Shown piece by piece: positions 1 to 64,000 of a stretch of 64,000 bases of DNA. The DNA lies in the NCBI RefSeq assembly GCF_041468085.1, contig NZ_CP121017.1, positions 4,437,501-4,501,500 on the forward strand, read 5' to 3'. This DNA comes from Tistrella mobilis. Lineage in GTDB: Bacteria > Pseudomonadota > Alphaproteobacteria > Tistrellales > Tistrellaceae. Numbering within the stretch: position 1 is the stretch's first letter; each line of letters starts with the position of its first letter. The notes beneath the pieces are model-generated. The model saw only the letters and a list, made by a program, of their open reading frames with translations, had not been told where the DNA came from and did not search any database. The position numbers and the translations under genes were made by a program.

Positions 1-555
1 TTCATGAATGCCGCGCTGTCGGGCCGGCTTCTGGAGCGCGCCCGGGTGCTGGGTGTGGAGCTGTTCCCCGAAGAACGCCGCGCCTTCATGATGATCTGGC
101 GCATGGCCGGCCATCTGGCCGGTGTGCCGGCCGAGCTGCTGCCGCGCCATGAAATCGAGGCCCAGCAGCTGTTCCGGATCGGCCGGATGATGGAACCGCC
201 GCCCGAGATCGAAGGCATCGTGCTCGCCAACGGGCTGATCAATTCCGCCCCGATGGCCGCCGGGGTCGATGACCCCGATTTGCGCCGCAAGCTGGTACGG
301 CAGCTCTACGGCATCTCGCGCGGGTTGATCGGTGGCGATCTCGCAACCGCCCTGCACTTCCCCGAAACCCGCGGCATGGATACCCTGACCGCGATCCGGC
401 TGCGCAACCGGGCCGATCTGCTGCTGCGCCGGCATATCGGTTTCTATGACCGCCGCCGCCGTGCCGGCCAGTTCACCCAGCTGCTCGATCTCTCTTTCGA
501 GGGGCTGGAGAGCGACCTTCCCAAGGCCACGGCAGAGGATGAGTTGCCCGCCTGA
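1..555 (+). CDS. Oxygenase MpaB/DUF2236 family protein, 3' part only
   Basis: The frame is open at the left edge (a Phe codon precedes the first Met), so only the C-terminal ~184 residues are present. The segment around residues 30-50 (FMMIWRMAGHLAGVP followed by ELLP) matches the conserved 'WR..GHLLGVP..LLP' stretch of the DUF2236 family, which includes the MpaB and latex-clearing (Lcp) heme oxygenases. The catalytic N-terminal half with the heme-binding residues lies outside the window, so activity cannot be judged. The rest is helical and Arg-rich, without membrane segments. It converges on tsaD. Assignment rests on one conserved block. Confidence 0.7.
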   Translation, partial: FMNAALSGRLLERARVLGVELFPEERRAFMMIWRMAGHLAGVPAELLPRHEIEAQQLFRIGRMMEPPPEIEGIVLANGLINSAPMAAGVDDPDLRRKLVRQLYGISRGLIGGDLATALHFPETRGMDTLTAIRLRNRADLLLRRHIGFYDRRRRAGQFTQLLDLSFEGLESDLPKATAEDELPA

Positions 556-743
556 GGACGGGGCCGAGCCGCCTGCACCGGCGCCGACGCCCCGTCGGCC
601 GGGGCCGAGCCTGTCGGCCAGCCCTGGACAGGGCACGCACATCCCGACCGGAGACCGCCCCTTCCCACAGACAATTCTGCTCGATGGGGACATCCCCGGG
701 CGCCCGGTCGAACTCCTTGCGGATATCCGAACCCACGGCCGGA

Positions 744-1901
744 TCAGCCCCGATGCCGCCCCCGCCCACCAGCCACGGTCTGCCCGGCATCGGGGTCGAG
801 CGGCCAGCGGGCGCGGGGGATCAGAGCAAGGCCGTCTCCGGCGGGCAGATCGCCGCCGGCTGCCAGATGCTCCAGACCTGCCCAGGCAATCATCGCGCCG
901 TTGTCCGTACACAGCCTGACGGGGGGGGCGATCAGATGCAGGCCGCGCCGGGCGGCGACATCGGTCAGCCGGGTGCGCAGTGCGGTGTTGGCGGCAACGC
1001 CGCCGGCCACGACCAGCGCATGGCCGCGGCCATGGATGGCGACGAATGCCTTGGCCGCGCGGCCGACCCGGTCGGCGACGCTGTCGGACACCGCGGCCTG
1101 AAAGCTCGCCGCCAGATCGGCGACGTCCTGCCGGCTCAGCACCCGGATCCGCTCCGCCTCCTGACGGACCGCGGTCTTGAGGCCCGAAAACGAGAAGTCG
1201 CAATCCGGCCGGCCGATCATCGGCCGCGGAAAGGCAAAACGGGCGGGATCGCCGTCGCGGGCGGCCACTTCGACCGCCGGCCCGCCGGGATAGCCGAGAC
1301 CCAGCAGACGGGCGGTCTTGTCGAAGGCTTCACCCACTGCGTCATCGATGGTGGCGCCCAGACGGCGATACTGCCCGAGGCCGGTAACTTCGGCGATCAG
1401 GCAATGGCCGCCCGAGACCAGCAGCAGCAGGAAGGGAAAGGCGACGCCATGGGTGAGGCGGGCGGTCAGCGCATGCGCCTCCAGATGATTGATGCCGAGC
1501 AGCGGCACGCCCGCGCCCAGCGCCAGCCCCTTGGCGGTCATCAGCCCGACCATCACACCGCCGATCAACCCCGGCCCCGAGGTGACCGCGATCGCATCCA
1601 GATCGCCCAGGCCCAGCTTCGCTTCGTCCAGCGTGGCCGCAACCAGCCGGTCAAGATGGTCGATATGAGCGCGTGCCGCGATCTCGGGCACCACGCCGCC
1701 GAAACCCTGATGCTCGGCGATCTGAGAGAGCACCAGATGGGCGCGGATGGTGCCAAGCGGCCGCCCCTGCCCCGGCTGCGCGGCCGGATCGGACACCACC
1801 ACAGCGGCCGCCGTCTCGTCGCAGCTGGTCTCGATACCGAGACAGATGCGGGGACGTTCGGCAGCGGCGGGATCAGAAAGGCTGGCGGCGGACGCGGTCA
1901 T
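744..1901 (-). CDS. tsaD: tRNA N6-adenosine threonylcarbamoyltransferase TsaD
   Basis: TsaD transfers the threonylcarbamoyl group from TC-AMP to A37 of ANN-decoding tRNAs, working with TsaB and TsaE in the cytoplasm. The 385-residue ORF carries the ASKHA/Kae1 signature IETSCDET near residue 24, the metal-binding HLEAH at about residues 139-143, and the C-terminal GGVAAN block. Length is slightly above the usual 335-360 because of a short N-terminal lead (first ~17 residues) and a basic tail. It is divergent from hemC across a 105-bp gap; tsaD next to hemC is common in proteobacteria. The function is essential in most bacteria. Confidence 0.97.
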
Positions 1902-2006
1902 CGGGCAGGGTTCCGGTTCGCGGGTGGGACCGCGGCAAGAGGTAGCGGCTCAGGCCGCCGATTACCACTTCCCAAAGCGCACGTCAGGCACTAACACAGG
2001 GCCATC

Positions 2007-2996
2007 ATGGTCACGCATCCGCTCCTCCGCATCGGCACCCGTGGCAGCCCGCTCGCCCTCGCACAGGCGAACGAGGTTCGCGGACGGCTGGCTGCACTCG
2101 ATCCGGCCCTCGCCGCAGCCGGCGCGGTCGAGATCGTCATCATCCGTACCACCGGCGATCAGGTTCAGGATCGGACCCTGGTCGAGCTGGGCGGCAAGGG
2201 CCTGTTCACCAAAGAGATCGAGGAGGCGCTGATCACCGGCGCCATCGATCTTGCGGTCCATTCCATGAAGGACATGCCGACCGAGCTGCCCGAAGGGCTG
2301 GCGATCACCGCCCTGCTGCCGCGCGAGGATCCGCGCGACGCCTTCCTGTCGCTCAAGGCCCGCAGCCTCGACGACCTGCCGGCCGGGGCCGTGATCGGCA
2401 CCGCCAGCCTGCGCCGTCAGGCCCAGCTGCTCGCCGCCCGCCCCGACCTGACGGTCGTGCCGCTCCGCGGCAATGTTCAGACCCGGCTGTCGCGCCTGCG
2501 CGAGGGGCGGATCGACGCCACCCTGCTCGCCATGGCGGGGCTTAACCGGCTGCAGCTGACCGAGGTCGACCGCAGCCCGATCGATCCGGCGGTGATGCTG
2601 CCGGCGGTGGCCCAGGGCGCCATCGGCGTTGAGACCCGCAGCGGTGATGATCGCACCAATGCCTGGGTGGGCGCGCTCGACGACGGCGAAACCGCACTGG
2701 CGGTGATCGCCGAACGGGCGCTGCTCGCCGTCCTCGACGGCTCCTGCCGCACACCGATCGCAGCTCTCGCCAGTCGCGACCCCGCCGGCCGGCTGGCCCT
2801 GACCGGCCGGGTCGCAAGCCCGGACGGCCGGACGCTGCTGGAAGAGGCAGGCGCTGCGGAGATCGGCGCCGAAGACCGTGCTGCCGCCACGGCTCTGGGC
2901 CACCGCGTGGGCATAGCCCTGCGGGAGCGTGCGGGAGAGGACATCGCCCGCTGGGCCGCCGGGGTTACCGGCCAATGGGTCCCCGGCACCAACTGA
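2007..2996 (+). CDS. hemC: Hydroxymethylbilane synthase (porphobilinogen deaminase)
   Basis: HemC polymerises four porphobilinogens into hydroxymethylbilane in tetrapyrrole synthesis. The 329-residue protein has the N-terminal RIGTRGSPLALAQA motif (residues 8-21), the catalytic aspartate in HSMKDMPTELPEG (near residue 89), the substrate-binding arginines in TASLRRQ and LRGNVQTRL, and Cys247 in DGSCRTP, which carries the dipyrromethane cofactor. Length matches the family. It is the first gene of a run hemC-hemD-mic60-hemY on one strand. Tetrapyrroles made here supply heme and also the cobalamin pathway whose late genes lie near 22-26 kb. Confidence 0.98.
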   Translation: MVTHPLLRIGTRGSPLALAQANEVRGRLAALDPALAAAGAVEIVIIRTTGDQVQDRTLVELGGKGLFTKEIEEALITGAIDLAVHSMKDMPTELPEGLAITALLPREDPRDAFLSLKARSLDDLPAGAVIGTASLRRQAQLLAARPDLTVVPLRGNVQTRLSRLREGRIDATLLAMAGLNRLQLTEVDRSPIDPAVMLPAVAQGAIGVETRSGDDRTNAWVGALDDGETALAVIAERALLAVLDGSCRTPIAALASRDPAGRLALTGRVASPDGRTLLEEAGAAEIGAEDRAAATALGHRVGIALRERAGEDIARWAAGVTGQWVPGTN

Positions 2997-3057
2997 CCCG
3001 CCCCTCCCGACCGCATCATCGCCTGCCCTTCCGCCCGAGATCGGAGCCCGCCCCGCC

Positions 3058-3819
3058 ATGCGCATCCTGGTGACACGTCCGATAGACGACGCACAGACGC
3101 TCGCGGAAAAGTTGCATCGCCTGGGGCATCAGGCGGTGATCGCGCCCTTGATGACCGTCCGTTACCGGCCGATTCCGGATCTGGAGCGGGTGCTGGACCG
3201 GGCGCAGCGTGTGCTGCTGACCAGCGCCAATGGCGCCCGGGCACTGGCGCGGGCGACTGATCGTCGTGACCTGAAGCTGGCCACCGTCGGCCGCGCCACG
3301 GCCGAGGCTGCCAAGCGCGCCGGCTTCACCCGTATCGACGTGGCCGGCGGTGATGCCGACCGGCTGGCCGAACTTTGCGCCAATTCCTACAAGCCTGCGG
3401 ACGGCCCGCTCGCCCATATCGCCGGCAGCGTGGTCACCGGCCGGTTGGGGGAGCAGCTGGGTGCGCTGGGTTTCACCGTCGAACGCCGGGTCGGCTACGA
3501 TGCCGCCGCGATCGGCGAACTGCCGCCGCCGGTGGCAGAGGGGCTGGCCCAGGGCCAGCTGCCGGTGGTGATGCTGTTCTCGCCCCGGACCGCCCGTCTG
3601 TTCCTCGACGAGATCGGGCGCCTGGGCATCGGCGCGTCCTTCTGTCGCATTGATGCGCTTTGCCTGAGCCCGGCCGTGGCTGAAATGGCGGCCGGCCTGC
3701 CCTGGCGGCGGGTGCTGATTGCAGCCGAACCGGCCGGGGACGCCATGCTGGCACTGCTCGATCAGGCCGGTCCCAACGCGCAGAGCGCCAATTCGCAGGG
3801 CCCCGCGCAGGAGGGCTGA
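3058..3819 (+). CDS. hemD: Uroporphyrinogen-III synthase
   Basis: HemD closes and inverts ring D of hydroxymethylbilane to give uroporphyrinogen III. I take the ATG at 3058 (MRILVTRPIDDAQ) as start, because the family begins with this strand and an earlier in-frame start would overlap hemC. The result is 253 residues. The sequence is weakly conserved, as usual for HemD, but shows the N-terminal TRP motif, LLTSANGARAL near residue 58 and the LFSPRTARLF block of the second domain. It lies 61 bp behind hemC and 119 bp before the mitofilin gene, consistent with one operon. Confidence 0.93.
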   Translation: MRILVTRPIDDAQTLAEKLHRLGHQAVIAPLMTVRYRPIPDLERVLDRAQRVLLTSANGARALARATDRRDLKLATVGRATAEAAKRAGFTRIDVAGGDADRLAELCANSYKPADGPLAHIAGSVVTGRLGEQLGALGFTVERRVGYDAAAIGELPPPVAEGLAQGQLPVVMLFSPRTARLFLDEIGRLGIGASFCRIDALCLSPAVAEMAAGLPWRRVLIAAEPAGDAMLALLDQAGPNAQSANSQGPAQEG

Positions 3820-3938
3820 CTCCCCCGTAAAAACCGCGCACGACGCGTCTGGCGGGAACGCGGCCGGGCCCTCGCGGCTTGCCTATGGGTGCCCGATCGG
3901 CGACAAAGGGTGCAAGCCGACCAGACGGAGACCGCCCG

Positions 3939-5414
3939 ATGACCGAAAGCCGGACGCCGCCCTCCGGGAAGAAGACCGGCCCTGAGGCCGGTCGGCCCGA
4001 CGCTGCCGCGGCCGAAACCGAAGGCGCCACCGCCCCGACGGAGGCGGTATCGACGCCTGCGGAGCCGAAGCCTGCTGCCCGGACCGGCGCCGACGACGCC
4101 ACGTCCTCACCTGCCGGAGGTGCGAATGCCGCCGGCAAGGCCGGGGCACCGAAGCCAGAGCCTGCAAAGGCTGCCCCTTCGAAGGCAGACGCACCGAAGG
4201 CCGACACCCCGGGGGCGGAGCCTGCAAAACCCAAGGCTGCACCGGCAGCCGACGACGCCACGCCGGCTGCCCGCATCATCACCCCGACCGACCATCGCGC
4301 CCAGCCGCGCGACCGGGTCGGCCGTGCCGCCCTGGGCGTCTCTGTCCTGGCGCTGGTGCTGGTTGTGGTGGGCGGCGTGGTGGTCACCGCGGCCCCCGAC
4401 AGGGTCCGGACCATGCTGGGCGCCGCCCCAACCACCGTCGAACCAGCCCTTTCGGACCGGATGGCAGCGCTGGAGCAGCGGCTCGATCAGGGGCCGCCCG
4501 ACACCGCCGAGATCGAGCGCCGGCTGGGCACCGTCGAGAATGGCCTCGGCAGCCTGGAAGAGGACCGGCTGGGGGAGCGCATCGGCGCCCTTGAGGACGC
4601 GGTCGCCCGGCTTGAAGCCCTGACCGAAACCGTGTCGAAGCTGGAAGCGGAGCTGTCGCGCACCAACGAGACCGTGGCGCGGATCGGCCCGTTGGAAAAC
4701 CGGCTGGCCAATGTCGAAGGTGCGGCCCGCAACCTTTCGGACCGTGCGGCAATCGCCGAAAACCGGCTGGCGGATACCCCGACCGCGGATGCCATGCGCC
4801 TGACCGCGCTGGCGCTGGCCGATGCCCAGCTCGCGGATGCGCTGGATGCGGGCCGCAGTTTCGAAGGCCCTCTGGGGGCAATCCGCGCCCTGGGCCGCGG
4901 CGATGGCGAGATCACCGATGCCGTCGGACAGCTGGCGCCGCATGCGGCCGAAGGCGTGCCGACCCGTGACGAGTTGATCGCACGCTTCCAGGCTCTGGTG
5001 CCGACCATCCTGCAGGCCGCAGAGACCAAGCCCGCCGAGGGCGACGTAGTGGGCGGGGTGCTCGCCGAGCTGCGCGGTCTGGTGACCGTACGTCGCACGG
5101 GGCAGGAGCAGGCCGCGCCGGCCGCCGGCGCGCCTGAAGGCGATGCCGACCTGACCGTCGCCGCCATCGAACGGCGGCTGAAGGCAGGCGATCTCGCCGG
5201 TGCCGTTGCCCGTGCCGAAGACCTGCCGCCCGCCGCCGCCGAACGTGCCGCCGCCTGGACGGAGGCCGCAAAGGCCAGGCTAGCGGTCGAGAAGGCCGCA
5301 GCGACCCTCGGCGATGCCGTGGCCGCGCGCTTCGAGGCCGGCGCACGCGAGACTGCCGTCGTGCCCGCCGCCGGCGAGGCCGGTTCCCGGAATGCTGGTG
5401 AGGCTGCCCAATGA
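3939..5414 (+). CDS. Mitofilin/Mic60-family inner-membrane protein (alphaproteobacterial Orf52-type)
   Basis: Start chosen at 3939 (MTESRTPP), giving 491 residues. Layout: about 120 residues of Ala/Pro/Lys-rich low-complexity sequence facing the cytoplasm, one membrane segment (ALGVSVLALVLVVVGGVVV, roughly residues 130-150), then a long periplasmic coiled coil of repeated ALEQRL/LENRL-type heptads, and a C-terminal helical domain ending in AIERRLKAGDL and following residues that resembles the mitofilin signature. Alphaproteobacterial Mic60 homologues are known to sit beside hem genes and to shape intracytoplasmic membranes or envelope contact sites. Its stop overlaps the hemY start (ATGA), so translation is probably coupled. 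Family call is by architecture and position, not by alignment. Confidence 0.85.
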   Translation: MTESRTPPSGKKTGPEAGRPDAAAAETEGATAPTEAVSTPAEPKPAARTGADDATSSPAGGANAAGKAGAPKPEPAKAAPSKADAPKADTPGAEPAKPKAAPAADDATPAARIITPTDHRAQPRDRVGRAALGVSVLALVLVVVGGVVVTAAPDRVRTMLGAAPTTVEPALSDRMAALEQRLDQGPPDTAEIERRLGTVENGLGSLEEDRLGERIGALEDAVARLEALTETVSKLEAELSRTNETVARIGPLENRLANVEGAARNLSDRAAIAENRLADTPTADAMRLTALALADAQLADALDAGRSFEGPLGAIRALGRGDGEITDAVGQLAPHAAEGVPTRDELIARFQALVPTILQAAETKPAEGDVVGGVLAELRGLVTVRRTGQEQAAPAAGAPEGDADLTVAAIERRLKAGDLAGAVARAEDLPPAAAERAAAWTEAAKARLAVEKAAATLGDAVAARFEAGARETAVVPAAGEAGSRNAGEAAQ

Positions 5415-6808
5415 TCCGCGTCATCCTGCTCGTCCTGGTCATCATTGCCCTCAGCCTGGGCGGCGCCTGGATCGCCGACCATCCCGGCAGCTTCTCGGTC
5501 GACTGGCTTGGCTGGCGCGTCGAGACCAGCTTTGCGGTGGCGCTTGCGGTGCTGGTCGTGGCACTGGCGGCACTCGCAATCGTGGTTCGCCTGCTCTCAG
5601 GCCTGGTCACCGGCCCGAAGAGCTTCATGCGTCGCCGTACCGAGCGCCGCCGCCGTCGGGGGCTGGAAGCCATGACCCGCGGTCTTGCCGCTGTGGCTGC
5701 CGGCGATGCCCGCGATGCCCGTAAGCTGTCGGCTCGGGCCGAGCGGCTGCTCGACGCCCAGCCGCTCGCCGACATGCTCGCCGCGCAGTCAGCACAGCTG
5801 GCCGAAGATCCGGCCGAGGCCGAGCGCCGCTGGACCCGCATGCTGGAGCACGAGGAAACCGCTGAACTCGGCCTGCGTGGACTGGCGGTGATGGCCCGCC
5901 GCCAGGGCGACGGTGCCGCGGCAGTGGCTCGCGCCCGCGAGGCGCTGGCGAAGCGACCCGGCACACGCTGGGCGCTGGAGACCGTGTTCGAGGTGAAGCT
6001 AGCCGACGGCGACTGGGCCGAAGCCGAAGCCGCACTGACCGCGCTTGAACGGCACAAGCATCTGGACCGCGAGGAAAGCCGGCGTCGGCAATCGGCGCTG
6101 GAGATCGAGCGCGCCCGCGCAGATAGCGTCGCCGGCCACCACGACGACGCCACCACCCGTGCACGCACCGCCGTCAAACTGGCTCCGGGCCGGCCCGAGG
6201 CGGCGATCACACAGGTCGAGGTCGCCATTGCGGCCGGCAAGCTGCCGGTGGCCCGCAAGCTGATCGAACAGAACTGGGGCGCCGCGGCCCACCCTGAGCT
6301 GGGGCGGCTTTACGTCACCCTGCTTGGTGGCAACACCACCCCCACCGAACGGGTGCAGCGCGCCCGCGATCTGGCCCAGATCGCCCCCACCCAGGCCGAA
6401 AGCCGGCTGCTGGTGGCCGAAACGGCGCTTGAGGCCGGCATCCTGGGCGTTGCCCGTGATTCCGCCAACAAGATCGCCGTCGCCGATCGCGATACCCGTG
6501 CAGAACGCATCGCGGCACGTGCCGCAGAAGCCGATGGCGACTGGCAGTCCGCCGCTCAGGCCTGGCACCGTGCGGCCGATGCCCGCCCGGCACCGGGCTG
6601 GATCTGCGGTCGCTGCAACACGGTGCACACCCGCTGGCACGCCGTCTGCGGCAACTGCGGCAGCTTCGACACCATCAGCTGGAGCCGGCCGGCCACGGTG
6701 CCCGCCGCCGTGCCCGCGACCACCGGGCCGGCACCGGTGGCCAGCAGCGCCGCAGCCACCCCGCCGATGGATCCCGCCGCCCCCGGGCGGCCACCCGCCG
6801 CCGCCTGA
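5411..6808 (+). CDS. hemY: HemY-like inner-membrane TPR protein
   Basis: This is the proteobacterial 'HemY_N' TPR protein found at the end of hem operons, not protoporphyrinogen oxidase HemY of Gram-positives. Two membrane segments occupy residues 1-20 and about 38-62 (AVALAVLVVALAALAIVV), followed by TPR-like helices to about residue 390. A zinc-ribbon-like end, C-x2-C and C-x2-C in ICGRCNTVH and VCGNCGSF (about residues 397-417), resembles the rubredoxin-type domain of LapB. The last ~45 residues are Pro/Ala-rich. The start codon overlaps the mic60 stop. Its exact role in heme synthesis is unknown in the family. Confidence 0.88.
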   Translation: MIRVILLVLVIIALSLGGAWIADHPGSFSVDWLGWRVETSFAVALAVLVVALAALAIVVRLLSGLVTGPKSFMRRRTERRRRRGLEAMTRGLAAVAAGDARDARKLSARAERLLDAQPLADMLAAQSAQLAEDPAEAERRWTRMLEHEETAELGLRGLAVMARRQGDGAAAVARAREALAKRPGTRWALETVFEVKLADGDWAEAEAALTALERHKHLDREESRRRQSALEIERARADSVAGHHDDATTRARTAVKLAPGRPEAAITQVEVAIAAGKLPVARKLIEQNWGAAAHPELGRLYVTLLGGNTTPTERVQRARDLAQIAPTQAESRLLVAETALEAGILGVARDSANKIAVADRDTRAERIAARAAEADGDWQSAAQAWHRAADARPAPGWICGRCNTVHTRWHAVCGNCGSFDTISWSRPATVPAAVPATTGPAPVASSAAATPPMDPAAPGRPPAAA

Positions 6809-6863
6809 GCATGGTCCCGAGGCGGCAACGATACGACCAAGGTCGGTCAACCCCCCGGAATGT

Positions 6864-6893
6864 TTGACGCGGGCGCCGCGAGGGGCGCATATA
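6864..6893 (+). promoter_or_regulatory. Candidate sigma70-type promoter for fumC
   Basis: TTGACG at 6864-6869 and CATATA at 6888-6893 are separated by 18 bases, about 87 bases before the fumC ATG. The -35 box is good (5/6) and the -10 weak. It would make fumC independent of the hem operon, which ends 171 bases upstream. Confidence 0.45.
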
Positions 6894-6979
6894 CCGGGCG
6901 GATGGATAAGCCCGGACGCGGGCGGCCGTGCCATGTCCGGCCCTCCCGCGGACCACTTGCCGATGGAGCCTAGGACGCG

Positions 6980-8386
6980 ATGACCGAGACCACGCCGAAG
7001 ACGCGCGTCGAGAAGGACACGATGGGGTCGCTCGACGTGCCAGCCGACCGCTACTGGGGTGCCCAGACCCAGCGGTCGCTGCAGAACTTCAAGATCGGCG
7101 GCGAGAAGATGCCGGTGCCGCTGGTGCGCGCGCTGGGCGTGCAGAAGCTGGCCGCGGCACGGGTGAACATGGCCCTGGGCGCGCTGGACGCGAAGGTCGG
7201 CGAGGCCATCGTCGCCGCGGCCCGCGAGGTCGCCGACGGCAAGCTCGACGATCACTTCCCGCTGGTGGTCTGGCAGACCGGTTCGGGCACCCAGACCAAC
7301 ATGAACGCCAACGAGGTGATCTCGAACCGCGCGATCGAGATGCTCGGCGGCGAGATCGGCTCGAAGAGCCCGGTTCATCCGAATGACCACGTGAACTGCG
7401 GCCAGTCGTCGAACGACACCTTCCCGACCGTGATGCACATCGCGGCCGCGGTGGAAGCGACCGGCCATCTGATCCCGAGCCTGCGCCACCTGCACAAGGC
7501 CCTGGCCGACAAGGCCGAGGCCTTTGCCGAGATCATCAAGATCGGCCGTACCCACACCCAGGATGCGACGCCGCTGACCCTCGGCCAGGAATTCGGCGGC
7601 TATGCCCGCCAGATCGAATACGGCATCGCCCGCGTCGAATCGTCCCTCGCCCGCGTCTACGAGCTGGCCCAGGGCGGCACCGCCGTCGGTACCGGCCTCA
7701 ACGCCAAGATCGGCTTCGCCGAAGCCTTCGCCGACGAGGTGGCGAAGATTACCGGCCTGCCCTTCATCACGGCGCCGAACAAATTCGAGGCGCTGGCTGC
7801 CAATGACGCGCTGGTCGAGCTGTCGGGCGCGCTGAACGTGCTCGCCGCCAGCGTGATGAAGATCGCCAACGACATCCGCTTCCTGGGCTCGGGCCCGCGC
7901 TCGGGCCTGGGCGAGCTGCTGCTGCCCGAGAACGAGCCCGGCTCGTCGATCATGCCGGGCAAGGTGAACCCCACCCAGTGCGAGGCGCTGACCATGGTCG
8001 CCGCCCAGGTGATGGGCAACCATGTGACGGTGACGGTCGCTGGCTCGAACGGCCATTTCGAACTGAACGTCTTCAAGCCGGTGATCATCTACAACGTCCT
8101 GCAGTCGATCCGCCTGCTGGGCGACGCCGCGGTCAGCTTCGCCGACAACTGCGTGGTCGGCATCGAGGCGAACACCCGCCGCATCGACGAGCTGATGCGC
8201 AACTCGCTGATGCTGGTGACGGCGCTGAACCCGTATATCGGCTATGACAACGCCGCCAAGGCGGCCAAGACCGCCCATAAGGAAGGCACCAGCCTCAAAG
8301 AAGCGGTGGTCAAGCTCGGCCTGCTCACCGAGGACGAGTTCGACCGCTATGTCGACCCGAAGCTGATGATCGGCCCCAGCGCCTGA
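6980..8386 (+). CDS. fumC: Class II fumarate hydratase
   Basis: FumC interconverts fumarate and L-malate in the TCA cycle, without an iron-sulfur cluster. The 468-residue ORF matches the family over its length: [14 protein letters not shown] near residue 100, [14 protein letters not shown] near 135, [16 protein letters not shown] near 190, and the superfamily signature [15 protein letters not shown] near 320 containing the catalytic Ser loop. It stands alone between the hem operon and a convergent lipoprotein gene, with its own candidate promoter and a terminator hairpin at 8434. Nothing unusual. Confidence 0.98.
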
Positions 8387-8433
8387 GCCATCACGCAGCG
8401 GAACGACCCCGTCGGCAGGCGGGAGGAAACGCC

Positions 8434-8475
8434 ACGGGCGGCATCGGATCTCCGGTGCCGCCCGTCCGTGTTTTT
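8434..8475 (+). terminator. Intrinsic terminator after fumC
   Basis: A 15-base arm (ACGGGCGGCATCGGA) pairs with its near-perfect complement at 8451-8465 (one G-T pair), followed by CCGTGTTTTT. It lies between fumC and the convergent lipoprotein gene and may serve both. Confidence 0.75.
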
Positions 8476-8494
8476 CAGTCTTTGAATCTGCGGG

Positions 8495-9910
8495 TCATTT
8501 CACCCGGATGCGATTGAGCAGGTCAACGATCCGCGCCTGATCGAGCGGCTCGTCCAGCGGCACGCAGATATGGCCGTCGAGGCGGATGGAGCTGAGGTTG
8601 GCCGGCAGCGGCGCCGGCTTGGCAGGCGCGGAGACCGGTTCGGACTGCGGTGCAGCCTGCGGCTGAGGTCCGGCTGCGGGCCTTGCCTCGGGTTGGGCCT
8701 CCGGTTCGGCTTGGGCCTCCGGTTCGGGTTCAGGCATCGCCTCGGGCTCCGCGGCCTCATCCCCTCCGAACAGCCGCGAGAAGAAGGCGCCCACGGGATC
8801 CCCCTGCTCCTCGGCAGGCGCTTCGGCTTTGGCCGGCGCCTGATCGGCGGGTTCCGCCGGCACGGCCTTCGGGGCGGGGGGCTCGGCGGCTTCCGGCCGC
8901 TCGTCAGCCTGGCTGTCGAACCAGCGCCCGATCCCGGCAAACACCGCACCGATGCCGGTGTCGCCGTCGATCTCGCCGATCGCGGTATCGACGACCGGCG
9001 GCGCATCGGGCTCCGGCGAGCGCCGGCCCCGTGCCGGGGCCGGTGTTGTTTTCGCCGTATCGGCTTCGGCCGCGGCATCGATCAGTGACTGGTCGGGCAG
9101 GCTGGTCGTAAACAGGACGCAATGCGCGTTCGCCGTTTCCGCCCGCACCCAGTCCAGCCGCGCGCGCGGGCCGTCATTCAACGCCACATCGAGACTGCCG
9201 CCGCCGCCGACCGTGTAGGCGAAGCGCTGGAAATAGAGCGGAAGCGCCTCCTCAAGCGCAGTAACAGGATCCGGTGGCCCATCTGGACCGTCCGGCTGGT
9301 CCGCTCCGCCCCCGTTATCCACCGGCGAGGCAGCCGGCACGGAGCTGCGGCTGCCGCCATTCCGTCCGGGCCCGTTGAGAAAGCCGTTCACCACCGAAAA
9401 CGCCTGACTGCCTGCCGGATCGACGGCAGCCGGTGCCCCGTCTTCATCGGGGGCTGACAGGTCCAGCCCGGCCAGGCGCGGATCCGCAGCCCTTACCGGC
9501 ACGGTGGCGGGCTGCGTCGGGGCCCCCTTGCCGGCCACCGTGCTCTGCCCGCTCGCGGTCCCCGTCCCGGCAACGGCAGCGGTTTCGGGCTCGGGCGCAG
9601 ACGCATCGGGGGTGAGCAGGGCAGACCGGCTTTCCGATGCCAGGCGCTGCAGACGCACCTGTCCCCGGGGCACGGCGCCATAAAGGTCGCCGTAATCGGC
9701 AATTGCCCGGTCGTAGATGCCATACGGCTGAACCACGAAGCGCGACGGCTGGCGCTGCAGCGCCGGCCAGTCGATCCGCACCGGAGACTGCCACTCGGCC
9801 ATCAATCCGTAACGGGGCGGCACCAGCGGCTGCAGCAGCGGCGCACAGCCCCCCGCAGGCAACAGCATGGCCAGAACCGCAAGCCGGCGGGCAGATGGGC
9901 GCAAGATCAT
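8495..9910 (-). CDS. Putative lipoprotein with Pro/Glu/Ala-rich repeats, function unknown
   Basis: 471 residues. The N-terminus (RPSARR, then LAVLAMLLPAGGC with Cys22) looks like a lipoprotein signal, although Ala rather than Leu occupies the lipobox -3 position. A folded-looking segment follows (to about residue 80, with RFVVQPYGIYDRAIADYGDL), then long Ala/Pro/Gly/Asp-rich linkers. Roughly residues 330-430 are acidic low-complexity sequence with repeated EPEAQ/EPEP units, encoded by short imperfect direct repeats around 8690-8745. The C-terminal ~30 residues (IRLDGHICVPLDEPL and on) look structured again. I do not recognise a family. A cell-envelope spacer or anchor is possible but is a guess. 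Confidence 0.7.
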   Translation of the reverse strand: MILRPSARRLAVLAMLLPAGGCAPLLQPLVPPRYGLMAEWQSPVRIDWPALQRQPSRFVVQPYGIYDRAIADYGDLYGAVPRGQVRLQRLASESRSALLTPDASAPEPETAAVAGTGTASGQSTVAGKGAPTQPATVPVRAADPRLAGLDLSAPDEDGAPAAVDPAGSQAFSVVNGFLNGPGRNGGSRSSVPAASPVDNGGGADQPDGPDGPPDPVTALEEALPLYFQRFAYTVGGGGSLDVALNDGPRARLDWVRAETANAHCVLFTTSLPDQSLIDAAAEADTAKTTPAPARGRRSPEPDAPPVVDTAIGEIDGDTGIGAVFAGIGRWFDSQADERPEAAEPPAPKAVPAEPADQAPAKAEAPAEEQGDPVGAFFSRLFGGDEAAEPEAMPEPEPEAQAEPEAQPEARPAAGPQPQAAPQSEPVSAPAKPAPLPANLSSIRLDGHICVPLDEPLDQARIVDLLNRIRVK

Positions 9911-10021
9911 GGGCAGGACATATCCGTCTGGCAGATGCGGTCGACCGACAGTCGGCCACGGGGACCATGGCAGGTCAAGCCCGCCCCCGTGGCAATATCA
10001 TGGCCCGCGATTCCTGGCCCC

Positions 10022-10038
10022 ACTGATTCGTAATCAGT
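10022..10038. promoter_or_regulatory. Perfect 7+3+7 palindrome upstream of the lactate permease gene
   Basis: ACTGATT-CGT-AATCAGT is an exact inverted repeat, 63 bases before the lctP start and between divergent genes. Its size fits a dimeric repressor operator. The regulator is not visible nearby. Confidence 0.4.
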
Positions 10039-10100
10039 TGCCGCAATGGGGGATGATCGGCTGTGATGCGCGGGCCCTTTCCTTTGCAACCGGAACGCTG

Positions 10101-10721
10101 ATGTCGCCCTCTGCCCCCGCCCTGTTGCTCGCTCCGCTGCCGGTTCTGCTCGCCATGGTCCTGCTGGCACTGCGACGCAGTTCCCTGGAAGCGGGTCTCG
10201 CCGGTGCCGGGGTGGCGGTGCTGATCGCGCTCGGCAGCGGGGTGGATGTCGCCTCCCTGATCGATGCCGGGCTCCGCGCCGGCTGGATCGCCTGGACGGC
10301 CGTATCGGTCATCCTCGCCGGGCTGGTTTTCGATGCCGTGGCCTCGCCTGCCGCCGCCCTTGGCGGGGAGCGCACGGTCGCCGCCGATCCGGCGCGCTAT
10401 CGCCGCATCTTCACCGCCTGCATGCTGATCGGCCCCTTCGCCGAAAGCGCCACCGGCTTCGGCGTCGGTGCCGTGGTGACGGCCGCCCTGCTCCGCCTTG
10501 AAGGGCTGCCGCCGATCCGGGTCGCGGTGCTGTCGCTGTTGAGCCAGTTGCTGGTGCCCTGGGGCGCACTCGCCATCGGAACCCAGGTCACGGCCGCCCT
10601 GCTCGACCACGACCCGCATCTGCTGGGCGCCGCTACAGCGCTGCTCTCCGCCCCGGTCTATGCCGGCGCACTGATATTGCTGCGCCTTCAGGCCGCGGCG
10701 TCCGGCATCCGCCCGCGGGGG
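10101..10721 (+). pseudogene. lctP: L-lactate permease (LctP family), truncated by an insertion sequence
   Basis: About 207 codons remain from the ATG at 10101, encoding several hydrophobic helices (LLLAPLPVLLAMVLLAL, WTAVSVILAGLVFDAV) and the family-typical GPFAESATGFGVGAV segment near residue 115. Family members are about 500-560 residues with 12 or more helices, so more than half is missing. The frame runs straight into the IS left end at 10722 and reads on antisense to the transposase until 11006, giving a nonsense fusion. A possible last scrap of the gene (a 13-codon frame ending in TAG at 11962-11964) follows the IS, but this cannot be confirmed. Expected function was lactate or glycolate uptake; the product is almost certainly non-functional. 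Confidence 0.8.
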
Positions 10722-11920
10722 CAGGGCTATCGCATTTGCCCGATGACGGATCGGGCGAATGCGTCGGACCATCCGGATCGCTTTCGCTTGCGACGGATGG
10801 AGATGGTTGGCCTGGCAGTTTTGAGGACGTTGAGGGCGAGTTTTCGGATGATGGCGAGGTTTTCCGGGCCGTGGTCCTTGCGAGCGCGGGCCTCGTCCTC
10901 GCGGAAGGTGGTGTCGAGAACCCAGTGCAGGCCGTTCTCGATGGCCCAGTGGCCGCGGACGGCCTTGGCGAAGGCGGCGGCGGACAAGCGGGCGGAGGAG
11001 AGGTAATAGCGGGTAGATGTGCTTGTCTTTCCGTCCCGCTCGACGGTGGCGACGACCCGGGCGATGGTGGCGAGCGCCGGCATGGCAGGCCGGTCGGGGT
11101 CCCGCTTTTCCGGGAACAGCCAGTCGACGTCATGAACCACCTCGTGCCGACGGATCTCCAGACGGCCGTGGTCTGCGTCGGTGGTTTGCAGCGTCTCGGC
11201 CGGCGCCGTCGCCGGATCGGCGAACCAGGTCTCGACGTCGGCAAGGGTGGCGGGGCGGTTTTTCTTCAGCGCGAAGAGGTAGTCGCCGCCGCGCTCCAGC
11301 ACGAGGCGCGCCGTCTCGCCCTGGCAGTGGATCGCGTCAGCGGTGACGAGCATGCCCTTCAGATCGATGATGGCGAGGAGGGCGCGGGCGGCGGTGATCT
11401 CGTTGCCGCCCTCTGGAACCGCCGCCTGGCCGAGCACCAGCCCGGCCTCGCCGGCAAAGGCGCTCACCACGTGCAGCGCGCTCTTACCCGCAGCCCGGTC
11501 AAACGAACGCCGGAGCGTTTTGCCATCAATGGCGATTACGCCGGGACCATCGGCTCCGAGATCGTCGAGGAACTGTGAGAAGCACGCCGACAACGCTGCG
11601 GGATCGATCAGGCGGAACAGCCGCGAGAACGTGTCATGGCTTGGCAAGCCGTTGGGAAGGCTGAGAAACTCCCGGAAGAGCTCCTCGCGGTCCTCTGCGA
11701 AGTCGGCAAAATCGACGCAGCTCTCGCAGCCGCAGATCGAAGCCGTCAGCGCGATCACCAGGAGGTCCAGAAGCTCATGGCGTCTCGCGTTACCCGTGCG
11801 CGGGTCGGGCACCTGGCGCAGGATGGTGATCAGAGATGGCATCGGTTCCTCCTTGGAACCGAATAAAGAATCCATCTCTGACCATTCCGCTACCCGGGAT
11901 TTTCAAATGCGATTCCCCTG
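10722..11920 (-). mobile_element. ISAs1-family insertion sequence, about 1199 bp
   Basis: Imperfect terminal inverted repeats bound the element: left CAGGGCTATCGCATTTG at 10722 and, read on the other strand, right CAGGGGAATCGCATTTG ending at 11920 (15 of 17 identical). It contains one transposase gene on the minus strand. Length and ends fit the ISAs1 family. No convincing 8-10 base target duplication is seen (CGCGGGGG on the left, CCGCGGCA on the right), which suggests a deletion or rearrangement next to the insertion. Confidence 0.85.
10727..11842 (-). CDS. ISAs1-family DDE transposase
   Basis: Start taken at 11842 (MPSLITILRQVPDPRTGNAR), because a good ribosome site (AAGGAGGAAC) precedes it; an in-frame ATG 11 codons earlier lacks one. 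The 371-residue protein has the N-terminal ISAs1 helper domain (LLDLLVIALTASICGC, DFAEDREELFREFL) and a DDE catalytic domain: Asp in VIAIDGKTLRRS, Asp in MLVTADAIHCQ, and Glu in the region of NGLHWVLDTTFREDEAR. The stop codon TAG lies inside the left terminal repeat. The frame is intact, so the element could be active. Confidence 0.93.
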   Translation of the reverse strand: MPSLITILRQVPDPRTGNARRHELLDLLVIALTASICGCESCVDFADFAEDREELFREFLSLPNGLPSHDTFSRLFRLIDPAALSACFSQFLDDLGADGPGVIAIDGKTLRRSFDRAAGKSALHVVSAFAGEAGLVLGQAAVPEGGNEITAARALLAIIDLKGMLVTADAIHCQGETARLVLERGGDYLFALKKNRPATLADVETWFADPATAPAETLQTTDADHGRLEIRRHEVVHDVDWLFPEKRDPDRPAMPALATIARVVATVERDGKTSTSTRYYLSSARLSAAAFAKAVRGHWAIENGLHWVLDTTFREDEARARKDHGPENLAIIRKLALNVLKTARPTISIRRKRKRSGWSDAFARSVIGQMR

Positions 11921-12062
11921 CCGCGGCACTACAGGATCTGGCCGGCCGATGCCGGCCCGTCTAGGATAGACAACGCATGCCCCGGCCCGCTTGGGCGGCG
12001 GCAGATCAAAGAGAGGCGCCCACATCCCGCGAGGCGCCCGCACCCAGGAGACGCCCTCCCCC

Positions 12063-12488
12063 ATGGCCCGTTCGGATTTCGATTTCCACTTCCCCTTCCG
12101 TATCCGCTATTCAGAAGTGGACGGCCAGCGCGTTGTATTCAATGCGCATTATCTCACCTATTTCGATACGGCGATCACGGAATTCCTGCGCTCACGCGAG
12201 ATCGGATACAACGACCACTTCTCCCCGGACACGTTCGACTTTCATCTGGTCAAGGCGACGGTCGAGTACAAACGGCCGATCCGCTTCGATGACGAGATCG
12301 ATGTCTGTGTGCGGATCGGCGCGGCCGGCCGGTCGAGCGTGACCTTCGCGATCGAAATCCATCCCAAGGGAGAGGATGCGCTGCTCTCCACCGGCGAGAT
12401 CATCTGGGTCTACACCGATATGCAGGCCGGCCGCTCGGCGCCGGTGCCCGGCTGGTTCCTGGAGCGCATGGGCTGGACGGCGGCCTGA
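12063..12488 (+). CDS. Acyl-CoA thioesterase, 4HBT/YbgC-like hotdog fold
   Basis: 141 residues from the ATG at 12063. The N-terminal segment (FRIRYSEVDGQRVVFNAHYL, residues 11-30) is the hotdog thioesterase signature with the catalytic Asp in the 'D.....N..YL' pattern. The middle strand (YKRPIRFDDEIDVCVRI) and C-terminal IIWVYTDMQAG complete the fold. Such proteins hydrolyse short acyl- or hydroxybenzoyl-CoA esters in the cytoplasm; the substrate cannot be told. It stands alone just beyond the insertion sequence and is unlikely to belong to the lctP unit. Confidence 0.88.
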   Translation: MARSDFDFHFPFRIRYSEVDGQRVVFNAHYLTYFDTAITEFLRSREIGYNDHFSPDTFDFHLVKATVEYKRPIRFDDEIDVCVRIGAAGRSSVTFAIEIHPKGEDALLSTGEIIWVYTDMQAGRSAPVPGWFLERMGWTAA

Positions 12489-12516
12489 GACCTGCGGGCG
12501 GATCGGGGCGGGGTGG

Positions 12517-12954
12517 TCAATCCGCCTCGATCCGCTCCATATCCTCGTCGGAGAAGCCGTAGTGATGGCCGATCTCGTGGATCAATACGTGACGGATCAG
12601 CTCGTAGAGTGTTGAGCCGGCGGCCTCGCCCTCGGTCTCTGCCCAGGCATCGAGCAGCGGGCGGCGATAGAGAAAGACCATATCCGGCCAGGCCTGCGGC
12701 TGCGTCAGTGACCGCTCGGTCAGCGGCACGCCGCGATAGAGGCCGAGCAGGCCGAAGGGATCCTCGATGCCCATCTCTGCCAGGGTCTCGTCATCGGGAA
12801 AATCTTCCACCCGGATGGCGACCGGGCCGATCGCCTCGCGGAAGGCGGCCGGCAGGCTGCCGAAGGCCTGGTCGGCGATTGCGTCGAACACGTCAAGGCC
12901 GGGGGCCACGAGATTGCCATAGCGGCGAGCCGGATCGTCCTCGGCAGCGGTCAT
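12517..12954 (-). CDS. Small zincin-like metallopeptidase (PF06262/DUF1025 type)
   Basis: 145 residues starting at 12954 (MTAAEDDPARRYG). The C-terminal HVLIHEIGHHYGFSDEDM contains the HExxH zinc motif (HEIGH) and the downstream H/D pattern of the 'metallopeptidase family protein' group widespread in Actinobacteria and Alphaproteobacteria. The segment VEDFPDDETLAEMG is also typical. Substrates of this family are unknown. It converges on the thioesterase with a 28-base gap and is divergent from phhB. Confidence 0.85.
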   Translation of the reverse strand: MTAAEDDPARRYGNLVAPGLDVFDAIADQAFGSLPAAFREAIGPVAIRVEDFPDDETLAEMGIEDPFGLLGLYRGVPLTERSLTQPQAWPDMVFLYRRPLLDAWAETEGEAAGSTLYELIRHVLIHEIGHHYGFSDEDMERIEAD

Positions 12955-13081
12955 CTGGCTTGCGCCTCCATTCCGGATGTCACGTCTCTCGGGTTGACAG
13001 GCCCTGCGCCTGCGGGCCCTTCTGGTGATCAGGGATCCGCGGGCGCCAGAGGCCCGTGGACGCGATATGGGGAGCCTCGCC

Positions 13082-13390
13082 ATGGTCGAAAAGCTCGACC
13101 CCGCCGCCCGCGCCGAACTTCTTGCCTCGCTCCCCGGCTGGAGCGAGGTGGAGGGCCGTGACGCGATCGAGAAGACCTTCCGCTTCACCGATTTCAAGGC
13201 CGCCTTCGGCTTCATGACCCGGGTTGCCATAGCGGCAGACGGCCAGGATCATCACCCCGAATGGTCGAATGTTTACAACCGGGTCACGATCCTGCTGACC
13301 ACCCATGATGCCGACGGCCTGTCGGCACGCGATGCGAAGCTTGCGCGGGTGATTGAGGAGGCAGCAGCCGGCAGCGGATTGGCCGACTGA
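13082..13390 (+). CDS. phhB: Pterin-4a-carbinolamine dehydratase
   Basis: Recycles 4a-hydroxytetrahydrobiopterin after aromatic amino acid hydroxylation; some homologues act in molybdopterin or folate metabolism. Start at 13082 ([14 protein letters not shown]) because GGGGAG lies at ideal spacing; an ATG five codons earlier overlaps that site. The 102-residue product has the conserved [19 protein letters not shown] and the active-site block [16 protein letters not shown] (the family's HHHP..Y..V pattern, with Asp for the first His). No phenylalanine hydroxylase gene is in the window, so the partner is unknown. Confidence 0.92.
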
Positions 13391-13414
13391 ACGGCCGGCC
13401 GGTCACGGCAGGAA

Positions 13415-13450
13415 AAAGGGCCGCGTCCCTTTGCGGAGACGCGGCCCTTT
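13415..13450. terminator. Bidirectional intrinsic terminator between phhB and the SDR gene
   Basis: AAAGGGCCGCGTC at 13415-13427 pairs perfectly with GACGCGGCCCTTT at 13438-13450, with a 10-base loop and A/T runs on both sides. It lies between convergent genes and can serve both. Confidence 0.85.
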
Positions 13451-13486
13451 CCGTAGCTGTCTTCCTGTCCGGATCCGGCTTCCGGC

Positions 13487-14251
13487 TCAGCGCGCCGACA
13501 TGCGGATGGCGCCGTCCAGGCGGATGACCTCGCCGTTCAGCATGCTGTTCTCGACGATGTGGCGGGCAAGCGCGGCATACTCCTCGGGCCGGCCGAGCCG
13601 CGAGGGGAAGGGCACGCTGGCACCCAGGCTGTCCTGAACCTGCTGCGGCAGCCCGAACAGCATCGGCGTGCCGAAGATGCCCGGGGCGATGGTGCACATG
13701 CGGATGCCGTGCTGGGCCAGCTCACGCGCCACCGGCAGCAGCAGGCCGACAACGCCGCCCTTCGACGCCGAATAGGCCGACTGGCCGACCTGGCCTTCGA
13801 AGGCCGCGATCGAGGCGGTGTTGATGATCACGCCGCGCTCGCCATCCTGGGTGACCGGATCGGCCTTCGCCATCTGGGCGGCGGCAAGGCGGATCATGTT
13901 GAAGGTGCCGATCAGGTTGACGTTCACCACCTTCGAGAAGGCGTCGAGCGAGGCCGGGCCGTCCTTGCCCAGCACCTTGAAGGCGGGCGCGATACCGGCG
14001 CAGTTGACCAGAATGCGAACCGGTCCATGGGCTGCGGCGGCCGTCTCGAACGCGGCCTCGGCTGCGGTCGGGTCGGTCACGTCCAGCTTGATCGCCAGGC
14101 CGCCGATCTCGCGCGCCAGCTCTTCGATCGCCTGCTCGTTCAGGTCGACGACGGTCACCTTGGCGCCGGCGGCGGCGAGCGCCCGGGCCGTGCCGGCGCC
14201 CAGGCCGGAGGCACCACCGGTCACGACTGCGGCAACACCGTTGATCTGCAT
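13487..14251 (-). CDS. SDR-family 3-hydroxyacyl-CoA dehydrogenase (HSD10-like)
   Basis: 254 residues of a classical short-chain dehydrogenase: cofactor motif [10 protein letters not shown] (residues 11-20), NCAGIAP near residue 83, catalytic Ser in [11 protein letters not shown] near 145, and YSASKGG near 160 supplying Tyr and Lys. The pattern [15 protein letters not shown] and the segment [15 protein letters not shown] are characteristic of type II 3-hydroxyacyl-CoA / 2-methyl-3-hydroxybutyryl-CoA dehydrogenases acting in beta-oxidation and isoleucine breakdown. The Asp at the end of strand 2 (VVDLNE) indicates NAD rather than NADP. The CoA-transferase genes at 16.4 kb suggest a shared ketone-body or short-chain acyl-CoA context. 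Confidence 0.88.
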
Positions 14252-14468
14252 GGGTCCTGGTCTCCTCGATCGCTGTCGCTGCGGGGCCGGGGCGCGGGGC
14301 GGCGACCTCCGGAATTCTCCCCCATCGCCGGGAATTGATCCGCCATTCAGCGGCAGGGGTCAAGCCCGGCCGACCCGCGGGTCAGCCCGCGACGGCCGGG
14401 TCGCGCCACTGGCGGGCGTCCGGTTGCCGGATCAGGGCCGAAGCCATCGCGCAGCGTGAGGTCGGTGG

Positions 14469-15095
14469 TCAGGAGTCGAGGGTGCGGGTGCCGACCGGCG
14501 TCCAGCCGGCCCAGCCGGCCAGCCAGTCGATCAGATCGTGAAAGGCGTCGAGGTCGTCTTCGCTGGTGGGGGGCACCACGGTCGGGCGCCCGCCGCGTTC
14601 CACCACCCGGCTTAAGGCCAGGCGGCCGCGGCTGCGGTCGACGGCGACCACGGCCAGCCAGCGGGCACCGTCGCCCGCGATCAGTTCCGCGCCCTCGTCA
14701 TCCTCGTGCTGGATCATCGGCCGCGAGGTGCCGCCGGCTGAGGGCGCACCCTCGAACACGCCCGAGAACACGATCGCGCTCGGATTGGCCGCGACCGCGA
14801 TCGCGCGGGCGGCGCGCTCGTCCTCCGGGCCGTCGCCGGGCAGGTCCAGCTCCAGCACCCGTTCGCCCTCTTCCTCCCCGCGATCGACTTCGGCAAGGAA
14901 GTCCGGGAAATCCTCGCCCAGCGCATCCTGCAGGGCTTCGAGCCCGGCATCGCCCATGCCGATGCGCGATGCGCCGAACCAGATCAGCCGCCAGAGCGGC
15001 CGGCCGTCGCCGGCTTCCACGCGCTCCACCGCCTCGCGCTGATTGACGGCGAGAATGGTGGCGAGGGCGGGGCGGCTCATCTCACGGTCGGTCAT
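14469..15095 (-). CDS. Hypothetical protein, 208 residues
   Basis: Acidic, soluble-looking protein with no signal peptide or membrane segment. Visible features are an N-terminal helical stretch (PALATILAVNQREAVERVE), a Trp-rich piece (GRPLWRLIWFGASRIGMGD), an acidic loop (DRGEEEGERVLELDLPGDGP) and a C-terminal DAFHDLIDWLAGWAGW. I do not recognise the family. Its ATG overlaps the stop of the upstream DMT exporter gene (ATGA), so the two are co-translated. A 217-base gap with no obvious signal follows before the SDR gene. Coding is supported by the coupled start and by consistent third-position GC. Confidence 0.75.
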   Translation of the reverse strand: MTDREMSRPALATILAVNQREAVERVEAGDGRPLWRLIWFGASRIGMGDAGLEALQDALGEDFPDFLAEVDRGEEEGERVLELDLPGDGPEDERAARAIAVAANPSAIVFSGVFEGAPSAGGTSRPMIQHEDDEGAELIAGDGARWLAVVAVDRSRGRLALSRVVERGGRPTVVPPTSEDDLDAFHDLIDWLAGWAGWTPVGTRTLDS

Positions 15096-16054
15096 TTGTC
15101 CTCGGGCGTGGTTTCTGAACGGTCGGCAGTGGCGGCAGGGGTGGTGACGGCTGCCGTGGGGCGGCCGGCCAGGCGCGCTTCGCGGCGGGTGATGTACACG
15201 GCAGAGCCGATGATGACGGTTGCGCCGACCAAGGTCCAGGGGTCCGGTACCTCATCGAAGAAGGCAAGGCCGATCAGCACCGCGAAAGGCAGGCGGGTGA
15301 AGTCGAAGGGCATCACCGCCGAGGTGGGAGCGGCGGCGTAGGCGCGGGACAGGAAGATCTGTGCGACGATCGCGGTTGCCCCCACCAGCAGCAGCCATGC
15401 CCATCCCTCCCAGCCCGGCCAGCTCCAGACGAAGGCGGCGGGAATGAATGAGATCGGCGTCATCACGATGTTGGACCAGAACGTGATCACGGCCGGTCCG
15501 TCATGGGCGGCCATGCGCCGGATGGAGATCGCCGACGAGGCCATGAACAGCGCCGAGGCAAGGGCTGCGATGGTGCCGGCCGACACTTCGGTGAAGCCGG
15601 GGCGCAGCACCACCAGCGTGCCGGCGAACCCCACCGCCAGTGCCGTCCAGCGCCGGGCCCGCACCGTCTCGCCGAGGGCGATGACGGCAAGCAGCGTGGC
15701 GAAGAGCGGCAGGGTGAAGTTCAGTGCCACCGCATCGGCAAGCGGGATGGTCGCCACCGCAAAGAACCAGGTGGACATCGCCAGGAAGCTGGTCAGCCCG
15801 CGCAGCCCGAACAGCGTCCAGCGCCGCCGGAAATTATAGGGCAGCGGCAGTCGGCGCAGCATGGGCACCATCAGCACCACGCCGAACAGGTTGCGGAAGA
15901 ACACCACCTCCAGCGGGTGGACATGCTGGGCCGCCATGCGGATCTCGGCCGCAAGCAGGGCCAGCATGCCGCAGGCGGCGGTCATCCAGAGCCCGCCCAG
16001 AATCAGGGCGCGGCCCGGATCGACCGGGGCGGACGGGACAGGACGGACGGGCAT
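15092..16054 (-). CDS. EamA/DMT-family membrane transporter
   Basis: Start taken at 16054 (MPVRPVPSAPVDPG), giving 320 residues with about ten hydrophobic segments arranged as two EamA repeats (VVFFRNLFGVVLMVPML in the first, VITFWSNIVMTPISFIPAAF in the second). The motif FRNLFG and the phrase WTLVGATVIIGSAVYI are typical of RhaT/SAM-transporter-like DMT proteins. Substrate unknown; exporters of metabolites or S-adenosylmethionine carriers occur in this branch. The upstream extension in the same frame is low-complexity and not likely translated. It leads a two-gene unit with the hypothetical gene at 14469. Confidence 0.88.
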   Translation of the reverse strand: MPVRPVPSAPVDPGRALILGGLWMTAACGMLALLAAEIRMAAQHVHPLEVVFFRNLFGVVLMVPMLRRLPLPYNFRRRWTLFGLRGLTSFLAMSTWFFAVATIPLADAVALNFTLPLFATLLAVIALGETVRARRWTALAVGFAGTLVVLRPGFTEVSAGTIAALASALFMASSAISIRRMAAHDGPAVITFWSNIVMTPISFIPAAFVWSWPGWEGWAWLLLVGATAIVAQIFLSRAYAAAPTSAVMPFDFTRLPFAVLIGLAFFDEVPDPWTLVGATVIIGSAVYITRREARLAGRPTAAVTTPAATADRSETTPEDK

Positions 16055-16279
16055 CTGGGGAACCTGACGGGCGGATCGCGGCGGGTGACGAGACAATAGA
16101 CCCCCGATCGGCCGCGATGCCAATGGTCTGCGGGCACCCGCCCGCGCATGGCCGGAATGCAGGCGGGACGAACGTCGTACGGATATCACCCGCGATGCGG
16201 CCGGCGGTGTCTTCAAAGCGCTGCGGCGCAAGCACTTGCCCGATACCGGCGGTTTCGTCGCCGGCCGGGGCGGCGCTCA
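16055..16279. other. Intergenic part of the divergent DMT-transporter/CoA-transferase region
   Basis: Between the two divergent starts (16054 and 16363) there are 308 bases without a gene. The right part holds the promoter listed next. In the left 225 bases I see no ORF with a ribosome site, no repeat and no clear second promoter. Confidence 0.5.
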
Positions 16280-16308
16280 TTGACAGCATCGGCCCCGCCG
16301 CTTATCAA
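16280..16308 (+). promoter_or_regulatory. Sigma70 promoter for the CoA-transferase operon
   Basis: A perfect TTGACA at 16280-16285 is followed after 17 bases by TATCAA (4/6) at 16303-16308. The predicted start of transcription is about 48 bases before the ATG at 16363. This is the best consensus promoter in the window. Confidence 0.65.
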
Positions 16309-16362
16309 ACGGGGACCGGGGGTATCATCGGGGGGAAACCCTCGCGAGAAAAGGCGGTATGC

Positions 16363-17073
16363 ATGAGCAAGAAAGTCTACCCTGACGCGGTGGCGGCGCT
16401 CGCCGGCCTGCTCAGGGACGGCATGACCATCATGTCCGGTGGCTTCGGACTGTGCGGCATTCCGGAAAACCTGATCCTTGCGATCCGCGAGTCCGGCGTT
16501 CGCGACCTGACTGTCATCTCGAACAATGCAGGCGTCGATGGTTTCGGCCTCGGCATCCTGCTCGAGACCCGGCAGGTGCGGAAGATGGTCTCGTCCTATG
16601 TGGGCGAGAACAAGACCTTCGAGAAGCAGTACCTCGCGGGCGAGCTGGAGCTTGAATTCAACCCGCAGGGCACGCTGGCCGAGCGCATCCGCGCCGGCGG
16701 TGCCGGTATCCCGGCCTTCTTCACCAAGACCGGCGTCGGGACCATCGTCGCCGACGGCAAGGAAGTCCGCGAGTTCGATGGCGAGCAGTACGTCATGGAG
16801 CGGGGGCTGGTCGCCGATCTGTCGATCGTGAAGGCCTGGAAGGGCGATACCGAGGGCAATCTGATCTATCGGATGACCGCCCGGAACTTCAATCCGATGA
16901 TGGCGACCGCGGGCAAGGTGACCGTGGCCGAGGTCGAGGAACTGGTCGAGCCGGGCGCCCTGGGCGCCGACGCGATCCACACCCCCGGCATCTTCGTGCA
17001 GCGGATCCTGGCCGGCAGCAATTACGAGAAGCGCATCGAGCAGCGCACCACTCGTGCCCGTGGGGAGGCGTGA
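16363..17073 (+). CDS. scoA: 3-oxoacid CoA-transferase subunit A
   Basis: Subunit A of the heterodimeric enzyme that moves CoA from succinyl-CoA (or another acyl-CoA) to acetoacetate, letting the cell burn ketone bodies or PHB-derived acetoacetate. The 236-residue protein starts at 16363 ([13 protein letters not shown]) and has the family motifs [13 protein letters not shown] (residues 24-36), [13 protein letters not shown], and [21 protein letters not shown]. The segment [12 protein letters not shown] is typical of succinyl-CoA:3-ketoacid CoA-transferases. Its stop overlaps the ribosome-site region of scoB. The PHA depolymerase at 28 kb gives a plausible metabolic link. Confidence 0.94.
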
Positions 17074-17075
17074 CC

Positions 17076-17717
17076 ATGGCCTGGACTCGCGAAGACATGT
17101 GCCGCCGCGCGGCGAAGGAGCTGAAGGACGGCTTCTACGCCAATCTCGGCATCGGCATCCCGACGCTGGTCGCGAACTACATTCCGGACGGCGTGCATGT
17201 GGTGCTGCATTCCGAGAACGGCATGCTCGGCATGGGGCCCTTCCCCTATGACGACGAGGTCGACCCCGACCTGATCAATGCCGGCAAGCAGACGATCACC
17301 GAACTGTCCTATTCCAGCTATTTCGACAGTGCGACCAGCTTCGCCATGGTGCGTGGCGGACACATCAACCTGTCGATCCTGGGCGCGCTGCAGGTCTCCG
17401 AGGCAGGCGATCTCGCCAACTGGATGATCCCGGGCAAGATGGTCAAGGGCATGGGCGGTGCCATGGACCTGGTGGCCGGCGTTCAGCGCGTGGTGGTCAT
17501 CATGGACCACAATGCCAAGGACGGCTCGGCCAAGCTGGTCAAGGAATGCAGCCTGCCGCTGACCGGCAAGGCCTGCGTCGATCTGCTGATCAGCGAGGTC
17601 GGCGTGTTCAGCTTCGAGGACGGCCTGACCCTGATCGAGCTGGCCCCGGGGCTGACGGTCGACGAGGTCAAGGCCCGCACCGAGGCCGAATTCAAGGTCG
17701 CGCCCGGTCTCGCCTGA
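17076..17717 (+). CDS. scoB: 3-oxoacid CoA-transferase subunit B
   Basis: Start chosen at ATG 17076 because GGGGAGG at 17062-17068 is at ideal spacing; the GTG at 17070 would be too close. The 213-residue subunit carries the catalytic glutamate (Glu48 in [12 protein letters not shown]), which forms the CoA thioester intermediate, and the N-terminal [13 protein letters not shown] glycine loop. [13 protein letters not shown]-like sequence ([13 protein letters not shown]) and the C-terminal [13 protein letters not shown] are also conserved. It forms an operon with scoA, with the start codons coupled. Confidence 0.95.
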
Positions 17718-17741
17718 CCGGATCCGCTGCCTGATGACGAC

Positions 17742-17776
17742 AAGGCCGGCATCGCATCCGCGGTGCCGGCCTTTCG
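17742..17776 (+). terminator. Terminator after scoAB
   Basis: AAGGCCGGCA at 17742-17751 pairs with TGCCGGCCTT at 17764-17773, with a 12-base loop and a short TTTC tail. It lies between scoB and the convergent asparaginase gene and may work in both directions. Confidence 0.65.
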
Positions 17777-17781
17777 TCATC

Positions 17782-18789
17782 TCAGATGAAGGCCTCCGAC
17801 GGCCGGATCACGCCGACCTCGGCACCGGCCCAGGTGGTGATGCCGCGCCGGCTCCAGGGAGCGAGTGCATCGAGATCGGCGTCATCGAGGGCGCCGAGTC
17901 GTGCCAGTGTGGCGAGCAGCGCCGTTTCCGCGGCCCGAACCGCCCCGTCCTCGACCTTGAGCGCCACCCCGAGACCCAGGCCGGGCAGGGCTGCGGCATA
18001 GACGCCTTCGGCGCCGACCTTGGCCAGCACCCGGCCCGGCGCCTGACGGGCGATGGCGGAACAGAGCCGGCCGGTACCGGCAATCATCTCGGGCGCCGTC
18101 CAGACCGCCCGGCTCAGCCGGGACATTGCATCGCGCCGGGCGGTGGTCTCACGCGAGGGGTCGGCAATGCGGGCGAAGGCGAGTGCGAGGGCGCGAAGCG
18201 GCATGGCGATCACCGGGATGCCGCAGCCGTCGATTCCCTGGGGTGCATCGTCCAGCGGATGGTCGCCCAGCTCCGACAGGGCGTCGCGCCAGCGCCGTTG
18301 TACCGGGTGGTCGCGGTCGCCATAGCCGGTCACGGCTTCGCCCAGATGGCGGGCGGTGGCCAGGAAGCCGCAATGCTTGCCGGAGCAGTTGTTGTGGGCG
18401 CGGGAGGGGGCGCCGCCATCGCGCGCCATGGTACGAGCGGTTGCGTCGTGCGACGACCAGTGGGCGCCGCAGATCAGGTCCTCGGTGCCGAGCCCCATCC
18501 GATCCAGCCAGGCCGACACCCGGCCGACATGCATCGGCTCACCGTTATGGCTGGCCTGGGAGAGGGCCAGTTCCGCCGCGCTCAACCCCATTGCATCGGC
18601 CGCACCGCTTTCGATCAGCTGCAGGGCCTGAATCGGCTTGGTGGCTGAACGGGGAAAGACCGGGCGGTCACCGTCGCCAAGCGCCAGGACCACGCGGCCC
18701 TGCGCATCGCAGACCACCACGGCACCCCGGTGGCGGCTTTCGACGAAGCCGCCACGGACCACCTCGACCAGAACCGGATCGCTCACCAT
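17782..18789 (-). CDS. L-asparaginase, Rhizobium etli ReAV-like (PF06089)
   Basis: Hydrolyses asparagine to aspartate and ammonia. Starting at 18789 (MVSDPVLVEVVRGG) gives 335 residues. The residues known in R. etli ReAV fall at the same numbers here: Ser48 and Lys51 in PRSATKP, Cys135 and Lys138 in NNCSGKH, and Cys189 in DGCGIP; the last three bind zinc in ReAV. This agreement also supports the chosen start over the upstream Met at 18852. It is unrelated in fold to the E. coli-type asparaginases. It stands alone, convergent with scoB. Confidence 0.93.
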   Translation of the reverse strand: MVSDPVLVEVVRGGFVESRHRGAVVVCDAQGRVVLALGDGDRPVFPRSATKPIQALQLIESGAADAMGLSAAELALSQASHNGEPMHVGRVSAWLDRMGLGTEDLICGAHWSSHDATARTMARDGGAPSRAHNNCSGKHCGFLATARHLGEAVTGYGDRDHPVQRRWRDALSELGDHPLDDAPQGIDGCGIPVIAMPLRALALAFARIADPSRETTARRDAMSRLSRAVWTAPEMIAGTGRLCSAIARQAPGRVLAKVGAEGVYAAALPGLGLGVALKVEDGAVRAAETALLATLARLGALDDADLDALAPWSRRGITTWAGAEVGVIRPSEAFI

Positions 18790-18871
18790 CACCCTCTCCG
18801 CCTCCACTTTGCGCTGGGCGGTCAGGATGATGCCGCAACCCCCGCAGTTCAAGGCCTCGGGAGTGGGGCGT

Positions 18872-19582
18872 TCAGAAGCGGATGAAGGGGTTGAGCAGCC
18901 GGCCGACGGTGCCGGTCAGCGAGATCGGGGCATCAAGCACCGCAAGGCACAGGCATTCGCCGTCGTCATGGGCGATGGGGCGATGATCCACCTCACCGGT
19001 GGAGATCGCGACGTCGCCGGGGAAGAAGTCGCCGCTCTCGTCGCGATAGCCGCCGGCCAGGACCATCAATGCCTCGGTGCCCCTGTGGGTATGCTGGGGC
19101 ATGGCGCGGCCGGCACCGATCTTCATCAATACGGTCCGGGTGCCCGGATGCCGGCCGACCGCGAGGTCGATGACATGAACGCCTGGTCCGTTCCAGCGCC
19201 AGGGGAGATCCTGCGGTGCCGTGGGAAGATAAGCAAGCAGGGGCCTCGGCAGGCGCAACGTGCCCTCGCTTACCGGAAGCAGGGCGTCCAGATCCAGCGA
19301 CCGGTGGCCGGGCCGGGCCGGCTCAGCCGCGGCATCCTCGGCATCGATCCGGGCAAAAAGGGCGGCCAGCGCGTCGTCGGCCATAGCGACCGGTGCCTGA
19401 TCGTCGAGAAGGGCCCCACCCGTCGCATCGAGCAGGCGCAGCGTCTCGCGGCAGGTCGGGCACAGCGCGGCATGGCAGGCAACCAGCAGGGCATTTGCCT
19501 CGTCCAGCGTGCCGGCTGCGTAATCGACCAGCCACGCCTCCGGCATGTGGTGCTGCGGACCCATGGTCTCGTGATGCTCCAT
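18872..19582 (-). CDS. chrR: ChrR-family anti-sigma factor (zinc anti-sigma domain plus cupin)
   Basis: Anti-sigma factor that holds RpoE inactive until singlet oxygen or organic peroxide releases it. The N-terminal domain has the ZAS motif H-x3-C-x2-C (His37, Cys41, Cys44 in CHAALCPTC) plus nearby histidines (HHMPEAW). The C-terminal cupin-like domain shows HTHRGTE near residue 165 and a later His in GEVDHRP, the metal-site pattern of Rhodobacter ChrR. Length (236) is close to the family's ~213. Its ATG overlaps the rpoE stop codon (TGATG), so the pair is co-translated. Confidence 0.92.
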   Translation of the reverse strand: MEHHETMGPQHHMPEAWLVDYAAGTLDEANALLVACHAALCPTCRETLRLLDATGGALLDDQAPVAMADDALAALFARIDAEDAAAEPARPGHRSLDLDALLPVSEGTLRLPRPLLAYLPTAPQDLPWRWNGPGVHVIDLAVGRHPGTRTVLMKIGAGRAMPQHTHRGTEALMVLAGGYRDESGDFFPGDVAISTGEVDHRPIAHDDGECLCLAVLDAPISLTGTVGRLLNPFIRF

Positions 19583-20244
19583 CAGTGTACCGGCCCCAGC
19601 GCCGTCCTGAGTTTGGACAGCGCCAGTCTCAACCGTGACTTGACCGTACCGAGGGGAAGGTCTTCGCTCTCTGCAATGGCGCTGTGGGACTTATCCTCGA
19701 AGAACGCCATGTGCAGCAGGCGGGCCTGCTCCTCGGGCAGGGTTCCGATGGCCACCTTCAGCCGTTCGGCCTCCTGGCCGGCGGCATAGGCGGTCTCGGC
19801 CGGCTGGGCAAGGCCGTCCCCGACCAGGGTGGGGTCGTCAAGCTCAATCTCCGGCCGCTTCTCGCGGCGCAACTCGTCGATGCTGCGGTTGCGGGCAATG
19901 GTGAAGATCCAGGTCGCAACCGATGCCTGACGCCGGTCGAACCGCTCGGCCTTGCGCCAGACGGTCAGCATCGCTTCCTGTGCAACTTCTTCAGCCCGCT
20001 GAGGGTCGAGGCCGCGCCGGATCAGGAAACCCTTCACACGGGGCGCAAACCACGCATACAGCTCGGCGAATGCCCGACGATCCCTGTCGCGTGCGACAAG
20101 GACCATCAGATCGGCCATGCGTTCTGATACCGTGCGCGACCCGTCGGACGGACCGCCACGGCCGTCCACCGTGCTCATGGCGCCATCTAACAGGACTCCT
20201 TTCCGCGCCGCAAGGCGCGGACGGATGCAGGTCTCATCGGTCAT
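19582..20244 (-). CDS. rpoE: ECF sigma factor RpoE (ECF11-like, ChrR partner)
   Basis: Extracytoplasmic-function sigma factor that turns on photo-oxidative and peroxide stress genes. Sigma region 2 is seen in FAELYAWFAPRVKGFLIRRG and VAQEAMLTVWRKAERFD; region 4 in LPEEQARLLHMAFFEDKSHS followed by LPLGTVKSRLRLALSKLR. The ATG at 20244 gives 220 residues with a ~40-residue lead before region 2; shorter starts are possible, but the leader length from the candidate promoter at 20283-20311 fits 20244. It is followed directly by its anti-sigma gene chrR. Confidence 0.94.
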   Translation of the reverse strand: MTDETCIRPRLAARKGVLLDGAMSTVDGRGGPSDGSRTVSERMADLMVLVARDRDRRAFAELYAWFAPRVKGFLIRRGLDPQRAEEVAQEAMLTVWRKAERFDRRQASVATWIFTIARNRSIDELRREKRPEIELDDPTLVGDGLAQPAETAYAAGQEAERLKVAIGTLPEEQARLLHMAFFEDKSHSAIAESEDLPLGTVKSRLRLALSKLRTALGPVH

Positions 20245-20282
20245 GGACCGGCCTTTCAGGCCATTGGTTCCCTTTGTCGCAG

Positions 20283-20311
20283 AGATACGCGGCCCGGCGC
20301 TGAGTGGATCA
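20283..20311 (-). promoter_or_regulatory. Candidate RpoE-type (autoregulatory) promoter of rpoE-chrR
   Basis: Read on the minus strand: TGATCC (20311-20306), an 18-base spacer, then TATCT (20287-20283). TGATCC with a TA-rich -10 at this spacing is the pattern of RpoE/ChrR-controlled promoters in Rhodobacter. It starts transcription roughly 30 bases before the rpoE ATG, as expected for autoregulation. Confidence 0.6.
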
Positions 20312-20313
20312 GT

Positions 20314-20351
20314 GCAAAACGACGCCCCGCGAAAAAAGTTCCGCGGGGCGT
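20314..20351 (-). terminator. Terminator after the GGDEF gene
   Basis: ACGCCCCGCG at 20322-20331 pairs perfectly with CGCGGGGCGT at 20342-20351. On the minus strand the hairpin is followed by CGTTTTG. It lies just beyond the GGDEF stop and before the rpoE promoter. Confidence 0.65.
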
Positions 20352-20385
20352 GTGTCTGCCAGGGGCCGGTCCGGTCGATGCCGGA

Positions 20386-21399
20386 TCAACGGGGACTGCG
20401 GCTGCGGCGGCCATCCAGGCCGGCCTCGGCGCGGGCAATCAGCCTGCCGATATCCTCGCCCGGTTGCAGGGTGGCGCGCGAGACGGACAGGGCAATCCGC
20501 CCCACGGCCTCCCGATTGTCGCGACGTACGATCCGCCGGCCCGAGACGATGTTGCGGATCTGCTCGGCGATCGCGCTGGATTCGCCTTCTGTTGTATGGG
20601 GCAGCGCAACGGCGAAGCGCTGGGCGCCGAAGCGGGCGGCGACGTCGCGTCCGCGCACGCCGTCGGCCAGGGTCTTGCCCACCAGCCGCAACACCTGGTC
20701 GCCGATGCCGGGCCCATGGGCGGCGGCGATGGTGTCGAACCCCTCGATATCGACCAGCATGACGGTCAGCGGATCGCCGGTCTCGCGGGCCAGTGCGATC
20801 TCCTCGCCCAGGCGCAGCTCAAAATGCCGGCGGTTGGCGAGACCGGTGAGCGGATCGGTGGCGAGTTCGCGCCGGACCTTGTCCAGATCGCGGCGGACAC
20901 CGCCGATCTGGTCGGTTGCAGCGTCGAGCGAGCGCACCGCGCCTTCGGTGCGCTGGGCCGTGCGTCGGGCCAGCAGCGCCAGTCCCCGTGCCGCCTCGGC
21001 CAGACGCCGGGGATCGACGGCATCGCCATGCTCCAGCCGTTCGGCCAGACGCTGCGCCTCGTCGGCTGCCGTGTCGAGCGCCGAGCGGGCGCCTTCTGCC
21101 GCGGTGAGTGCCCGTTCCGCCTCTGCGGCGAGCCGGGCGCCGCCTTCGCGGACCGCCTGGGCCTCGCGGGCCATGCCGAAATGCCGCTCGAAGGCTTCCC
21201 GCAGGAAATCCGGGGTCAGCTGCCCGCCATCGGCCAACAGCCCGTCGATCGCCCGGCTGAGTTCCGGGTCGCGACCGGCCTCATGAACGTAGGCCACCGT
21301 GTAATTGATCGGATTTGGCGCAACTGCGTGGGATTTGAGAAGTCCGAGGGCAGCCTGTGCGTGGGATTCCGACCGATCGGTCTGTTCCGCGTATTCCAC
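20386..21399 (-). CDS. Degenerate GGDEF-domain protein, probable c-di-GMP receptor
   Basis: GTG at 21399 is chosen because GGAGGGG stands at the right distance; an ATG 26 codons earlier has no ribosome site and adds atypical sequence. The 337-residue protein has a helical N-terminal domain (PNPINYTVAYVHEAGRDPEL near residue 28), a coiled coil at about 80-180, then a GGDEF domain from DPLTGLANRR (182). The signature at 258-262 reads GAQRF instead of GGDEF/GGEEF, removing the catalytic acidic residues. The inhibitory I-site RxxD (Arg249-Asp252, RGRD) remains exactly five residues before it. Synthesis of c-di-GMP is therefore unlikely and binding is likely. No membrane segments are seen, so it is probably cytoplasmic. 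Confidence 0.88.
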   Translation of the reverse strand: MEYAEQTDRSESHAQAALGLLKSHAVAPNPINYTVAYVHEAGRDPELSRAIDGLLADGGQLTPDFLREAFERHFGMAREAQAVREGGARLAAEAERALTAAEGARSALDTAADEAQRLAERLEHGDAVDPRRLAEAARGLALLARRTAQRTEGAVRSLDAATDQIGGVRRDLDKVRRELATDPLTGLANRRHFELRLGEEIALARETGDPLTVMLVDIEGFDTIAAAHGPGIGDQVLRLVGKTLADGVRGRDVAARFGAQRFAVALPHTTEGESSAIAEQIRNIVSGRRIVRRDNREAVGRIALSVSRATLQPGEDIGRLIARAEAGLDGRRSRSPR

Positions 21400-21448
21400 G
21401 CGACCCCTCCGACAACTCTGCTGCACACATGGCGCCGATATCTCCGGC

Positions 21449-21482
21449 GCAGGGTGCATCCGCCGCTTCGAATGCATCCTGC
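21449..21482. promoter_or_regulatory. Inverted repeat upstream of the GGDEF gene
   Basis: GCAGGGTGCAT and ATGCATCCTGC are complementary in 10 of 11 positions, separated by 12 bases, and sit 50-83 bases before the GTG start. An AT-richer stretch at 21485-21515 could hold the promoter. Operator or RNA stem are both possible. Confidence 0.35.
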
Positions 21483-21547
21483 AGCTTAATGGCCCAATTG
21501 TTTAAGAGTCGTTAACACACGCCGCAACGCAACAACGATGGCTTCGC

Positions 21548-22585
21548 TCAGTCCGAGGCGGTTGAGACACCGGCCTCGGCAAAGGTGGCCATGCCGTTAT
21601 GGGTGGCGATGGCCGCCTGGACCAGGGCAGAGGCCAGCACGGCGCCCGAAGCCTCGCCGAGGGCCATGTCGAGGTCGAGCAGCGGCCGCTGGCCGATGGC
21701 GGCGGCCAGGCGCTGATGACCGGGCTCGCGCGACAGATGGGCGATACGGCAATGATCGAGCGCCGCCGGATCCAGCTTCCAGAGCACCGCGGCTGCGGCG
21801 GTGCAGGTGAATCCGTCGAGCAGCACCGGCACTCTGAGCATGCGGGCCGCGATCACCGCCCCCACGATCGCCGCCAGTTCGTGGCCACCCAGCCGGCGGA
21901 GCACCTGGAGCGGGTCGGCGAGGGCCGGGCCGTGGAAGCCCAGGGCCTCGTCGATCACCGCAATCTTGCGGGCGAGACCGGCATCGTCGACACCCGTGCC
22001 GCGACCGGCCCAGTCCGAGCCCATGCCGCCGAATAGCGCGGCGGCGATGGCCGAACCCGCCGTGGTGTTGCCGATGCCCATCTCACCCAGACACAGGATG
22101 TCGATGCCGGGCTCCACCGCCCGCATGCCGAAGGCGATGGCGCGCAGCACCTCGGCATCCTCCAGCGCCGGGCCGCGGGTGAAATCCGCCGTCGGCTGGT
22201 CGAGGCCCATCTCGTAGACCGACAGCCCGGCACCGAAGGAGCGGCAGAGCTGGTTCACCGCCGCCCCGCCTTCGACGAAATTCGCCACCATCTGTTCCGT
22301 GACAGAGGCGGGATAGGCCGAGACGCCGCGTTCGGCGATGCCGTGATTGCCCGCGAAGACGCAGGCGAGCGGCCGGGCGGCCCGCGGCGGATGGGCGGCC
22401 TGCCACGCGGCGGTCCAGACCGCCAGCTCTTCCAGCCGGCCGAGCGCGCCGCGTGGCTTGGTCAGTTCCGCGTCGCGGGCGCGGGCGCGCTCCATCGCTT
22501 CCTCGTCGGGGCCGGGAAAGGCGCGGACCAGCTCGGCGACGCCGGCGAGATCCTTGAACGGGATGGCGGAATGGTCGGCTGCCAC
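21548..22585 (-). CDS. cobT: Nicotinate-nucleotide-dimethylbenzimidazole phosphoribosyltransferase
   Basis: CobT makes alpha-ribazole 5'-phosphate from nicotinate mononucleotide and dimethylbenzimidazole for the lower ligand of cobalamin. The 345-residue ORF shows FAGNHGIAERGVSAYPASVT near residue 77, GEMGIGNTTAGSAIAAAL near 168, the LLDGFTCTAAAA segment and the catalytic glutamate in ATFAEAGVSTASD at the C-terminus. Length is normal. It is divergent from cobS and has a leader with a terminator-like hairpin (22652-22679), which suggests attenuation control. Confidence 0.96.
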   Translation of the reverse strand: MAADHSAIPFKDLAGVAELVRAFPGPDEEAMERARARDAELTKPRGALGRLEELAVWTAAWQAAHPPRAARPLACVFAGNHGIAERGVSAYPASVTEQMVANFVEGGAAVNQLCRSFGAGLSVYEMGLDQPTADFTRGPALEDAEVLRAIAFGMRAVEPGIDILCLGEMGIGNTTAGSAIAAALFGGMGSDWAGRGTGVDDAGLARKIAVIDEALGFHGPALADPLQVLRRLGGHELAAIVGAVIAARMLRVPVLLDGFTCTAAAAVLWKLDPAALDHCRIAHLSREPGHQRLAAAIGQRPLLDLDMALGEASGAVLASALVQAAIATHNGMATFAEAGVSTASD

Positions 22586-22651
22586 GGCGCGGGGCCTCCT
22601 GAGGCACGGGCCGCCGGCGCCTCAGGGGCGTCGCGGCCGGTCGAAGATGCG

Positions 22652-22679
22652 GAAAATCGTCCCGGACGATACCGGGACG
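22652..22679 (-). promoter_or_regulatory. Terminator-like hairpin (attenuator) in the cobT leader
   Basis: On the minus strand CGTCCCGG, a 6-base loop and CCGGGACG form a perfect 8-bp stem followed by ATTTT. It lies about 70 bases before the cobT start, with no gene upstream on this strand to terminate, so it is best read as an attenuator. Confidence 0.55.
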
Positions 22680-22705
22680 TGATGGCCGGAACGATTGCGC
22701 GCCCC

Positions 22706-22806
22706 GCCCGTCCGGTCAAGCCTTCTGGTATCACGGATGACCCGCAGGCTGGCCGGGTGGTCGGGGCGCCGCTATCTTCGGGCGAGTTCCCTGTTCCGTA
22801 ACCGGC
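22706..22806 (-). promoter_or_regulatory. Possible cobalamin-riboswitch-like element ahead of cobT (weak)
   Basis: On the minus strand, GGT, GGGAA (about 22791-22787), CCCCGACCAC and a B12-box-like ACCAGAAGGCTTGACC (about 22724-22709) occur in the order found in cobalamin aptamers, and CCGGT/ACCGG could close the first stem. The element is shorter than usual and lacks the GGTG and CCACTG blocks, so this may be chance in GC-rich DNA. Confidence 0.2.
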
Positions 22807-22817
22807 GTTCCAGGCTC

Positions 22818-23669
22818 ATGACCGATCAGCTGCCCGTCCCCCCGCCGACACCTCCCCCGCCGGTCCCTCCGCCGCCAGCACCTGCGCGACCGCTCGACGG
22901 CTTGTGGCTGGCGCTGGGGCTCGTGACCCGTCTGCCGGTGCCGGCGCCGCATGGTCTGCAGCCGGCCGCGCGCTTTGCGGGCTGGCTGGGGCCGGCCGGG
23001 TTGATCGCAGGCGGACTTGCCGGGCTGGTGCTGGCGGGGGCGGCAGAGGTTTTTGCCGACCGCTGGATTGCAGCCCTGCTGGCATTGATCGCCGCGGCGC
23101 TGATCGGCGGGCTGATCCACGAGGATGGGCTCGCCGATGTCGCCGATGGTTTCGGCGGCGGTCGTGACCGGGCGGCGAAGCTGGAGATCATGAAGGACAG
23201 CCGGGTCGGCACTTTCGGTGCCGGCGCGCTGATCCTCGGCTTCGGCCTGCGGGCGGCACTCTATGCGGCGCTGGCCCCGCTGGGGATCGGGGCTGCGGTG
23301 CTGGCTGCCGGGGCGGGAGGGCTTTCCCGCGCGGCGATCGGCCTTGCCATGGCCTGGGTGCCACCGGCCCGACGCGACCGGCCGGGCCTGGCAGATGCGG
23401 CCGGGCGTGGCCCTGCGGCGGCGGCTGTGGCCGGTCTTGCGGCAACCCTGTTGATCACTGCCGGCCTGGCCTGGTGGGCGCTGGATCTCCAGGCCCTGCC
23501 AGCGGTGCTGGGGCTCGTGGTCGGAGCGGCGGTCGGTGCGCTGGTGATCCTGCGCCTGGCGCTCCGTCAGATCGGCGGTACCACCGGCGACGTCTATGGT
23601 GCACTTCAGCAGGCGGCCGAGATCGGCGCCCTGCTTCTGGCTTATGGAGGCCTGCTGTGGTGGCCGTGA
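22818..23669 (+). CDS. cobS: Adenosylcobinamide-GDP ribazoletransferase (cobalamin synthase)
   Basis: CobS joins adenosylcobinamide-GDP and alpha-ribazole to form adenosylcobalamin in the inner membrane. The 283-residue protein begins MTDQLPVPPPTPPPP, an odd proline-rich lead of about 25 residues, then carries LGLVTRLPVPAP, the family signature HEDGLADVADGFGGG near residue 97 (metal-binding Asp residues) and MKDSRVGTFG, plus several hydrophobic helices. Its stop overlaps the start of the phosphatase gene. The start region overlaps the cobT leader on the opposite strand. Confidence 0.95.
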   Translation: MTDQLPVPPPTPPPPVPPPPAPARPLDGLWLALGLVTRLPVPAPHGLQPAARFAGWLGPAGLIAGGLAGLVLAGAAEVFADRWIAALLALIAAALIGGLIHEDGLADVADGFGGGRDRAAKLEIMKDSRVGTFGAGALILGFGLRAALYAALAPLGIGAAVLAAGAGGLSRAAIGLAMAWVPPARRDRPGLADAAGRGPAAAAVAGLAATLLITAGLAWWALDLQALPAVLGLVVGAAVGALVILRLALRQIGGTTGDVYGALQQAAEIGALLLAYGGLLWWP

Positions 23670-24289
23670 CCCGCTGGTACTGGTTGAGGCATGCCCCGCT
23701 TGCGGCGTCGGCGCTCGGACGCATCCACGGTGCGGGGGAGGCGCCTGTGGATCTGCCGCCCCCGCGGCATGCAGCCCGGATCGCCCGCCACCTGCCTGAG
23801 GGGATCCGGCTGGTGGCGAGCCCGCTTGCCCGCGCCCGGGACACCGCATCGGTGCTTCGCCCCGACCTCACGGCCCGGATCGACCCGGGTTTCATCGAGC
23901 AGAATTTCGGCCTCTGGGAGGGCCGGGTACATGCCGAGATCGAGGCGGCGGAGCCCGACGCCTATGCCGCCTTCTGGCGTCAGCCCGCCCGGGCGCGCCC
24001 ACCTCAGGGGGAACGTTATTCAGACGTGATCGCCCGCGTCGCCGCGACGGTCGACCGGATCTCCGCCGAGGCGGATACGCGACCGGTGGTGGTCGTGGCC
24101 CATGCCGGGGTCGTGCGGGCAGCCCTTGCCCAGGCGCTGGGACTGACGCCTGAGCAGAGCATTTCCTTTGTTGTCGATCCGCTGTCGCTCACCCGGATCG
24201 ACCGGATCCAGATGGATGACGGCGCGGTGCTCTGGCGGGTGGAGACGGTGAACCGGCCGCTGCTGACGGGAGACGACGAACCATGCTGA
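23657..24289 (+). CDS. Histidine phosphatase, probable alpha-ribazole phosphatase (CobC type)
   Basis: GTG at 23657 is taken as start since GGAGG lies six bases before it; it overlaps the cobS stop. The 210-residue protein has the phosphohistidine motif RHAP near residue 8 (catalytic His), a partner Arg in SPLARARDTA, IEQNFGLWEGR near residue 76 and the second catalytic His in VVVVAHAGVVRA near 148. Position between cobS and cobU argues for alpha-ribazole-5'-phosphate dephosphorylation, the step before or after CobS. The sequence alone gives only the phosphatase superfamily. Confidence 0.88.
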   Translation: MVAVTRWYWLRHAPLAASALGRIHGAGEAPVDLPPPRHAARIARHLPEGIRLVASPLARARDTASVLRPDLTARIDPGFIEQNFGLWEGRVHAEIEAAEPDAYAAFWRQPARARPPQGERYSDVIARVAATVDRISAEADTRPVVVVAHAGVVRAALAQALGLTPEQSISFVVDPLSLTRIDRIQMDDGAVLWRVETVNRPLLTGDDEPC

Positions 24290-24822
24290 CCCTGGTTCTG
24301 GGTGGGGCGCGCTCAGGCAAGAGTGCCCTGGCGGAGCGTCTGACAGTGGCGGCGGCGGGGGATGTCCGGCCGCTTTATGTCGCCACGGCTGAAGCCTTCG
24401 ACGACGAGATGCGCGATCGCATCGCGCGTCATCGGACGGATCGCGGGGCCGGCTGGGTGACGGTCGAGGCGCCGGCCGATCCGGCGGGGGCGATCGCGGT
24501 GGCCGCGGAGGCGGGGGCGGTCCTGCTCGACTGTCTGACGATCTGGGCGGCGACGCTGATGCATCTGGAGCGGGATCCGGACACCGAAACCGCACGTCTG
24601 ATCGCAGCTGCCCGTGATCTGGGCCGCCCGGTGGTGATGGTGGCCAATGAAGTGGGGCTGGGCATCGTGCCCGATAATGCACTGGCACGGCGGTTTCGTG
24701 ATGTCGCGGGACGGATGAACCAGCAGGTGGCAGCGGCAGCCGATCGGGTGATCTTTGTGGCGGCCGGGCTGCCGCTGGTGCTGAAAGGACCTTCTTTCGG
24801 TGCCGGAGAGGTCGCATCTTGA
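24283..24822 (+). CDS. cobU: Adenosylcobinamide kinase / adenosylcobinamide-phosphate guanylyltransferase
   Basis: Bifunctional enzyme that phosphorylates and then activates adenosylcobinamide with GTP. The 179-residue ORF has the P-loop GGARSGKS (residues 7-14), the guanylylation segment RHRTDRGAGWVTVEAP including the family's His, DCLTIWAATLM near residue 84 and the NEVGLGIVPDNALARRFRD block. Full family length. It overlaps the phosphatase gene by seven bases, so cobS, the phosphatase gene and cobU form a tightly coupled operon. Confidence 0.96.
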   Translation: MLTLVLGGARSGKSALAERLTVAAAGDVRPLYVATAEAFDDEMRDRIARHRTDRGAGWVTVEAPADPAGAIAVAAEAGAVLLDCLTIWAATLMHLERDPDTETARLIAAARDLGRPVVMVANEVGLGIVPDNALARRFRDVAGRMNQQVAAAADRVIFVAAGLPLVLKGPSFGAGEVAS

Positions 24823-24959
24823 TCGCACCCCTGTCACAGCCGGTCATGGCATAACGGCGGGGACAGGACGGCACGGAACCGGTTTCACCGAAATCAGGGC
24901 GGAGCCTGCGAAGCTCCCCGCCGCTGCCGTCGGATATGCACCCGCCGAGGAGTTTTCTC

Positions 24960-25652
24960 ATGTTCCGCATGCGCCTCAACGACCGCCGCCCGCTTGCGCT
25001 GACCGTCGCCGCCATGGCTGCCATGGCGCCGCTGGCGATTGTGGCGCCGGCTTACGCCAACGACCAGCAGGAGACGGTCTCCAAGGCCGCCGCCACGGTC
25101 GAAGCGATTCGCAACTCGCCCCAGGGCAAGGATTTCGAGGCGCAGCTGAAGGGCGCACGGGCGGTGCTGATCGCCCCCAGCCTGGTCAAGGCCGGTTTTA
25201 TCATCGGCGGTGAGGGGGGCGTCGGTGTGCTGATGGCCCGGGATTCGGGCGGCTGGCGCGGGCCGGTGTTCTACGACATCGCCAAGGGCGGCATCGGTCT
25301 GCAGGCCGGCGTTCAGGTGTCGGAGACGGTGCTGGTCGTGCGCACCGAGCGCGGGTTGCAGAAACTGCTCTCTGACAAGGTCTCGCTGGGCGGTGACGTT
25401 TCGATCGCGGTGGCGACCGTCGGCGCCGGCGTCGAGGGCAGCACCACCACCAACATGGATGCCGACATCGTCGCCTTTTCGAACGCCAAGGGTCTGTTCG
25501 GCGGTGCCTCGCTCGACGGCACGGTGATCGTGCCCGAAGAGGACTGGAATCGTGCCTATTACGGCCAGTCGCTGACGGCTGAGAATATCCTTCGCACCAA
25601 TGTTTCGGACGGCAAGGCCGACACGCTGAAGAGCACGCTCTCGGGACGCTGA
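24960..25652 (+). CDS. SYLF/YSC84 lipid-binding domain protein, exported
   Basis: Start at 24960 (MFRMRLNDRRPL), with GAGGAG seven bases before it. The 230-residue protein has a signal peptide (hydrophobic residues 10-32, cleavage after AYA). The mature part is the SYLF domain: AVLIAPSLVKAGFIIGGEGG, GWRGPVFYDIAKGGIGLQAG, and an acidic FSNAKGLFGGASLDGTVI end. SYLF domains bind phosphoinositides in eukaryotes; in bacteria these periplasmic proteins have no fixed role. It lies between cobU and cobD on the strand of cobU, separated by 137 bases, and seems unrelated to cobalamin synthesis. Confidence 0.9.
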   Translation: MFRMRLNDRRPLALTVAAMAAMAPLAIVAPAYANDQQETVSKAAATVEAIRNSPQGKDFEAQLKGARAVLIAPSLVKAGFIIGGEGGVGVLMARDSGGWRGPVFYDIAKGGIGLQAGVQVSETVLVVRTERGLQKLLSDKVSLGGDVSIAVATVGAGVEGSTTTNMDADIVAFSNAKGLFGGASLDGTVIVPEEDWNRAYYGQSLTAENILRTNVSDGKADTLKSTLSGR

Positions 25653-25668
25653 GCCGGCAGCCCGCTGC

Positions 25669-26682
25669 TCAATCGAGCAGGGTGGCGAGCAGGGCCAGCA
25701 GCGGCGCCCCCGCCATGCAGGCACGCAGATACAGGGTCAGGGCCCGGTCGATATCGGCCGGGCCCGCTTCCGTGTCGCCGCGGCCCATCCAGGCATCGTC
25801 CACCACCCGGTTGCCATAACGGCGCGGGCCGGCGAGCCGGAGCCCGAGGGCGCCCGCCATCGCCGCTTCCGGCCAGCCGGCATTGGGGGAGCGGTGGCGC
25901 CGGGCGTCGCGGCGCATGGCGGCCATCGCCTCGCCGGCATCACCCGGTCCGGGCAGGGCGGCGGCCAAGGCGATCAGCCCGCCGGCGATCCGGGCGGCCG
26001 GCCAGTTGACCAGATCGTCCAGCCGCGCCGCGACCCGGCCGAAGGCGGCATGGCGCGGAGTCATATGACCGATCATGCTGTCCATGGTGTTGATCGCCTT
26101 GTAGGCAGCGATGCCGGGCAGGCCCGCCACCGCAAACCAGAACAGCGGTGCCACCACACCGTCCGAGAAGTTCTCCGCCAGGCTTTCGATGGCGGCTCTG
26201 GACACCCCGGCTTCATCCAGGCTCTCCGGATCGCGACCCACGATGCGAGCCACCATGCGCCGGCCGGCGGCGAGCCCGTCGCGGGCCAGTGCATCGGCGA
26301 CATCGCGGACATGTTCGTACAGGCTCTTCTGCGCGACGAGGGTCATGGCGATCAGCGCCTCGCCGACCCAGCCGAAGGGGAGGCTGCGCAGCAGATCCGA
26401 CAGCCCCCAGGCGACGAGCGCCGTGCCGCCGGCCACGAGGATCACCGTCAGCGCCCCGCGGCGTACCCGTTCCGCCTCGCTTCGCTCCGGCCGGTTCAGC
26501 CGGCGGTCGAGTGCGGAGATCGCGCGGCCGATCACCGCCACCGGATGAGGTATGCGCGCCCAGAGCCCTGGCGGGTCGCCGATGAAGCCGTCGAGGACGG
26601 CGACCACAAGCAGCAGAAGCCCGGGATCGGGCGCGAAGACCGGGCCGATGATGGCGGCGAGGAACAGCGTGTCCGCGGGCAT
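25669..26682 (-). CDS. cobD: Adenosylcobinamide-phosphate synthase (CobD/CbiB)
   Basis: Inner-membrane enzyme that attaches aminopropanol (phosphate) to adenosylcobyric acid. Start at 26682 (MPADTLFLAAIIGP) gives 337 residues; the frame continues upstream as Pro/Ser-rich filler. Family blocks are seen: LDGFIGDPPGLWARIPHPV near residue 30, SLYEHVRDVADAL near 132, SRAAIESLAENFSDGVVAPL near 165 and AYKAINTMDSMIGH near 200. Several hydrophobic helices are present. It converges on the SYLF gene with 16 bases between stops. The earlier corrin-ring genes are not in this window. Confidence 0.95.
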   Translation of the reverse strand: MPADTLFLAAIIGPVFAPDPGLLLLVVAVLDGFIGDPPGLWARIPHPVAVIGRAISALDRRLNRPERSEAERVRRGALTVILVAGGTALVAWGLSDLLRSLPFGWVGEALIAMTLVAQKSLYEHVRDVADALARDGLAAGRRMVARIVGRDPESLDEAGVSRAAIESLAENFSDGVVAPLFWFAVAGLPGIAAYKAINTMDSMIGHMTPRHAAFGRVAARLDDLVNWPAARIAGGLIALAAALPGPGDAGEAMAAMRRDARRHRSPNAGWPEAAMAGALGLRLAGPRRYGNRVVDDAWMGRGDTEAGPADIDRALTLYLRACMAGAPLLALLATLLD

Positions 26683-27006
26683 GGAGCAGGAACCTTGGGG
26701 GGACAGGGCGGGTGGACCGGGGGCCGGGGCGGTAGAAATATCACCGGAGTGTGCGGCGGCTGAAGGGCGCGGGTCAATTGTCGGCGGCAGGCCATGGCGA
26801 GCGACGATCGGTCGCAGATGATGCGGTTGCGGCCGTGGCGCCCGGCTGCTATGGGGTGGAAGCGCCTGCATTGCCGGCCCCGCGACCCCCGGGGCGGCGA
26901 TGGCATCGCCGGGGCTCCGCGGTCTCCCTCACCCGGTGCTCCTTAAGGACCTCCCCGACCGGTGGCGCCCACGGCCTGCCGGCCTTCCCCGCGGATCGAG
27001 AGCATC
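26683..27006. other. Gene-free region between cobD and the Sco1 gene
   Basis: These 324 bases separate divergent starts. I see a perfect 10-base palindrome (TCCTTAAGGA, around 26940-26949) and a GAGAG ribosome site before 27007, but no convincing promoter boxes, no small ORF with a ribosome site and no complete cobalamin aptamer on the cobD strand. Confidence 0.5.
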
Positions 27007-27627
27007 ATGTCGAAGAAGGCCCCCCGCCGCCCGTCCATTCTGGCCGTTATCGCAATCGCGGCGGTGGTCGCGATCGGCGGCGTGCTCGCACTGCGCTGGG
27101 TGGAGATGTCGGCGGATCGCGCCGGCGGCGTTTCCTCCGGCCGGGCGCTGATCGGCGGACCCTTCGCGCTCAACGATCAGACCGGCAAGCCGGTCACCGA
27201 CAAGGATTTCCGCGGCCGGCTGATGCTGGTCTATTTCGGCTACACCTTCTGTCCTGACGTCTGCCCCACTGATCTGCAGAAGATTTCGGCGGTCATGGAG
27301 ATACTTGGGGCAGATGCCGACAAAGTGGCCCCTGTGTTCATCACCGTCGATCCAGAGCGTGATACCACCGACCAGATTGCACGCTATCTCAGCCTGTTCA
27401 ACGATCACATCACCGGGCTGACCGGAACGCCGGAAGCCATTGCGGCGGCGGCCAAGGAGTATCGGGTCTATTATCAGGCAGTCCGCGACGACGCCAGCGC
27501 CACCGATTACCTCGTCGACCACAGCGCCTTCATCTATCTGATGGATCGCGAGGGGGCGTATCTCACCCATTTTAACCGCGGAGACACGCCCGATACGATC
27601 GTGGCGGCAATAAAACAGCGTCTTTGA
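27007..27627 (+). CDS. SCO1/SenC family copper chaperone
   Basis: Membrane-anchored copper protein that helps assemble the CuA centre of cytochrome c oxidase, or acts as a thiol-disulfide oxidoreductase in the periplasm. The 206-residue protein has an N-terminal anchor (ILAVIAIAAVVAIGGVLALR, residues 11-30), the copper motif C-x3-C (Cys82, Cys86 in YTFCPDVCP), TVDPERDT near 114 and the third ligand His172 in LVDHSAFIYLMD. The start at 27007 follows GAGAG. No oxidase genes are adjacent. Confidence 0.95.
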   Translation: MSKKAPRRPSILAVIAIAAVVAIGGVLALRWVEMSADRAGGVSSGRALIGGPFALNDQTGKPVTDKDFRGRLMLVYFGYTFCPDVCPTDLQKISAVMEILGADADKVAPVFITVDPERDTTDQIARYLSLFNDHITGLTGTPEAIAAAAKEYRVYYQAVRDDASATDYLVDHSAFIYLMDREGAYLTHFNRGDTPDTIVAAIKQRL

Positions 27628-27995
27628 TGGCGCATGGTTGCATTTTGCAACGGGTCCTGCCGTTCCGGGTGACCATTCCGGGTCGTTGTCGTGGATTTTC
27701 GGCAACGTCTTCGGAACTCATTTACTTTTTCAGCGGATAATGCCTAATTGAAACAGATGTTTAACACGGGCGCTCTCCGACAGCGCGCGAAGGGGCCTTT
27801 TCGGCCGTCCACGCAGCGGATGTAAAGCCCGGACCGAAGACCGTACCAGCCTCGACCGACCGAGCCGGCGCCCGCGAATGGCGCCGGTCGCATCAAAGAT
27901 CGACAGTGACAGACGGCATCGACCACGAGGGAGGTGGACGATGCCGCCGCAGCCGGCGGCTCTCCCCAGCTCCGCCGGACAGCGCGTGAGGGGTC
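27628..27995. other. 368-base leader region of phaZ
   Basis: The left half is clearly richer in A+T than the neighbouring genes (27690-27770), as expected of a promoter zone, but no -35/-10 pair is convincing. It contains the palindrome listed next. I find no ORF with a ribosome site and no terminator with a T run after the Sco1 gene. Confidence 0.5.
27637..27651. promoter_or_regulatory. Perfect 6+3+6 palindrome upstream of phaZ
   Basis: GTTGCA-TTT-TGCAAC is an exact inverted repeat just after the Sco1 stop and 345 bases before phaZ. TGC/GCA-rich dyads are the reported type of operator for PhaR, the repressor of PHA-granule genes, but the identity here is an inference. Confidence 0.35.
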
Positions 27996-29222
27996 ATGCT
28001 TTACCAACTCCACGAACTGCACGCCGCGACCGTGACGCCCATCCGTCTGATGGCGAAGGCCGCGCAGCGCATCCACAGTTCGCCGTTCAATCCGATGTCG
28101 TACTCGCCCTATGGCCGCATGGTTGCGGCCGCGGCCGAGGTGATCGAGCGTGTCACCGACCGCTACGAGAAACCCGCCTTCGGGCTTGACCACACCGTCA
28201 TCGACGGCCGCACCGTGCCGGTGGTCGAAGAGATCGTCCACGATCTCACCTTCTGTAAACTGCTGCATTTCCGCCGCGACACCGAGGGTCTGAACGACCC
28301 GAAGCTGCTGCTGGTGGCGCCGCTTTCGGGGCATTACGCCACCCTGCTGCGCGGCACGGTCGAGGCCCTGCTGCCCGATCACGACGTGTACATCACCGAC
28401 TGGGTGGATGCCCGGATGGTGCCGGTCTTTGAAGGGCCGTTCCATTTCGACGACTATGTCGAATACGTCATCGAATTCCTGCACCTGCTGGGCCCCGGCA
28501 CCAATGTGATGGCGGTCTGCCAGCCCTCGGTGCCGGTGCTGGCGGCTGTGTCGCTGATGAACGCGGCCGACGATCCGTGTGCGCCGGCTACCATGACCCT
28601 GATGGGCGGCCCGATCGATACCCGCGAGAGCCCGACCCAGGTCAACCAGCTGGCCATGACCCGGCCGTTGAAGTGGTTCGAAGACAATGTCATCCACTCG
28701 GTGCCGGGCATCTACCCGGGTGTGATGCGCAGGGTCTATCCGGGCTTCGTACAGCTCACCGGCTTCATGACCATGAACCTGGAGCGTCATATCGGCGCCC
28801 ATGTGAAGCTCTACGAGCATCTGGTGCGTGGCGATGGCGACAGTGCCGAGGCACACCGGTCGTTCTATGACGAGTATCTGTCGGTGATGGACCTGCCGGC
28901 GGAATACTACATCGAGACCATCGACCGTGTGTTCCAGCGCCACCTGCTGCCCAAGCGCGAGATGGTTGTGAACGGCAAGCTGGTCGATCCCTCGGCCATC
29001 ACCCGGACCGCGGTGATGACGGTGGAAGGCGAGCTGGACGACATCTCGGGCATCGGCCAGACCCGTGCCTCGCATAAGCTGTGCAACAATCTGCCCGAGC
29101 ATATGCATGCCCATTATGAGCAGGCGGGCGTTGGCCATTACGGCATCTTCAACGGCCGTCGCTGGCGCGAACAGGTGAAGCCGCGTATCGCGGCCTTCAT
29201 CCGGGCGCATGCGCCGGCCTGA
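27996..29222 (+). CDS. phaZ: Intracellular polyhydroxyalkanoate depolymerase
   Basis: Mobilises stored PHB in cytoplasmic granules. The 408-residue ORF matches the intracellular PhaZ group in length. The nucleophile is a cysteine in the elbow MAVCQPSVPVLAAV (Cys175), the mark of the Cys-type depolymerases, rather than a Ser lipase box. Other conserved parts are the N-terminal MLYQLHELHAATVTPIRLMA, VYITDWVDARMVP near 130, and the C-terminal AHYEQAGVGHYGIFNGRRWR holding the catalytic His. GAGGGG precedes the ATG. A strong terminator follows. ScoAB at 16-17 kb could use the acetoacetate that results. Confidence 0.95.
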   Translation: MLYQLHELHAATVTPIRLMAKAAQRIHSSPFNPMSYSPYGRMVAAAAEVIERVTDRYEKPAFGLDHTVIDGRTVPVVEEIVHDLTFCKLLHFRRDTEGLNDPKLLLVAPLSGHYATLLRGTVEALLPDHDVYITDWVDARMVPVFEGPFHFDDYVEYVIEFLHLLGPGTNVMAVCQPSVPVLAAVSLMNAADDPCAPATMTLMGGPIDTRESPTQVNQLAMTRPLKWFEDNVIHSVPGIYPGVMRRVYPGFVQLTGFMTMNLERHIGAHVKLYEHLVRGDGDSAEAHRSFYDEYLSVMDLPAEYYIETIDRVFQRHLLPKREMVVNGKLVDPSAITRTAVMTVEGELDDISGIGQTRASHKLCNNLPEHMHAHYEQAGVGHYGIFNGRRWREQVKPRIAAFIRAHAPA

Positions 29223-29259
29223 TTGATCCCGGTCCCCGACCGGACGGATCCGATGGCAG

Positions 29260-29297
29260 AAAGGCCGGCCTCCCTGCGGGGAGGCCGGCCTTTCTTT
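29260..29297 (+). terminator. Strong intrinsic terminator after phaZ
   Basis: AAAGGCCGGCCTCC at 29260-29273 pairs perfectly with GGAGGCCGGCCTTT at 29280-29293, followed by CTTTTGG. It lies between phaZ and the convergent AGCS gene and is likely bidirectional. Confidence 0.88.
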
Positions 29298-29313
29298 TGG
29301 TCTGTCCGTCTGA

Positions 29314-30729
29314 TCAGCGGCTCCAGATGTCCTCGTCGATCTCGCCCGCCAGTTCGGGATAGTCGGCGGCGTGGAAGACGGGGGTCTGGCCGCCGCGGCG
29401 CTGTTCCAGATAGTCGCGGGTGAGCTTGGCAACCGTCCCCGACAGCAGGACGATGGCGATCAGATTGATCACCGCCATCAGGCCCATGGAAGTATCGGCG
29501 GCATTGAACACGGTGGAAACGCTCTCATAGCTGCCCCAGAGCACCATGGCGAGGGTGCCGCAGCGCAGGATGGTGATGCCGATCGTGCTGTCCGCCTTCA
29601 CGAAGACCAGGGCGTTCTCGGCATAGGCGTAGTTGCCGATGATCGAGGTGAAGGCGAAGAAGAAGATCGCCACCGCCACGAACCAGGCGCCGGCATCGCC
29701 GATATGGGCGGTCAGCGCCTCCTGGGTCAGCTGGGTACCGGTGACGCCCGAGCCGGGCACCAGCCGGTCGGAGAGCAGGATCATGATCGCGGTCGCCGTG
29801 CAGATCAGCAGGGTGTCGATAAACACGCCCAGCGACTGCACGAAGCCCTGCGAGGAGGGGTGGTGAGGGTCGGGTGTTGCGGCGGCGGCGATGTTCGGTG
29901 CCGAGCCCATGCCGGCTTCGTTCGAGAACAGACCGCGCTTCACACCGTTGAGCATGGCGGCGGCCATGCCACCGACGATGCCGCCTGCCGCCTGCTCCAG
30001 GCCGAAGGCGCTGCGCAGGATCATGCCGATCGCCGCCGGCACTTCCGTGATGTTGACGGCGATCACATAGAGCGCCACGGCCAGATAGACCACCGCCATG
30101 AACGGCACCACCAGCTCTGCCACCCGGGCGATCTGGCGGATGCCGCCGAAGATCACGACCGCGGTCAGCACGGCGATGGCGAGGCCGATCCAGATCTTAC
30201 CCAGGCCGAAAGCCGCCTCTCCGGCCTCGGCGATGGAATTCGCCTGGACCGCGTTGAAGACCAGGCCGAAGGTCAGGATCAGGAAGACCGAGAACAGCCA
30301 GCCGGCCCAGGGCGCCTTCAGCCCCTTGGCCATGTAGAAAGCCGGCCCGCCACGATACTGCCGGTGGCCGTCGCGCACCTTGTAGAGCTGGGCGAGGCTG
30401 CTTTCCGCATAGGCGGTTGCCATACCGATCGCCGCCACCACCCACATCCAGAAAATCGCGCCCGGCCCGCCCAGATAGAGCGCCACGGCCACGCCGGCCA
30501 GATTGCCGGTCCCGACGCGCGAGGCGAGGCTCGTGCACAGCGCTTGAAAGGGTGAGATGCCCGACCGGTCATTGTCGCCCGAGCCGATCACCGCCCGAAT
30601 CATCTCGGGGAAGTGCAGGATCTGGACGAAGCGCAGACGGAGGGTGAAGTAGATGCCCACCGCCAGCAGGCCGTAGATCAGCACATAGTTCCAGAGCAGG
30701 GTGTTGAGAAAATCGATGACTGCATCCAT
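29314..30729 (-). CDS. Alanine/glycine:cation symporter (AGCS family)
   Basis: Sodium- or proton-coupled importer of alanine or glycine. The 471-residue ORF has about ten hydrophobic helices and the AGCS signatures: ISPFQALCTSLASRVGTGN near residue 58, GGPGAIFWMWVVAAIGMAT near 86, YRGGPAFYMAKGL near 122, and SNEAGMGSAPNIAAAA near 265. The N-terminus (MDAVIDFLNTLLWNYVLIYG) is the usual first helix. It stands alone. I see no glycine riboswitch in the 156 bases upstream. Confidence 0.95.
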   Translation of the reverse strand: MDAVIDFLNTLLWNYVLIYGLLAVGIYFTLRLRFVQILHFPEMIRAVIGSGDNDRSGISPFQALCTSLASRVGTGNLAGVAVALYLGGPGAIFWMWVVAAIGMATAYAESSLAQLYKVRDGHRQYRGGPAFYMAKGLKAPWAGWLFSVFLILTFGLVFNAVQANSIAEAGEAAFGLGKIWIGLAIAVLTAVVIFGGIRQIARVAELVVPFMAVVYLAVALYVIAVNITEVPAAIGMILRSAFGLEQAAGGIVGGMAAAMLNGVKRGLFSNEAGMGSAPNIAAAATPDPHHPSSQGFVQSLGVFIDTLLICTATAIMILLSDRLVPGSGVTGTQLTQEALTAHIGDAGAWFVAVAIFFFAFTSIIGNYAYAENALVFVKADSTIGITILRCGTLAMVLWGSYESVSTVFNAADTSMGLMAVINLIAIVLLSGTVAKLTRDYLEQRRGGQTPVFHAADYPELAGEIDEDIWSR

Positions 30730-30885
30730 GCGGGCCGGACCCCTTTCGGCTGGTCGGACCCGTGGTTGGAGGTTTCGAATTCAGGCCCGACCGCCCCATT
30801 TGAACCGATGACGCGAACTGGCGCCAGTGACACGGCGATCTCCGCCATGCCGCTGTCCGGCCATCGGCATAGGCGGGTCTTGTGA

Positions 30886-31497
30886 TCAGAACAGGTTGAA
30901 GCTCTCTCCGGTGATCGAGACCGGCCAGCGGCCTCGCTCGTAGAGCCGGAATTTCAGCGCGAAGGGATGCTCGGCCCCCAGGCCTGCGGCCAGGACCAGC
31001 GCCGCCTGGTGGCAGGCCTGAACCGCATGGCCGGCTGCGGCCCGGGCCAGAGCTTCGTCGTCGAGCCCGCCCACCCGCATCGAGAGCACCGCCGCCGGGC
31101 CGACCAGAGAGGCGGCCTGATGAGCGACATGGGAGAGCGCCACGTCGAGCGCCTCTTCATCGGTGATCTCAAGCGCGGTTTCATGGGCGACCGCGCGGAG
31201 ATGCTCCTCCTCCTCCCAGGAGAGGGAGTGCATGTCCAGCGCCTCGGCGCAGTCCGCCGCCTCATACCAGTCGCCGACCGGGACCACTGCGGCGCCGGGG
31301 AAGCCCAGCGCCGAGAGGTAGTCTTCCGCAGCTGCCCGGTCCTCGGCATCCAGCCGGTCACCGACGCGCGAGAACCAGGGGATGGTCTCCAGCATGCGGG
31401 CGAAGCGGGCGACCGCCGCCAGTGCCGGCTGATCGGCCAGCGGGTGATCGGGGTCGAAACCGTCGTCGTCGTCGAAATCGTCGGGCAGGCGGGGCAT
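30886..31497 (-). CDS. Hypothetical acidic protein, 203 residues
   Basis: Soluble helical protein with a very acidic start (LPDDFDDDDGFDPDHP) followed by ARFARMLETIPWFSRVGDRL, YLSALGFPGAAVVPVGDWYE and a C-terminal LKFRLYERGRWPVSITGESF. No signal peptide, membrane helix or catalytic motif is apparent. I do not recognise the family. It sits 24 bases after the amidotransferase gene on the same strand, last in a six-gene run, so it is probably co-expressed with it. Confidence 0.75.
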   Translation of the reverse strand: MPRLPDDFDDDDGFDPDHPLADQPALAAVARFARMLETIPWFSRVGDRLDAEDRAAAEDYLSALGFPGAAVVPVGDWYEAADCAEALDMHSLSWEEEEHLRAVAHETALEITDEEALDVALSHVAHQAASLVGPAAVLSMRVGGLDDEALARAAAGHAVQACHQAALVLAAGLGAEHPFALKFRLYERGRWPVSITGESFNLF

Positions 31498-31521
31498 GAG
31501 GCAGGTATCCGGGGCAGATCG

Positions 31522-32307
31522 TCAGGCAGCAGCTTCGGCACGGGCGGCACGTTCACGGGCAGCCTGTCCGAAGGCTTTCAGGATGGCGTCGTGGGCGGGA
31601 TCGATCCGCCACAAGGCCTCGGGATGCCACTGCACGCCCAATACGAAGCGGCGGCCGGGTACGGAAACCGCCTCGATCAGACCATCTTCGGCCCGGGCCT
31701 CGACACGAAGCCCGGAAGCGAGCCGGTCGATGGCCTGGTGGTGCAGGGAATTGACCAGGAAGGGCGTGACACCGCCCTGAATCCGGGCAAGGAGGCCGCC
31801 GGTTTCGGGCGTTACCGGATGGGCATGGCCGAAGCGTTCTTCCCAGGGCAGGCTGGCATCGTCGCGATGATCCATCATGCCCGGCACCTCGTGGACATGC
31901 TGGTGCAGACTGCCGCCCAAGGCGACGTTCAGCTCCTGATGGCCGCGGCAGATTGCAAGCAGCGGCAGGTCGCGGTCGATCGCCCTGCGGATCAGCGGCA
32001 GGGTCGTGGCATCGCGTGCCGGATCGGCCTTGTTACCGGGCCGCGGTGCCGGTCCGCCATAGATTTCGGGGGCCACATTCGAGGTACTGCCCGTCACCAG
32101 CACGCCGTCGGCGAGGTCGAGCACCTGATCGATGTCGATACCCGCGCCAAGCGCCGGCAGGATCAGCGGCATGCCGCCGGCACCATCCGCCGCGGCTTCG
32201 ACATATTTCATGCCTGCAGCATGGGAGGGGCTGCCCTCCACCAGCTTGATGCAGGCGGTGACGGCGATGACCGGCCGACGGCCGGAGGGAATGGGCGCGC
32301 TCGACAA
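31522..32307 (-). CDS. Class I glutamine amidotransferase-like hydrolase (PuuD/gamma-Glu-GABA hydrolase family)
   Basis: Peptidase-C26-type enzyme that cleaves gamma-glutamyl amides such as gamma-glutamyl-GABA. The first in-frame ATG (32472) would overlap the MATE gene and add unrelated sequence; the TTG at 32307 (then SSAPIPSGRRPVIAV) with a GGAG site nine bases before it gives the usual 261 residues. The nucleophile Cys lies in LAICRGHQELNVALGG; the His-Glu pair in VLGVQWHPEALWRI; and VTGSTSNVAPEIYGG forms the oxyanion-side loop. The HHQAIDRLASGLRVEA piece is also family-typical. Other polyamine genes are absent, so the substrate is open. Confidence 0.88.
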   Translation of the reverse strand: MSSAPIPSGRRPVIAVTACIKLVEGSPSHAAGMKYVEAAADGAGGMPLILPALGAGIDIDQVLDLADGVLVTGSTSNVAPEIYGGPAPRPGNKADPARDATTLPLIRRAIDRDLPLLAICRGHQELNVALGGSLHQHVHEVPGMMDHRDDASLPWEERFGHAHPVTPETGGLLARIQGGVTPFLVNSLHHQAIDRLASGLRVEARAEDGLIEAVSVPGRRFVLGVQWHPEALWRIDPAHDAILKAFGQAARERAARAEAAA

Positions 32308-32363
32308 GGCGATCGGCTCCGATGGCTGGTGCGGCCGCTGCGACAGGCCGCGAGGTGGCGTGG

Positions 32364-33740
32364 TCAGATGCTGGGTCGTTGAGGCTGGGGGGAGAGGCGT
32401 CGCCGGCGGGCCAGGTACCAGCCGGCCATCGCCAGACCGCGTGCCGCGAACAGGCTGAGGAAGGCGATCCACAACCCGTCCGCTCCCATCATATCGGGCA
32501 GAAGCAGTGCGGGTCCAAGGTGTATCGCGAAGGCGATCAGCATGGCGTCGCGCATGGCACCCGACCAGGTGACGCCAATGAACACGCCGTCCAGCCAGAA
32601 ACAGACCCAGGCGATCAGCGGCAGGATCACGACATAGGGCAGAAGGTCGCCTGCCGCCCGCCGCACTTCCGCGAGATCGGTGAGGGCCGCGATCAGGGTC
32701 GGGCCGGCGAGCGCGAAGATCAGCGCGGTGAGCAGGCCCAGCATGGCTGTCCAGAGCCCGGTCATGCGCACCGCGCGATCGAAGCCCGCCAGATCGCCGG
32801 CGGCAAGCGCACGGCCGGCAAGCGACTCTGCGGCGTAGGCCATGCCGTCCAGCCCCTGCGAGGCCATGCTGAAGAAGGTGAGCAGCAGGGCGGTGGCTGC
32901 CAGCTGGGTGGTGCCGAGCCGGCCGGCCAGGCTCATGAACAGGGCGAAGCCGCCGATCAGCAGCAGGGTGCGGACGAAGATGTCGCCATTGATCCGGGCC
33001 ATGCGGGCGATGGCTTGCCAGTCGAGCAATGCCTTGCCGTCGGGGCGGGGCGTGCGCTCACGGGCAAGGGTGCGGAGGGCGGCGGCAAGTCCGATCAGAC
33101 AGCCGGTCCAGTCCGCCACGGCGCTCGCGATCGCCAGCCCGTCGAGGCCGAGGCCGATATGCAGGGCCAGCAGCAGATCGAGGCCGGCATTGACCAGATT
33201 GGTGGCCAGAATCATGGCAAGTGGCAGGCGGGCCTCGCCCCGGCCGACGAACCAGCCGACCAGCACCAGCATGCCGAGGGCGGCCGGTAGCCCCGTAAGG
33301 CGGATCAGGATATAGCCGGCTGCCAGATCCCTGACGGCGGGTGCCGGACCGAAGAGGCCGAGCAGCAAGGGCAGGGCGATGCCCAGGACGAGGCCGAGCA
33401 GGGCAGAAAGCCCGAGCGCCAGCGCCAGCCCGCGCCCCAGCACGGCAGCCCCTTCCGGACCATTCCCCCGGCCGGCGGCCCCGGCGGAAAGGCCGGTGGT
33501 GCCCATGCGCAGGAAGCCGCAGCACCAGATGAAATACGACAGCAACTGCCCGCCGATCGCGGCGGCGGCAAGGCTGTGTGCCGACCCCAGATGGCCGGCG
33601 ACACCGGTATCGACGGCGCCGAGGGCCGCGACCGACAGGTTGGAGAGGATCATCGGCCCGGCGATCCGCCAGATCGCGCGGCTGTCGATCCCAGGCCGCG
33701 CCGCGTGACCGGCACCGGCCATTCCGGCGGTGCCGGTCAC
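32364..33740 (-). CDS. MATE-family efflux transporter (DinF-like)
   Basis: 458 residues with twelve hydrophobic helices in two MATE halves. IWRIAGPMILSNLSVAALGAVD near residue 23 and the TGVAGHLGSAHSLAA that follows are the classic MATE/DinF N-terminal signature; GTTGLSAGAAGRGNG is the second helix loop. Such proteins export cationic drugs or metabolites using Na+ or H+. It lies 24 bases after lolA and before the amidotransferase, apparently in one transcript with them. Substrate unknown. Confidence 0.93.
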   Translation of the reverse strand: MTGTAGMAGAGHAARPGIDSRAIWRIAGPMILSNLSVAALGAVDTGVAGHLGSAHSLAAAAIGGQLLSYFIWCCGFLRMGTTGLSAGAAGRGNGPEGAAVLGRGLALALGLSALLGLVLGIALPLLLGLFGPAPAVRDLAAGYILIRLTGLPAALGMLVLVGWFVGRGEARLPLAMILATNLVNAGLDLLLALHIGLGLDGLAIASAVADWTGCLIGLAAALRTLARERTPRPDGKALLDWQAIARMARINGDIFVRTLLLIGGFALFMSLAGRLGTTQLAATALLLTFFSMASQGLDGMAYAAESLAGRALAAGDLAGFDRAVRMTGLWTAMLGLLTALIFALAGPTLIAALTDLAEVRRAAGDLLPYVVILPLIAWVCFWLDGVFIGVTWSGAMRDAMLIAFAIHLGPALLLPDMMGADGLWIAFLSLFAARGLAMAGWYLARRRRLSPQPQRPSI

Positions 33741-33764
33741 GGGGCAATCACGTCCCGACCCTCG

Positions 33765-34445
33765 TCACTTCTTCGGCGCGAAGCGGTTGAAGACGAAGAG
33801 GTCGCTGTCCAGCGTCGGGTCCAGCTTCACGTCGGTCAGCGTAACCCGGGTGACCCCGCGCTGCGGATCGGTCACCACCCACTGGCGCAGCTGCACCGGG
33901 TTGTCGGTGAAGACCAGGGCCAGCGAACCCAGATCGGGGTTCTTGGCATCGCGGAGCGTGATGGCGAAGGCATTGGCGTCGCGTTCGTAGCCGGCGAATT
34001 CGAGCAGCGGATCATCGAAATCGAAGGTCTCGCGGGTCAGCAGCCCGGCGGGCGTCTGGCTGAGCGGGATGTAGGAGGGCTGATCGAGCTTGCGGTCGTA
34101 ATGGATCAACTGCGCGCCGTTCGCGACCAGAAGCTGATCGACCGGCGGGTCGTAATCGACCCGGAGCCGGCCCGGGCGGGACAGATAGAAGGTGCCTTCC
34201 GAGGTCGAGCCGTCGGCGGCGACCTGGGTGAAATGCGCCTTCATGCGCCGGAAGCCGTTCAGATAGGCCTCTGCGCGATCCATGTCGCGTCTGGCCTCGG
34301 CCGCGGCGACATTGGGTGCCTTCGCAGGAGCGGCAGCCGGCTTCTGCTGCGCGAGGGCGGCCTCGGGCAGGGCCGTGGCGATCACCGCGAGGGTACCCGC
34401 GGCGAGAGCGGCACGGCGAAGGGTGCCTGGCAGGCGAAGGGACAT
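33765..34445 (-). CDS. lolA: Outer-membrane lipoprotein carrier protein LolA
   Basis: Periplasmic chaperone that ferries lipoproteins from the LolCDE exporter to the outer membrane. The 226-residue protein has a signal peptide (residues 1-32, ending ALA) and the LolA core: MKAHFTQVAADGSTSEGTFY near residue 68, SRPGRLRVDYDPPVDQLLVA near 88, and the C-terminal VTLTDVKLDPTLDSDLFVF. An Ala/Pro/Lys linker after the signal is a minor oddity. It follows ftsK by 25 bases, a pairing common in alphaproteobacteria. Confidence 0.95.
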   Translation of the reverse strand: MSLRLPGTLRRAALAAGTLAVIATALPEAALAQQKPAAAPAKAPNVAAAEARRDMDRAEAYLNGFRRMKAHFTQVAADGSTSEGTFYLSRPGRLRVDYDPPVDQLLVANGAQLIHYDRKLDQPSYIPLSQTPAGLLTRETFDFDDPLLEFAGYERDANAFAITLRDAKNPDLGSLALVFTDNPVQLRQWVVTDPQRGVTRVTLTDVKLDPTLDSDLFVFNRFAPKK

Positions 34446-34470
34446 GGGGGGAAACTCCTCGTATCGGCGC

Positions 34471-36888
34471 TCAGTCGTCGCGGGGCTCGCCGAGCAGCAC
34501 TTCCCGGCGGCCGGTGCGATCGGCCCGGCTGACGACGCCTTCGTTCTCCATGCGCTCGATCAGCCGCGCCGCCCGGTTGTAGCCGATCTGCAGGTGGCGC
34601 TGGATGAAGCTGGTCGAGGCCCGGCGTTCCCGGAGCACGACGGCAAGGGCCTGATCGTAGAGATCATCCTCGCCGCTGCCGCCGCCGGCTCCACCACCCT
34701 GGATGATGTCGGCGGTGCTGCCGGAGGCAAGCTCCGGATCGTCGGTCACCGCTTCGATGTAGGTTGGCGCACCCTGTTCTTTAAGGGCCCGCACCACCTT
34801 CTCCACCTCTTCATCCGAGACGAAGGGGCCGTGGACGCGGGTGATGCGGCCGCCGCCTTCCATGTGCAGCATATCGCCCTGGCCCAGCAGCTGTTCCGCG
34901 CCCTGCTCGCCCAGAATGGTGCGGCTGTCGATCTTGCTGGTGACCTGGAAGGAGATACGGGTCGGGAAATTGGCCTTGATCGTGCCGGTGATCACGTCTA
35001 CCGACGGCCGTTGCGTGGCCATGATCAGATGGATGCCGGCGGCGCGCGCCATCTGGGCCAGGCGCTGGATCGCCGCCTCGATATCCTTGCCCGCCACCAG
35101 CATCAGATCGGCCATTTCGTCGACCACGACCACGATATAGGGCATGGGTTCAGTTTCGAGGGTCTGTTCCTCGAAGATCGGTTTGCCGGTCTCGGGATCG
35201 AAGCCGGTCTGGACGGTACGGGTCAGGATCTCGCCGGCGTCACGGGCCTCGGCGACACGCTTGTTGTAGCCCCCGATATTGCGCACGCCCAGGTTCGACA
35301 TGGCGCGGTAGCGGCCTTCCATCTCGCGCACTGCCCATTTCAGAGCCACCACCGCTTTGCCCGGCTCGGTCACCACCGGTGCCAGCAGATGCGGAATGCC
35401 CTCATAGACCGACAGCTCCAGCATCTTGGGGTCGATCATGATGAACTTGCACTGGTCGGGCGACAGCCGGTAGAGCAGCGACAGGATCATGGTGTTGATC
35501 GCGACCGACTTGCCCGAGCCGGTGGTGCCGGCGACCAGAAGATGCGGCATGCGGGCGAGGTCGGCGATCACCGGCGCACCGCCGATATCCTTGCCGAGTG
35601 CCAGTGCCAGCCGAGAGGCGGTGACCTCGTAGGCCTCGCTTGCCAGCAGCTCGCGCAGGAAGACCATCTCGCGCTTCGGGTTGGGCAGTTCGATGCCGAT
35701 GGCGTTACGGCCGGGGATGACCGCGACGCGCGCGGAAATCGCGCTCATCGAGCGGGCGATGTCGTCGGCAAGGCTGATCACGCGCGACGATTTGATGCCG
35801 GGCGCCGGCTCCAGCTCGAACAGCGTGACCACCGGCCCGGGGCGGACTTCCACGATCCGGCCCTTGACGCCGAAATCGTCGAGCACCCCTTCCAGCGCCC
35901 GGGCCTGTTCGGCAAGCAGCCCCGGGTCCTGGCTGCCGGTGCCGCCCCGCGGTGCCAGTGCCAGCAGATCCAGGGCCGGCAGCCGGTAGTTGGAGGCTTC
36001 GTCCAGGTCGAGCGGGTTGCGGCGACGGGCCTCGGCAGCAGCTGCCTCGACATTGCGTCGGGGCGTGCCGATCCGCGGGCCACCGGCAGCGGGCATCTCG
36101 GCGGGTTCGGGGGCGCGCCGCCGCGGCGGCGCGGGGACCGGTCCGGCATCGTCGTCGAAACGTGGTTCTGCCATCCGGCGGGCAGTGTCGCTTCGCGCGG
36201 GGCGCCGACGGGCCGGCGCTGTGTCGTCTTCGGCAGTGTCGCGCCGCCGCAGCAGGGCGGCCAGGCGGTTGCCGCCACGGCCGGCGAGGCCACCGGCGGA
36301 TCCGATACCCCGGCCGATGCTGCGCCAGTCACCGAGACCCATGCCGGCAGCGGCCAGCATGCCGCCGAGCGCCAGGCCAAGGGTGACGACCAGATAGGGC
36401 CCGACGCCGGTGACGGCGGTCAGCCGGGCGTAAAGCAGCATTCCGACCACGCCGCCGAGCCCGCTTTCCAGCGGCCAGCCTTCAGGCCGGCCGAAGGCGG
36501 CGGCGAGGCCGGCGGTCGCGACCAGGGCGACGGGCAATACGGTCAGGTTCAGCCACAGCATCGGCAGCCCGCGGCCGCGCATCAGCCGCCAGGACCAGCC
36601 GAGCATCACCATCGGCAGGATCAGGGCGCCCAGCCCCAGCGCCTGCAGGGACATGTCGGCGAAATAGGCGCCGGCCATGCCCATCATATTGGCGACAATG
36701 GGGAATTCTGCCGTGTGGTTCAGCGACGGATCGTTCTGGTCATAGCTCGCCAGGGCCAGGATCAGACAGATCGCGATCACCGCCAGAACCAGCCCGCCGG
36801 CGGCGCGGGTCAGGCGCTGGGCAAGGCCGGCGGCGCCGGCGGGCAGGAAGCGGGTCGTCCGATCGGTTCCGGTCGAGCGTGCGGCCAT
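34471..36888 (-). CDS. ftsK: DNA translocase FtsK (4TM)
   Basis: Septal ATPase that pumps chromosome ends to the division site and activates XerCD. The ATG at 36888 gives 805 residues (a GTG 13 codons earlier is possible; neither has a clear ribosome site). Four membrane helices fill about the first 200 residues, then a linker rich in Arg/Pro, then the motor: Walker A VAGTTGSGKSVAIN, Walker B YIVVVVDEMADLM, and ATQRPSVDVITGTIKANFP. The C-terminal winged-helix gamma domain (FIQRHLQIGYNRAARLIERM) reads KOPS sequences. Confidence 0.97.
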   Translation of the reverse strand: MAARSTGTDRTTRFLPAGAAGLAQRLTRAAGGLVLAVIAICLILALASYDQNDPSLNHTAEFPIVANMMGMAGAYFADMSLQALGLGALILPMVMLGWSWRLMRGRGLPMLWLNLTVLPVALVATAGLAAAFGRPEGWPLESGLGGVVGMLLYARLTAVTGVGPYLVVTLGLALGGMLAAAGMGLGDWRSIGRGIGSAGGLAGRGGNRLAALLRRRDTAEDDTAPARRRPARSDTARRMAEPRFDDDAGPVPAPPRRRAPEPAEMPAAGGPRIGTPRRNVEAAAAEARRRNPLDLDEASNYRLPALDLLALAPRGGTGSQDPGLLAEQARALEGVLDDFGVKGRIVEVRPGPVVTLFELEPAPGIKSSRVISLADDIARSMSAISARVAVIPGRNAIGIELPNPKREMVFLRELLASEAYEVTASRLALALGKDIGGAPVIADLARMPHLLVAGTTGSGKSVAINTMILSLLYRLSPDQCKFIMIDPKMLELSVYEGIPHLLAPVVTEPGKAVVALKWAVREMEGRYRAMSNLGVRNIGGYNKRVAEARDAGEILTRTVQTGFDPETGKPIFEEQTLETEPMPYIVVVVDEMADLMLVAGKDIEAAIQRLAQMARAAGIHLIMATQRPSVDVITGTIKANFPTRISFQVTSKIDSRTILGEQGAEQLLGQGDMLHMEGGGRITRVHGPFVSDEEVEKVVRALKEQGAPTYIEAVTDDPELASGSTADIIQGGGAGGGSGEDDLYDQALAVVLRERRASTSFIQRHLQIGYNRAARLIERMENEGVVSRADRTGRREVLLGEPRDD

Positions 36889-36956
36889 GGGTCTCGGCTG
36901 ATCGTGTCTGGAAGACGGGATGTCCACGGGGGGACGGTGGCGGAAGGCGGCGGCGG

Positions 36957-38168
36957 TCAGCCGGCGAGGGTGCGGGCGATGCGGGTCAGCCCCTCCTCGA
37001 CGACATCCGGTGCGTGGACGAGCGCGATGCGAACATAGCGGGCGCCGGGATTGTCTGGTGCGAAGCCATGGGCGGGGTCGCCCTCGCGGGAAAGATAGGC
37101 GCCGGGCAGGACTTTGACACCGGCTGCGGCCCAGAGCCGGCGCGCCGCGGCCTCGCCATCGCCGACATCGGCCCAGGCGAAAAAGCCTCCGGCCGGCATG
37201 GTCCAGCCGAAGGCCGGTCCCAGGATCCGTTGCGCGGCCGCCATCGAGGCCCGGTACCGGGCGCGATTGATCTCGACATGGGCTTCGTCGGACCAGAGCG
37301 CTGCCGCAGCGGCCATCAGCGGCGGCGACAGGAAGCCGGTCGAATAGGTGCGCATCCGCAGCAGGCCGGCGATCAGTTTCGGGTCACCGGCGATGAAGCC
37401 CGCACGCAGCCCCGGCGCACCCGAGCGCTTGGACAGCGAATTCATGACCAGCAGATTGTCGAGGCCGAGCCCGTGCTTCGCCGCCACTTCGAGCAGGCCC
37501 GGAGGCGGGGTCTCGACCCAGATTTCAGAATAGCATTCGTCCGCGATCAGCACCGCATCATGCGCACGCGCCATGCGGATCAGATCGAGCATCGCTGCCT
37601 CGCTCAGTACCGTCCCCTGGGGGTTGGCGGGTGAGCAGACGATGGCCGCCGAAGCGCGCCGCCAGAGATCGGGCGAGACGGCGGCGAGATCGGGCTGGAA
37701 GCCGGTCTCTGCGATCGCCGGCACGAAGACCGGTTCGGCCCCGGCCATCACCGCGCCGCCGGCATAGACCTGGTAGAAGGGGTTGGGCATCAGCACCACC
37801 GGGCGGGCACCGTCCTTCGTCTCGGGCGTTACCGCCTGAAGGGTGGCGAACAGCGCTTCGCGGGTGCCGGCCGCGGCCAGGACCGAGGTCTCGGGGTCGA
37901 GGAAGCCGTCGGGCAGGCCGTAGCGGCGGGTGGCCCAGGCGGTGATCGCCCGGCGCAGATCCGGCGTGCCGGCCACCGCCGGATACTTTCCGAAGCCTCC
38001 AGCCTCGGCTGCCAGGATCTCGGCGATCATGGCCGGGGCGCCACCCTGCGGCTCCCCCAGCGACATCATCAGCCGCGTGATGCCTTCCGGCGGCTCGGCG
38101 CCGGCGATCAGCGCGTCCAGGCGCCTGAACGGGTAGTCGGTGAGCGCGGCGAGCCGGGGATTGAGCAT
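36957..38168 (-). CDS. dapC: PLP-dependent aminotransferase, probable succinyldiaminopimelate transaminase DapC
   Basis: Class I/II fold-type I aminotransferase. Start at 38168 (MLNPRLAALTDYPFRRLDAL) gives 403 residues; that opening is typical of the DapC/YfdZ-like group in lysine and peptidoglycan precursor synthesis. Cofactor residues are seen in AAAGTREALF, SPANPQGTVL, LIADECYSEIW, and the Schiff-base lysine in MNSLSKRSGAPGLRAGF. The substrate is inferred from this N-terminal pattern; a general aminotransferase role cannot be excluded. It is first in the run towards ftsK-lolA (68-base gap). Confidence 0.85.
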   Translation of the reverse strand: MLNPRLAALTDYPFRRLDALIAGAEPPEGITRLMMSLGEPQGGAPAMIAEILAAEAGGFGKYPAVAGTPDLRRAITAWATRRYGLPDGFLDPETSVLAAAGTREALFATLQAVTPETKDGARPVVLMPNPFYQVYAGGAVMAGAEPVFVPAIAETGFQPDLAAVSPDLWRRASAAIVCSPANPQGTVLSEAAMLDLIRMARAHDAVLIADECYSEIWVETPPPGLLEVAAKHGLGLDNLLVMNSLSKRSGAPGLRAGFIAGDPKLIAGLLRMRTYSTGFLSPPLMAAAAALWSDEAHVEINRARYRASMAAAQRILGPAFGWTMPAGGFFAWADVGDGEAAARRLWAAAGVKVLPGAYLSREGDPAHGFAPDNPGARYVRIALVHAPDVVEEGLTRIARTLAG

Positions 38169-38310
38169 GGATGACGCCAGAGGATTGAAGTCGTTCCGAA
38201 ACCGCCGTCCGTCGGTCGTGCCGCCAGGGTGGTGGCCTGGGGCGCCAAGGGTGCGGGCCGCGGGGGTGCCGGGGCACCTTACGGCGCATAACCGCCTCGC
38301 CGCAAGAGCG

Positions 38311-38344
38311 GACGCCCCGGCCTTCACCAGAAGACCGGGGCGTC
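38311..38344 (-). terminator. Hairpin downstream of amtB, possible terminator
   Basis: GACGCCCCGG at 38311-38320 pairs perfectly with CCGGGGCGTC at 38335-38344 with a 14-base loop, just beyond the amtB stop. There is only a weak T-rich stretch (CGCTCTTG) after it, so termination may be inefficient. Confidence 0.45.
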
Positions 38345-38396
38345 GGAGGCGGGACCGGCTGCCGGGGCAGCCGGGTTGTTCCGGTGGGCGGTGGCG

Positions 38397-39722
38397 TCAG
38401 AGGGTCTGCGACCCGCGGCCGAACTCGGGGTAGGCTTCGAGGCCCAGCTCTGCCTTGTCCATGCCGCCATGCTCGACCTCTTCCGAGACCCGGACACCGA
38501 CGGTGAACTTGATCAGCAGCCAGGCGACGGCCGAGAACACCGCAGTGAAGGCGCCGATCGCGATGATGCCGACGATCTGGGTGCCGAAACTGGCGTCCGC
38601 GTTGGTGATCGGCACGGCGATCGTGCCCCAGATGCCGCCGACGAGGTGCACCGGAATGGCACCGACCACGTCGTCGATCTTCAGCTTGTCGAGCAGCGGC
38701 ACCGTCAGGCTGGCGAGCACACCGCCGACCGCGCCGATCAGAATCGCCCCGCCGATGGAGGGGGTGTCGGGACCGGCCGTGATCGAGACCAGGCCGGCGA
38801 GGGCGCCGTTCAGCGCCAGAGTGAGGTCGACCTTCTTGTAGAGCAGCTGCGAGAGGATCATCGCGGCGACGATGCCGCCGGCAGCTGCCATGCTGGTGTT
38901 CGCCACGACATTGGCCATGCCGGTGGCGTCGGCACCGGTACCCAGCGCCAGCATCGAGCCGCCGTTGAAGCCGAACCAGCCGAGCCAGAGAACGAAGGTG
39001 CCGAGGGTGGCGAGCGCCAGGTTGGAGCCGGGCATCGGGTTCACGCGGCCGTCACGGCTGTACTTGCCGATGCGCGGGCCGATGATGATGGCACCGACGA
39101 GCGCGGCCCAGCCGCCGACGGAATGCACCAGGGTGGAGCCGGCAAAATCGACGAAGCCCATTTCCGACAGCCAGCCGCCGCCCCAGACCCAGGAGCCGGT
39201 GATCGGATAGCTGATGGTGGTGAGCAGCACGACGAAGAGCAGGAACGACCAGAGCTTGCTGCGTTCCGCAACCGTGCCCGACACCACCGAGGCTGCGGTG
39301 GCCACGAAGACCATCTGGAAGAACCAGTCCGACGCCGAGGCGTAGGTGCCGGCCTCGTAGACGATCGCGTCGCCCGTAGCGTCGCTCTGCGACCAGATGG
39401 CCAGGCTGCCGATCCAGCCGCCGTCGACGTTCATGTACATCAGGTTGTAGCCGACGAGGTAGAAGGTGATGCCGGCCACGGCGAAGAGCGAGATGTTCTT
39501 GAGCAGGATGGTGGCGACGTTCTTGGTCCGGGCCAGGCCGGATTCGAGCATCGCGAAGCCCGCGGCCATCCACATGACCAGGGCGCCGTTGATGATGAAC
39601 GAGAAGGTGTTGAGGATATACTGAACCTCGGGGTCGACTTCGGCCCGCGCCGGTGCCGCGACGAGGGTGAGAGCGATCGCCGCAAGGGCGGCACGCCGGA
39701 AGTTGGTGGCCGTCAGCGCCAT
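38397..39722 (-). CDS. amtB: Ammonium transporter AmtB
   Basis: Inner-membrane ammonium channel, blocked by PII when nitrogen is plentiful. The 441-residue protein has a signal-like N-terminus (LAAIALTLVAAPARAE), then eleven helices. The twin-histidine pore positions appear in DFAGSTLVHSVGGWAAL and AIPVHLVGGIWGTIAV; WGGGWLSEMGFVDF and GWFGFNGGSMLA are also conserved. It follows glnK by 27 bases on the same strand, the standard glnK-amtB unit for nitrogen scarcity. Confidence 0.97.
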   Translation of the reverse strand: MALTATNFRRAALAAIALTLVAAPARAEVDPEVQYILNTFSFIINGALVMWMAAGFAMLESGLARTKNVATILLKNISLFAVAGITFYLVGYNLMYMNVDGGWIGSLAIWSQSDATGDAIVYEAGTYASASDWFFQMVFVATAASVVSGTVAERSKLWSFLLFVVLLTTISYPITGSWVWGGGWLSEMGFVDFAGSTLVHSVGGWAALVGAIIIGPRIGKYSRDGRVNPMPGSNLALATLGTFVLWLGWFGFNGGSMLALGTGADATGMANVVANTSMAAAGGIVAAMILSQLLYKKVDLTLALNGALAGLVSITAGPDTPSIGGAILIGAVGGVLASLTVPLLDKLKIDDVVGAIPVHLVGGIWGTIAVPITNADASFGTQIVGIIAIGAFTAVFSAVAWLLIKFTVGVRVSEEVEHGGMDKAELGLEAYPEFGRGSQTL

Positions 39723-39749
39723 CTCTGGTGGGTCTCCTTCCCAGTTGGC

Positions 39750-40088
39750 TCAGAGAGCGTCCTTGTCGGTTTCGCCCGTGCGGATGCGCACCACACGTTC
39801 GAGGTCGAACACGAAGATTTTGCCGTCGCCGATCTTGCCGGTCTGGGCATTGGTCTGGATCGCTTCGATCGCTGCTTCCAGCAGATCGTCGTTGAGGGCG
39901 ATCTCGATCTTCAGCTTGGGCACGAAATTCACTTCGTACTCCGCGCCGCGATAGATTTCGGTCTGGCCCTTCTGCCGGCCGTAACCCTTCACCTCGGTGA
40001 CGGTCAGGCCCTGGATGCCCAGATCGGTCAGCGCCTCGCGAACGGCTTGCAGCTTGAAGGGCTTGATGATCGCAGAGATCAGCTTCAT
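39750..40088 (-). CDS. glnK: Nitrogen regulatory protein P-II (GlnK type)
   Basis: Trimeric PII sensor of glutamine, 2-oxoglutarate and ATP/ADP that gates AmtB. The start at 40088 (MKLISAIIKPFKLQAVREAL) gives the normal 112 residues. The T-loop Tyr51 (GQTEIYRGAEYEV), the uridylylation site, is at its exact family position, and the C-loop IGDGKIFVFDLERVVRIRTGE is intact. Being upstream of amtB marks it as the GlnK paralogue; a second PII (glnB) next to glnA would be expected elsewhere. A sigma54-like promoter is seen at 40167-40182. Confidence 0.96.
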   Translation of the reverse strand: MKLISAIIKPFKLQAVREALTDLGIQGLTVTEVKGYGRQKGQTEIYRGAEYEVNFVPKLKIEIALNDDLLEAAIEAIQTNAQTGKIGDGKIFVFDLERVVRIRTGETDKDAL

Positions 40089-40166
40089 GGCGCCCTGTTC
40101 CTTTCCCCCGCAGCCTCGATGTTCTGGCGGCCGGCGCCCTGGGCGCCGGCGGTCCGGACGGGACAC

Positions 40167-40182
40167 TTCAAGACCCGTGCCA
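40167..40182 (-). promoter_or_regulatory. Sigma54-like promoter of glnK-amtB
   Basis: On the minus strand TGGCACG-GGTC-TTGAA fits the -24/-12 consensus TGGCACG-N4-TTGCW with a single mismatch (A for C in the -12 GC pair) and exact spacing. It would start transcription about 65-70 bases before glnK. glnK-amtB is a classic RpoN/NtrC target. Confidence 0.6.
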
Positions 40183-40311
40183 ATTTCGTGTCACCGGCGG
40201 GATTCTGCCCTGCAATGCACGATGGACGGGCAATTCACCCGGGGCGGCCCGGCCCGGATGGGGCGATGGCAGATGATTTTGTCTGTTTTTTGTGCAGATT
40301 ATCCAGCGATG

Positions 40312-40340
40312 GGCAATTCCTGGTCACGCCATGAATTGCC
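40312..40340. promoter_or_regulatory. Inverted repeat GGCAATTC-N13-GAATTGCC
   Basis: Two perfect 8-base arms at 40312-40319 and 40333-40340, centres 21 bases (two helical turns) apart, lie between glnK and the ubiH-like gene. The same GGCAATTC recurs at about 40229. It could bind a dimeric regulator; it does not match the usual NtrC site. Confidence 0.4.
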
Positions 40341-40440
40341 GGCCATGGCTGGACTTTCGGAACCGGCGGGCCGATCTTGCGCGTCGGGGCCGGGCAAAGC
40401 GGCCCGGCGTGACCGAGCAGGCGTGACGGAGCGGAGGCCT

Positions 40441-41670
40441 ATGGAGATGATCACGGGGCAGATGACGGCGGGCGACCTGGTGATCGTGGGCGGCGGGCTG
40501 GTCGGCATGACGCTGGGCGTTGCGGCTGCCGCGGCCGGGCTCGATGTGATCATCGTCGATCGTGAGGATCCTACGGCACAGCTCGATTGCGGCTTCGACG
40601 GCCGGGCCAGTGCCATTGCCCATGGGTCGAAGCAGGTGCTGGCGGCGATCGGCGTCTGGCCGTTGGTGACGGAGACCGGCGCGATCGAGCACATCCGGGT
40701 CACCGACGGCCCCAGCCTGATGCATCTGCATTTCGACCATGCCCAGGTGGGGGAAGAACCGCTGGGCTGGCTGGTCGAGAACCGCCACATGCGAGCTGCC
40801 CTGGCGCAGCGTGCCGCGGCACTTGCCGATCGGCTGACCGTGGTGGCCCCGGCAGGCGTGGTCGCGGTGGACCGGCAGGGCGCGCGGGCGACCGTCACCC
40901 TGGCCGATGGCCGGGTTTTGCGTGCACCGCTGGTGGTGGCGGCCGATGGCCGCCGGTCACGCCTGCGTGACGAGGCCGGGATCGCGGTGACCGAATGGGG
41001 CTATGGGCAGACCGGGCTGGTCTGCACGGTGGCCCATGAATACCCGCACGAGGGTGTGGCGCATGAACGCTTCCTCACCCCTGGCCCCTTCGCCATCCTG
41101 CCGCTGGCCGGCAACCGCTCATCGATCGTCTGGACCGAGCGGCACGAAGATGCGGCCCGGATCCAGGTCCTGGACGATGTGCGGTATCTGGAGGAACTGC
41201 GTATCCGCTTTGGCGATTTCCTGGGGCAGCTCCGGCTGGAAGGCCCGCGCTTCGCCTATCCGCTGGCGTTGACGCTGGCGCGGCGCTTCGTCGACCGGCG
41301 TCTGGCGCTGGTGGGCGATGCCGCCCATGCCATCCATCCGATCGCGGGGCAGGGCTTCAATCTGGGCATCCGCGACGTGGCGGCCCTGGTCGAGGTGATG
41401 GTGCAGGCGCGGCGCCTGGGCGGCGATGTCGGGGCACCGGATGTGCTTTCCAGGTACGAAGGCTGGCGCCGCACCGACACCATGGCGCTGGTGGCAGCGA
41501 CCGACGGGCTGAACCGGCTGTTCTCCAACGATGTGGCGCCGGTACGCCTGGCGCGTGATCTGGGGCTTGCCGCGGTGAACCGGCTGGGGCCGGTGAAGAG
41601 GCTGGCCATGCGCCACGCAATGGGCGAACTGGGCCGCCTGCCGGCCCTGGTTCAGGGACGTATGCCCTGA
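40441..41670 (+). CDS. UbiH/UbiF-family FAD-dependent ubiquinone hydroxylase
   Basis: Flavin monooxygenase that hydroxylates the quinone ring during ubiquinone synthesis. The ATG at 40441 follows GGAGG and gives 409 residues. It has the dinucleotide fold LVIVGGGLVGMTLG (about 12-25), the DG motif VVAADGRRSRLRDEAGI near 160 and the family's GDAAHAIHPIAGQGFNLGIR near 300. Which carbon (C5, C6 or C7; UbiI, UbiF, UbiH or the broad UbiL/UbiM types of alphaproteobacteria) is modified cannot be told from sequence. It stands alone, divergent from glnK. Confidence 0.9.
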   Translation: MEMITGQMTAGDLVIVGGGLVGMTLGVAAAAAGLDVIIVDREDPTAQLDCGFDGRASAIAHGSKQVLAAIGVWPLVTETGAIEHIRVTDGPSLMHLHFDHAQVGEEPLGWLVENRHMRAALAQRAAALADRLTVVAPAGVVAVDRQGARATVTLADGRVLRAPLVVAADGRRSRLRDEAGIAVTEWGYGQTGLVCTVAHEYPHEGVAHERFLTPGPFAILPLAGNRSSIVWTERHEDAARIQVLDDVRYLEELRIRFGDFLGQLRLEGPRFAYPLALTLARRFVDRRLALVGDAAHAIHPIAGQGFNLGIRDVAALVEVMVQARRLGGDVGAPDVLSRYEGWRRTDTMALVAATDGLNRLFSNDVAPVRLARDLGLAAVNRLGPVKRLAMRHAMGELGRLPALVQGRMP

Positions 41671-41806
41671 AACGCATTTTCAGGGCGCCCCCCATGATCG
41701 GGGGCTGGCCGTCTTCCGCTACCGCTGGTAATCATCAGACAAACTAACAACGTGGCGGACCGGATGGGCGCATCCCGTCGGGCCGATGTGTGCAAGGAAT
41801 GCCCTC

Positions 41807-42001
41807 ATGACCATGGTTCGCCCCCCGCGCGGCCACGCCATCTCCACCCCGGCGACGGGCCGCGTCGCCGTGCCGGCACCACGTTCCGCCGGTCTGCGTG
41901 CCGCTGCCGAGACGCCGCGGCGCGGCCGCACCTACCGCGGCCCCGGCACGGGTACGGGCACCGGCAGCCGCAATCCGCGCCGCCGCCGCATCGCCCGCTA
42001 A
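41807..42001 (+). CDS. Small arginine-rich protein, 64 residues (uncertain)
   Basis: ATG at 41807 follows AAGGAA at good distance. The product (starts MTMVRPPRGHAIS, ends NPRRRRIAR) has 15 arginines and no lysine or cysteine, a GTGTGTG run and no hydrophobic segment, so it would be disordered and strongly basic. It lies alone in a 481-base space between longer genes and is followed 100 bases later by a good terminator (42101-42138), which argues for a real transcript. A small RNA is the main alternative. I do not recognise it; nucleic-acid binding is only suggested by charge. Confidence 0.45.
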   Translation: MTMVRPPRGHAISTPATGRVAVPAPRSAGLRAAAETPRRGRTYRGPGTGTGTGSRNPRRRRIAR

Positions 42002-42100
42002 GGCCGCACCAATCTCCGGACAGAAGATCGCGGGAGGGAAGGTTTTCCGATCCCGTACCGCCTGACTTCAGAAAGCTCGGGCCCGATCACCCGAAGCCTG

Positions 42101-42138
42101 GCCGTCGCGACATGCCCCGTCGCGGCGGCCATTTTTCA
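42101..42138 (+). terminator. Intrinsic terminator after the small arginine-rich ORF
   Basis: TGGCCGTCGCGAC at 42101-42113 pairs with GTCGCGGCGGCCA at 42121-42133 (one G-T type pair), followed by TTTTT. It faces the convergent DUF971 gene, but the T run is on the plus side. Confidence 0.8.
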
Positions 42139-42151
42139 TCGGCCGGTGCGG

Positions 42152-42568
42152 TCAGCCCCGGCTCTGTCCCGCGGCGGCAAGGGTGTCGAGATAGGTTTCC
42201 CAGCGCCGGTCGTGCTCGCGGGCGAGTTCGGCCAGATAGCCCCAGCCGTAGATGCCGGTGGAATGGCCGTCATCGAAGACCAGCCGCACGGCATAGTTGC
42301 CGACCGGCTGAACGTCGACGATTGCCACATTGCGTTTGCCGGCCGGCACCTTCTTCTGCCCCGGGCCATGACCCTGGACTTCGGCCGACGGGCTTTCGAC
42401 GCGCAGATATTCGGCGCCCAGCCGGACGTGGTTGCCGTCGTCGAAAGTGACCTCCAGAACCCGTGCCGACCGTTTCAGGCGGATGTCCACCGGCCAGGGG
42501 GCAACGGGTGCGGGCGTGTGGCTGTGCCCGTGGTCATGCTCATGATCATGCCCGTGAAGACCGGCCAT
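42152..42568 (-). CDS. DUF971 protein with His-rich N-terminus
   Basis: DUF971 is the domain found at the N-terminus of gamma-butyrobetaine hydroxylases and as a stand-alone protein often linked to iron-sulfur or quinone genes. Start at 42568 (MAGLHGHDHEHDHGHSH), five bases after the trm112 stop, with CGGAG upstream; Met codons at 42589 and 42610 are alternatives. The first 17 residues contain seven His and three Asp, a likely metal-binding stretch. The domain follows: IRLKRSARVLEVTFDDGN, LGAEYLRVESPSAEVQG, NYAVRLVFDDGHSTGIYGW. 138 residues. Confidence 0.88.
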   Translation of the reverse strand: MAGLHGHDHEHDHGHSHTPAPVAPWPVDIRLKRSARVLEVTFDDGNHVRLGAEYLRVESPSAEVQGHGPGQKKVPAGKRNVAIVDVQPVGNYAVRLVFDDGHSTGIYGWGYLAELAREHDRRWETYLDTLAAAGQSRG

Positions 42569-42572
42569 CGGA

Positions 42573-42803
42573 TCAGGCTCCGGCCGCATCGTCGAGTGAA
42601 CGGGCTTCATCGACCAGCATGATCGGGATGCCGTCGCGGATCGGATAGGCGAGCTTTGCGGCGTCGCTGATCAGCTCCTGGGCGGCGGCGTCATAACGCA
42701 GCGGCTCACGGGTCAGCGGGCAGACCAGAATCTCCAGCAGGCGCGGGTCGACGGTCGCGGGCGGCACGGCGGTCTGGTCGGCAATGGGGGTGGCGTCGGA
42801 CAT
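42573..42803 (-). CDS. Trm112-family protein
   Basis: 76 residues. The core [18 protein letters not shown] followed by [20 protein letters not shown] is the Trm112/YcaR zinc-ribbon-derived fold; only one Cys remains here (residue 28), as in many bacterial members. Trm112 proteins activate methyltransferases acting on tRNA, rRNA or proteins in eukaryotes and archaea; the bacterial partner is usually unknown. The N-terminal ~18 residues are an Ala/Thr-rich lead. It lies in the CnoX-LON-Trm112-DUF971 run. Confidence 0.92.
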
Positions 42804-42823
42804 GGGGCATGAAATCCTTGCGG

Positions 42824-43492
42824 TCAGTGACGCGGCGCGTCGTCGTCTTCCTCTCCGGTATGCAACGCCATCTCGATCATGTCGAGGATCAAGGCGGCGC
42901 GTTCCGGCAGCGAGGGCGCCTCAAGCAGGGCCTGCTTTTCCGCCTCCGAGAAGGGGCAGATCATCGCGAGCGAGGTGATCAGTGCCTGATCCGATGCCTG
43001 ATCGATCGCCTGCCAGTCGGCAGACAGTCCCTGCAGAGAGAAATAGCGCTTCAGCCGGTCGGTCAGCAGGGCCCTGTCCAGCCCGGTCGGCGCCGGTTCA
43101 CCTCGATCTGCCTCGAAGGCGGTAAAATCGGTGCGGACCTGGCGATACGGGGTGGTGACGGCCAGTTCCTCGGCCACCCGGAACCGGGCAACGCCGGTCA
43201 GGGTGATCAGATAGCGGCCGTCGCCGCTTTCCTGGAAGCTGCTGATCCGGCCGGCACAGCCGACACCGTAGATTTCCGGCGTGCCGGAGACGAGACCCAG
43301 ATTGGTGCCGAGCCCGGCGCGGGCCGGCTGGACCATGCCGATCAGCCGGTGGCTGCCGAGCGCGTCGTCGATCATCGCCAGATAGCGCGGCTCGAAGATG
43401 TTCAGCGGCAGCCGCCCGCCGGGCAGCAGGATGACACCGCCGAGCGGGAAGATCGGCAGCACCGGCGGCAGGACGTCATGGGCACGGATCAT
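42824..43492 (-). CDS. LON peptidase substrate-binding-domain protein
   Basis: 222 residues consisting only of the Lon N-terminal domain (PF02190): [20 protein letters not shown] near residue 12, [15 protein letters not shown] near 31, [26 protein letters not shown] near 76 and a helical C-terminal part. There is no ATPase or protease domain. These stand-alone proteins are common in alphaproteobacteria beside the thioredoxin-type co-chaperone, suggesting a role in protein quality control. Gap to trm112 is 20 bases. Confidence 0.93.
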
Positions 43493-43607
43493 GGCAGGTT
43501 CGGGCTCTGCTCGGTCGGCCGGCGGGGTTGCGGGAGTGGGATCCGGAAGGCGGGGACGCGCCGGTCGCCCGCCGCCTCGTCCGGGATCCCCCAGACATGC
43601 CAGAAGA

Positions 43608-44525
43608 TCAGGCGAACAGGATCGAGGTCAGCTTGCGGCGGCCGCTCTGGGCCACCGGGTCCTTAGGGCCGAGCGCATCGAAGATCTCGAACAGCTGGGT
43701 GCGGGCGGCATTGTCGTTCCACTCGCGGTCGCGGCGGACGATCTCGAGCAGCTGGTCGATCGCGGCTTTTGCGTCACCTGCGGCATAGAGCGCCATGGCG
43801 AGCTCCATGCGGGTGGCATGGTCGCCCGGGTCGGCCGCAAGCTTTGCTTCCAGTGCCGCGGTCTCACCGGCACCGGCTGCCTTCTCGGCCAGGTCGATCG
43901 CCGTGCGGGCGCGAACCAGATGGGGATCTTTCGCCATCTCTTCAGGGGCGTGGGCCAGCACCTCGCGGGCCTTTTCCAGATCGCCCATCTTCACGTAGAC
44001 CTGGGCAAGTCCCGCCAGTGCCTCGGTGCGCGAGGGATCGGCCTGCAGAACCTGAGTGTAGAGGCCACCAGCCATGCGCACATCGCCGGCTTCCAGCAGC
44101 TCGGCCGCCTGGGCCAGCGCCTCGTCGATCATCCGGGTTTCGTCGTCGCCGCCCGCGCGAAGCAGGTTGTCGACGAACTGCCGGATCTGGCTTTCCGGCA
44201 GTGCCCCCATGAACCCGTCGACCGGCCGGCCGCCCACGAAGGCATAGACGGCCGGAATCGACTGGATGCGCATCTGCTGCGCCAGTTCCGGGTTCTCGTC
44301 GATGTTCATCTTGACCAGCCGCACCTTGCCCTTGGCGGCCAGGACCACCTTTTCGAGCACGGGCGTCAGCTGCTTGCAGGGCCCGCACCAGGGCGCCCAG
44401 AAGTCGACGATGACCGGCGTCTCACGCGAGGCCTCGATGACGTCGGCCATGAAATGCGCGGTGTCGGTGTCTTTGATCACATCCGCCGGGGCAGTGCCCC
44501 TGGCGCCGCCGATGATGGTCTGCAT
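43608..44525 (-). CDS. cnoX: Thioredoxin-domain co-chaperone CnoX (YbbN)
   Basis: Chaperedoxin that protects proteins from oxidation and hands them to GroEL or DnaK. The 305-residue protein has an N-terminal thioredoxin domain with an intact active site (Cys47-Gly-Pro-Cys50 in WAPWCGPCKQ), unlike E. coli CnoX, which lacks the first Cys. A C-terminal TPR-like region follows (ALAGLAQVYVKMGDLEKARE, LAMALYAAGDAKAAIDQLLE) and ends DPVAQSGRRKLTSILF. It lies 115 bases before the LON-like gene on the same strand. Confidence 0.93.
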   Translation of the reverse strand: MQTIIGGARGTAPADVIKDTDTAHFMADVIEASRETPVIVDFWAPWCGPCKQLTPVLEKVVLAAKGKVRLVKMNIDENPELAQQMRIQSIPAVYAFVGGRPVDGFMGALPESQIRQFVDNLLRAGGDDETRMIDEALAQAAELLEAGDVRMAGGLYTQVLQADPSRTEALAGLAQVYVKMGDLEKAREVLAHAPEEMAKDPHLVRARTAIDLAEKAAGAGETAALEAKLAADPGDHATRMELAMALYAAGDAKAAIDQLLEIVRRDREWNDNAARTQLFEIFDALGPKDPVAQSGRRKLTSILFA

Positions 44526-44692
44526 GGCAACGGTCCCGTTCTTTTTCGAAGCGCGATGGCGAAACTCTGCCTGCGCCCGGAAGGCCGGCCGCGGCCTCCC
44601 GCTTGTAGCATGAAAGATGGCACGGCGCGCGTCTCCAGCAAGGGGCGCCCCAGCCGGATTACGCCTCAGACGCGATCCGTCGCCGTCACCGC

Positions 44693-45193
44693 TCAGCTGA
44701 GAGCGTCGAGATCGACGATCCGGACGTCATGGCCGAAGCTTGCCACGAAGCGTTTCAGCCCGTCGCCCGAGACCACGGTCGAGGCATCGTTGAACAGCGG
44801 ATGGGCGTTGACCCGATCCGCATCGGCCACCCGCCGGTCGAGGGCGAACACCACCCGGCGATCGGGATCGTTGATCAGTGCGAAGGGCGTGACCGAGCCC
44901 GGGCTGACGCCCAGCACCTCCATCAGCAGATCCGGCTTTCCGAAGGAGAAACGGCCGGCGCCGAGCAATGCCTGAAGATGCTTCAGATCCACCCGCCGGT
45001 CGGCGGCGACGGTGGCCAGCCAGAGATCGCCACGCTTGTCCTTCAGGAACAGGTTCTTGACGTGCAGCCCCGGCACATGGGCAGTCTCTGCTTCCGCCTC
45101 TTCGACGGTGAAGACCGGCGCATGGTCAAAGGTCTCATGCGCGATGCCCAGGGCATCGAGACGGGCGAAGAGGTCGGCACGGGTGGCAGGCAT
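44693..45193 (-). CDS. Prolyl-tRNA editing protein ProX/YbaK-like
   Basis: Free-standing editing domain that removes alanine (or another amino acid) wrongly attached to tRNA-Pro. Start at 45193 (MPATRADLFARLDALG) gives 166 residues. Blocks seen: TFDHAPVFTVEEAEA near residue 21, HVKNLFLKDKRGDLWL near 43 with the catalytic Lys, FGKPDLLMEVLGVSPGSVTP near 84 and LINDPDRRVVFALDR. PrdX/ProXp-ala type is most likely from the N-terminal pattern. It stands between the cnoX gene and the TRAP cluster terminator. Confidence 0.92.
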   Translation of the reverse strand: MPATRADLFARLDALGIAHETFDHAPVFTVEEAEAETAHVPGLHVKNLFLKDKRGDLWLATVAADRRVDLKHLQALLGAGRFSFGKPDLLMEVLGVSPGSVTPFALINDPDRRVVFALDRRVADADRVNAHPLFNDASTVVSGDGLKRFVASFGHDVRIVDLDALS

Positions 45194-45219
45194 GGCGGAT
45201 CCGATGGTTCTGGCGGCAG

Positions 45220-45261
45220 AAAAGACGAGGCGGGGAAGCGGATCATCGCCGCTTCCCCGCC
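45220..45261 (-). terminator. Terminator of the TRAP transporter operon
   Basis: GGCGGGGAAGCGG at 45229-45241 pairs perfectly with CCGCTTCCCCGCC at 45249-45261. On the minus strand the stem is followed by TCGTCTTTTC. It lies 28 bases after the dctP stop. Confidence 0.82.
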
Positions 45262-45289
45262 CCGCCTGCAAGTCCCCTTGCCGGCCCCG

Positions 45290-46360
45290 TCAGGGCCGGG
45301 CGGCATGCTTTGCGACCAGAGCCTTGGCTTCTTCAATCAGCGCCGGGCCGTCGATGCCACGAGCGGTCATGCGCTCTGCCCAGGCCTTTTCGACCTCGGC
45401 GCCGACGGCGCGGAAGCGATCAGTCTCTTCAGGCGTCAGTGCGATGATCCGGTTGGTGGTCGACTTTTCGATCGAGGCGACCACCGGCGCATCGGCCTGA
45501 TCCATCACGCGGCCGATCGCGCGGGCCTCGGCGATGCCGGCATTGTCGTCGATGACCTTCTTCAGGTCGGCGGGCAGGCCGTCATATTTCGCCTGGTTCA
45601 TCGCCACCAGCATCATGGTGGTGTAGAGCGCATTCTCGCCTGCGAACACCATATGACGGTGAACCAGTTCCTGCAGGCGCAGCGCGTCCAGCCCTTCCAT
45701 CGGCAGCACGGTGCCGTCGATCACGCCGCGCGACAGCGCTTCTGCGGTCTGCGGCACCGGCATGCCGACCGGCTCGGCACCAAGCGCTTCGATGAAGGAA
45801 TTGATCAGCCGCGACGGGCCGCGCAGCTTCAGCCCCTTCATCTCTTCGGGCGTGCGGACCTCGCGATCGCGGGTGTGGATCAGCCCGGGGCTGTGGGTAT
45901 GGGCCGCGATCACCTTCACGCCCTCGAAGCGGCCGGTGAGGTGCTTCATCGCGAATTCATGCGCGGCCTGGCTGGTGATCTCGGCCGAGCGCGGCAGGAA
46001 GGGCAGATCGAAGACCTCCGCTTCGGGGAAGCGGTCGGGGGTGTATCCCACCACCGTCCAGATGATGTCGGCCTGGCCGGTGCGCGCCTGATCGAACAGC
46101 GAGGGCGGAGTGCCGCCCAGCTGCATGGCCGGGTAGATCTTGACCTCGATCCGCCCGGCGGACTGGCTCTCCACCCGCTGCTTCCAGTCGGCGAAGTACT
46201 TGGAATGAACCGCCGACGTCGGCGGGAAGAAATGGTGCAGGCGCAGCGTCACCTCTGCTGCGGCCGCCTGGCCGGCGATGCCTGCCGCCAGCACCATGCC
46301 GGCTGCGCCGGCTGCCATTCGTGCGGCGAGCCGCCGCCAGCCCGTTGCAATCCCCGTCAT
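45290..46360 (-). CDS. TRAP transporter solute-binding protein (DctP family)
   Basis: Periplasmic receptor that delivers an organic acid to the DctQM membrane pair. ATG at 46360 follows GGAGG and gives 356 residues, with a signal peptide (residues 1-34, ending AAA). The core shows LRLHHFFPPTSAVHSKYFAD, IEVKIYPAMQLGGTPPSLFD with the conserved binding segment, and the substrate-clamping arginine in GLKLRGPSRLINSF. The ligand is unknown; linkage to a flavin monooxygenase points to an aromatic or other ring acid. It is separated from the permease genes by the DUF3237 gene. Confidence 0.92.
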   Translation of the reverse strand: MTGIATGWRRLAARMAAGAAGMVLAAGIAGQAAAAEVTLRLHHFFPPTSAVHSKYFADWKQRVESQSAGRIEVKIYPAMQLGGTPPSLFDQARTGQADIIWTVVGYTPDRFPEAEVFDLPFLPRSAEITSQAAHEFAMKHLTGRFEGVKVIAAHTHSPGLIHTRDREVRTPEEMKGLKLRGPSRLINSFIEALGAEPVGMPVPQTAEALSRGVIDGTVLPMEGLDALRLQELVHRHMVFAGENALYTTMMLVAMNQAKYDGLPADLKKVIDDNAGIAEARAIGRVMDQADAPVVASIEKSTTNRIIALTPEETDRFRAVGAEVEKAWAERMTARGIDGPALIEEAKALVAKHAARP

Positions 46361-46435
46361 CGGTCTTTCCTCCCTGATCTTGCGGATGTTGAGGGGCTGC
46401 CGCTTCTGGACGGGCGGCATGCCCGGCTGCTGCGG

Positions 46436-46930
46436 TCAGCCGACCGCGAAGACCTCGATCTCGACCCGCGCCGCCAGACGTCGGCCCCGGGCCACGAACA
46501 GCGTCCGGTTCATCCAGCCGAGAACCGGATGACCGGTGGTGAAGCGTGGGGTGGTGCGGAAGTAATAGAGCGCCGGGTCGACGTCCTCGCCCGCCGCCAC
46601 CCGGGCCAGCACGTCGGCCGGACCGTGGCGCATGCCGGGATTGCGGATGTCGACCAGCGCCTCGACGGCCATGCCGTCGACCTCGGTGAGGGCGAGAGTG
46701 TAGCGGGCCTCGATCTCGGCCAGGCCGTCGGGCCGCACGGTCTGCCAGTCGGCCCCGCCGGGCAGCACCCGCCCGGCCAGCCGGGCGCCGGAGACCCGAC
46801 CACCCAGGATCGGGATGATCCGGCGCTGGCCGTCGACAAGCGTCCCCAGTTCCTGGGGCGCGCCGATCTCGGCCTCGATCAGGGCCACGGGGGAGAGCAC
46901 GGGCGGAGTGGCGGGAAAGCCGGTGGTCAT
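46436..46930 (-). CDS. DUF3237 (UPF0311) family protein
   Basis: 164 residues. The family pattern is seen in ELGTLVDGQRRIIPILGGRV, followed by LPGGADWQTVRPDGLAEIEA, YTLALTEVDG and YYFRTTPRFTTGHPVLGWMN, with the C-terminal LFVARGRRLAARVEIEVF. DUF3237 proteins form small beta barrels; no activity is firmly known, though they often occur in aromatic-compound gene clusters. Here the gene is inserted between the TRAP permease and its binding protein, spaced by 23 and 75 bases, so it is co-transcribed with them. Confidence 0.92.
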   Translation of the reverse strand: MTTGFPATPPVLSPVALIEAEIGAPQELGTLVDGQRRIIPILGGRVSGARLAGRVLPGGADWQTVRPDGLAEIEARYTLALTEVDGMAVEALVDIRNPGMRHGPADVLARVAAGEDVDPALYYFRTTPRFTTGHPVLGWMNRTLFVARGRRLAARVEIEVFAVG

Positions 46931-46953
46931 GGGCGGCGGACCTTTCCTGAAGA

Positions 46954-48273
46954 TCAGTAGAGCAGGCGCATCAGGCCAAGCGTGATGCCCGGAAAGGCCA
47001 CCAGTGCCAGGATGCGCAGCACGTCGGAGACGAGGAACGGGATCACGCCGGCGAAGGTGTCGCGCATGGGGGTGCCGCCCGACATGGCGTTGATCACGAA
47101 GACATTGAGCCCGACCGGGGGGGTGATCATGCCGACCTCCACCACCACCAGCGCCAGAATGCCGAACCAGATGGCGGCTTCTGCGGGCGGCAGGCCGAAA
47201 TCCAGCGCCATGATCAGCGGGTAGAAGATCGGCACGGTCAGCAGGATCATCGACAGGCTGTCCATGATGCAGCCGAGCGCCAGGTAGAGCACCAGGATTG
47301 CCGCCAGCACCACGATCGGCGGCACGTCGAGCCCGCCGATCGCCTCGGCCGCCTGCATCGGCAGGCCGGTGAGTGCCAGGAAGCCGTTGAAGGCGGCGGC
47401 CCCCAGCACGATCATGAAGATCATTGCGGTGCCGGATGCGGTCTCCATCACCACCTCGGTGAAGGCACCGCGGCGGAGCCCGCCGCGGACCAGCGCGAAC
47501 AACCCGGTGGCGGCAGCCCCCACCGCGGCTCCTTCGGTGGGCGTGAAGACGCCGGCATAGATGCCGCCGATGACCAGCACGAAAATCAGGAAAACCGGCC
47601 AGGTGCGGGCGAGGCCGCGGAGACGTTCCGACCAGCCGATCCGGGCGACGGCCGGCGCGGCTTCCGGCTTCAGCATCACCTGAACCCTGATTGCTGCCAT
47701 ATAGCCCAGAGCGGCAAGCACGCCCGGCACCAGGGCGGCAATGAACATCCGGTCGATGTTCTGCCCGGTCAGCACCGCATAGATCACCAGCACCACCGAG
47801 GGCGGGATGAGGATACCGAGCGTACCGCCGGCCGCCAGAACGCCGGTCGCCAGCCCGTCGTCATAGCCATGGCGGCGCATTTCGGGCAGGGCGACCCGGG
47901 TCATGGTCGCGGCGGTGGCGAGTGACGAGCCGCAGATCGAGCCGAAGGCGGCGCAGGCGCCGATCGCGGCCATGGCGAGGCCGCCGCGGCGATGGCCCAG
48001 CCAGTCGCGGGCAGCATCGAACAGCAGCTGCGACAGGCCGGCCCGCCCGGCGAAGGCGCCCATCAGCAGGAAGAGCGGCACGATCGACAGCGCGTGATTG
48101 GAGAACTGCTCCACCGGCAGGGTGGTGAGCCCGGCCATGATGCCCATGGGGCCTGCGACCGCCATACTGCCCAGGATGCCGGCCAGCAGCATGGCGAGCC
48201 CGACCGGCACGCGCAGGGCCATGGCGATGAGCAGACCGGCAATGCCGAGAAGACCGATGGTGGTATCGCTCAT
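46954..48273 (-). CDS. TRAP transporter large permease (DctM)
   Basis: 439 residues, about twelve helices, starting at 48273 (MSDTTIGLLGIAG). Typical DctM segments are LFLLMGAFAGRAGLSQLLFD near residue 73, AAFGSICGSSLATAATM near 110 (the GSS...A.T signature), GGTLGILIPPSVVLVIYAVL near 150, and EVGMITPPVGLNVFVIN near the C-terminus. It couples sodium entry to substrate uptake. Its ATG overlaps the dctQ stop (ATGA). Confidence 0.95.
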   Translation of the reverse strand: MSDTTIGLLGIAGLLIAMALRVPVGLAMLLAGILGSMAVAGPMGIMAGLTTLPVEQFSNHALSIVPLFLLMGAFAGRAGLSQLLFDAARDWLGHRRGGLAMAAIGACAAFGSICGSSLATAATMTRVALPEMRRHGYDDGLATGVLAAGGTLGILIPPSVVLVIYAVLTGQNIDRMFIAALVPGVLAALGYMAAIRVQVMLKPEAAPAVARIGWSERLRGLARTWPVFLIFVLVIGGIYAGVFTPTEGAAVGAAATGLFALVRGGLRRGAFTEVVMETASGTAMIFMIVLGAAAFNGFLALTGLPMQAAEAIGGLDVPPIVVLAAILVLYLALGCIMDSLSMILLTVPIFYPLIMALDFGLPPAEAAIWFGILALVVVEVGMITPPVGLNVFVINAMSGGTPMRDTFAGVIPFLVSDVLRILALVAFPGITLGLMRLLY

Positions 48274-48911
48274 CACCGGTTCTCCGCCCTGGCCGGTCCG
48301 GCCTCTGCCGCCGCGATCTCGGCTTCGGTCGGCGGCACGGCGCCGCGCAGCGTGGCGCCAAGCGTGGTCAGGCAGGCGAGGGTTGTGAGGGCCATGAAGG
48401 CCACCCCCGGCACATAGACCCACCATTGCGGCAGACCCAGAATCATCGTGGTCTCGCCATAAGTCAGCCGTTCTTCAAGACCGATGGTCAGCCGCCAGGC
48501 GAGCAGGGCGGACGTGACGGCGAAGAGGAGATCGGCGATGACGCCCAGCGCCCGGCGCAGGCCGGGGCCGGCGCGCATGGTGAAGAGGTCGACGGTGACA
48601 TGGGCGCGGGCGAGCTGGGCCTGGGGCAGAAAGCAGAAGACCGCGATCGCGGTACCTGTTTCGACCAGTTCGAAATCGCCCGGCACCGGCCCCAATTCCA
48701 GCCCGGCGATGCCGGTGCCGGCAAACCAACGGCCGATGATGCTGATCACCGACATCGCGGCGATCGCAACCAGCATCAGCCCGCCGGCCATGGCGACCAG
48801 ACGGCACAGGACCCCGACGGGGCCGAAACCGGTACGGAAGGGGCCGCCGGACCGCGACGCCTTCCGACCGCGGCCCTGCACGCTGTGCGGGGCCGGGTCT
48901 GCCCTCGACAT
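48273..48911 (-). CDS. TRAP transporter small permease (DctQ)
   Basis: 212 residues from 48911 (MSRADPAPHSVQGRGR). A ~35-residue basic lead precedes four helices (LVAMAGGLMLVAIAAMSVIS; AIAVFCFLPQAQLARAHVTV; ALGVIADLLFAVTSALLAWR; WWVYVPGVAFMALTTLACLT). The ending of helix 2 with QLARAHVTVDLF and ETTMILGLPQWWVY are DctQ hallmarks. The lead is longer than usual. It is the first gene of the dctQ-dctM-DUF3237-dctP unit; the promoter must lie in the 139 bases before it, which hold the 27-base repeats. Confidence 0.92.
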   Translation of the reverse strand: MSRADPAPHSVQGRGRKASRSGGPFRTGFGPVGVLCRLVAMAGGLMLVAIAAMSVISIIGRWFAGTGIAGLELGPVPGDFELVETGTAIAVFCFLPQAQLARAHVTVDLFTMRAGPGLRRALGVIADLLFAVTSALLAWRLTIGLEERLTYGETTMILGLPQWWVYVPGVAFMALTTLACLTTLGATLRGAVPPTEAEIAAAEAGPARAENR

Positions 48912-49006
48912 GGGGCGCCTCTCCTCCCTGGGCGGCGGGATCTTGTTGCCCCGCTCGTCTCCGGCATCCGCCAGTGCGGATGCCGCCTTGTGTTGTCTCA
49001 AGCCCC

Positions 49007-49074
49007 GCGAGCAGATCGCGTGCTCAAAACCTCGCGAGCAGATCGCGTGCTCAAAACCTCGCGAGCAGATCGCG
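49007..49074. repeat. 27-base tandem repeat, about 2.5 copies, at the end of marR
   Basis: Two exact copies of a 27-base unit (GCGAGCAGATCGCGTGCTC then AAAACCTC) start at 49007 and 49034, and a third begins at 49061 and breaks off after 14 bases. The third is the 3' coding end of marR and the second contains its stop. Each unit includes the inverted repeat GAGCA-N7-TGCTC. The array also lies in the upstream region of dctQ. Confidence 0.9.
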
Positions 49075-49548
49075 GAGCGTGACCTTCTCCGCCTCGCTCA
49101 GCCGCGCCGAGACGCGGTCGTCATGGGCGCGGATCCGCCGGATCAACTCGTCGAGCACCGCCTCGCCATCGGGCGTGAGGGCAAGCTGGTTGACCCGCCG
49201 GTCGCCGGGGGTCGGCCGGCGCTCGACATAGCCCGCACGTTCCAGCCGATCCACCAGGGCCATGGTGCCCGAGCGGGCGATGCCCACCACCCGGCCGAGC
49301 CGGCTCTGGTTGAGGCCGGGGTTGTTCCGGATCAGCACCATCGACGAGAACATCGGCGGTGTGATGTCCAGATCTGCGACGGTGGCGAAGAAATCCTCGT
49401 AGATGGCGATCTGGGCCCGGCGCAGCGCATAGCCCATCAGCTCGCGCAGCACCCCGAACTCAACATCCTCCGGCCATTGCTCAAAAGCATCGCCGCGACC
49501 GGCCGGCCGCGGCAGGACGCTGGAGGTCGTCCGCCGTCCGCGTGTCAT
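49051..49548 (-). CDS. MarR-family transcriptional regulator
   Basis: 165 residues: an N-terminal basic lead, then helices ending in ATVADLDITPPMFSSMVLIR, the recognition-helix region GLNQSRLGRVVGIARSGTMA, the wing VERRPTPGDRRVNQLALTPD and a C-terminal dimerisation helix. MarR proteins usually repress a neighbouring gene until a phenolic ligand binds. It stands between the TRAP operon (same strand) and the divergent flavin monooxygenase gene, so either or both are likely targets. The last codons are part of the 27-base tandem repeat. Confidence 0.93.
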   Translation of the reverse strand: MTRGRRTTSSVLPRPAGRGDAFEQWPEDVEFGVLRELMGYALRRAQIAIYEDFFATVADLDITPPMFSSMVLIRNNPGLNQSRLGRVVGIARSGTMALVDRLERAGYVERRPTPGDRRVNQLALTPDGEAVLDELIRRIRAHDDRVSARLSEAEKVTLRDLLARF

Positions 49549-49677
49549 TCCCGTCTCCCGATGATCCGGCCCCGGGCTGGCTTCGTTCTGATCCCGGGCG
49601 GTGCATCGGCCACCATAAACCGGTTTTCTGCCGGTTTCCTCAGATTAGTTCGCAGAACGGATGATCGTCAATTCGGA

Positions 49678-49697
49678 TTGTAATGACATCGTACATT
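49678..49697. promoter_or_regulatory. Imperfect dyad in the marR/monooxygenase intergenic region
   Basis: TTGTAATGACATCGTACATT has TGTA-N9-TACA half sites in a locally AT-rich stretch (49660-49710) that probably holds the promoters of both divergent genes. It is a candidate MarR operator; the match is short. Confidence 0.3.
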
Positions 49698-49781
49698 CTA
49701 CGGATATATCCTGTCCCGAAACACGCAATGCGCCCGGGCCGGAGCCGGAGCCGAGGGCGCCGGATGGGAGGAGAGGATCCG

Positions 49782-51059
49782 ATGAAGGTGATCATCGCAG
49801 GCGCTGGTATCGGCGGGCTGACGGCCGCGCTCAGCCTGCACGCCGCCGGGATCGAGACGGTGATATACGAGGCGGTGCCCGAGATCCGGCCGCTGGGCGT
49901 GGGGATCAACCTGCTGCCCCATGCGGTGCGCGAGCTGACCGAGCTGGGCCTCGCCGACGAACTTGCCCGCACCGGCGTCGCCACCTCGACACTGATTTAC
50001 ACCAACAAGCTGGGACAGGAGATCTGGCGCGAAGCGCGCGGGCGCGAGGCCGGCTACAACTGGCCGCAATATTCGATCCATCGCGGTCGGCTGCAGATGC
50101 TGCTGTTCGAGGCGGCACGTGCCCGGCTGGGTGCCGATCGGGTGCTGACCGACCATGCCGCCGCCCGGGTCTCCACCGATGCCGACGGCCGGGCGCGGAT
50201 CGATCTGGTCTCGCGCACCACCGGTGCCCCGCTTGGCCACGATACCGCCGATCTGATCATTGCTGCCGATGGTATCCATTCGGCGGTGCGGGCGCAGTTC
50301 CATCCGGATGAGGGGTTGCCGAAGTGGAACGGCCGCATCCTCTGGCGGGGCGTCAGCGAGGCGCCGCCCTATCTGGATGGGCGCAGCATGGTGATGGCCG
50401 GGCATCAGGATCAGAAGTTCGTCTGTTATCCCATCGATCCCGACATCGCGGCGCGCGGCGCATCGCTGATCAACTGGATCGCCGAACTGAACCTGCCCGA
50501 CCGGAAGCTGGAGCGCGAGGACTGGAACCGCCCCGGCGTGCTGGAGGAATTCCTGCCCGCCTTCGAGAGCTGGAATTTCGGCTGGCTGGACGTACCGGCG
50601 ATCATCCGTGCCGCGATCCGGGTGTTCGAGTTCCCGATGGTCGATCGTGATCCGCTGGAGGCCTGGACCCATGGTCGTGTGACGCTGCTGGGTGATGCCG
50701 CCCATCCCATGTATCCGATCGGCTCCAACGGCGCTTCGCAGGCGATCCTGGATGCCCGGACCCTGGTCTGGCGGCTGGCGACCATGGGCGATGTCGATGC
50801 GGCCCTTGCCGCCTACGAGGCCGAGCGCCTGCCGGCCACTGCCCGCATCGTGCTCGCCAACCGTGCCAATGGGCCCGAGAAGGTCATGCAGCTGGTCGAG
50901 GAGCGGGCGCCTGAGGGGTTCGATGCGGTCGAAAAGGTGCTGCCGGCGGCGGAACTGAACGGAATCATCGGCGATTACAAGCACATCGCCGGCTTCGATC
51001 GGGATGCCCTGAATGCCCGGCCGTCGCTGCATCCGGTGCCTCTTCCGGCCTCGGTCTGA
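49782..51059 (+). CDS. FAD-dependent monooxygenase of the aromatic hydroxylase family
   Basis: 425 residues from the ATG at 49782, which follows GGGAGGAGAGG. FAD-binding motif MKVIIAGAGIGGLTAAL at the N-terminus, a DG segment LIIAADGIHSAVRAQF near residue 165 and GDAAHPMYPIGSNGASQAIL near 305 place it with salicylate hydroxylase and PhzS-like group A flavin hydroxylases, which use NAD(P)H and O2. YWxxPQYSIHRGRLQML-like sequence (NWPQYSIHRGRLQMLLFEA) is typical of the PhzS-type 'flavin-dependent oxidoreductase' branch. Substrate unknown. It is divergent from marR and probably acts on what the TRAP system imports. Confidence 0.9.
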   Translation: MKVIIAGAGIGGLTAALSLHAAGIETVIYEAVPEIRPLGVGINLLPHAVRELTELGLADELARTGVATSTLIYTNKLGQEIWREARGREAGYNWPQYSIHRGRLQMLLFEAARARLGADRVLTDHAAARVSTDADGRARIDLVSRTTGAPLGHDTADLIIAADGIHSAVRAQFHPDEGLPKWNGRILWRGVSEAPPYLDGRSMVMAGHQDQKFVCYPIDPDIAARGASLINWIAELNLPDRKLEREDWNRPGVLEEFLPAFESWNFGWLDVPAIIRAAIRVFEFPMVDRDPLEAWTHGRVTLLGDAAHPMYPIGSNGASQAILDARTLVWRLATMGDVDAALAAYEAERLPATARIVLANRANGPEKVMQLVEERAPEGFDAVEKVLPAAELNGIIGDYKHIAGFDRDALNARPSLHPVPLPASV

Positions 51060-51087
51060 AAATCGTCGTCAAACTGAAAAAAACCTC

Positions 51088-51115
51088 TTGCGCCAACCGC
51101 CGCCGTGAATATTAT
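51088..51115 (+). promoter_or_regulatory. Promoter of the tRNA-Gly gene
   Basis: TTGCGC at 51088-51093 and TATTAT (5/6) at 51110-51115 with 16 bases between, 40 bases before the tRNA. A run of A precedes it at 51071-51083. Confidence 0.55.
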
Positions 51116-51154
51116 CCCGCACACAGACGGCAGCGACGCTGCCTGACGGAGCGG

Positions 51155-51229
51155 GCGGGAGTAGCTCAGGGGTAGAGCACAACCTTGCCAAGGTTGGGGT
51201 CGAGGGTTCGAATCCCTTCTCCCGCTCCA
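51155..51229 (+). tRNA. tRNA-Gly (anticodon GCC)
   Basis: Full cloverleaf: acceptor GCGGGAG with CTCCCGC (51155-51161 and 51219-51225), D-loop TAGCTCAGGGGTAGAGCA, anticodon arm CAACCTTGCCAAGGTTG with GCC, and T-loop GGTTCGAATCC. Discriminator T and an encoded CCA end the gene. It stands alone with a promoter and terminator. No integrase or repeated 3' end is nearby, so it has not served as an integration site here. Confidence 0.97.
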
Positions 51230-51254
51230 GAGATTGCGGAAACGCAAACGACAA

Positions 51255-51290
51255 CGGGCTGATCGGTGACGATCAGCCCGTTTTCTTTTG
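51255..51290 (+). terminator. Intrinsic terminator after tRNA-Gly
   Basis: CGGGCTGATCG at 51255-51265 and CGATCAGCCCG at 51270-51280 form a perfect 11-bp stem with a 4-base loop, followed by TTTTCTTTTG. Confidence 0.93.
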
Positions 51291-51432
51291 TCCGATCTCT
51301 GGCCGCTCTTGTGCATGTGATGAGACAATCGTCGCAAAGACTGCCGACGACCGTGCCTCGTGGAAGCTCTGGAAGGACATGCGCGTTTCGGGATAAAATT
51401 TCCGGATCGCATTCCCGCAAGGGTTCCGGAAC

Positions 51433-52302
51433 ATGGGCGTCACCTCCCTTCTGTTCATCTCCACCGCCCTTCTCTGGGGCGGCGGGGCGCTCGCCACGGC
51501 TTTTCAGGCGGGGCCCGTGCCGGCGGTGGTGTCGGTGGGTTGGCGCATGGTCGCGGCCGGGCTGTTGATGATGGGCTGGGCGCATATCCGGGGGGTGCGG
51601 CTCAGGCTTACAGCCGCCGACTGGCGGTGGACGGCGCTGCAGGGCGTCGCCTTCTACGGCCTGGCCTTCGTCGCCTTCTACAGCGCCGTTCGTCTGATTC
51701 CCAGCGGCCCGGCGGCGCTGGTGCTGTCCACCTCCTCGGTTTTTGCAGGGTTGATCGGTTGGGCGCTGCTGGGCACCTCGCTGACCCGCCGCCATCTGGC
51801 CGGGCTGGTGCTCGGCATCGGGGGCGTCGCCCTGGTCTTCGCTCCCGACATCGCCCGTCTGGGAGAGGGGCCGCGGGCGCTTGAAGGGCTGGCCTGGGCA
51901 GCGGTCTCGGCCGTCGCTGCGGCGCTTGGCACGGTGATCGGCGCCCGACATCAGGCGCGGGGGCTGGCCCCCGAAGCAGCCATCGCCTGGGGCGGGCTGA
52001 TCGGCGGCGTCACCGCCTTCATGGTCGCCCTGCTTCAGGGGGCATCATTCAGCTTCGACTGGTCATGGCGCTATGGTCTCAGTCTCGCCTATCTGGCCCT
52101 TCCGGCCTCGTGCCTCAACTTCCTGATCTATTTCGAGCTGGTCAGGCGCGTCGGGCCAGGCAGGGCCGCCTATGCAATGACCCTGGTGCCGGTGGTTGCC
52201 CTGACCCTCTCCTGGGGGTTCGAAGGGCTGGTGCTCACGCCTGCCATGCTGGCAGGTGCGGCGGTGATCCTTTGCGGCAATCTGCTGGTGCTGCGGCGCT
52301 GA
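51433..52302 (+). CDS. EamA/DMT-family transporter
   Basis: 289 residues, ten hydrophobic helices in two EamA repeats: LLFISTALLWGGGALATAFQ at the start, FYSAVRLIPSGPAALVLSTS near residue 80 (the signature 'A...I....AA.L' helix) and RRVGPGRAAYAMTLVPVVAL near 240. This is a different branch from the DMT gene at 15 kb. A metabolite or amino-acid exporter is the usual role; substrate unknown. It lies between tRNA-Gly and gdh with separate signals. Confidence 0.9.
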   Translation: MGVTSLLFISTALLWGGGALATAFQAGPVPAVVSVGWRMVAAGLLMMGWAHIRGVRLRLTAADWRWTALQGVAFYGLAFVAFYSAVRLIPSGPAALVLSTSSVFAGLIGWALLGTSLTRRHLAGLVLGIGGVALVFAPDIARLGEGPRALEGLAWAAVSAVAAALGTVIGARHQARGLAPEAAIAWGGLIGGVTAFMVALLQGASFSFDWSWRYGLSLAYLALPASCLNFLIYFELVRRVGPGRAAYAMTLVPVVALTLSWGFEGLVLTPAMLAGAAVILCGNLLVLRR

Positions 52303-52374
52303 GCGGAACGGCCTGTCCACTTCCGTGGAAAATTCACGCCATTGCTGCTGATCCGTCACGGGTCTGCGCTTGCG

Positions 52375-52389
52375 TCGAACGGCGTTCGA
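52375..52389. promoter_or_regulatory. Perfect palindrome TCGAAC-GGC-GTTCGA upstream of gdh
   Basis: An exact 6+3+6 inverted repeat, 74 bases before the gdh start. It could be an operator in the gdh promoter region. Confidence 0.35.
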
Positions 52390-52410
52390 TACCACCCTTA
52401 ACCGGGCCGT

Positions 52411-52433
52411 CGACGTCCCATCACGGGACGTCG
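52411..52433 (+). promoter_or_regulatory. Hairpin in the gdh leader
   Basis: CGACGTCCC and GGGACGTCG form a perfect 9-bp stem with a 5-base loop (ATCAC), ending 29 bases before the start codon and 18 bases before the ribosome site. There is no T run, so it is not a terminator. It may affect mRNA stability or bind a protein. Confidence 0.4.
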
Positions 52434-52462
52434 TTCCAGCAAGAGCCCGAAGGGGAGGAAAC

Positions 52463-55400
52463 ATGCCGGAGGCAAGTCAGGCGGGTGTCCAAGACACCGG
52501 GGCCGTGCCGATGGACGCGATCGCCGCGCTGATCGAGGCGCGCCTCGCACCCGAAGACGCCCGAGAGGCGACGGAGTTCGTGAAGGCCTATTACGCCGCG
52601 GGGCTCGACGAGCTGCCGGCGGGCGGGCCGCGGCGCCTGGCGGGCGCCGCACTCGGCCATCTTGCCTTCGCCCGCAGGCGGGCGCCGGGCGAGACCCTGG
52701 TCGACGTCTTCAATCCCGACATCGACCGTCATGGCTGGCAGAGCCGTAACAGCGTGGTCATGGTCACCACCGACGACCGGCCTTTTCTGGTGGACAGCAC
52801 CGTCGCGGCGCTGAACCAGATGGGGCTGGCGCTACACGGCCTGATCCATCCGATCCTGACCGTGCGTCGCGACGTCGATGGCCGCTATCTGGGGCTGGCC
52901 AGTGCCGGGGAGGCCGCAGCCGGGCCGGGCGGCCGGGCGGTGGCCGAGAGCTTCATGCTGATCGAGGTCACCCGTCGCCCCGATGCGGCGGCGCTGGACC
53001 AGGTCCGTCACCGGCTGGTCGAAGTGCTGGACGATGTGGCGGCGGCCGTCACCGGCTGGCAGGCGATGCGCGACGAGATCGACCGGGCGATCGCCGATGT
53101 CGAAACTCTGCCGGATGCTGTTCTGTCTGAAGACCTGCGCAGCGAGCATGCCGCCTTCCTGCGCTGGATCCGCGACGACAATTTCACCTTCCTGGGCTTC
53201 CAGGACTGCCGCTTCTCGGAAGCCGACGGCCAGGGGCAGCGCCGGGTCGAGGTGTTGCGTACCCTGGGGGTGATGGAAGGGACCGGCGGCGATGACGGCC
53301 GCGAACGGCCCCGCGGCCTTGCCGGCTTCACCCTTCACGGCGATCAGAGCTTCGGCGACGAGCCGGTCACGATCACCAAGTCGCGTTTCCGGGCGACGGT
53401 GCATCGCGCGGTGCCGATGGACTATATCGGCGTCAAGATCTACGGCCCCGATGGCCGGGTAGAGGGCGAGCGCCTGTTTCTGGGGCTGTTCACCTCTGCC
53501 GCCTATCACAGCAATCCGCGCGCCATTCCGCTGATCCGCCGCAAGGTGCGCGGCATCATAGAGCGGGCAGGCTTCGCGCCCGGCAGCCATGACGCCAAGT
53601 CGCTGCTCAACGTGCTGGAGACCTATCCGCGCGACGAACTGCTTCAGATCGGCACCGACGATCTGTATGAAACCGCGATCGGCATTCTGAAGTTGCAGCT
53701 GCGGCAGCGGCTGCGGCTGTTCCTGCGTCGCGATGTTTTCGGACGGTTCTGGAGCGCGCTGGTCTATGTGCCGCGCGATGCCTTCGACAGCCGGCTGCGG
53801 CGGCGTGTGCTCGCGGAACTGGAAGCGGCAACCCATGGCACGCTCGCCGAGGAAACCGCCGATCTGGCCGAGGTGCAGCTGTCCGAGGCGCCGCTGGTGC
53901 GGCTGCGTTTCGTGCTGATGGTCGACCCCGAGGCCGAGCCGGCCCAGGTCGATGCGGCGGCGCTGGAAGCCCGGCTGGCCCGCATGGTGCGCGGCTGGGC
54001 CGACGAGCTGCGCGAGGCGCTGATCGATGCGGTGGGCGAGGAGCGCGGCCTGACCCTCTGGCGCGGCATCGGCCGGGGCCTGCCGGCACTCTATGCCGAG
54101 CGGTTCGGCCCGGAACAGGCGGTGGCCGATCTGCTGCGGCTTGAGGCGCTGGCCGGCGATCCGCAGGCGATCTCGATTGCCTTCTATACCCCCGTCGGCG
54201 GCGGGGCCTCGGTGGCGCTGCGGCTCAAGCTCAGTCGGCCCGGCGGGCCGATCGCCCTGTCCGACGTGCTGCCGATGATCGAAAATCTCGGCTTCCGCGT
54301 CATCGACGAGCAGCCCTATGCGATCGAGGATGCAGAGGCCGGCGGAATCCGCGCCTGGCTGCATGATTTCGGCCTGGTCGACCAGCAGGGCGGCGCGGTC
54401 GATCCGGCGCGGCTGGGGCCACTGCTTGAAGATACACTCGCACGGGTCTGGCGGGGTGAGGTCGAAAACGACCGCTTCAATGCTCTGGTGCTGCGCGCCG
54501 GTGTCACCGCCGACGAGGTGGTGATCCTTCGGGCGCTCTATCGCTATATGCGCCAGATCGGCCTGCCTTTCGCCCAGAACACGGTGGAGCAGACGCTCGC
54601 CCGTCATGGCGAGCTTGCCCGGCTGATCGTGCAGCTCTTCCATGCCAGGCTCGATCCTGCCCGCCACGAGACGGCGGAGGCCTCAACCGCGGCCGAGGCC
54701 GAGGCGGACCGGCTGGTCCAGGCCTTTGCCCAGGGGCTCGACACCGTCACCAATGTGGACGAGGACCGCATCCTCAGCCGCTATCGCGACGTGGTTCTGG
54801 CGGTGCTGCGCACCAATGCCTATCTGCGCGAGGCGGATGGCGGCCGCCGGCCGGTGCTGGCGATCAAGCTGGACGGGCAGAGCCTGCCCGACCTGCCGCC
54901 GCCCCGGCCGTTCCGCGAGATCTTCGTCTATTCACCCCGGGTGGAGGCGGTGCATCTGCGTGGTGGTCGCGTCGCCCGTGGCGGCATCCGCTGGTCTGAC
55001 CGGCTTGAGGATTTCCGCACCGAGATCCTGGGCCTGATGAAGGCACAGATGGTCAAGAATGCGGTGATCGTGCCGACCGGCGCCAAGGGTGGCTTCATCG
55101 TCAAGCGTCCGCCTGCGACCCGGCCCGAGCTTCAGGCCGAGGTGATCGGCTGCTATCGCGCCTTCGTCGGCGGCATGCTCGACATCACGGATGATCTGAA
55201 GGCGGGGGAGCCGGTGCCGCCCCGGGGTGTCCACCGACGTGATGGTGACGATCCCTATCTGGTGGTCGCGGCCGACAAGGGCACGGCGACCTTCTCGGAC
55301 ATCGCCAACGGAATTGCCGAAGAACGCGGCTTCTGGCTGGGGGACGCCTTCGCCTCGGGCGGATCCGCCGGCTATGACCACAAGAAGATGGCGATCACCG

Positions 55401-57352
55401 CGCGGGGTGCCTGGGTGTCGGTCCGTCGGCATTTCCGCGAGGCCGGCATCGACGTGCAGCGGGATCCGGTAACCGTGATGGGCGTCGGCGACATGGGCGG
55501 CGACGTCTTCGGCAACGGGCTGCTGCGCTCGGATTCGGTAAAGCTGGTCGGCGCCTTCAACCATCTGCATATCTTCCTGGACCCCAACCCCGATCCGGCA
55601 CGGAGTTTCGCCGAGCGTGCCCGGCTCTTCGCCGCCCAGCGCTCCGGCTGGAATGATTACGACCCGGCGGTGCTGTCGCCCGGCGGGCGGATCTATGACC
55701 GCGCGGCCAAGACCGTCGAGACCACGCCTGAAATCCGTGCCCTGCTGGGCATTACCGAACCCCGCGTCACGCCCTCGGCGCTGATCCGGGCGATGCTGAA
55801 AGCCCGGGTCGACCTGCTCTGGTTCGGCGGCATCGGAACTTTCGTGCGGGCCTCGCAGGAGCGTGATGCCGATGCCGGTGACCGCAGCAATGATGCACTC
55901 CGCGTCACCGCGGCGGAGCTGCGGGCGAAGGTGGTGGGCGAGGGCGCCAATCTGGGCTTCACCCAGGCGGCGCGGATCGAATTCGCCCTGAACGGCGGAC
56001 GGATCAACACCGATGCCATCGACAATTCCGGCGGCGTCGACTGCTCCGACCACGAGGTCAACATCAAGATCCTGCTCGGCCGTGTGCTCGAAGCGGGCGA
56101 CATGACCCGCAAGCAACGGGACCTGCTGCTGGCCGAGATGACCGAGGAAGTGGCGGCTCTGGTGCTCGCCAACAACGAGTTGCAGAACCAGGCGCTGTCG
56201 GTGGAAAGCCGCGAGGCCGGGCGAAGGCTGGATCGCCATGTCCGGCTGCTGCACGGGCTGGAGCGGGCCGGCCGGCTGGACCGGACGCTCGAACGCCTTC
56301 CGGACGAGGCCGAACTCGCCCGGCGGGCGCGCGAGGGATTGGGGTTGACCCGGCCCGAACTGGCGGTGCTGCTCGCCTATGCCAAGATCGAACTGACCCA
56401 AAAGGTGGCGGAGGATCCGCTGCTGGAGGATCCGGCGCTGGCCGGTGATCTGGCGGCCTACTTCCCGCGACCGATCCGGACGCGCTTCCCTGAGCATATC
56501 GCGGCCCATCCGCTGAGGGCCGAGATCCTGGCGACCCATCTGGTCAACGAGATGGTCAATCGCGGCGGCCCCTGCCTTGCGCGGGAACTCGCCGACGAGA
56601 CCGGTCAGGGGCCGGCCGAGATCCTGCGTGCCTATGTCGTCGCCCGCGATGTGCTGGGCCTGCCGGTGCTCTGGTCGGCACTGGATGCAGCCGAGGCGAC
56701 GATGCCTGCGGACCGGCGGCTGGACGCGCTCGACCGGCTGTCGCGGCGTCTGACCCAGGCCATGCGCTGGCTGCTGGTCCGTGGCGGCCGGGCCGCCACG
56801 GTGGGAGAGGTCATCAGCCGCTTCCAGCCGACCGCGGCGGCGCTTCAGGCCGTGCTGTCCCAGGTGCTGCCGACGGAAGTTGCCGAGGCGATCGGCGCCG
56901 ATGCCACGGGGCTTGCCTCGGCCGGCCTTGATGAAGGGGCGGCTGTCTGCCTGTCGCAGCTGGGCTCGCTGGTCTCGGTCTTCGATCTGACGGCGCTGTC
57001 CGAGAATCTGGGACTGCCGGTGGAGAAGGTGGCGCCGGTCTATTATGCCGTCGACCCGAAGCTGCACCTGCATGCCCTGCGCCATGCCGCCCGCACCATC
57101 GTGGTCGACGACCCCTGGGAGCGGCTGGCGGTCAGCAGCGTGATCGACGACCTCTATGGCGTCCAGCGCCGGGCCACCCAGTCGATCTTCATCCGCGATG
57201 CAGCGGGTGATGTCGATGTCTGGGCAGAGGCGGAGGCTGCGGCACTGGCCCGGGCCGCGGCAGCGGTCGACGAGGTGCTGTCGGCCCCCGATGTGACGCT
57301 GGCGATGCTGATCGTCGCGGCACGCCGGCTGACGGCGCTGGCCGGCGGTTGA
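52463..57352 (+). CDS. gdhZ: NAD-dependent glutamate dehydrogenase, 180-kDa type
   Basis: Large NAD-GDH that turns glutamate into 2-oxoglutarate and ammonia. Start at 52463 (MPEASQAGVQD) after GGGGAGGAAAC; 1629 residues, normal for the family. The N-terminal third contains ACT-like regulatory regions (NSVVMVTTDDRPFLVDSTVA near residue 92). The catalytic core, about 820-1250, shows GGIRWSDRLEDFRTEILGLM, VKNAVIVPTGAKGGFIVKR with the active lysines, and the NAD loop VGDMGGDVFGNGLL. A long C-terminal domain follows. It is transcribed alone. Together with glnK-amtB it marks active nitrogen and glutamate control. Confidence 0.97.
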   Translation: MPEASQAGVQDTGAVPMDAIAALIEARLAPEDAREATEFVKAYYAAGLDELPAGGPRRLAGAALGHLAFARRRAPGETLVDVFNPDIDRHGWQSRNSVVMVTTDDRPFLVDSTVAALNQMGLALHGLIHPILTVRRDVDGRYLGLASAGEAAAGPGGRAVAESFMLIEVTRRPDAAALDQVRHRLVEVLDDVAAAVTGWQAMRDEIDRAIADVETLPDAVLSEDLRSEHAAFLRWIRDDNFTFLGFQDCRFSEADGQGQRRVEVLRTLGVMEGTGGDDGRERPRGLAGFTLHGDQSFGDEPVTITKSRFRATVHRAVPMDYIGVKIYGPDGRVEGERLFLGLFTSAAYHSNPRAIPLIRRKVRGIIERAGFAPGSHDAKSLLNVLETYPRDELLQIGTDDLYETAIGILKLQLRQRLRLFLRRDVFGRFWSALVYVPRDAFDSRLRRRVLAELEAATHGTLAEETADLAEVQLSEAPLVRLRFVLMVDPEAEPAQVDAAALEARLARMVRGWADELREALIDAVGEERGLTLWRGIGRGLPALYAERFGPEQAVADLLRLEALAGDPQAISIAFYTPVGGGASVALRLKLSRPGGPIALSDVLPMIENLGFRVIDEQPYAIEDAEAGGIRAWLHDFGLVDQQGGAVDPARLGPLLEDTLARVWRGEVENDRFNALVLRAGVTADEVVILRALYRYMRQIGLPFAQNTVEQTLARHGELARLIVQLFHARLDPARHETAEASTAAEAEADRLVQAFAQGLDTVTNVDEDRILSRYRDVVLAVLRTNAYLREADGGRRPVLAIKLDGQSLPDLPPPRPFREIFVYSPRVEAVHLRGGRVARGGIRWSDRLEDFRTEILGLMKAQMVKNAVIVPTGAKGGFIVKRPPATRPELQAEVIGCYRAFVGGMLDITDDLKAGEPVPPRGVHRRDGDDPYLVVAADKGTATFSDIANGIAEERGFWLGDAFASGGSAGYDHKKMAITARGAWVSVRRHFREAGIDVQRDPVTVMGVGDMGGDVFGNGLLRSDSVKLVGAFNHLHIFLDPNPDPARSFAERARLFAAQRSGWNDYDPAVLSPGGRIYDRAAKTVETTPEIRALLGITEPRVTPSALIRAMLKARVDLLWFGGIGTFVRASQERDADAGDRSNDALRVTAAELRAKVVGEGANLGFTQAARIEFALNGGRINTDAIDNSGGVDCSDHEVNIKILLGRVLEAGDMTRKQRDLLLAEMTEEVAALVLANNELQNQALSVESREAGRRLDRHVRLLHGLERAGRLDRTLERLPDEAELARRAREGLGLTRPELAVLLAYAKIELTQKVAEDPLLEDPALAGDLAAYFPRPIRTRFPEHIAAHPLRAEILATHLVNEMVNRGGPCLARELADETGQGPAEILRAYVVARDVLGLPVLWSALDAAEATMPADRRLDALDRLSRRLTQAMRWLLVRGGRAATVGEVISRFQPTAAALQAVLSQVLPTEVAEAIGADATGLASAGLDEGAAVCLSQLGSLVSVFDLTALSENLGLPVEKVAPVYYAVDPKLHLHALRHAARTIVVDDPWERLAVSSVIDDLYGVQRRATQSIFIRDAAGDVDVWAEAEAAALARAAAAVDEVLSAPDVTLAMLIVAARRLTALAGG

Positions 57353-57375
57353 ACGGCCGATCCGCCTGATGTGAT

Positions 57376-57415
57376 GTCGAACGGCCCCGATCCTGATGGA
57401 CCGGGGCCGTTCGAC
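57376..57415. terminator. Hairpin between gdh and purH
   Basis: GTCGAACGGCCCCG at 57376-57389 pairs with CGGGGCCGTTCGAC at 57402-57415, a 14-bp perfect stem with a 12-base loop, between convergent genes. There is no T run on either side, so termination is inferred only from position and strength. Confidence 0.6.
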
Positions 57416-57436
57416 AGACAGGTCCGTCCGGTGCGA

Positions 57437-59020
57437 TCAGTGCCGGAAGTGCCGCATGCCGGTGAAGACCATGGCCAGGCCATGCTCGTCGGCGGCCTTG
57501 ATCACCTCTTCGTCGCGGACCGAACCGCCGGGCTGGATCACCGCGGTGGCGCCGGCCGCGGCGGCGGCCAGCAGGCCGTCGGCGAAGGGGAAGAAGGCGT
57601 CGGAGGCGACGACCGAACCCTCGGTCAGCCGGCCGGTGCGACCCAGCGCCTCGGCGGCATCCTCGGATTTGCGGGCGGCGATGCGGGCGCTGTCGACGCG
57701 GCTCATCTGGCCGGCGCCGATGCCGACGGTGGCGCCGTTCTTCACATAGACGATGGCGTTCGACTTCACGTGTTTGCAGACCCGGAAGGCCATCAGCAGG
57801 TCGTCCAGTTCCTGTTCGGTCGGGGCGCGCTTCGTCACCACCTTCAGATCGGCGCGGGCGATGCGGCCGGAATCGCGGGTCTGGACCAGCAGACCGCCGG
57901 CGATCGAGCGCACGGCAAGGCCCGGTGCCGACGGGTCGGGCAGGGCTCCGGCTTCCAGCACGCGCAGGTTCTTCTTGGCTGCGAACACCTTGCGGGCGGC
58001 TTCGGTCACCTCGGGGGCGATGATCACCTCGGTGAAGATCTTCGCGATTTCGATCGCCACCGCCTCGTCCAGCGGCCGGTTGACCGCGACGATGCCGCCG
58101 AAGGCCGACACCGGGTCGCAGGCCAGCGCCGCCTCGTAGGCGGTCTTGAGATCAGCGCCCTCGGCGACGCCGCAGGGATTGGCGTGCTTGATGATCGCCA
58201 CCGCCGGCCGGTCGAACTCGGCGACGAGTTCATAGGCCGCGTCCGTATCGTTCAGGTTGTTGTAGGACAGCTCCTTGCCCTGAAGCTGGGCGGCGGAGGT
58301 GACACCCGGGCGCTTTTCGCCGGTGACGTAGAAGGCTGCCTGCTGATGCGGATTCTCGCCATAGCGCAGCACCTGGCCGCGGGCGCCGCCCACCGTCAGC
58401 CGCTCGGGCAGGGTGTCTTCGGCCTGCCCGGCGAACCAGCTGCCGATGGCGGTGTCGTAGGCGGCCGTGCGGCGATAGGCGCGGCCGGCAAGCGCACGGC
58501 GCAGGGCCGGGGTGGTGGCGCCGCCATTGGCCTGCATCTCGGCCGTCACCGCCGCATAATCGGCGGCATCGACCACGACCGTCACCGAATCATGATTCTT
58601 GGCCGCGGCCCGGATCAGGGCGGGCCCGCCGATGTCGATGTTTTCGATCACGTCATCCCAGCCCGCACCCGAAGCGACGGTCGCTTCGAAGGGGTAGAGG
58701 TTCACGACCACCAGATCGATATTGCCGATGCCGTGCGCGGCCATGGCCTCGCGATGGCTTTCAAGGTCGCGACGGCCCAGGATGCCGCCATGGACCTTGG
58801 GATGCAGGGTCTTCACCCGGCCGTCCAGCATCTCGGGGAAGCCGGTCATATCGGCGACGTCGAGGACCGGCAGGCCGGCCTCGCGCAGCAGCTTTGCCGA
58901 GCCGCCGGTGGAGACGATCTCGACGCCGCTTTCCACCAGGAAACGGGCAAAATCGACCAGACCGGTCTTGTCGGACACCGAGATCAGGGCGCGCGAAATG
59001 CGGTTGCCGGCGGGTGCCAT
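57437..59020 (-). CDS. purH: Bifunctional AICAR formyltransferase / IMP cyclohydrolase
   Basis: Catalyses the last two steps of IMP synthesis. ATG at 59020 follows GGAGG at eight bases and gives 527 residues; the frame stays open far upstream only because of GC bias. N-terminal cyclohydrolase: [54 protein letters not shown]-terminal transformylase: [14 protein letters not shown] near 215, the catalytic pair Lys-His in [12 protein letters not shown] near 267, and [15 protein letters not shown] near 455. It is downstream of the flippase-like gene on the same strand but 107 bases away. Confidence 0.98.
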
Positions 59021-59127
59021 CCGAAGGGCCTCCGTTCGATGCATCAAGGGCTTGGGATACGCCAACAGGCGAATGGCCGGGGCTATAGCAGGAAATCGCC
59101 CGCGGCGCCAGACGGGTGGCGCGCAGG

Positions 59128-60156
59128 TCAGTCGCCCGCCGGAAGCAACCAGGCCGCCAATCCGGCGATGCCGGCGGCAAGCAGCATCAACCCGAAGGCG
59201 ATCGAGACGGCGAAGGCATCGGCGGCTGACAGGCCGGCAAGCGGCAGCAGGGCGACGGCGGCGCCTTCCCGCACACCCCAGCCGGCAATGGCGATCGGCA
59301 GGGTGGCGGCGGTGGCGAGCAGTATGCCGAGGGCAATGCCCGCCAGAGGGTCCAGCCCCAGCCCCAGCGCCCGGGTCACCGCCCAGAAGGCGAGGCCGGT
59401 GAGGGCGTGAACGACGAGCGTCGGCGCGAGCAGCCGCCAGGCCAGTCGGGGACGTCGTCCCAGCCGGGCGAGATCGTCGAGGACCCGCCCCGCCCCGGCA
59501 GCCAGACGGGCCTTGCGGGTGGCGGCGGGGGCATCCGGATAGCGGGTTGGCCGACGGCGGGCGAGAAGCGCGGCCGCAAGCACCGGGGCAAGGCCGATCA
59601 CCGCTGCGGCCAGCGGCAGCAGGCCGAACTCGGGCGCGGCTTCGGCATGGACGCCGATATGGGGCAGAAGGGCGAGGGCTGCCGCTGCCGCAATGGCGAG
59701 CCCCGTCAACCCCGCCGCCCGGTCGAGCACGACGCCTGAGACCAGTGCCGCTATTGGTCGATCGGGCCGGCGGACCAGAGCGAGCCGCGCCGCGTCGGTC
59801 CCGATCGACGCCGGCAGCGCCTGACCCAAGCCGTTTGCGACCAGCAGCGCCCGAAGGGCCGTGCGGGTGCGCAGCCGGATACCGGTGGCGCGGGCGGCCC
59901 GTCGCCAGCGATGGGCGGAGACGATGGTCTGCACCAGCACGATCGCGATCGCAAGCGCGATCCAGCCGGGTTCCGCCGCAGCAAGCCGTGCAGCCACCGC
60001 GCGACCATCGGCATCGGGCAGGGCAATGGCCAGGGCCGCCACGGTGATCACGAGCTTGACGGCAAAACCGCCCCAGCGCCGTCGACGCGAGGGCCGGACG
60101 GGATTGTGGCGGGCGGTGGCGTCGAGCGCCGGTGGCGGAAACAGGTCGGCTGTCAT
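59128..60156 (-). CDS. Lysylphosphatidylglycerol synthase TM-region/flippase-like membrane protein
   Basis: Start at 60156 ([15 protein letters not shown]) gives 342 residues with seven or eight hydrophobic helices after a basic lead ([15 protein letters not shown]). The segments [37 protein letters not shown] and [20 protein letters not shown] match the UPF0104/AglD-YbhN transmembrane domain, which includes the flippase half of MprF. No aminoacyl-transfer domain is fused. It may move or build a lipid-linked precursor; the substrate is unknown. It is divergent from the SRAP gene. Confidence 0.85.
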
Positions 60157-60269
60157 CCCGAAGATTATGGGGCCGGGCGCGCCCAAGTCGAGGGGCGCCT
60201 GTACTTGCAGCCTGATGCGTCACTCCCTAGGCTGATGACCGGCTCCGGCGGATGGAATCGGAACGACCG

Positions 60270-60917
60270 ATGTGCTCGCGCTATGAATTGACGGTGAACG
60301 CAGGGGACCTGGCCGCCGTACTGGCCCGCCTGCTGGGCCGGCTGCCGCGCCTGCCGGCTGCACTCGACACAGCCCTTGGCGTTCAGGCATTCCGACCGAC
60401 GGACAGGGCGCCGGTGCTGCTGATCGATGCTGGGGGCGAAGCGGCGGTCGGGCTGGTGCCCTGGGGCTGGCCGGCACCCTGGGACGGCAGCCCGCTGTTC
60501 AATGCCCGGATCGAACGCCTGGCGGAAGCGCCGAGCTTCCGGCCGCATCTGGGCCGGCGCTGCCTGGTGCCGGCCACGGCCTGGACCGAAGGCCGCGGCC
60601 GCAGCCGGGTCCGGATCGGCCGCCGGGACGGCGGCCTGTTGACGATGGCCGGGCTCTATGGCTGTGACGCCGCCGGCAATCCGGCCTTTACCGTGATCAC
60701 CCGGCCGGCCGTCCCCGCCATTGCCCATATCCATCCGCGCATGCCGGCACTGATTGACGGCGATGATCAGGCGATGGTCTGGCTGGACCCGGCTATGTCT
60801 GCTCCGGCGGCGCTTGGCCTGCTGGAGGCGGCCGTGACCCCGGACCTCTCGGTTGCAGAAGCAGCCCCCGCGGCGGCCATGCCGGATCTGTTCGGCGGCA
60901 GCGCGCCGAGCCCATAA
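60270..60917 (+). CDS. SRAP-domain protein (HMCES/YedK family), abasic-site sensor
   Basis: SRAP proteins form a covalent thiazolidine link to abasic sites in single-stranded DNA and shield them from breakage. The start must be at 60270, since the catalytic Cys2 has to follow Met1 (MCSRYELTV). Other family residues are present: Asn in PLFNARIERLAEAPSF, the Glu in RCLVPATAWTEGRG and the His in AHIHPRMPALID. 215 residues, near the usual 220. The last 151 bases overlap the cyclase gene on the opposite strand. Confidence 0.92.
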   Translation: MCSRYELTVNAGDLAAVLARLLGRLPRLPAALDTALGVQAFRPTDRAPVLLIDAGGEAAVGLVPWGWPAPWDGSPLFNARIERLAEAPSFRPHLGRRCLVPATAWTEGRGRSRVRIGRRDGGLLTMAGLYGCDAAGNPAFTVITRPAVPAIAHIHPRMPALIDGDDQAMVWLDPAMSAPAALGLLEAAVTPDLSVAEAAPAAAMPDLFGGSAPSP

Positions 60918-61918
60918 ACTTCCAGCGGTTCCCGCCGGCCGCGGATATCGATGGTGCCCAGGCGGCGCATGGGGACCGGCGACGGGATTTGCAGGCGCCG
61001 GACCAGTTCGGCGCTCGCCACTGCGTCTTCGCCGGTTGCGCGGGCATGGTCGACCAGTCGGGCCGTGACGTTCACCGCATCGCCGATGAGCACGATTTCC
61101 TGGCGGATGTCGCCCAGTTCGCCCACGGCGACCCGGCCGCAATGGAGAGCCGCGCGCCAGGCCGGGACCGTCCCGTAGGTGCGCTCGTAATGGGCTGCAT
61201 GCTGGGCGATGACGGCCTCGGCGAGCTGGAGCAGGCGGAAGCAGCCCGCATTGCGCGCGGCCCGCTCCAAGGGCCAGGTCACGATGATCTCGTCGCCGAC
61301 ATAGCGGTAGATCTGGCCGCCCGTTTCCAGAATCGGTTCCGAGAGATCGGCATAGAACCGGTTCAGAAAATCGAGAAAGCGCAGCGCCCCGATCTGCTCG
61401 GCGATCGCGGTTGAACCGCGGATGTCGAGGAAGAGGATCACGCGCTCTTCTTCCCGCGGATGGTGATAGCGCCCGGTCAGAAACTGAACCATCACATCCG
61501 GGCCCAGAATGCGGCGGATCTGGAAGATGAGGTTCATCAGCAGCGAAATCGCGACGGCGAAGGCGAAGCTCTCGTCCGAGACGACGCCCAGAAGGCCCTC
61601 GGCTTTGTCGGGGTCGTCGAACAGCACTGCGCCGGTATGGATACCGAACAGGATCGAGGAGAGGTAGATCGCGCTGCTGATCAGCACGGTGACGGCGGCA
61701 CGCTGGCGCCGCACGAACCGCCCGATCGCTGCAGTCGACAGCCAGGTCTCCCAGAGGCCGATCGGCAGTACGACCAGCAGGCCGGTGACCGTGCCGCGCA
61801 GCTGAGTCTCCAGTCCCACGCCATAGTTGAAGCTGTAGAGGAAGCCGTCGATCAGGCCGACCGCCATGATCACCAGGAAGATCCGGATGCGGAAACGCTC
61901 GCGATGGGTGAGGGTCAT
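60767..61918 (-). CDS. Membrane-anchored class III adenylate/guanylate cyclase
   Basis: Start at 61918 (MTLTHRERFRIRIFLVIM) gives 383 residues. About four helices fill residues 12-135 (FLVIMAVGLIDGFLYSFNYG; GTVTGLLVVLPIGLW; AAVTVLISSAIYLSSILFGI; FAFAVAISLLMNLIFQI). The cytoplasmic cyclase domain begins near 155: metal Asp165 in ILFLDIRGSTAIAEQ and Asp209 in YRYVGDEIIVTW, plus GDIRQEIVLIGDAVNVTARL with the substrate-side residues. It is likely active and makes cAMP. A ~45-residue Ala/Ser-rich tail overlaps the SRAP gene. The frame upstream of 61918 is a GC shadow. Confidence 0.92.
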   Translation of the reverse strand: MTLTHRERFRIRIFLVIMAVGLIDGFLYSFNYGVGLETQLRGTVTGLLVVLPIGLWETWLSTAAIGRFVRRQRAAVTVLISSAIYLSSILFGIHTGAVLFDDPDKAEGLLGVVSDESFAFAVAISLLMNLIFQIRRILGPDVMVQFLTGRYHHPREEERVILFLDIRGSTAIAEQIGALRFLDFLNRFYADLSEPILETGGQIYRYVGDEIIVTWPLERAARNAGCFRLLQLAEAVIAQHAAHYERTYGTVPAWRAALHCGRVAVGELGDIRQEIVLIGDAVNVTARLVDHARATGEDAVASAELVRRLQIPSPVPMRRLGTIDIRGRREPLEVYGLGALPPNRSGMAAAGAASATERSGVTAASSRPSAAGADIAGSSQTIA

Positions 61919-61953
61919 CGGGTACCGGTGCGGCGGCGCGGGACAGGTGCTGA

Positions 61954-61986
61954 TAAAGGAAAGGCCCGCCTCCGGAGAGGCGGGCC
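61954..61986 (-). terminator. Terminator of the Bax inhibitor-1 family gene
   Basis: GGCCCGCCT at 61963-61971 pairs with AGGCGGGCC at 61978-61986. On the minus strand the stem is followed by TTTCCTTTAT. It lies about 30 bases after the gene's stop and just before the cyclase start. Confidence 0.8.
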
Positions 61987-62016
61987 GATCATAGCACGGA
62001 TCAGGGATCCGCAGCG

Positions 62017-62736
62017 TCAGTTGCGCTGGCTGCCCATGAACTGCAGCAGCAGCATGAACAGGTTCAGGAAGTCGAGATAGAGCCGCAGCGCGCCCATCAC
62101 CTTGAGCTTGCCGGCGGTCTCGTCGTCCATGTTCGCCGCATACATCTGCTTCAGCTGCTGAGTGTCGTAGGCGGTGAGGCCGGCGAAGATCAGCACGCCC
62201 GCCACCGAGACCACGAACTGCAGCATCGTGGAGCCGATGAACAGGTTCACCAGGCTGGCGAGGATGATGCCGATCAGCCCCATGATCAGGAACGAGCCGA
62301 GGCCGGAGAGCGAGCGCTTCGTGGTGTAGCCATAAAGGCTGAGGCCGCCGAACGCCGCTGCGGTCACGAAGAAGGTCCGCGCGATGCTGGAGCCGGTATA
62401 GGCCATGAAGATGGTCGACAGCGACAGCCCGACCGAGGCCGCGTAGAGCCAGTAGAGAATCTGGGTGGTGGTCTTGCTGAACCGGTTGATGCCGGCCGAC
62501 AGCGCCAGCACGAAGCCCAGAGGTGCCAGAATGGCGACCCAGCGGAAGCCGGTGCCCATGATCGCCGTGTAGACATCCGGCGAGCTCGCCACCGCAATGG
62601 CGACGATGCCGGTCAGCGCCAGCGCCGAGGCCATATAGTTGTAGATGCCGAGCATATAGGTGCGCAGCCCGGCATCGAAGGCCACCGCCCTCGACGCCGC
62701 CCCCGCGTCGTATGCCCTGCGGGTGTCGTAGGCCAT
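62017..62736 (-). CDS. Bax inhibitor-1/YccA family membrane protein
   Basis: Start at 62736 (MAYDTRRAYDAGAASR), since AAGGA is at correct spacing; the Met three codons earlier has none. 239 residues, seven helices, with family patterns NYMASALALTGIVAIAV near residue 32, ATAAAF-like FVTAAAFGGLSLYGY near 122 and a C-terminal LYLDFLNLFMLLLQFMG. The conserved Asp pair (FAGLTAYDTQQLKQM and LRLYLDFLN) is the di-aspartyl pH sensor described in bacterial BsYetJ. The family is linked to calcium leak and FtsH control; role here unknown. Confidence 0.94.
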   Translation of the reverse strand: MAYDTRRAYDAGAASRAVAFDAGLRTYMLGIYNYMASALALTGIVAIAVASSPDVYTAIMGTGFRWVAILAPLGFVLALSAGINRFSKTTTQILYWLYAASVGLSLSTIFMAYTGSSIARTFFVTAAAFGGLSLYGYTTKRSLSGLGSFLIMGLIGIILASLVNLFIGSTMLQFVVSVAGVLIFAGLTAYDTQQLKQMYAANMDDETAGKLKVMGALRLYLDFLNLFMLLLQFMGSQRN

Positions 62737-63010
62737 GTGCCGCATCCTTGAAAACGTTTATGGGCCTGTGCGATAACCCCCGTGGCCGGGGGCCCGTTGC
62801 AAATATGGCCGGGCCTGGCCGGCCGATCAAGGGAGGCGGCCCTCCCGATCCGTGGCAACATCCGGACCCGTGCTTGAAATCAGGCCCCGTCGGGACCAGT
62901 CTTTCCGGGTCCGGCCGGCGGTGCCGGCGACATATCCTGGTTCCCCCGCTGCCGCGGACTGCCTTCTCCCCTGCCCCGCCTCGGTGGACCCACCAACCTC
63001 CGGTGATCCG

Positions 63011-63565
63011 ATGAACCGTCCGTCCGCTTTCGCCTTCCGCCGTCTCGCCATGGTCGCCGTCGTCGCGGCCATGGGTCTTGTCGCCCTGCCCGTAACCGGT
63101 GTTGCACCGGCCCAGGCGCAGGAAATCAGCCTGCTTGGTACCTTCGGCGACTGGACCGCGTTCAAGTCCGGCTCGGGCAAGGCCGTCTCCTGCTGGATCG
63201 CGACCGCGCCCAAGCAGCGCCAGGGCGAGGTGAAGGGCCGCGGCGACGCCCGGGTGATGGTCAACCGCCGCAACAGCGGCGGCCGGATGGTCACCGAGGT
63301 CAGCGTTTTCGCAGGCTACGCCTACAAGCCCGGCAGCGAGGTGGCCGTGACCATCGGCGGCAACAACTTCTCGCTGTTCACCGACGGCGAAACCGCCTGG
63401 GCACGCGATGCCGACACCGACCGCAAGCTTCTGGATGCCATGCGCGCCGGTGCCAACATGGTGGTGAAGGGCACCGCTCGCGAGGGCAGTGTTTCGACCA
63501 CCGACACCTACAGCCTGAGCGGCGTCACCGCCGGCATGAGCGAAATCGCCAAGTGCGGTAGCTGA
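63011..63565 (+). CDS. Invasion associated locus B (IalB) family protein
   Basis: 184 residues with a signal peptide (hydrophobic residues 10-32, cleavage after AQA), so periplasmic. The mature part follows the IalB pattern: ISLLGTFGDWTAFKSGSGKAV with a following Cys (SCWIATAPK), VTEVSVFAGYAYKPGSEV, FTDGETAWARDADTDRKLLD with AMRAGANMVVKGTAREG and a C-terminal Cys (IAKCGS), probably forming a disulfide. In Bartonella the founding member aids erythrocyte invasion; in free-living alphaproteobacteria the role is unknown. It precedes rlmN by 67 bases on the same strand. Confidence 0.9.
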   Translation: MNRPSAFAFRRLAMVAVVAAMGLVALPVTGVAPAQAQEISLLGTFGDWTAFKSGSGKAVSCWIATAPKQRQGEVKGRGDARVMVNRRNSGGRMVTEVSVFAGYAYKPGSEVAVTIGGNNFSLFTDGETAWARDADTDRKLLDAMRAGANMVVKGTAREGSVSTTDTYSLSGVTAGMSEIAKCGS

Positions 63566-63632
63566 TGATCCCCGGCGGCAACCCGTTCCGGCTGCCGCCT
63601 CCCACGACCTCCAACCCTGGCAGACCCTGTTC

Positions 63633-64000
63633 ATGACCATCGTCGTCCAGCCGGTGCCCGAGGGCACCACCGCCACTGCGGCGCTCCGGCGCCCGGCCGC
63701 GGCCGAAAAGATCGCGCAGACCACCGCCCCGGTCACGCTGGTGCCCGGTGACGGCCGGCGTACGCTGATCGGGCTGGACCGCCAGGAACTGGAAGCCGAG
63801 ATGGCGGCCCTGGGCGAGAAGCCGTTCCGGGCCAAGCAGCTCTGGCATTGGATGTATTTCCGCGGCGCCCGCGACTTCGACGACATGACCAATGTGCCGA
63901 AGGCGTTCCGGGCGAAGCTGGCCGAACATTTCGTCATCGGCCGGCCGGAGGTCACCACCGATCAGCTGTCGAGCGACGGCACGGCCAAATGGCTGCTGCG
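63633..64000 (+). CDS. rlmN: 23S rRNA (adenine-C2)-methyltransferase RlmN, 5' part
   Basis: Radical-SAM enzyme that methylates A2503 of 23S rRNA and A37 of some tRNAs. Only the first ~122 residues are in the window. After a ~38-residue variable lead, the RlmN N-terminal domain is clear: TLIGLDRQELEAEMAALGEK, PFRAKQLWHWMYFRGARDFD (near residue 72), MTNVPKAFRAKLAEHF and SSDGTAKWLLR. The radical-SAM CxxxCxxC cluster would lie beyond the right edge. Start at 63633 (MTIVVQPVPEG) is the first ATG in frame; no strong ribosome site is seen. Confidence 0.95.
   Translation, partial: MTIVVQPVPEGTTATAALRRPAAAEKIAQTTAPVTLVPGDGRRTLIGLDRQELEAEMAALGEKPFRAKQLWHWMYFRGARDFDDMTNVPKAFRAKLAEHFVIGRPEVTTDQLSSDGTAKWLL

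What the first reader, a model, noticed from the sequence alone, without database searches (positions are those of the whole stretch)
20386..21399. GGDEF protein that kept its c-di-GMP I-site but lost its active site
Seen: the signature is GAQRF (residues 258-262), with no acidic pair, while RGRD (249-252) sits exactly five residues before it, the spacing of a true I-site. Known: proteins such as PopA and PelD bind c-di-GMP this way without making it. Inference: this is a soluble c-di-GMP effector. The N-terminal domain and coiled coil would be the output, and the rpoE-chrR stress operon next to it is a possible functional neighbour.
Basis: partly seen in the sequence, partly recalled or inferred. 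Interest (0 to 1): 0.6.

Follow-up and report, generated by a model that had tools for sequence, protein, structure and literature searches.

The report
Catalytically dead DgcB-type GGDEF protein
In the bacterial genus Tistrella, an enzyme that relatives use to make the signal molecule c-di-GMP has lost its catalytic residues but kept its fold and its possible c-di-GMP inhibitory-site motif, so it is probably now a sensor or partner protein: a new example of a kind already known.

Summary
In detail: window 20386-21399 (minus strand) encodes a 337-aa protein with GAQRF at 258-262 and RGRD at 249-252, five residues before it. The genus is Tistrella. All three Tistrella species held carry both motifs, and the gene is under strong purifying selection (dN/dS 0.05-0.07), so it is not decaying.

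All 94 relatives examined from other families of the class, which include the lineage of Caulobacter DgcB, keep an intact active site. Tistrella alone has lost nearly every substrate, metal and phosphate residue, while the N-terminal domain evolved at the normal family rate. Cyclase activity is therefore very unlikely.

Whether it still binds c-di-GMP is open. RxxD alone is weak evidence: about half of all GGDEF domains have it, the family norm here is KxxD, similarly conserved columns were kept by Tistrella about half the time, and the supporting arginines (PleD R313, R390) are absent. The N-terminal domain is inherited from active cyclases, so "output" would reverse its ancestral role.

The rpoE-chrR link is not supported: a strong terminator and an exact ECF promoter separate the genes, and the arrangement was not found outside Tistrella. 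If it binds c-di-GMP, it is a new member of a known kind (PopA, CdgA, YdaK, SgmT).

The parts
20386..21399 (-). 337-aa protein: N-terminal helical domain, coiled coil, degenerate GGDEF domain
   Evidence: Open frame with GTG start and stop; Pfam GGDEF 180-328; 96% identical in two other Tistrella genomes, dN/dS 0.054-0.071
21404..21410 (-). ribosome-binding site GGAGGGG before the GTG start
   Evidence: Sequence; identical in both other Tistrella genomes
21172..21360 (-). N-terminal domain, residues about 14-76, shared with active cyclases of the DgcB-like family; no Pfam model
   Evidence: Profile A2 finds it in 45 of 144 class genomes; identity to relatives 0.299 against 0.297 among relatives; no Pfam hit
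20866..21171 (-). long helical, probably coiled-coil, linker, residues about 77-178
   Evidence: Predicted helices 63-123 and 130-180 (moderate confidence); 6ttr is described as coiled coil plus GGDEF of Caulobacter DgcB
20416..20862 (-). GGDEF domain, residues 180-328
   Evidence: Pfam; model matches the Caulobacter DgcB GGDEF domain 6tts, 1.3 A over 147 columns
20644..20655 (-). RGRD (249-252), candidate primary I-site at PleD positions 359-362
   Evidence: unchanged in 3 of 3 Tistrella genomes despite synonymous changes in codons 251 and 252
20614..20628 (-). GAQRF (258-262), degenerate active-site signature; GG[ED]E[FL] in all 94 relatives, F in all but one
20316..20351 (-). intrinsic terminator hairpin and T-rich tail after the GGDEF gene
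   Evidence: Folding of 20310-20366: -30.8 kcal/mol, z -5.7, no shuffle as good; conserved in 3 of 3 Tistrella genomes. The automatic consensus scan did not list it
20286..20311 (-). ECF promoter TGATCC-N16-CGTA of rpoE-chrR, downstream of that terminator
   Evidence: Exact match to the consensus of the P. syringae RpoE-type sigma factor (PMC5507510); conserved in 3 Tistrella genomes
21495..21516 (-). conserved block GTTAACGACTCTTAAACAATTG upstream of the gene; possible regulatory element, function unknown
   Evidence: Identical in 3 Tistrella genomes amid diverged sequence; its 17-bp core is unique in the genome at up to 2 mismatches

Best explanation
The protein is a former diguanylate cyclase of the DgcB-like soluble family whose catalytic function was lost on the branch leading to Tistrella (loss shown from sequence; inactivity inferred). 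It most likely works as a c-di-GMP-responsive non-enzymatic protein: c-di-GMP made by the genome's other cyclases binds the retained RGRD site of the GGDEF domain, changes the association of the coiled-coil dimer or GGDEF domains, and so alters how the conserved N-terminal domain engages its partner or cell location (binding, conformational step and output are all inferred).
For: Loss of catalysis: Tistrella replaces K332, N335, D336, H340, G369, E370 and E371 (PleD numbering), residues that are 98-100% conserved in 94 relatives, and also the C-terminal lysine and arginine (37 of 37 and 33 of 33 in relatives). Losses are concentrated in the active site: 8 of 13 conserved active-site columns against 5 of 26 other conserved columns of the domain, Fisher p 0.012. 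Not decay: dN/dS 0.05-0.07 for the whole gene and low in both halves. RGRD is kept in all three genomes at the correct position, with the canonical R where most relatives have K. The N-terminal domain is conserved at the family rate. c-di-GMP is available: the genome has 17 GGDEF matches, most with an intact signature, and 6 EAL matches. Precedent: CdgA (GVNEF plus RxxD) has no cyclase activity and binds c-di-GMP at about 2 uM (PMC3271064); YdaK (SDERI) needs its RxxD (PMC5422440); SgmT (GGGVF) binds through RxxD (PMC3509222).
Against: RxxD occurs in about 53% of GGDEF domains (PMC3974145), and Tistrella kept 8 of 16 comparably conserved columns elsewhere in the domain, so keeping it is not significant alone. 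PleD R313 and R390, which support I-site binding (from memory of the PleD work), are L203 and Q280 here, though relatives mostly lack R there too. Most relatives have KxxD, so it is unsure that the ancestral family used a functional I-site. No binding was tested, and no partner or output is known.
Confidence: 0.52

Rival explanations
1. A c-di-GMP-independent pseudo-cyclase. The N-terminal domain and coiled coil still bind a partner or a cell site, and the dead GGDEF domain acts as a dimerisation or heterodimer partner (for example a dominant brake on other cyclases). RGRD is kept as a structural or inherited feature.
For: The N-terminal domain is the part conserved at the normal rate, while GGDEF identity to relatives fell to 0.39 against 0.50 among relatives. 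Supporting I-site arginines are absent. Tistrella kept half of similarly conserved columns by default. Degenerate GGDEF domains with c-di-GMP-independent roles are described in PMC3974145 (CdpA).
Against: RGRD has the canonical arginine and is unchanged in all three species; RxxD-bearing degenerate GGDEF proteins tested elsewhere (CdgA, YdaK, SgmT, PopA) do bind c-di-GMP.
Confidence: 0.36
2. The degenerate domain binds another nucleotide or ligand (GTP, ppGpp or a new ligand) in the former active-site pocket.
For: D327, F331 and D344 equivalents are kept. PleD has been solved with ppGpp and pppGpp bound (entries 9g85 and 9g86).
Against: The guanine contact N335, the phosphate lysine and arginine and the metal ligand E370 are all lost.
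Confidence: 0.07
3. Still an active diguanylate cyclase despite the unusual signature.
For: Signatures altered at the first position (AGDEF in VCA0965, SGDEF in ECA3270) can be active (PMC3974145).
Against: Here the second, third and fourth positions are changed, as are N335, K332, H340 and the C-terminal lysine and arginine. AGDAF and GGAAF versions of other cyclases are inactive (PMC3974145, PMC3271064).
Confidence: 0.02
4. A decaying gene on its way to loss.
For: Long stem branch to Tistrella (1.66 changes per column against a median end branch of 0.55).
Against: Intact frame, terminator and ribosome-binding site in three species; dN/dS 0.05-0.07, like cobT (0.04-0.10).
Confidence: 0.03

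Closest known systems
DgcB (CC1850) of Caulobacter crescentus
   Same: Best sequence and fold match of the GGDEF domain (6ttr/6tts); soluble, coiled coil before GGDEF. A relative retrieved here by full-length match (L132) hits 6ttr at E 2e-67 over the coiled coil and GGDEF domain.
   Different: DgcB is an active cyclase controlling motility and holdfast (PMC3764195); its I-site position reads PPRF, with no RxxD. The Tistrella protein has the reverse pattern. The N-terminal domain of DgcB itself was not compared, since the solved chains lack it.
PopA of Caulobacter
   Same: Degenerate active site with an intact RxxD used for c-di-GMP binding (PMC3509222, citing Duerig 2009).
   Different: PopA is a response regulator with receiver domains (from memory); none is found here. 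The same Tistrella genome has a separate, more PopA-like receiver protein (L016).
CdgA (Bd3125) of Bdellovibrio
   Same: Degenerate signature (GVNEF), RxxD five residues upstream; inactive; binds c-di-GMP (PMC3271064).
   Different: Binding is measured there and not here; no sequence comparison with CdgA was made.
YdaK of Bacillus subtilis and SgmT of Myxococcus
   Same: Degenerate GGDEF domains with RxxD acting as receptors (PMC5422440, PMC3509222).
   Different: YdaK is a membrane protein in an exopolysaccharide operon; SgmT is a histidine kinase. Neither has this N-terminal domain as described.
PelD of Pseudomonas
   Same: Inactive RxxD-type c-di-GMP receptor.
   Different: Described as unrelated to GGDEF domains though carrying an I-site-like sequence (PMC3509222), and belongs to the Pel polysaccharide system; no such context here.

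Membership tests
GGDEF domain superfamily (PF00990) | Score above the Pfam gathering cut-off | tested here: met
   100.1 bits against 23.8; fold match to GGDEF structures
Active diguanylate cyclases | GG(D/E)EF signature with acidic metal ligand | tested here: not met
   GAQRF in 3 of 3 Tistrella genomes; intact acidic pair in all 94 relatives
Active diguanylate cyclases | Guanine- and phosphate-binding residues (N335, K332, K442, R446; assignment partly from memory) | tested here: not met
   A225, D222, R332, P336 here
Active diguanylate cyclases | Synthesis of c-di-GMP from GTP | not testable with these tools
   Needs purified protein
Degenerate-GGDEF I-site receptors (PopA, CdgA, YdaK, SgmT kind) | Degenerate active site | tested here: met
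Degenerate-GGDEF I-site receptors (PopA, CdgA, YdaK, SgmT kind) | RxxD five residues before the signature | tested here: met
   RGRD 249-252
Degenerate-GGDEF I-site receptors (PopA, CdgA, YdaK, SgmT kind) | Supporting arginines at PleD 313 and 390 | tested here: inconclusive
   L203 and Q280 here; also mostly not R in relatives. How far they are required is not settled here
Degenerate-GGDEF I-site receptors (PopA, CdgA, YdaK, SgmT kind) | Binding of c-di-GMP through RxxD | not testable with these tools
   Needs ITC or DRaCALA
DgcB-like soluble cyclase family (N-terminal domain, coiled coil, GGDEF) | The shared N-terminal domain | tested here: met
   Profile hit E 8.5e-25; full-length matches in most of the 119 of 386 class genomes with a match, Tistrella included
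DgcB-like soluble cyclase family (N-terminal domain, coiled coil, GGDEF) | Intact catalytic site | tested here: not met
   Tistrella is the only exception among those aligned
PopA orthologue | Receiver domains before GGDEF | tested here: not met
   Only GGDEF found by Pfam
rpoE-chrR stress operon | Same transcription unit or sigma promoter | tested here: not met
   Terminator between the genes, rpoE has its own ECF promoter, no such site before the GGDEF gene

The most novel reading that the evidence does not exclude
A DgcB-type cyclase was turned, in one genus, into a c-di-GMP receptor by loss of catalysis while its I-site changed from the family's usual KxxD to canonical RxxD, reversing signal flow so that the old input domain became the output.
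Probability: 0.2. Interest if true: 0.5.

Novelty: new member of a known kind. Interest (0 to 1): 0.3.

Why it matters
If it binds c-di-GMP, it would be a clear case of an enzyme lineage converted into a receptor, with many active relatives for comparison and three Tistrella species fixed in the new state. That would allow direct tests of whether an input domain can become an output domain. As it stands, degenerate GGDEF proteins with RxxD are common and several are characterised, so the general idea is established.

Tried and rejected
(1) Chance RxxD: the position is homologous to the I-site in relatives, so it is inherited rather than random, but its retention is not significant by itself. 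(2) Operon with rpoE-chrR: rejected. The automatic terminator and promoter scan listed nothing; the hairpin was found by eye and tested by folding. (3) Intact paralogue in the same genome: none with this N-terminal domain. (4) The genome-contig scan gave only T. mobilis and distant GGDEF domains. (6) Ancestral state of R against K at position 249: the tree around Tistrella is unresolved and only the quick tree finished. (7) No Pfam model for the N-terminal domain in this protein or in six relatives. (8) No paper in the held library links Tistrella with c-di-GMP signalling.

Full report
WHAT IS THERE. The minus-strand frame 20386-21399 encodes 337 residues from a GTG start with a GGAGGGG ribosome-binding site. 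Pfam finds one domain, GGDEF, at residues 180-328. RGRD is at 249-252 and GAQRF at 258-262.

ORGANISM. A 96% identical copy lies in Tistrella mobilis KA081020-065 (L070); the window's genome is congeneric with it. Three Tistrella species are held (G000, G001, G002), and all carry the gene in the same place with the same motifs.

FAMILY. Full-length relatives at 26-37% identity occur in roughly a third of the class genomes sampled: 119 of 386 have a match at E 1e-25 or better, nearly all covering both halves. Ninety-four non-Tistrella relatives were aligned. A profile of the N-terminal domain hits 45 of 144 class genomes, once or twice each, almost always at the start of a frame of cyclase length. 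The closest solved structure by sequence and by fold is the GGDEF domain of Caulobacter DgcB, an active soluble cyclase that controls motility and holdfast (PMC3764195).

ACTIVE SITE. All 94 relatives keep the acidic pair of the signature and the guanine-binding N335 and H340. Tistrella differs at PleD positions 329 (D to E), 332 (K to D), 335 (N to A), 336 (D to A), 340 (H to P), 369 (G to A), 370 (E to Q) and 371 (E to R), and keeps 327, 331, 344, 368 and 372. The C-terminal lysine (K in 37 of 37 relatives that reach it) and arginine (33 of 33) are R and P. Among columns conserved at 90% or more in the domain, 8 of 13 active-site columns changed against 5 of 26 others (Fisher p 0.012; the active-site set was chosen from knowledge of the PleD structure, recalled rather than tested). 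Loss of catalysis is therefore specific and nearly certain. A single change at the first position of the signature would not have been enough to say so (VCA0965 with AGDEF is active, PMC3974145), but here the second, third and fourth positions and several separate binding residues are gone.

NOT A PSEUDOGENE. Between the three species dS is 0.14-0.32 and dN 0.009-0.019, dN/dS 0.05-0.07, similar in the N-terminal half (0.05-0.06) and the GGDEF half (0.06-0.09) and comparable to the neighbouring cobT (0.04-0.10). The long stem branch (1.66) followed by strong constraint fits a change of function followed by conservation (inference).

WHICH PART IS CONSERVED. Mean identity of the Tistrella protein to relatives, against relatives among themselves, is 0.299 and 0.297 for the N-terminal domain, 0.156 and 0.226 for the coiled coil, and 0.39 and 0.498 for GGDEF. 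The N-terminal domain has kept its usual constraint, while the rest diverged. Relatives use this domain in front of an active cyclase, so its ancestral role is more likely input, partner binding or localisation than output.

THE I-SITE. In relatives the position reads KxxD in 58, RxxD in 18 and something else in 18. Tistrella has RxxD. This is compatible with a working primary I-site. The caution is quantitative: about 53% of GGDEF domains have RxxD and about 24% have a degenerate signature (PMC3974145), and Tistrella kept only 8 of 16 non-active-site columns of 75-90% conservation and 12 of 18 of 60-75%, so retaining R and D could be chance. PleD R313 and R390 equivalents are L203 and Q280. 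Codons 251 and 252 show synonymous but no amino-acid changes among the three species, which only echoes the constraint on the whole gene.

NEIGHBOURS. The gene lies between cobT (upstream) and rpoE-chrR (downstream), all on the minus strand. Directly after the GGDEF stop a strong hairpin with a T-rich tail folds at -30.8 kcal/mol (z -5.7) and is conserved in all three species. It is followed by TGATCC-N16-CGTA (20286-20311), an exact match to the promoter consensus of an RpoE-type sigma factor that also drives its own rpoE-chrR pair in P. syringae (PMC5507510). No such site lies before the GGDEF gene. Ten loci around relatives from other genomes show no rpoE, chrR, cobT or asparaginase homologue within about 5 kb. 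The neighbourhood is therefore no evidence of shared function. In P. syringae one target of that sigma factor is annotated as a diguanylate cyclase, so a general link between this stress response and c-di-GMP is not excluded, but nothing here points to this gene.

MECHANISM. Shown: loss of the active site, conserved gene, intact RGRD, inherited N-terminal domain, many other intact cyclases in the genome. Inferred: no cyclase activity (about 0.98), c-di-GMP binding (about 0.55), an effect passed through the coiled coil to the N-terminal domain (less). The main rival is a c-di-GMP-independent pseudo-cyclase or heterodimer partner (0.36).

VERDICT. If it binds c-di-GMP it is a new member of the known kind of degenerate GGDEF receptors.

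Noticed in passing
L016:1495-2958 (G000:C4, around 2269972-2270412): The same genome has a second degenerate GGDEF protein: a PleD-like protein with a receiver domain (aligns with PleD along its whole length) whose signature region reads ADDST, with RVED at the I-site position. It looks more like PopA than the protein in the finding does.
   Followed up: partly
window 20286-20311 (-): Exact ECF promoter TGATCC-N16-CGTA before rpoE-chrR. Eleven exact copies in the genome against none for the reversed pattern, a possible start for the regulon of this sigma factor.
   Followed up: partly
window 21495-21516 (-): A 22-bp block GTTAACGACTCTTAAACAATTG upstream of the GGDEF gene is identical in three Tistrella species amid diverged sequence.
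   Followed up: partly
L013 and L017 (G000:C4, around 1119945 and 553184): Two GGDEF-EAL proteins of the genome have altered GGDEF signatures (LADEF, DQDTY), so several of the 17 GGDEF domains are degenerate.
   Followed up: no
L132, aligned to PDB 6ttr: The Caulobacter DgcB chain 6ttr reads GGAAF at the signature where the relative L132 has GGEEF, probably an engineered inactive form; DgcB lacks RxxD (PPRF) although it was crystallised with c-di-GMP.
   Followed up: no
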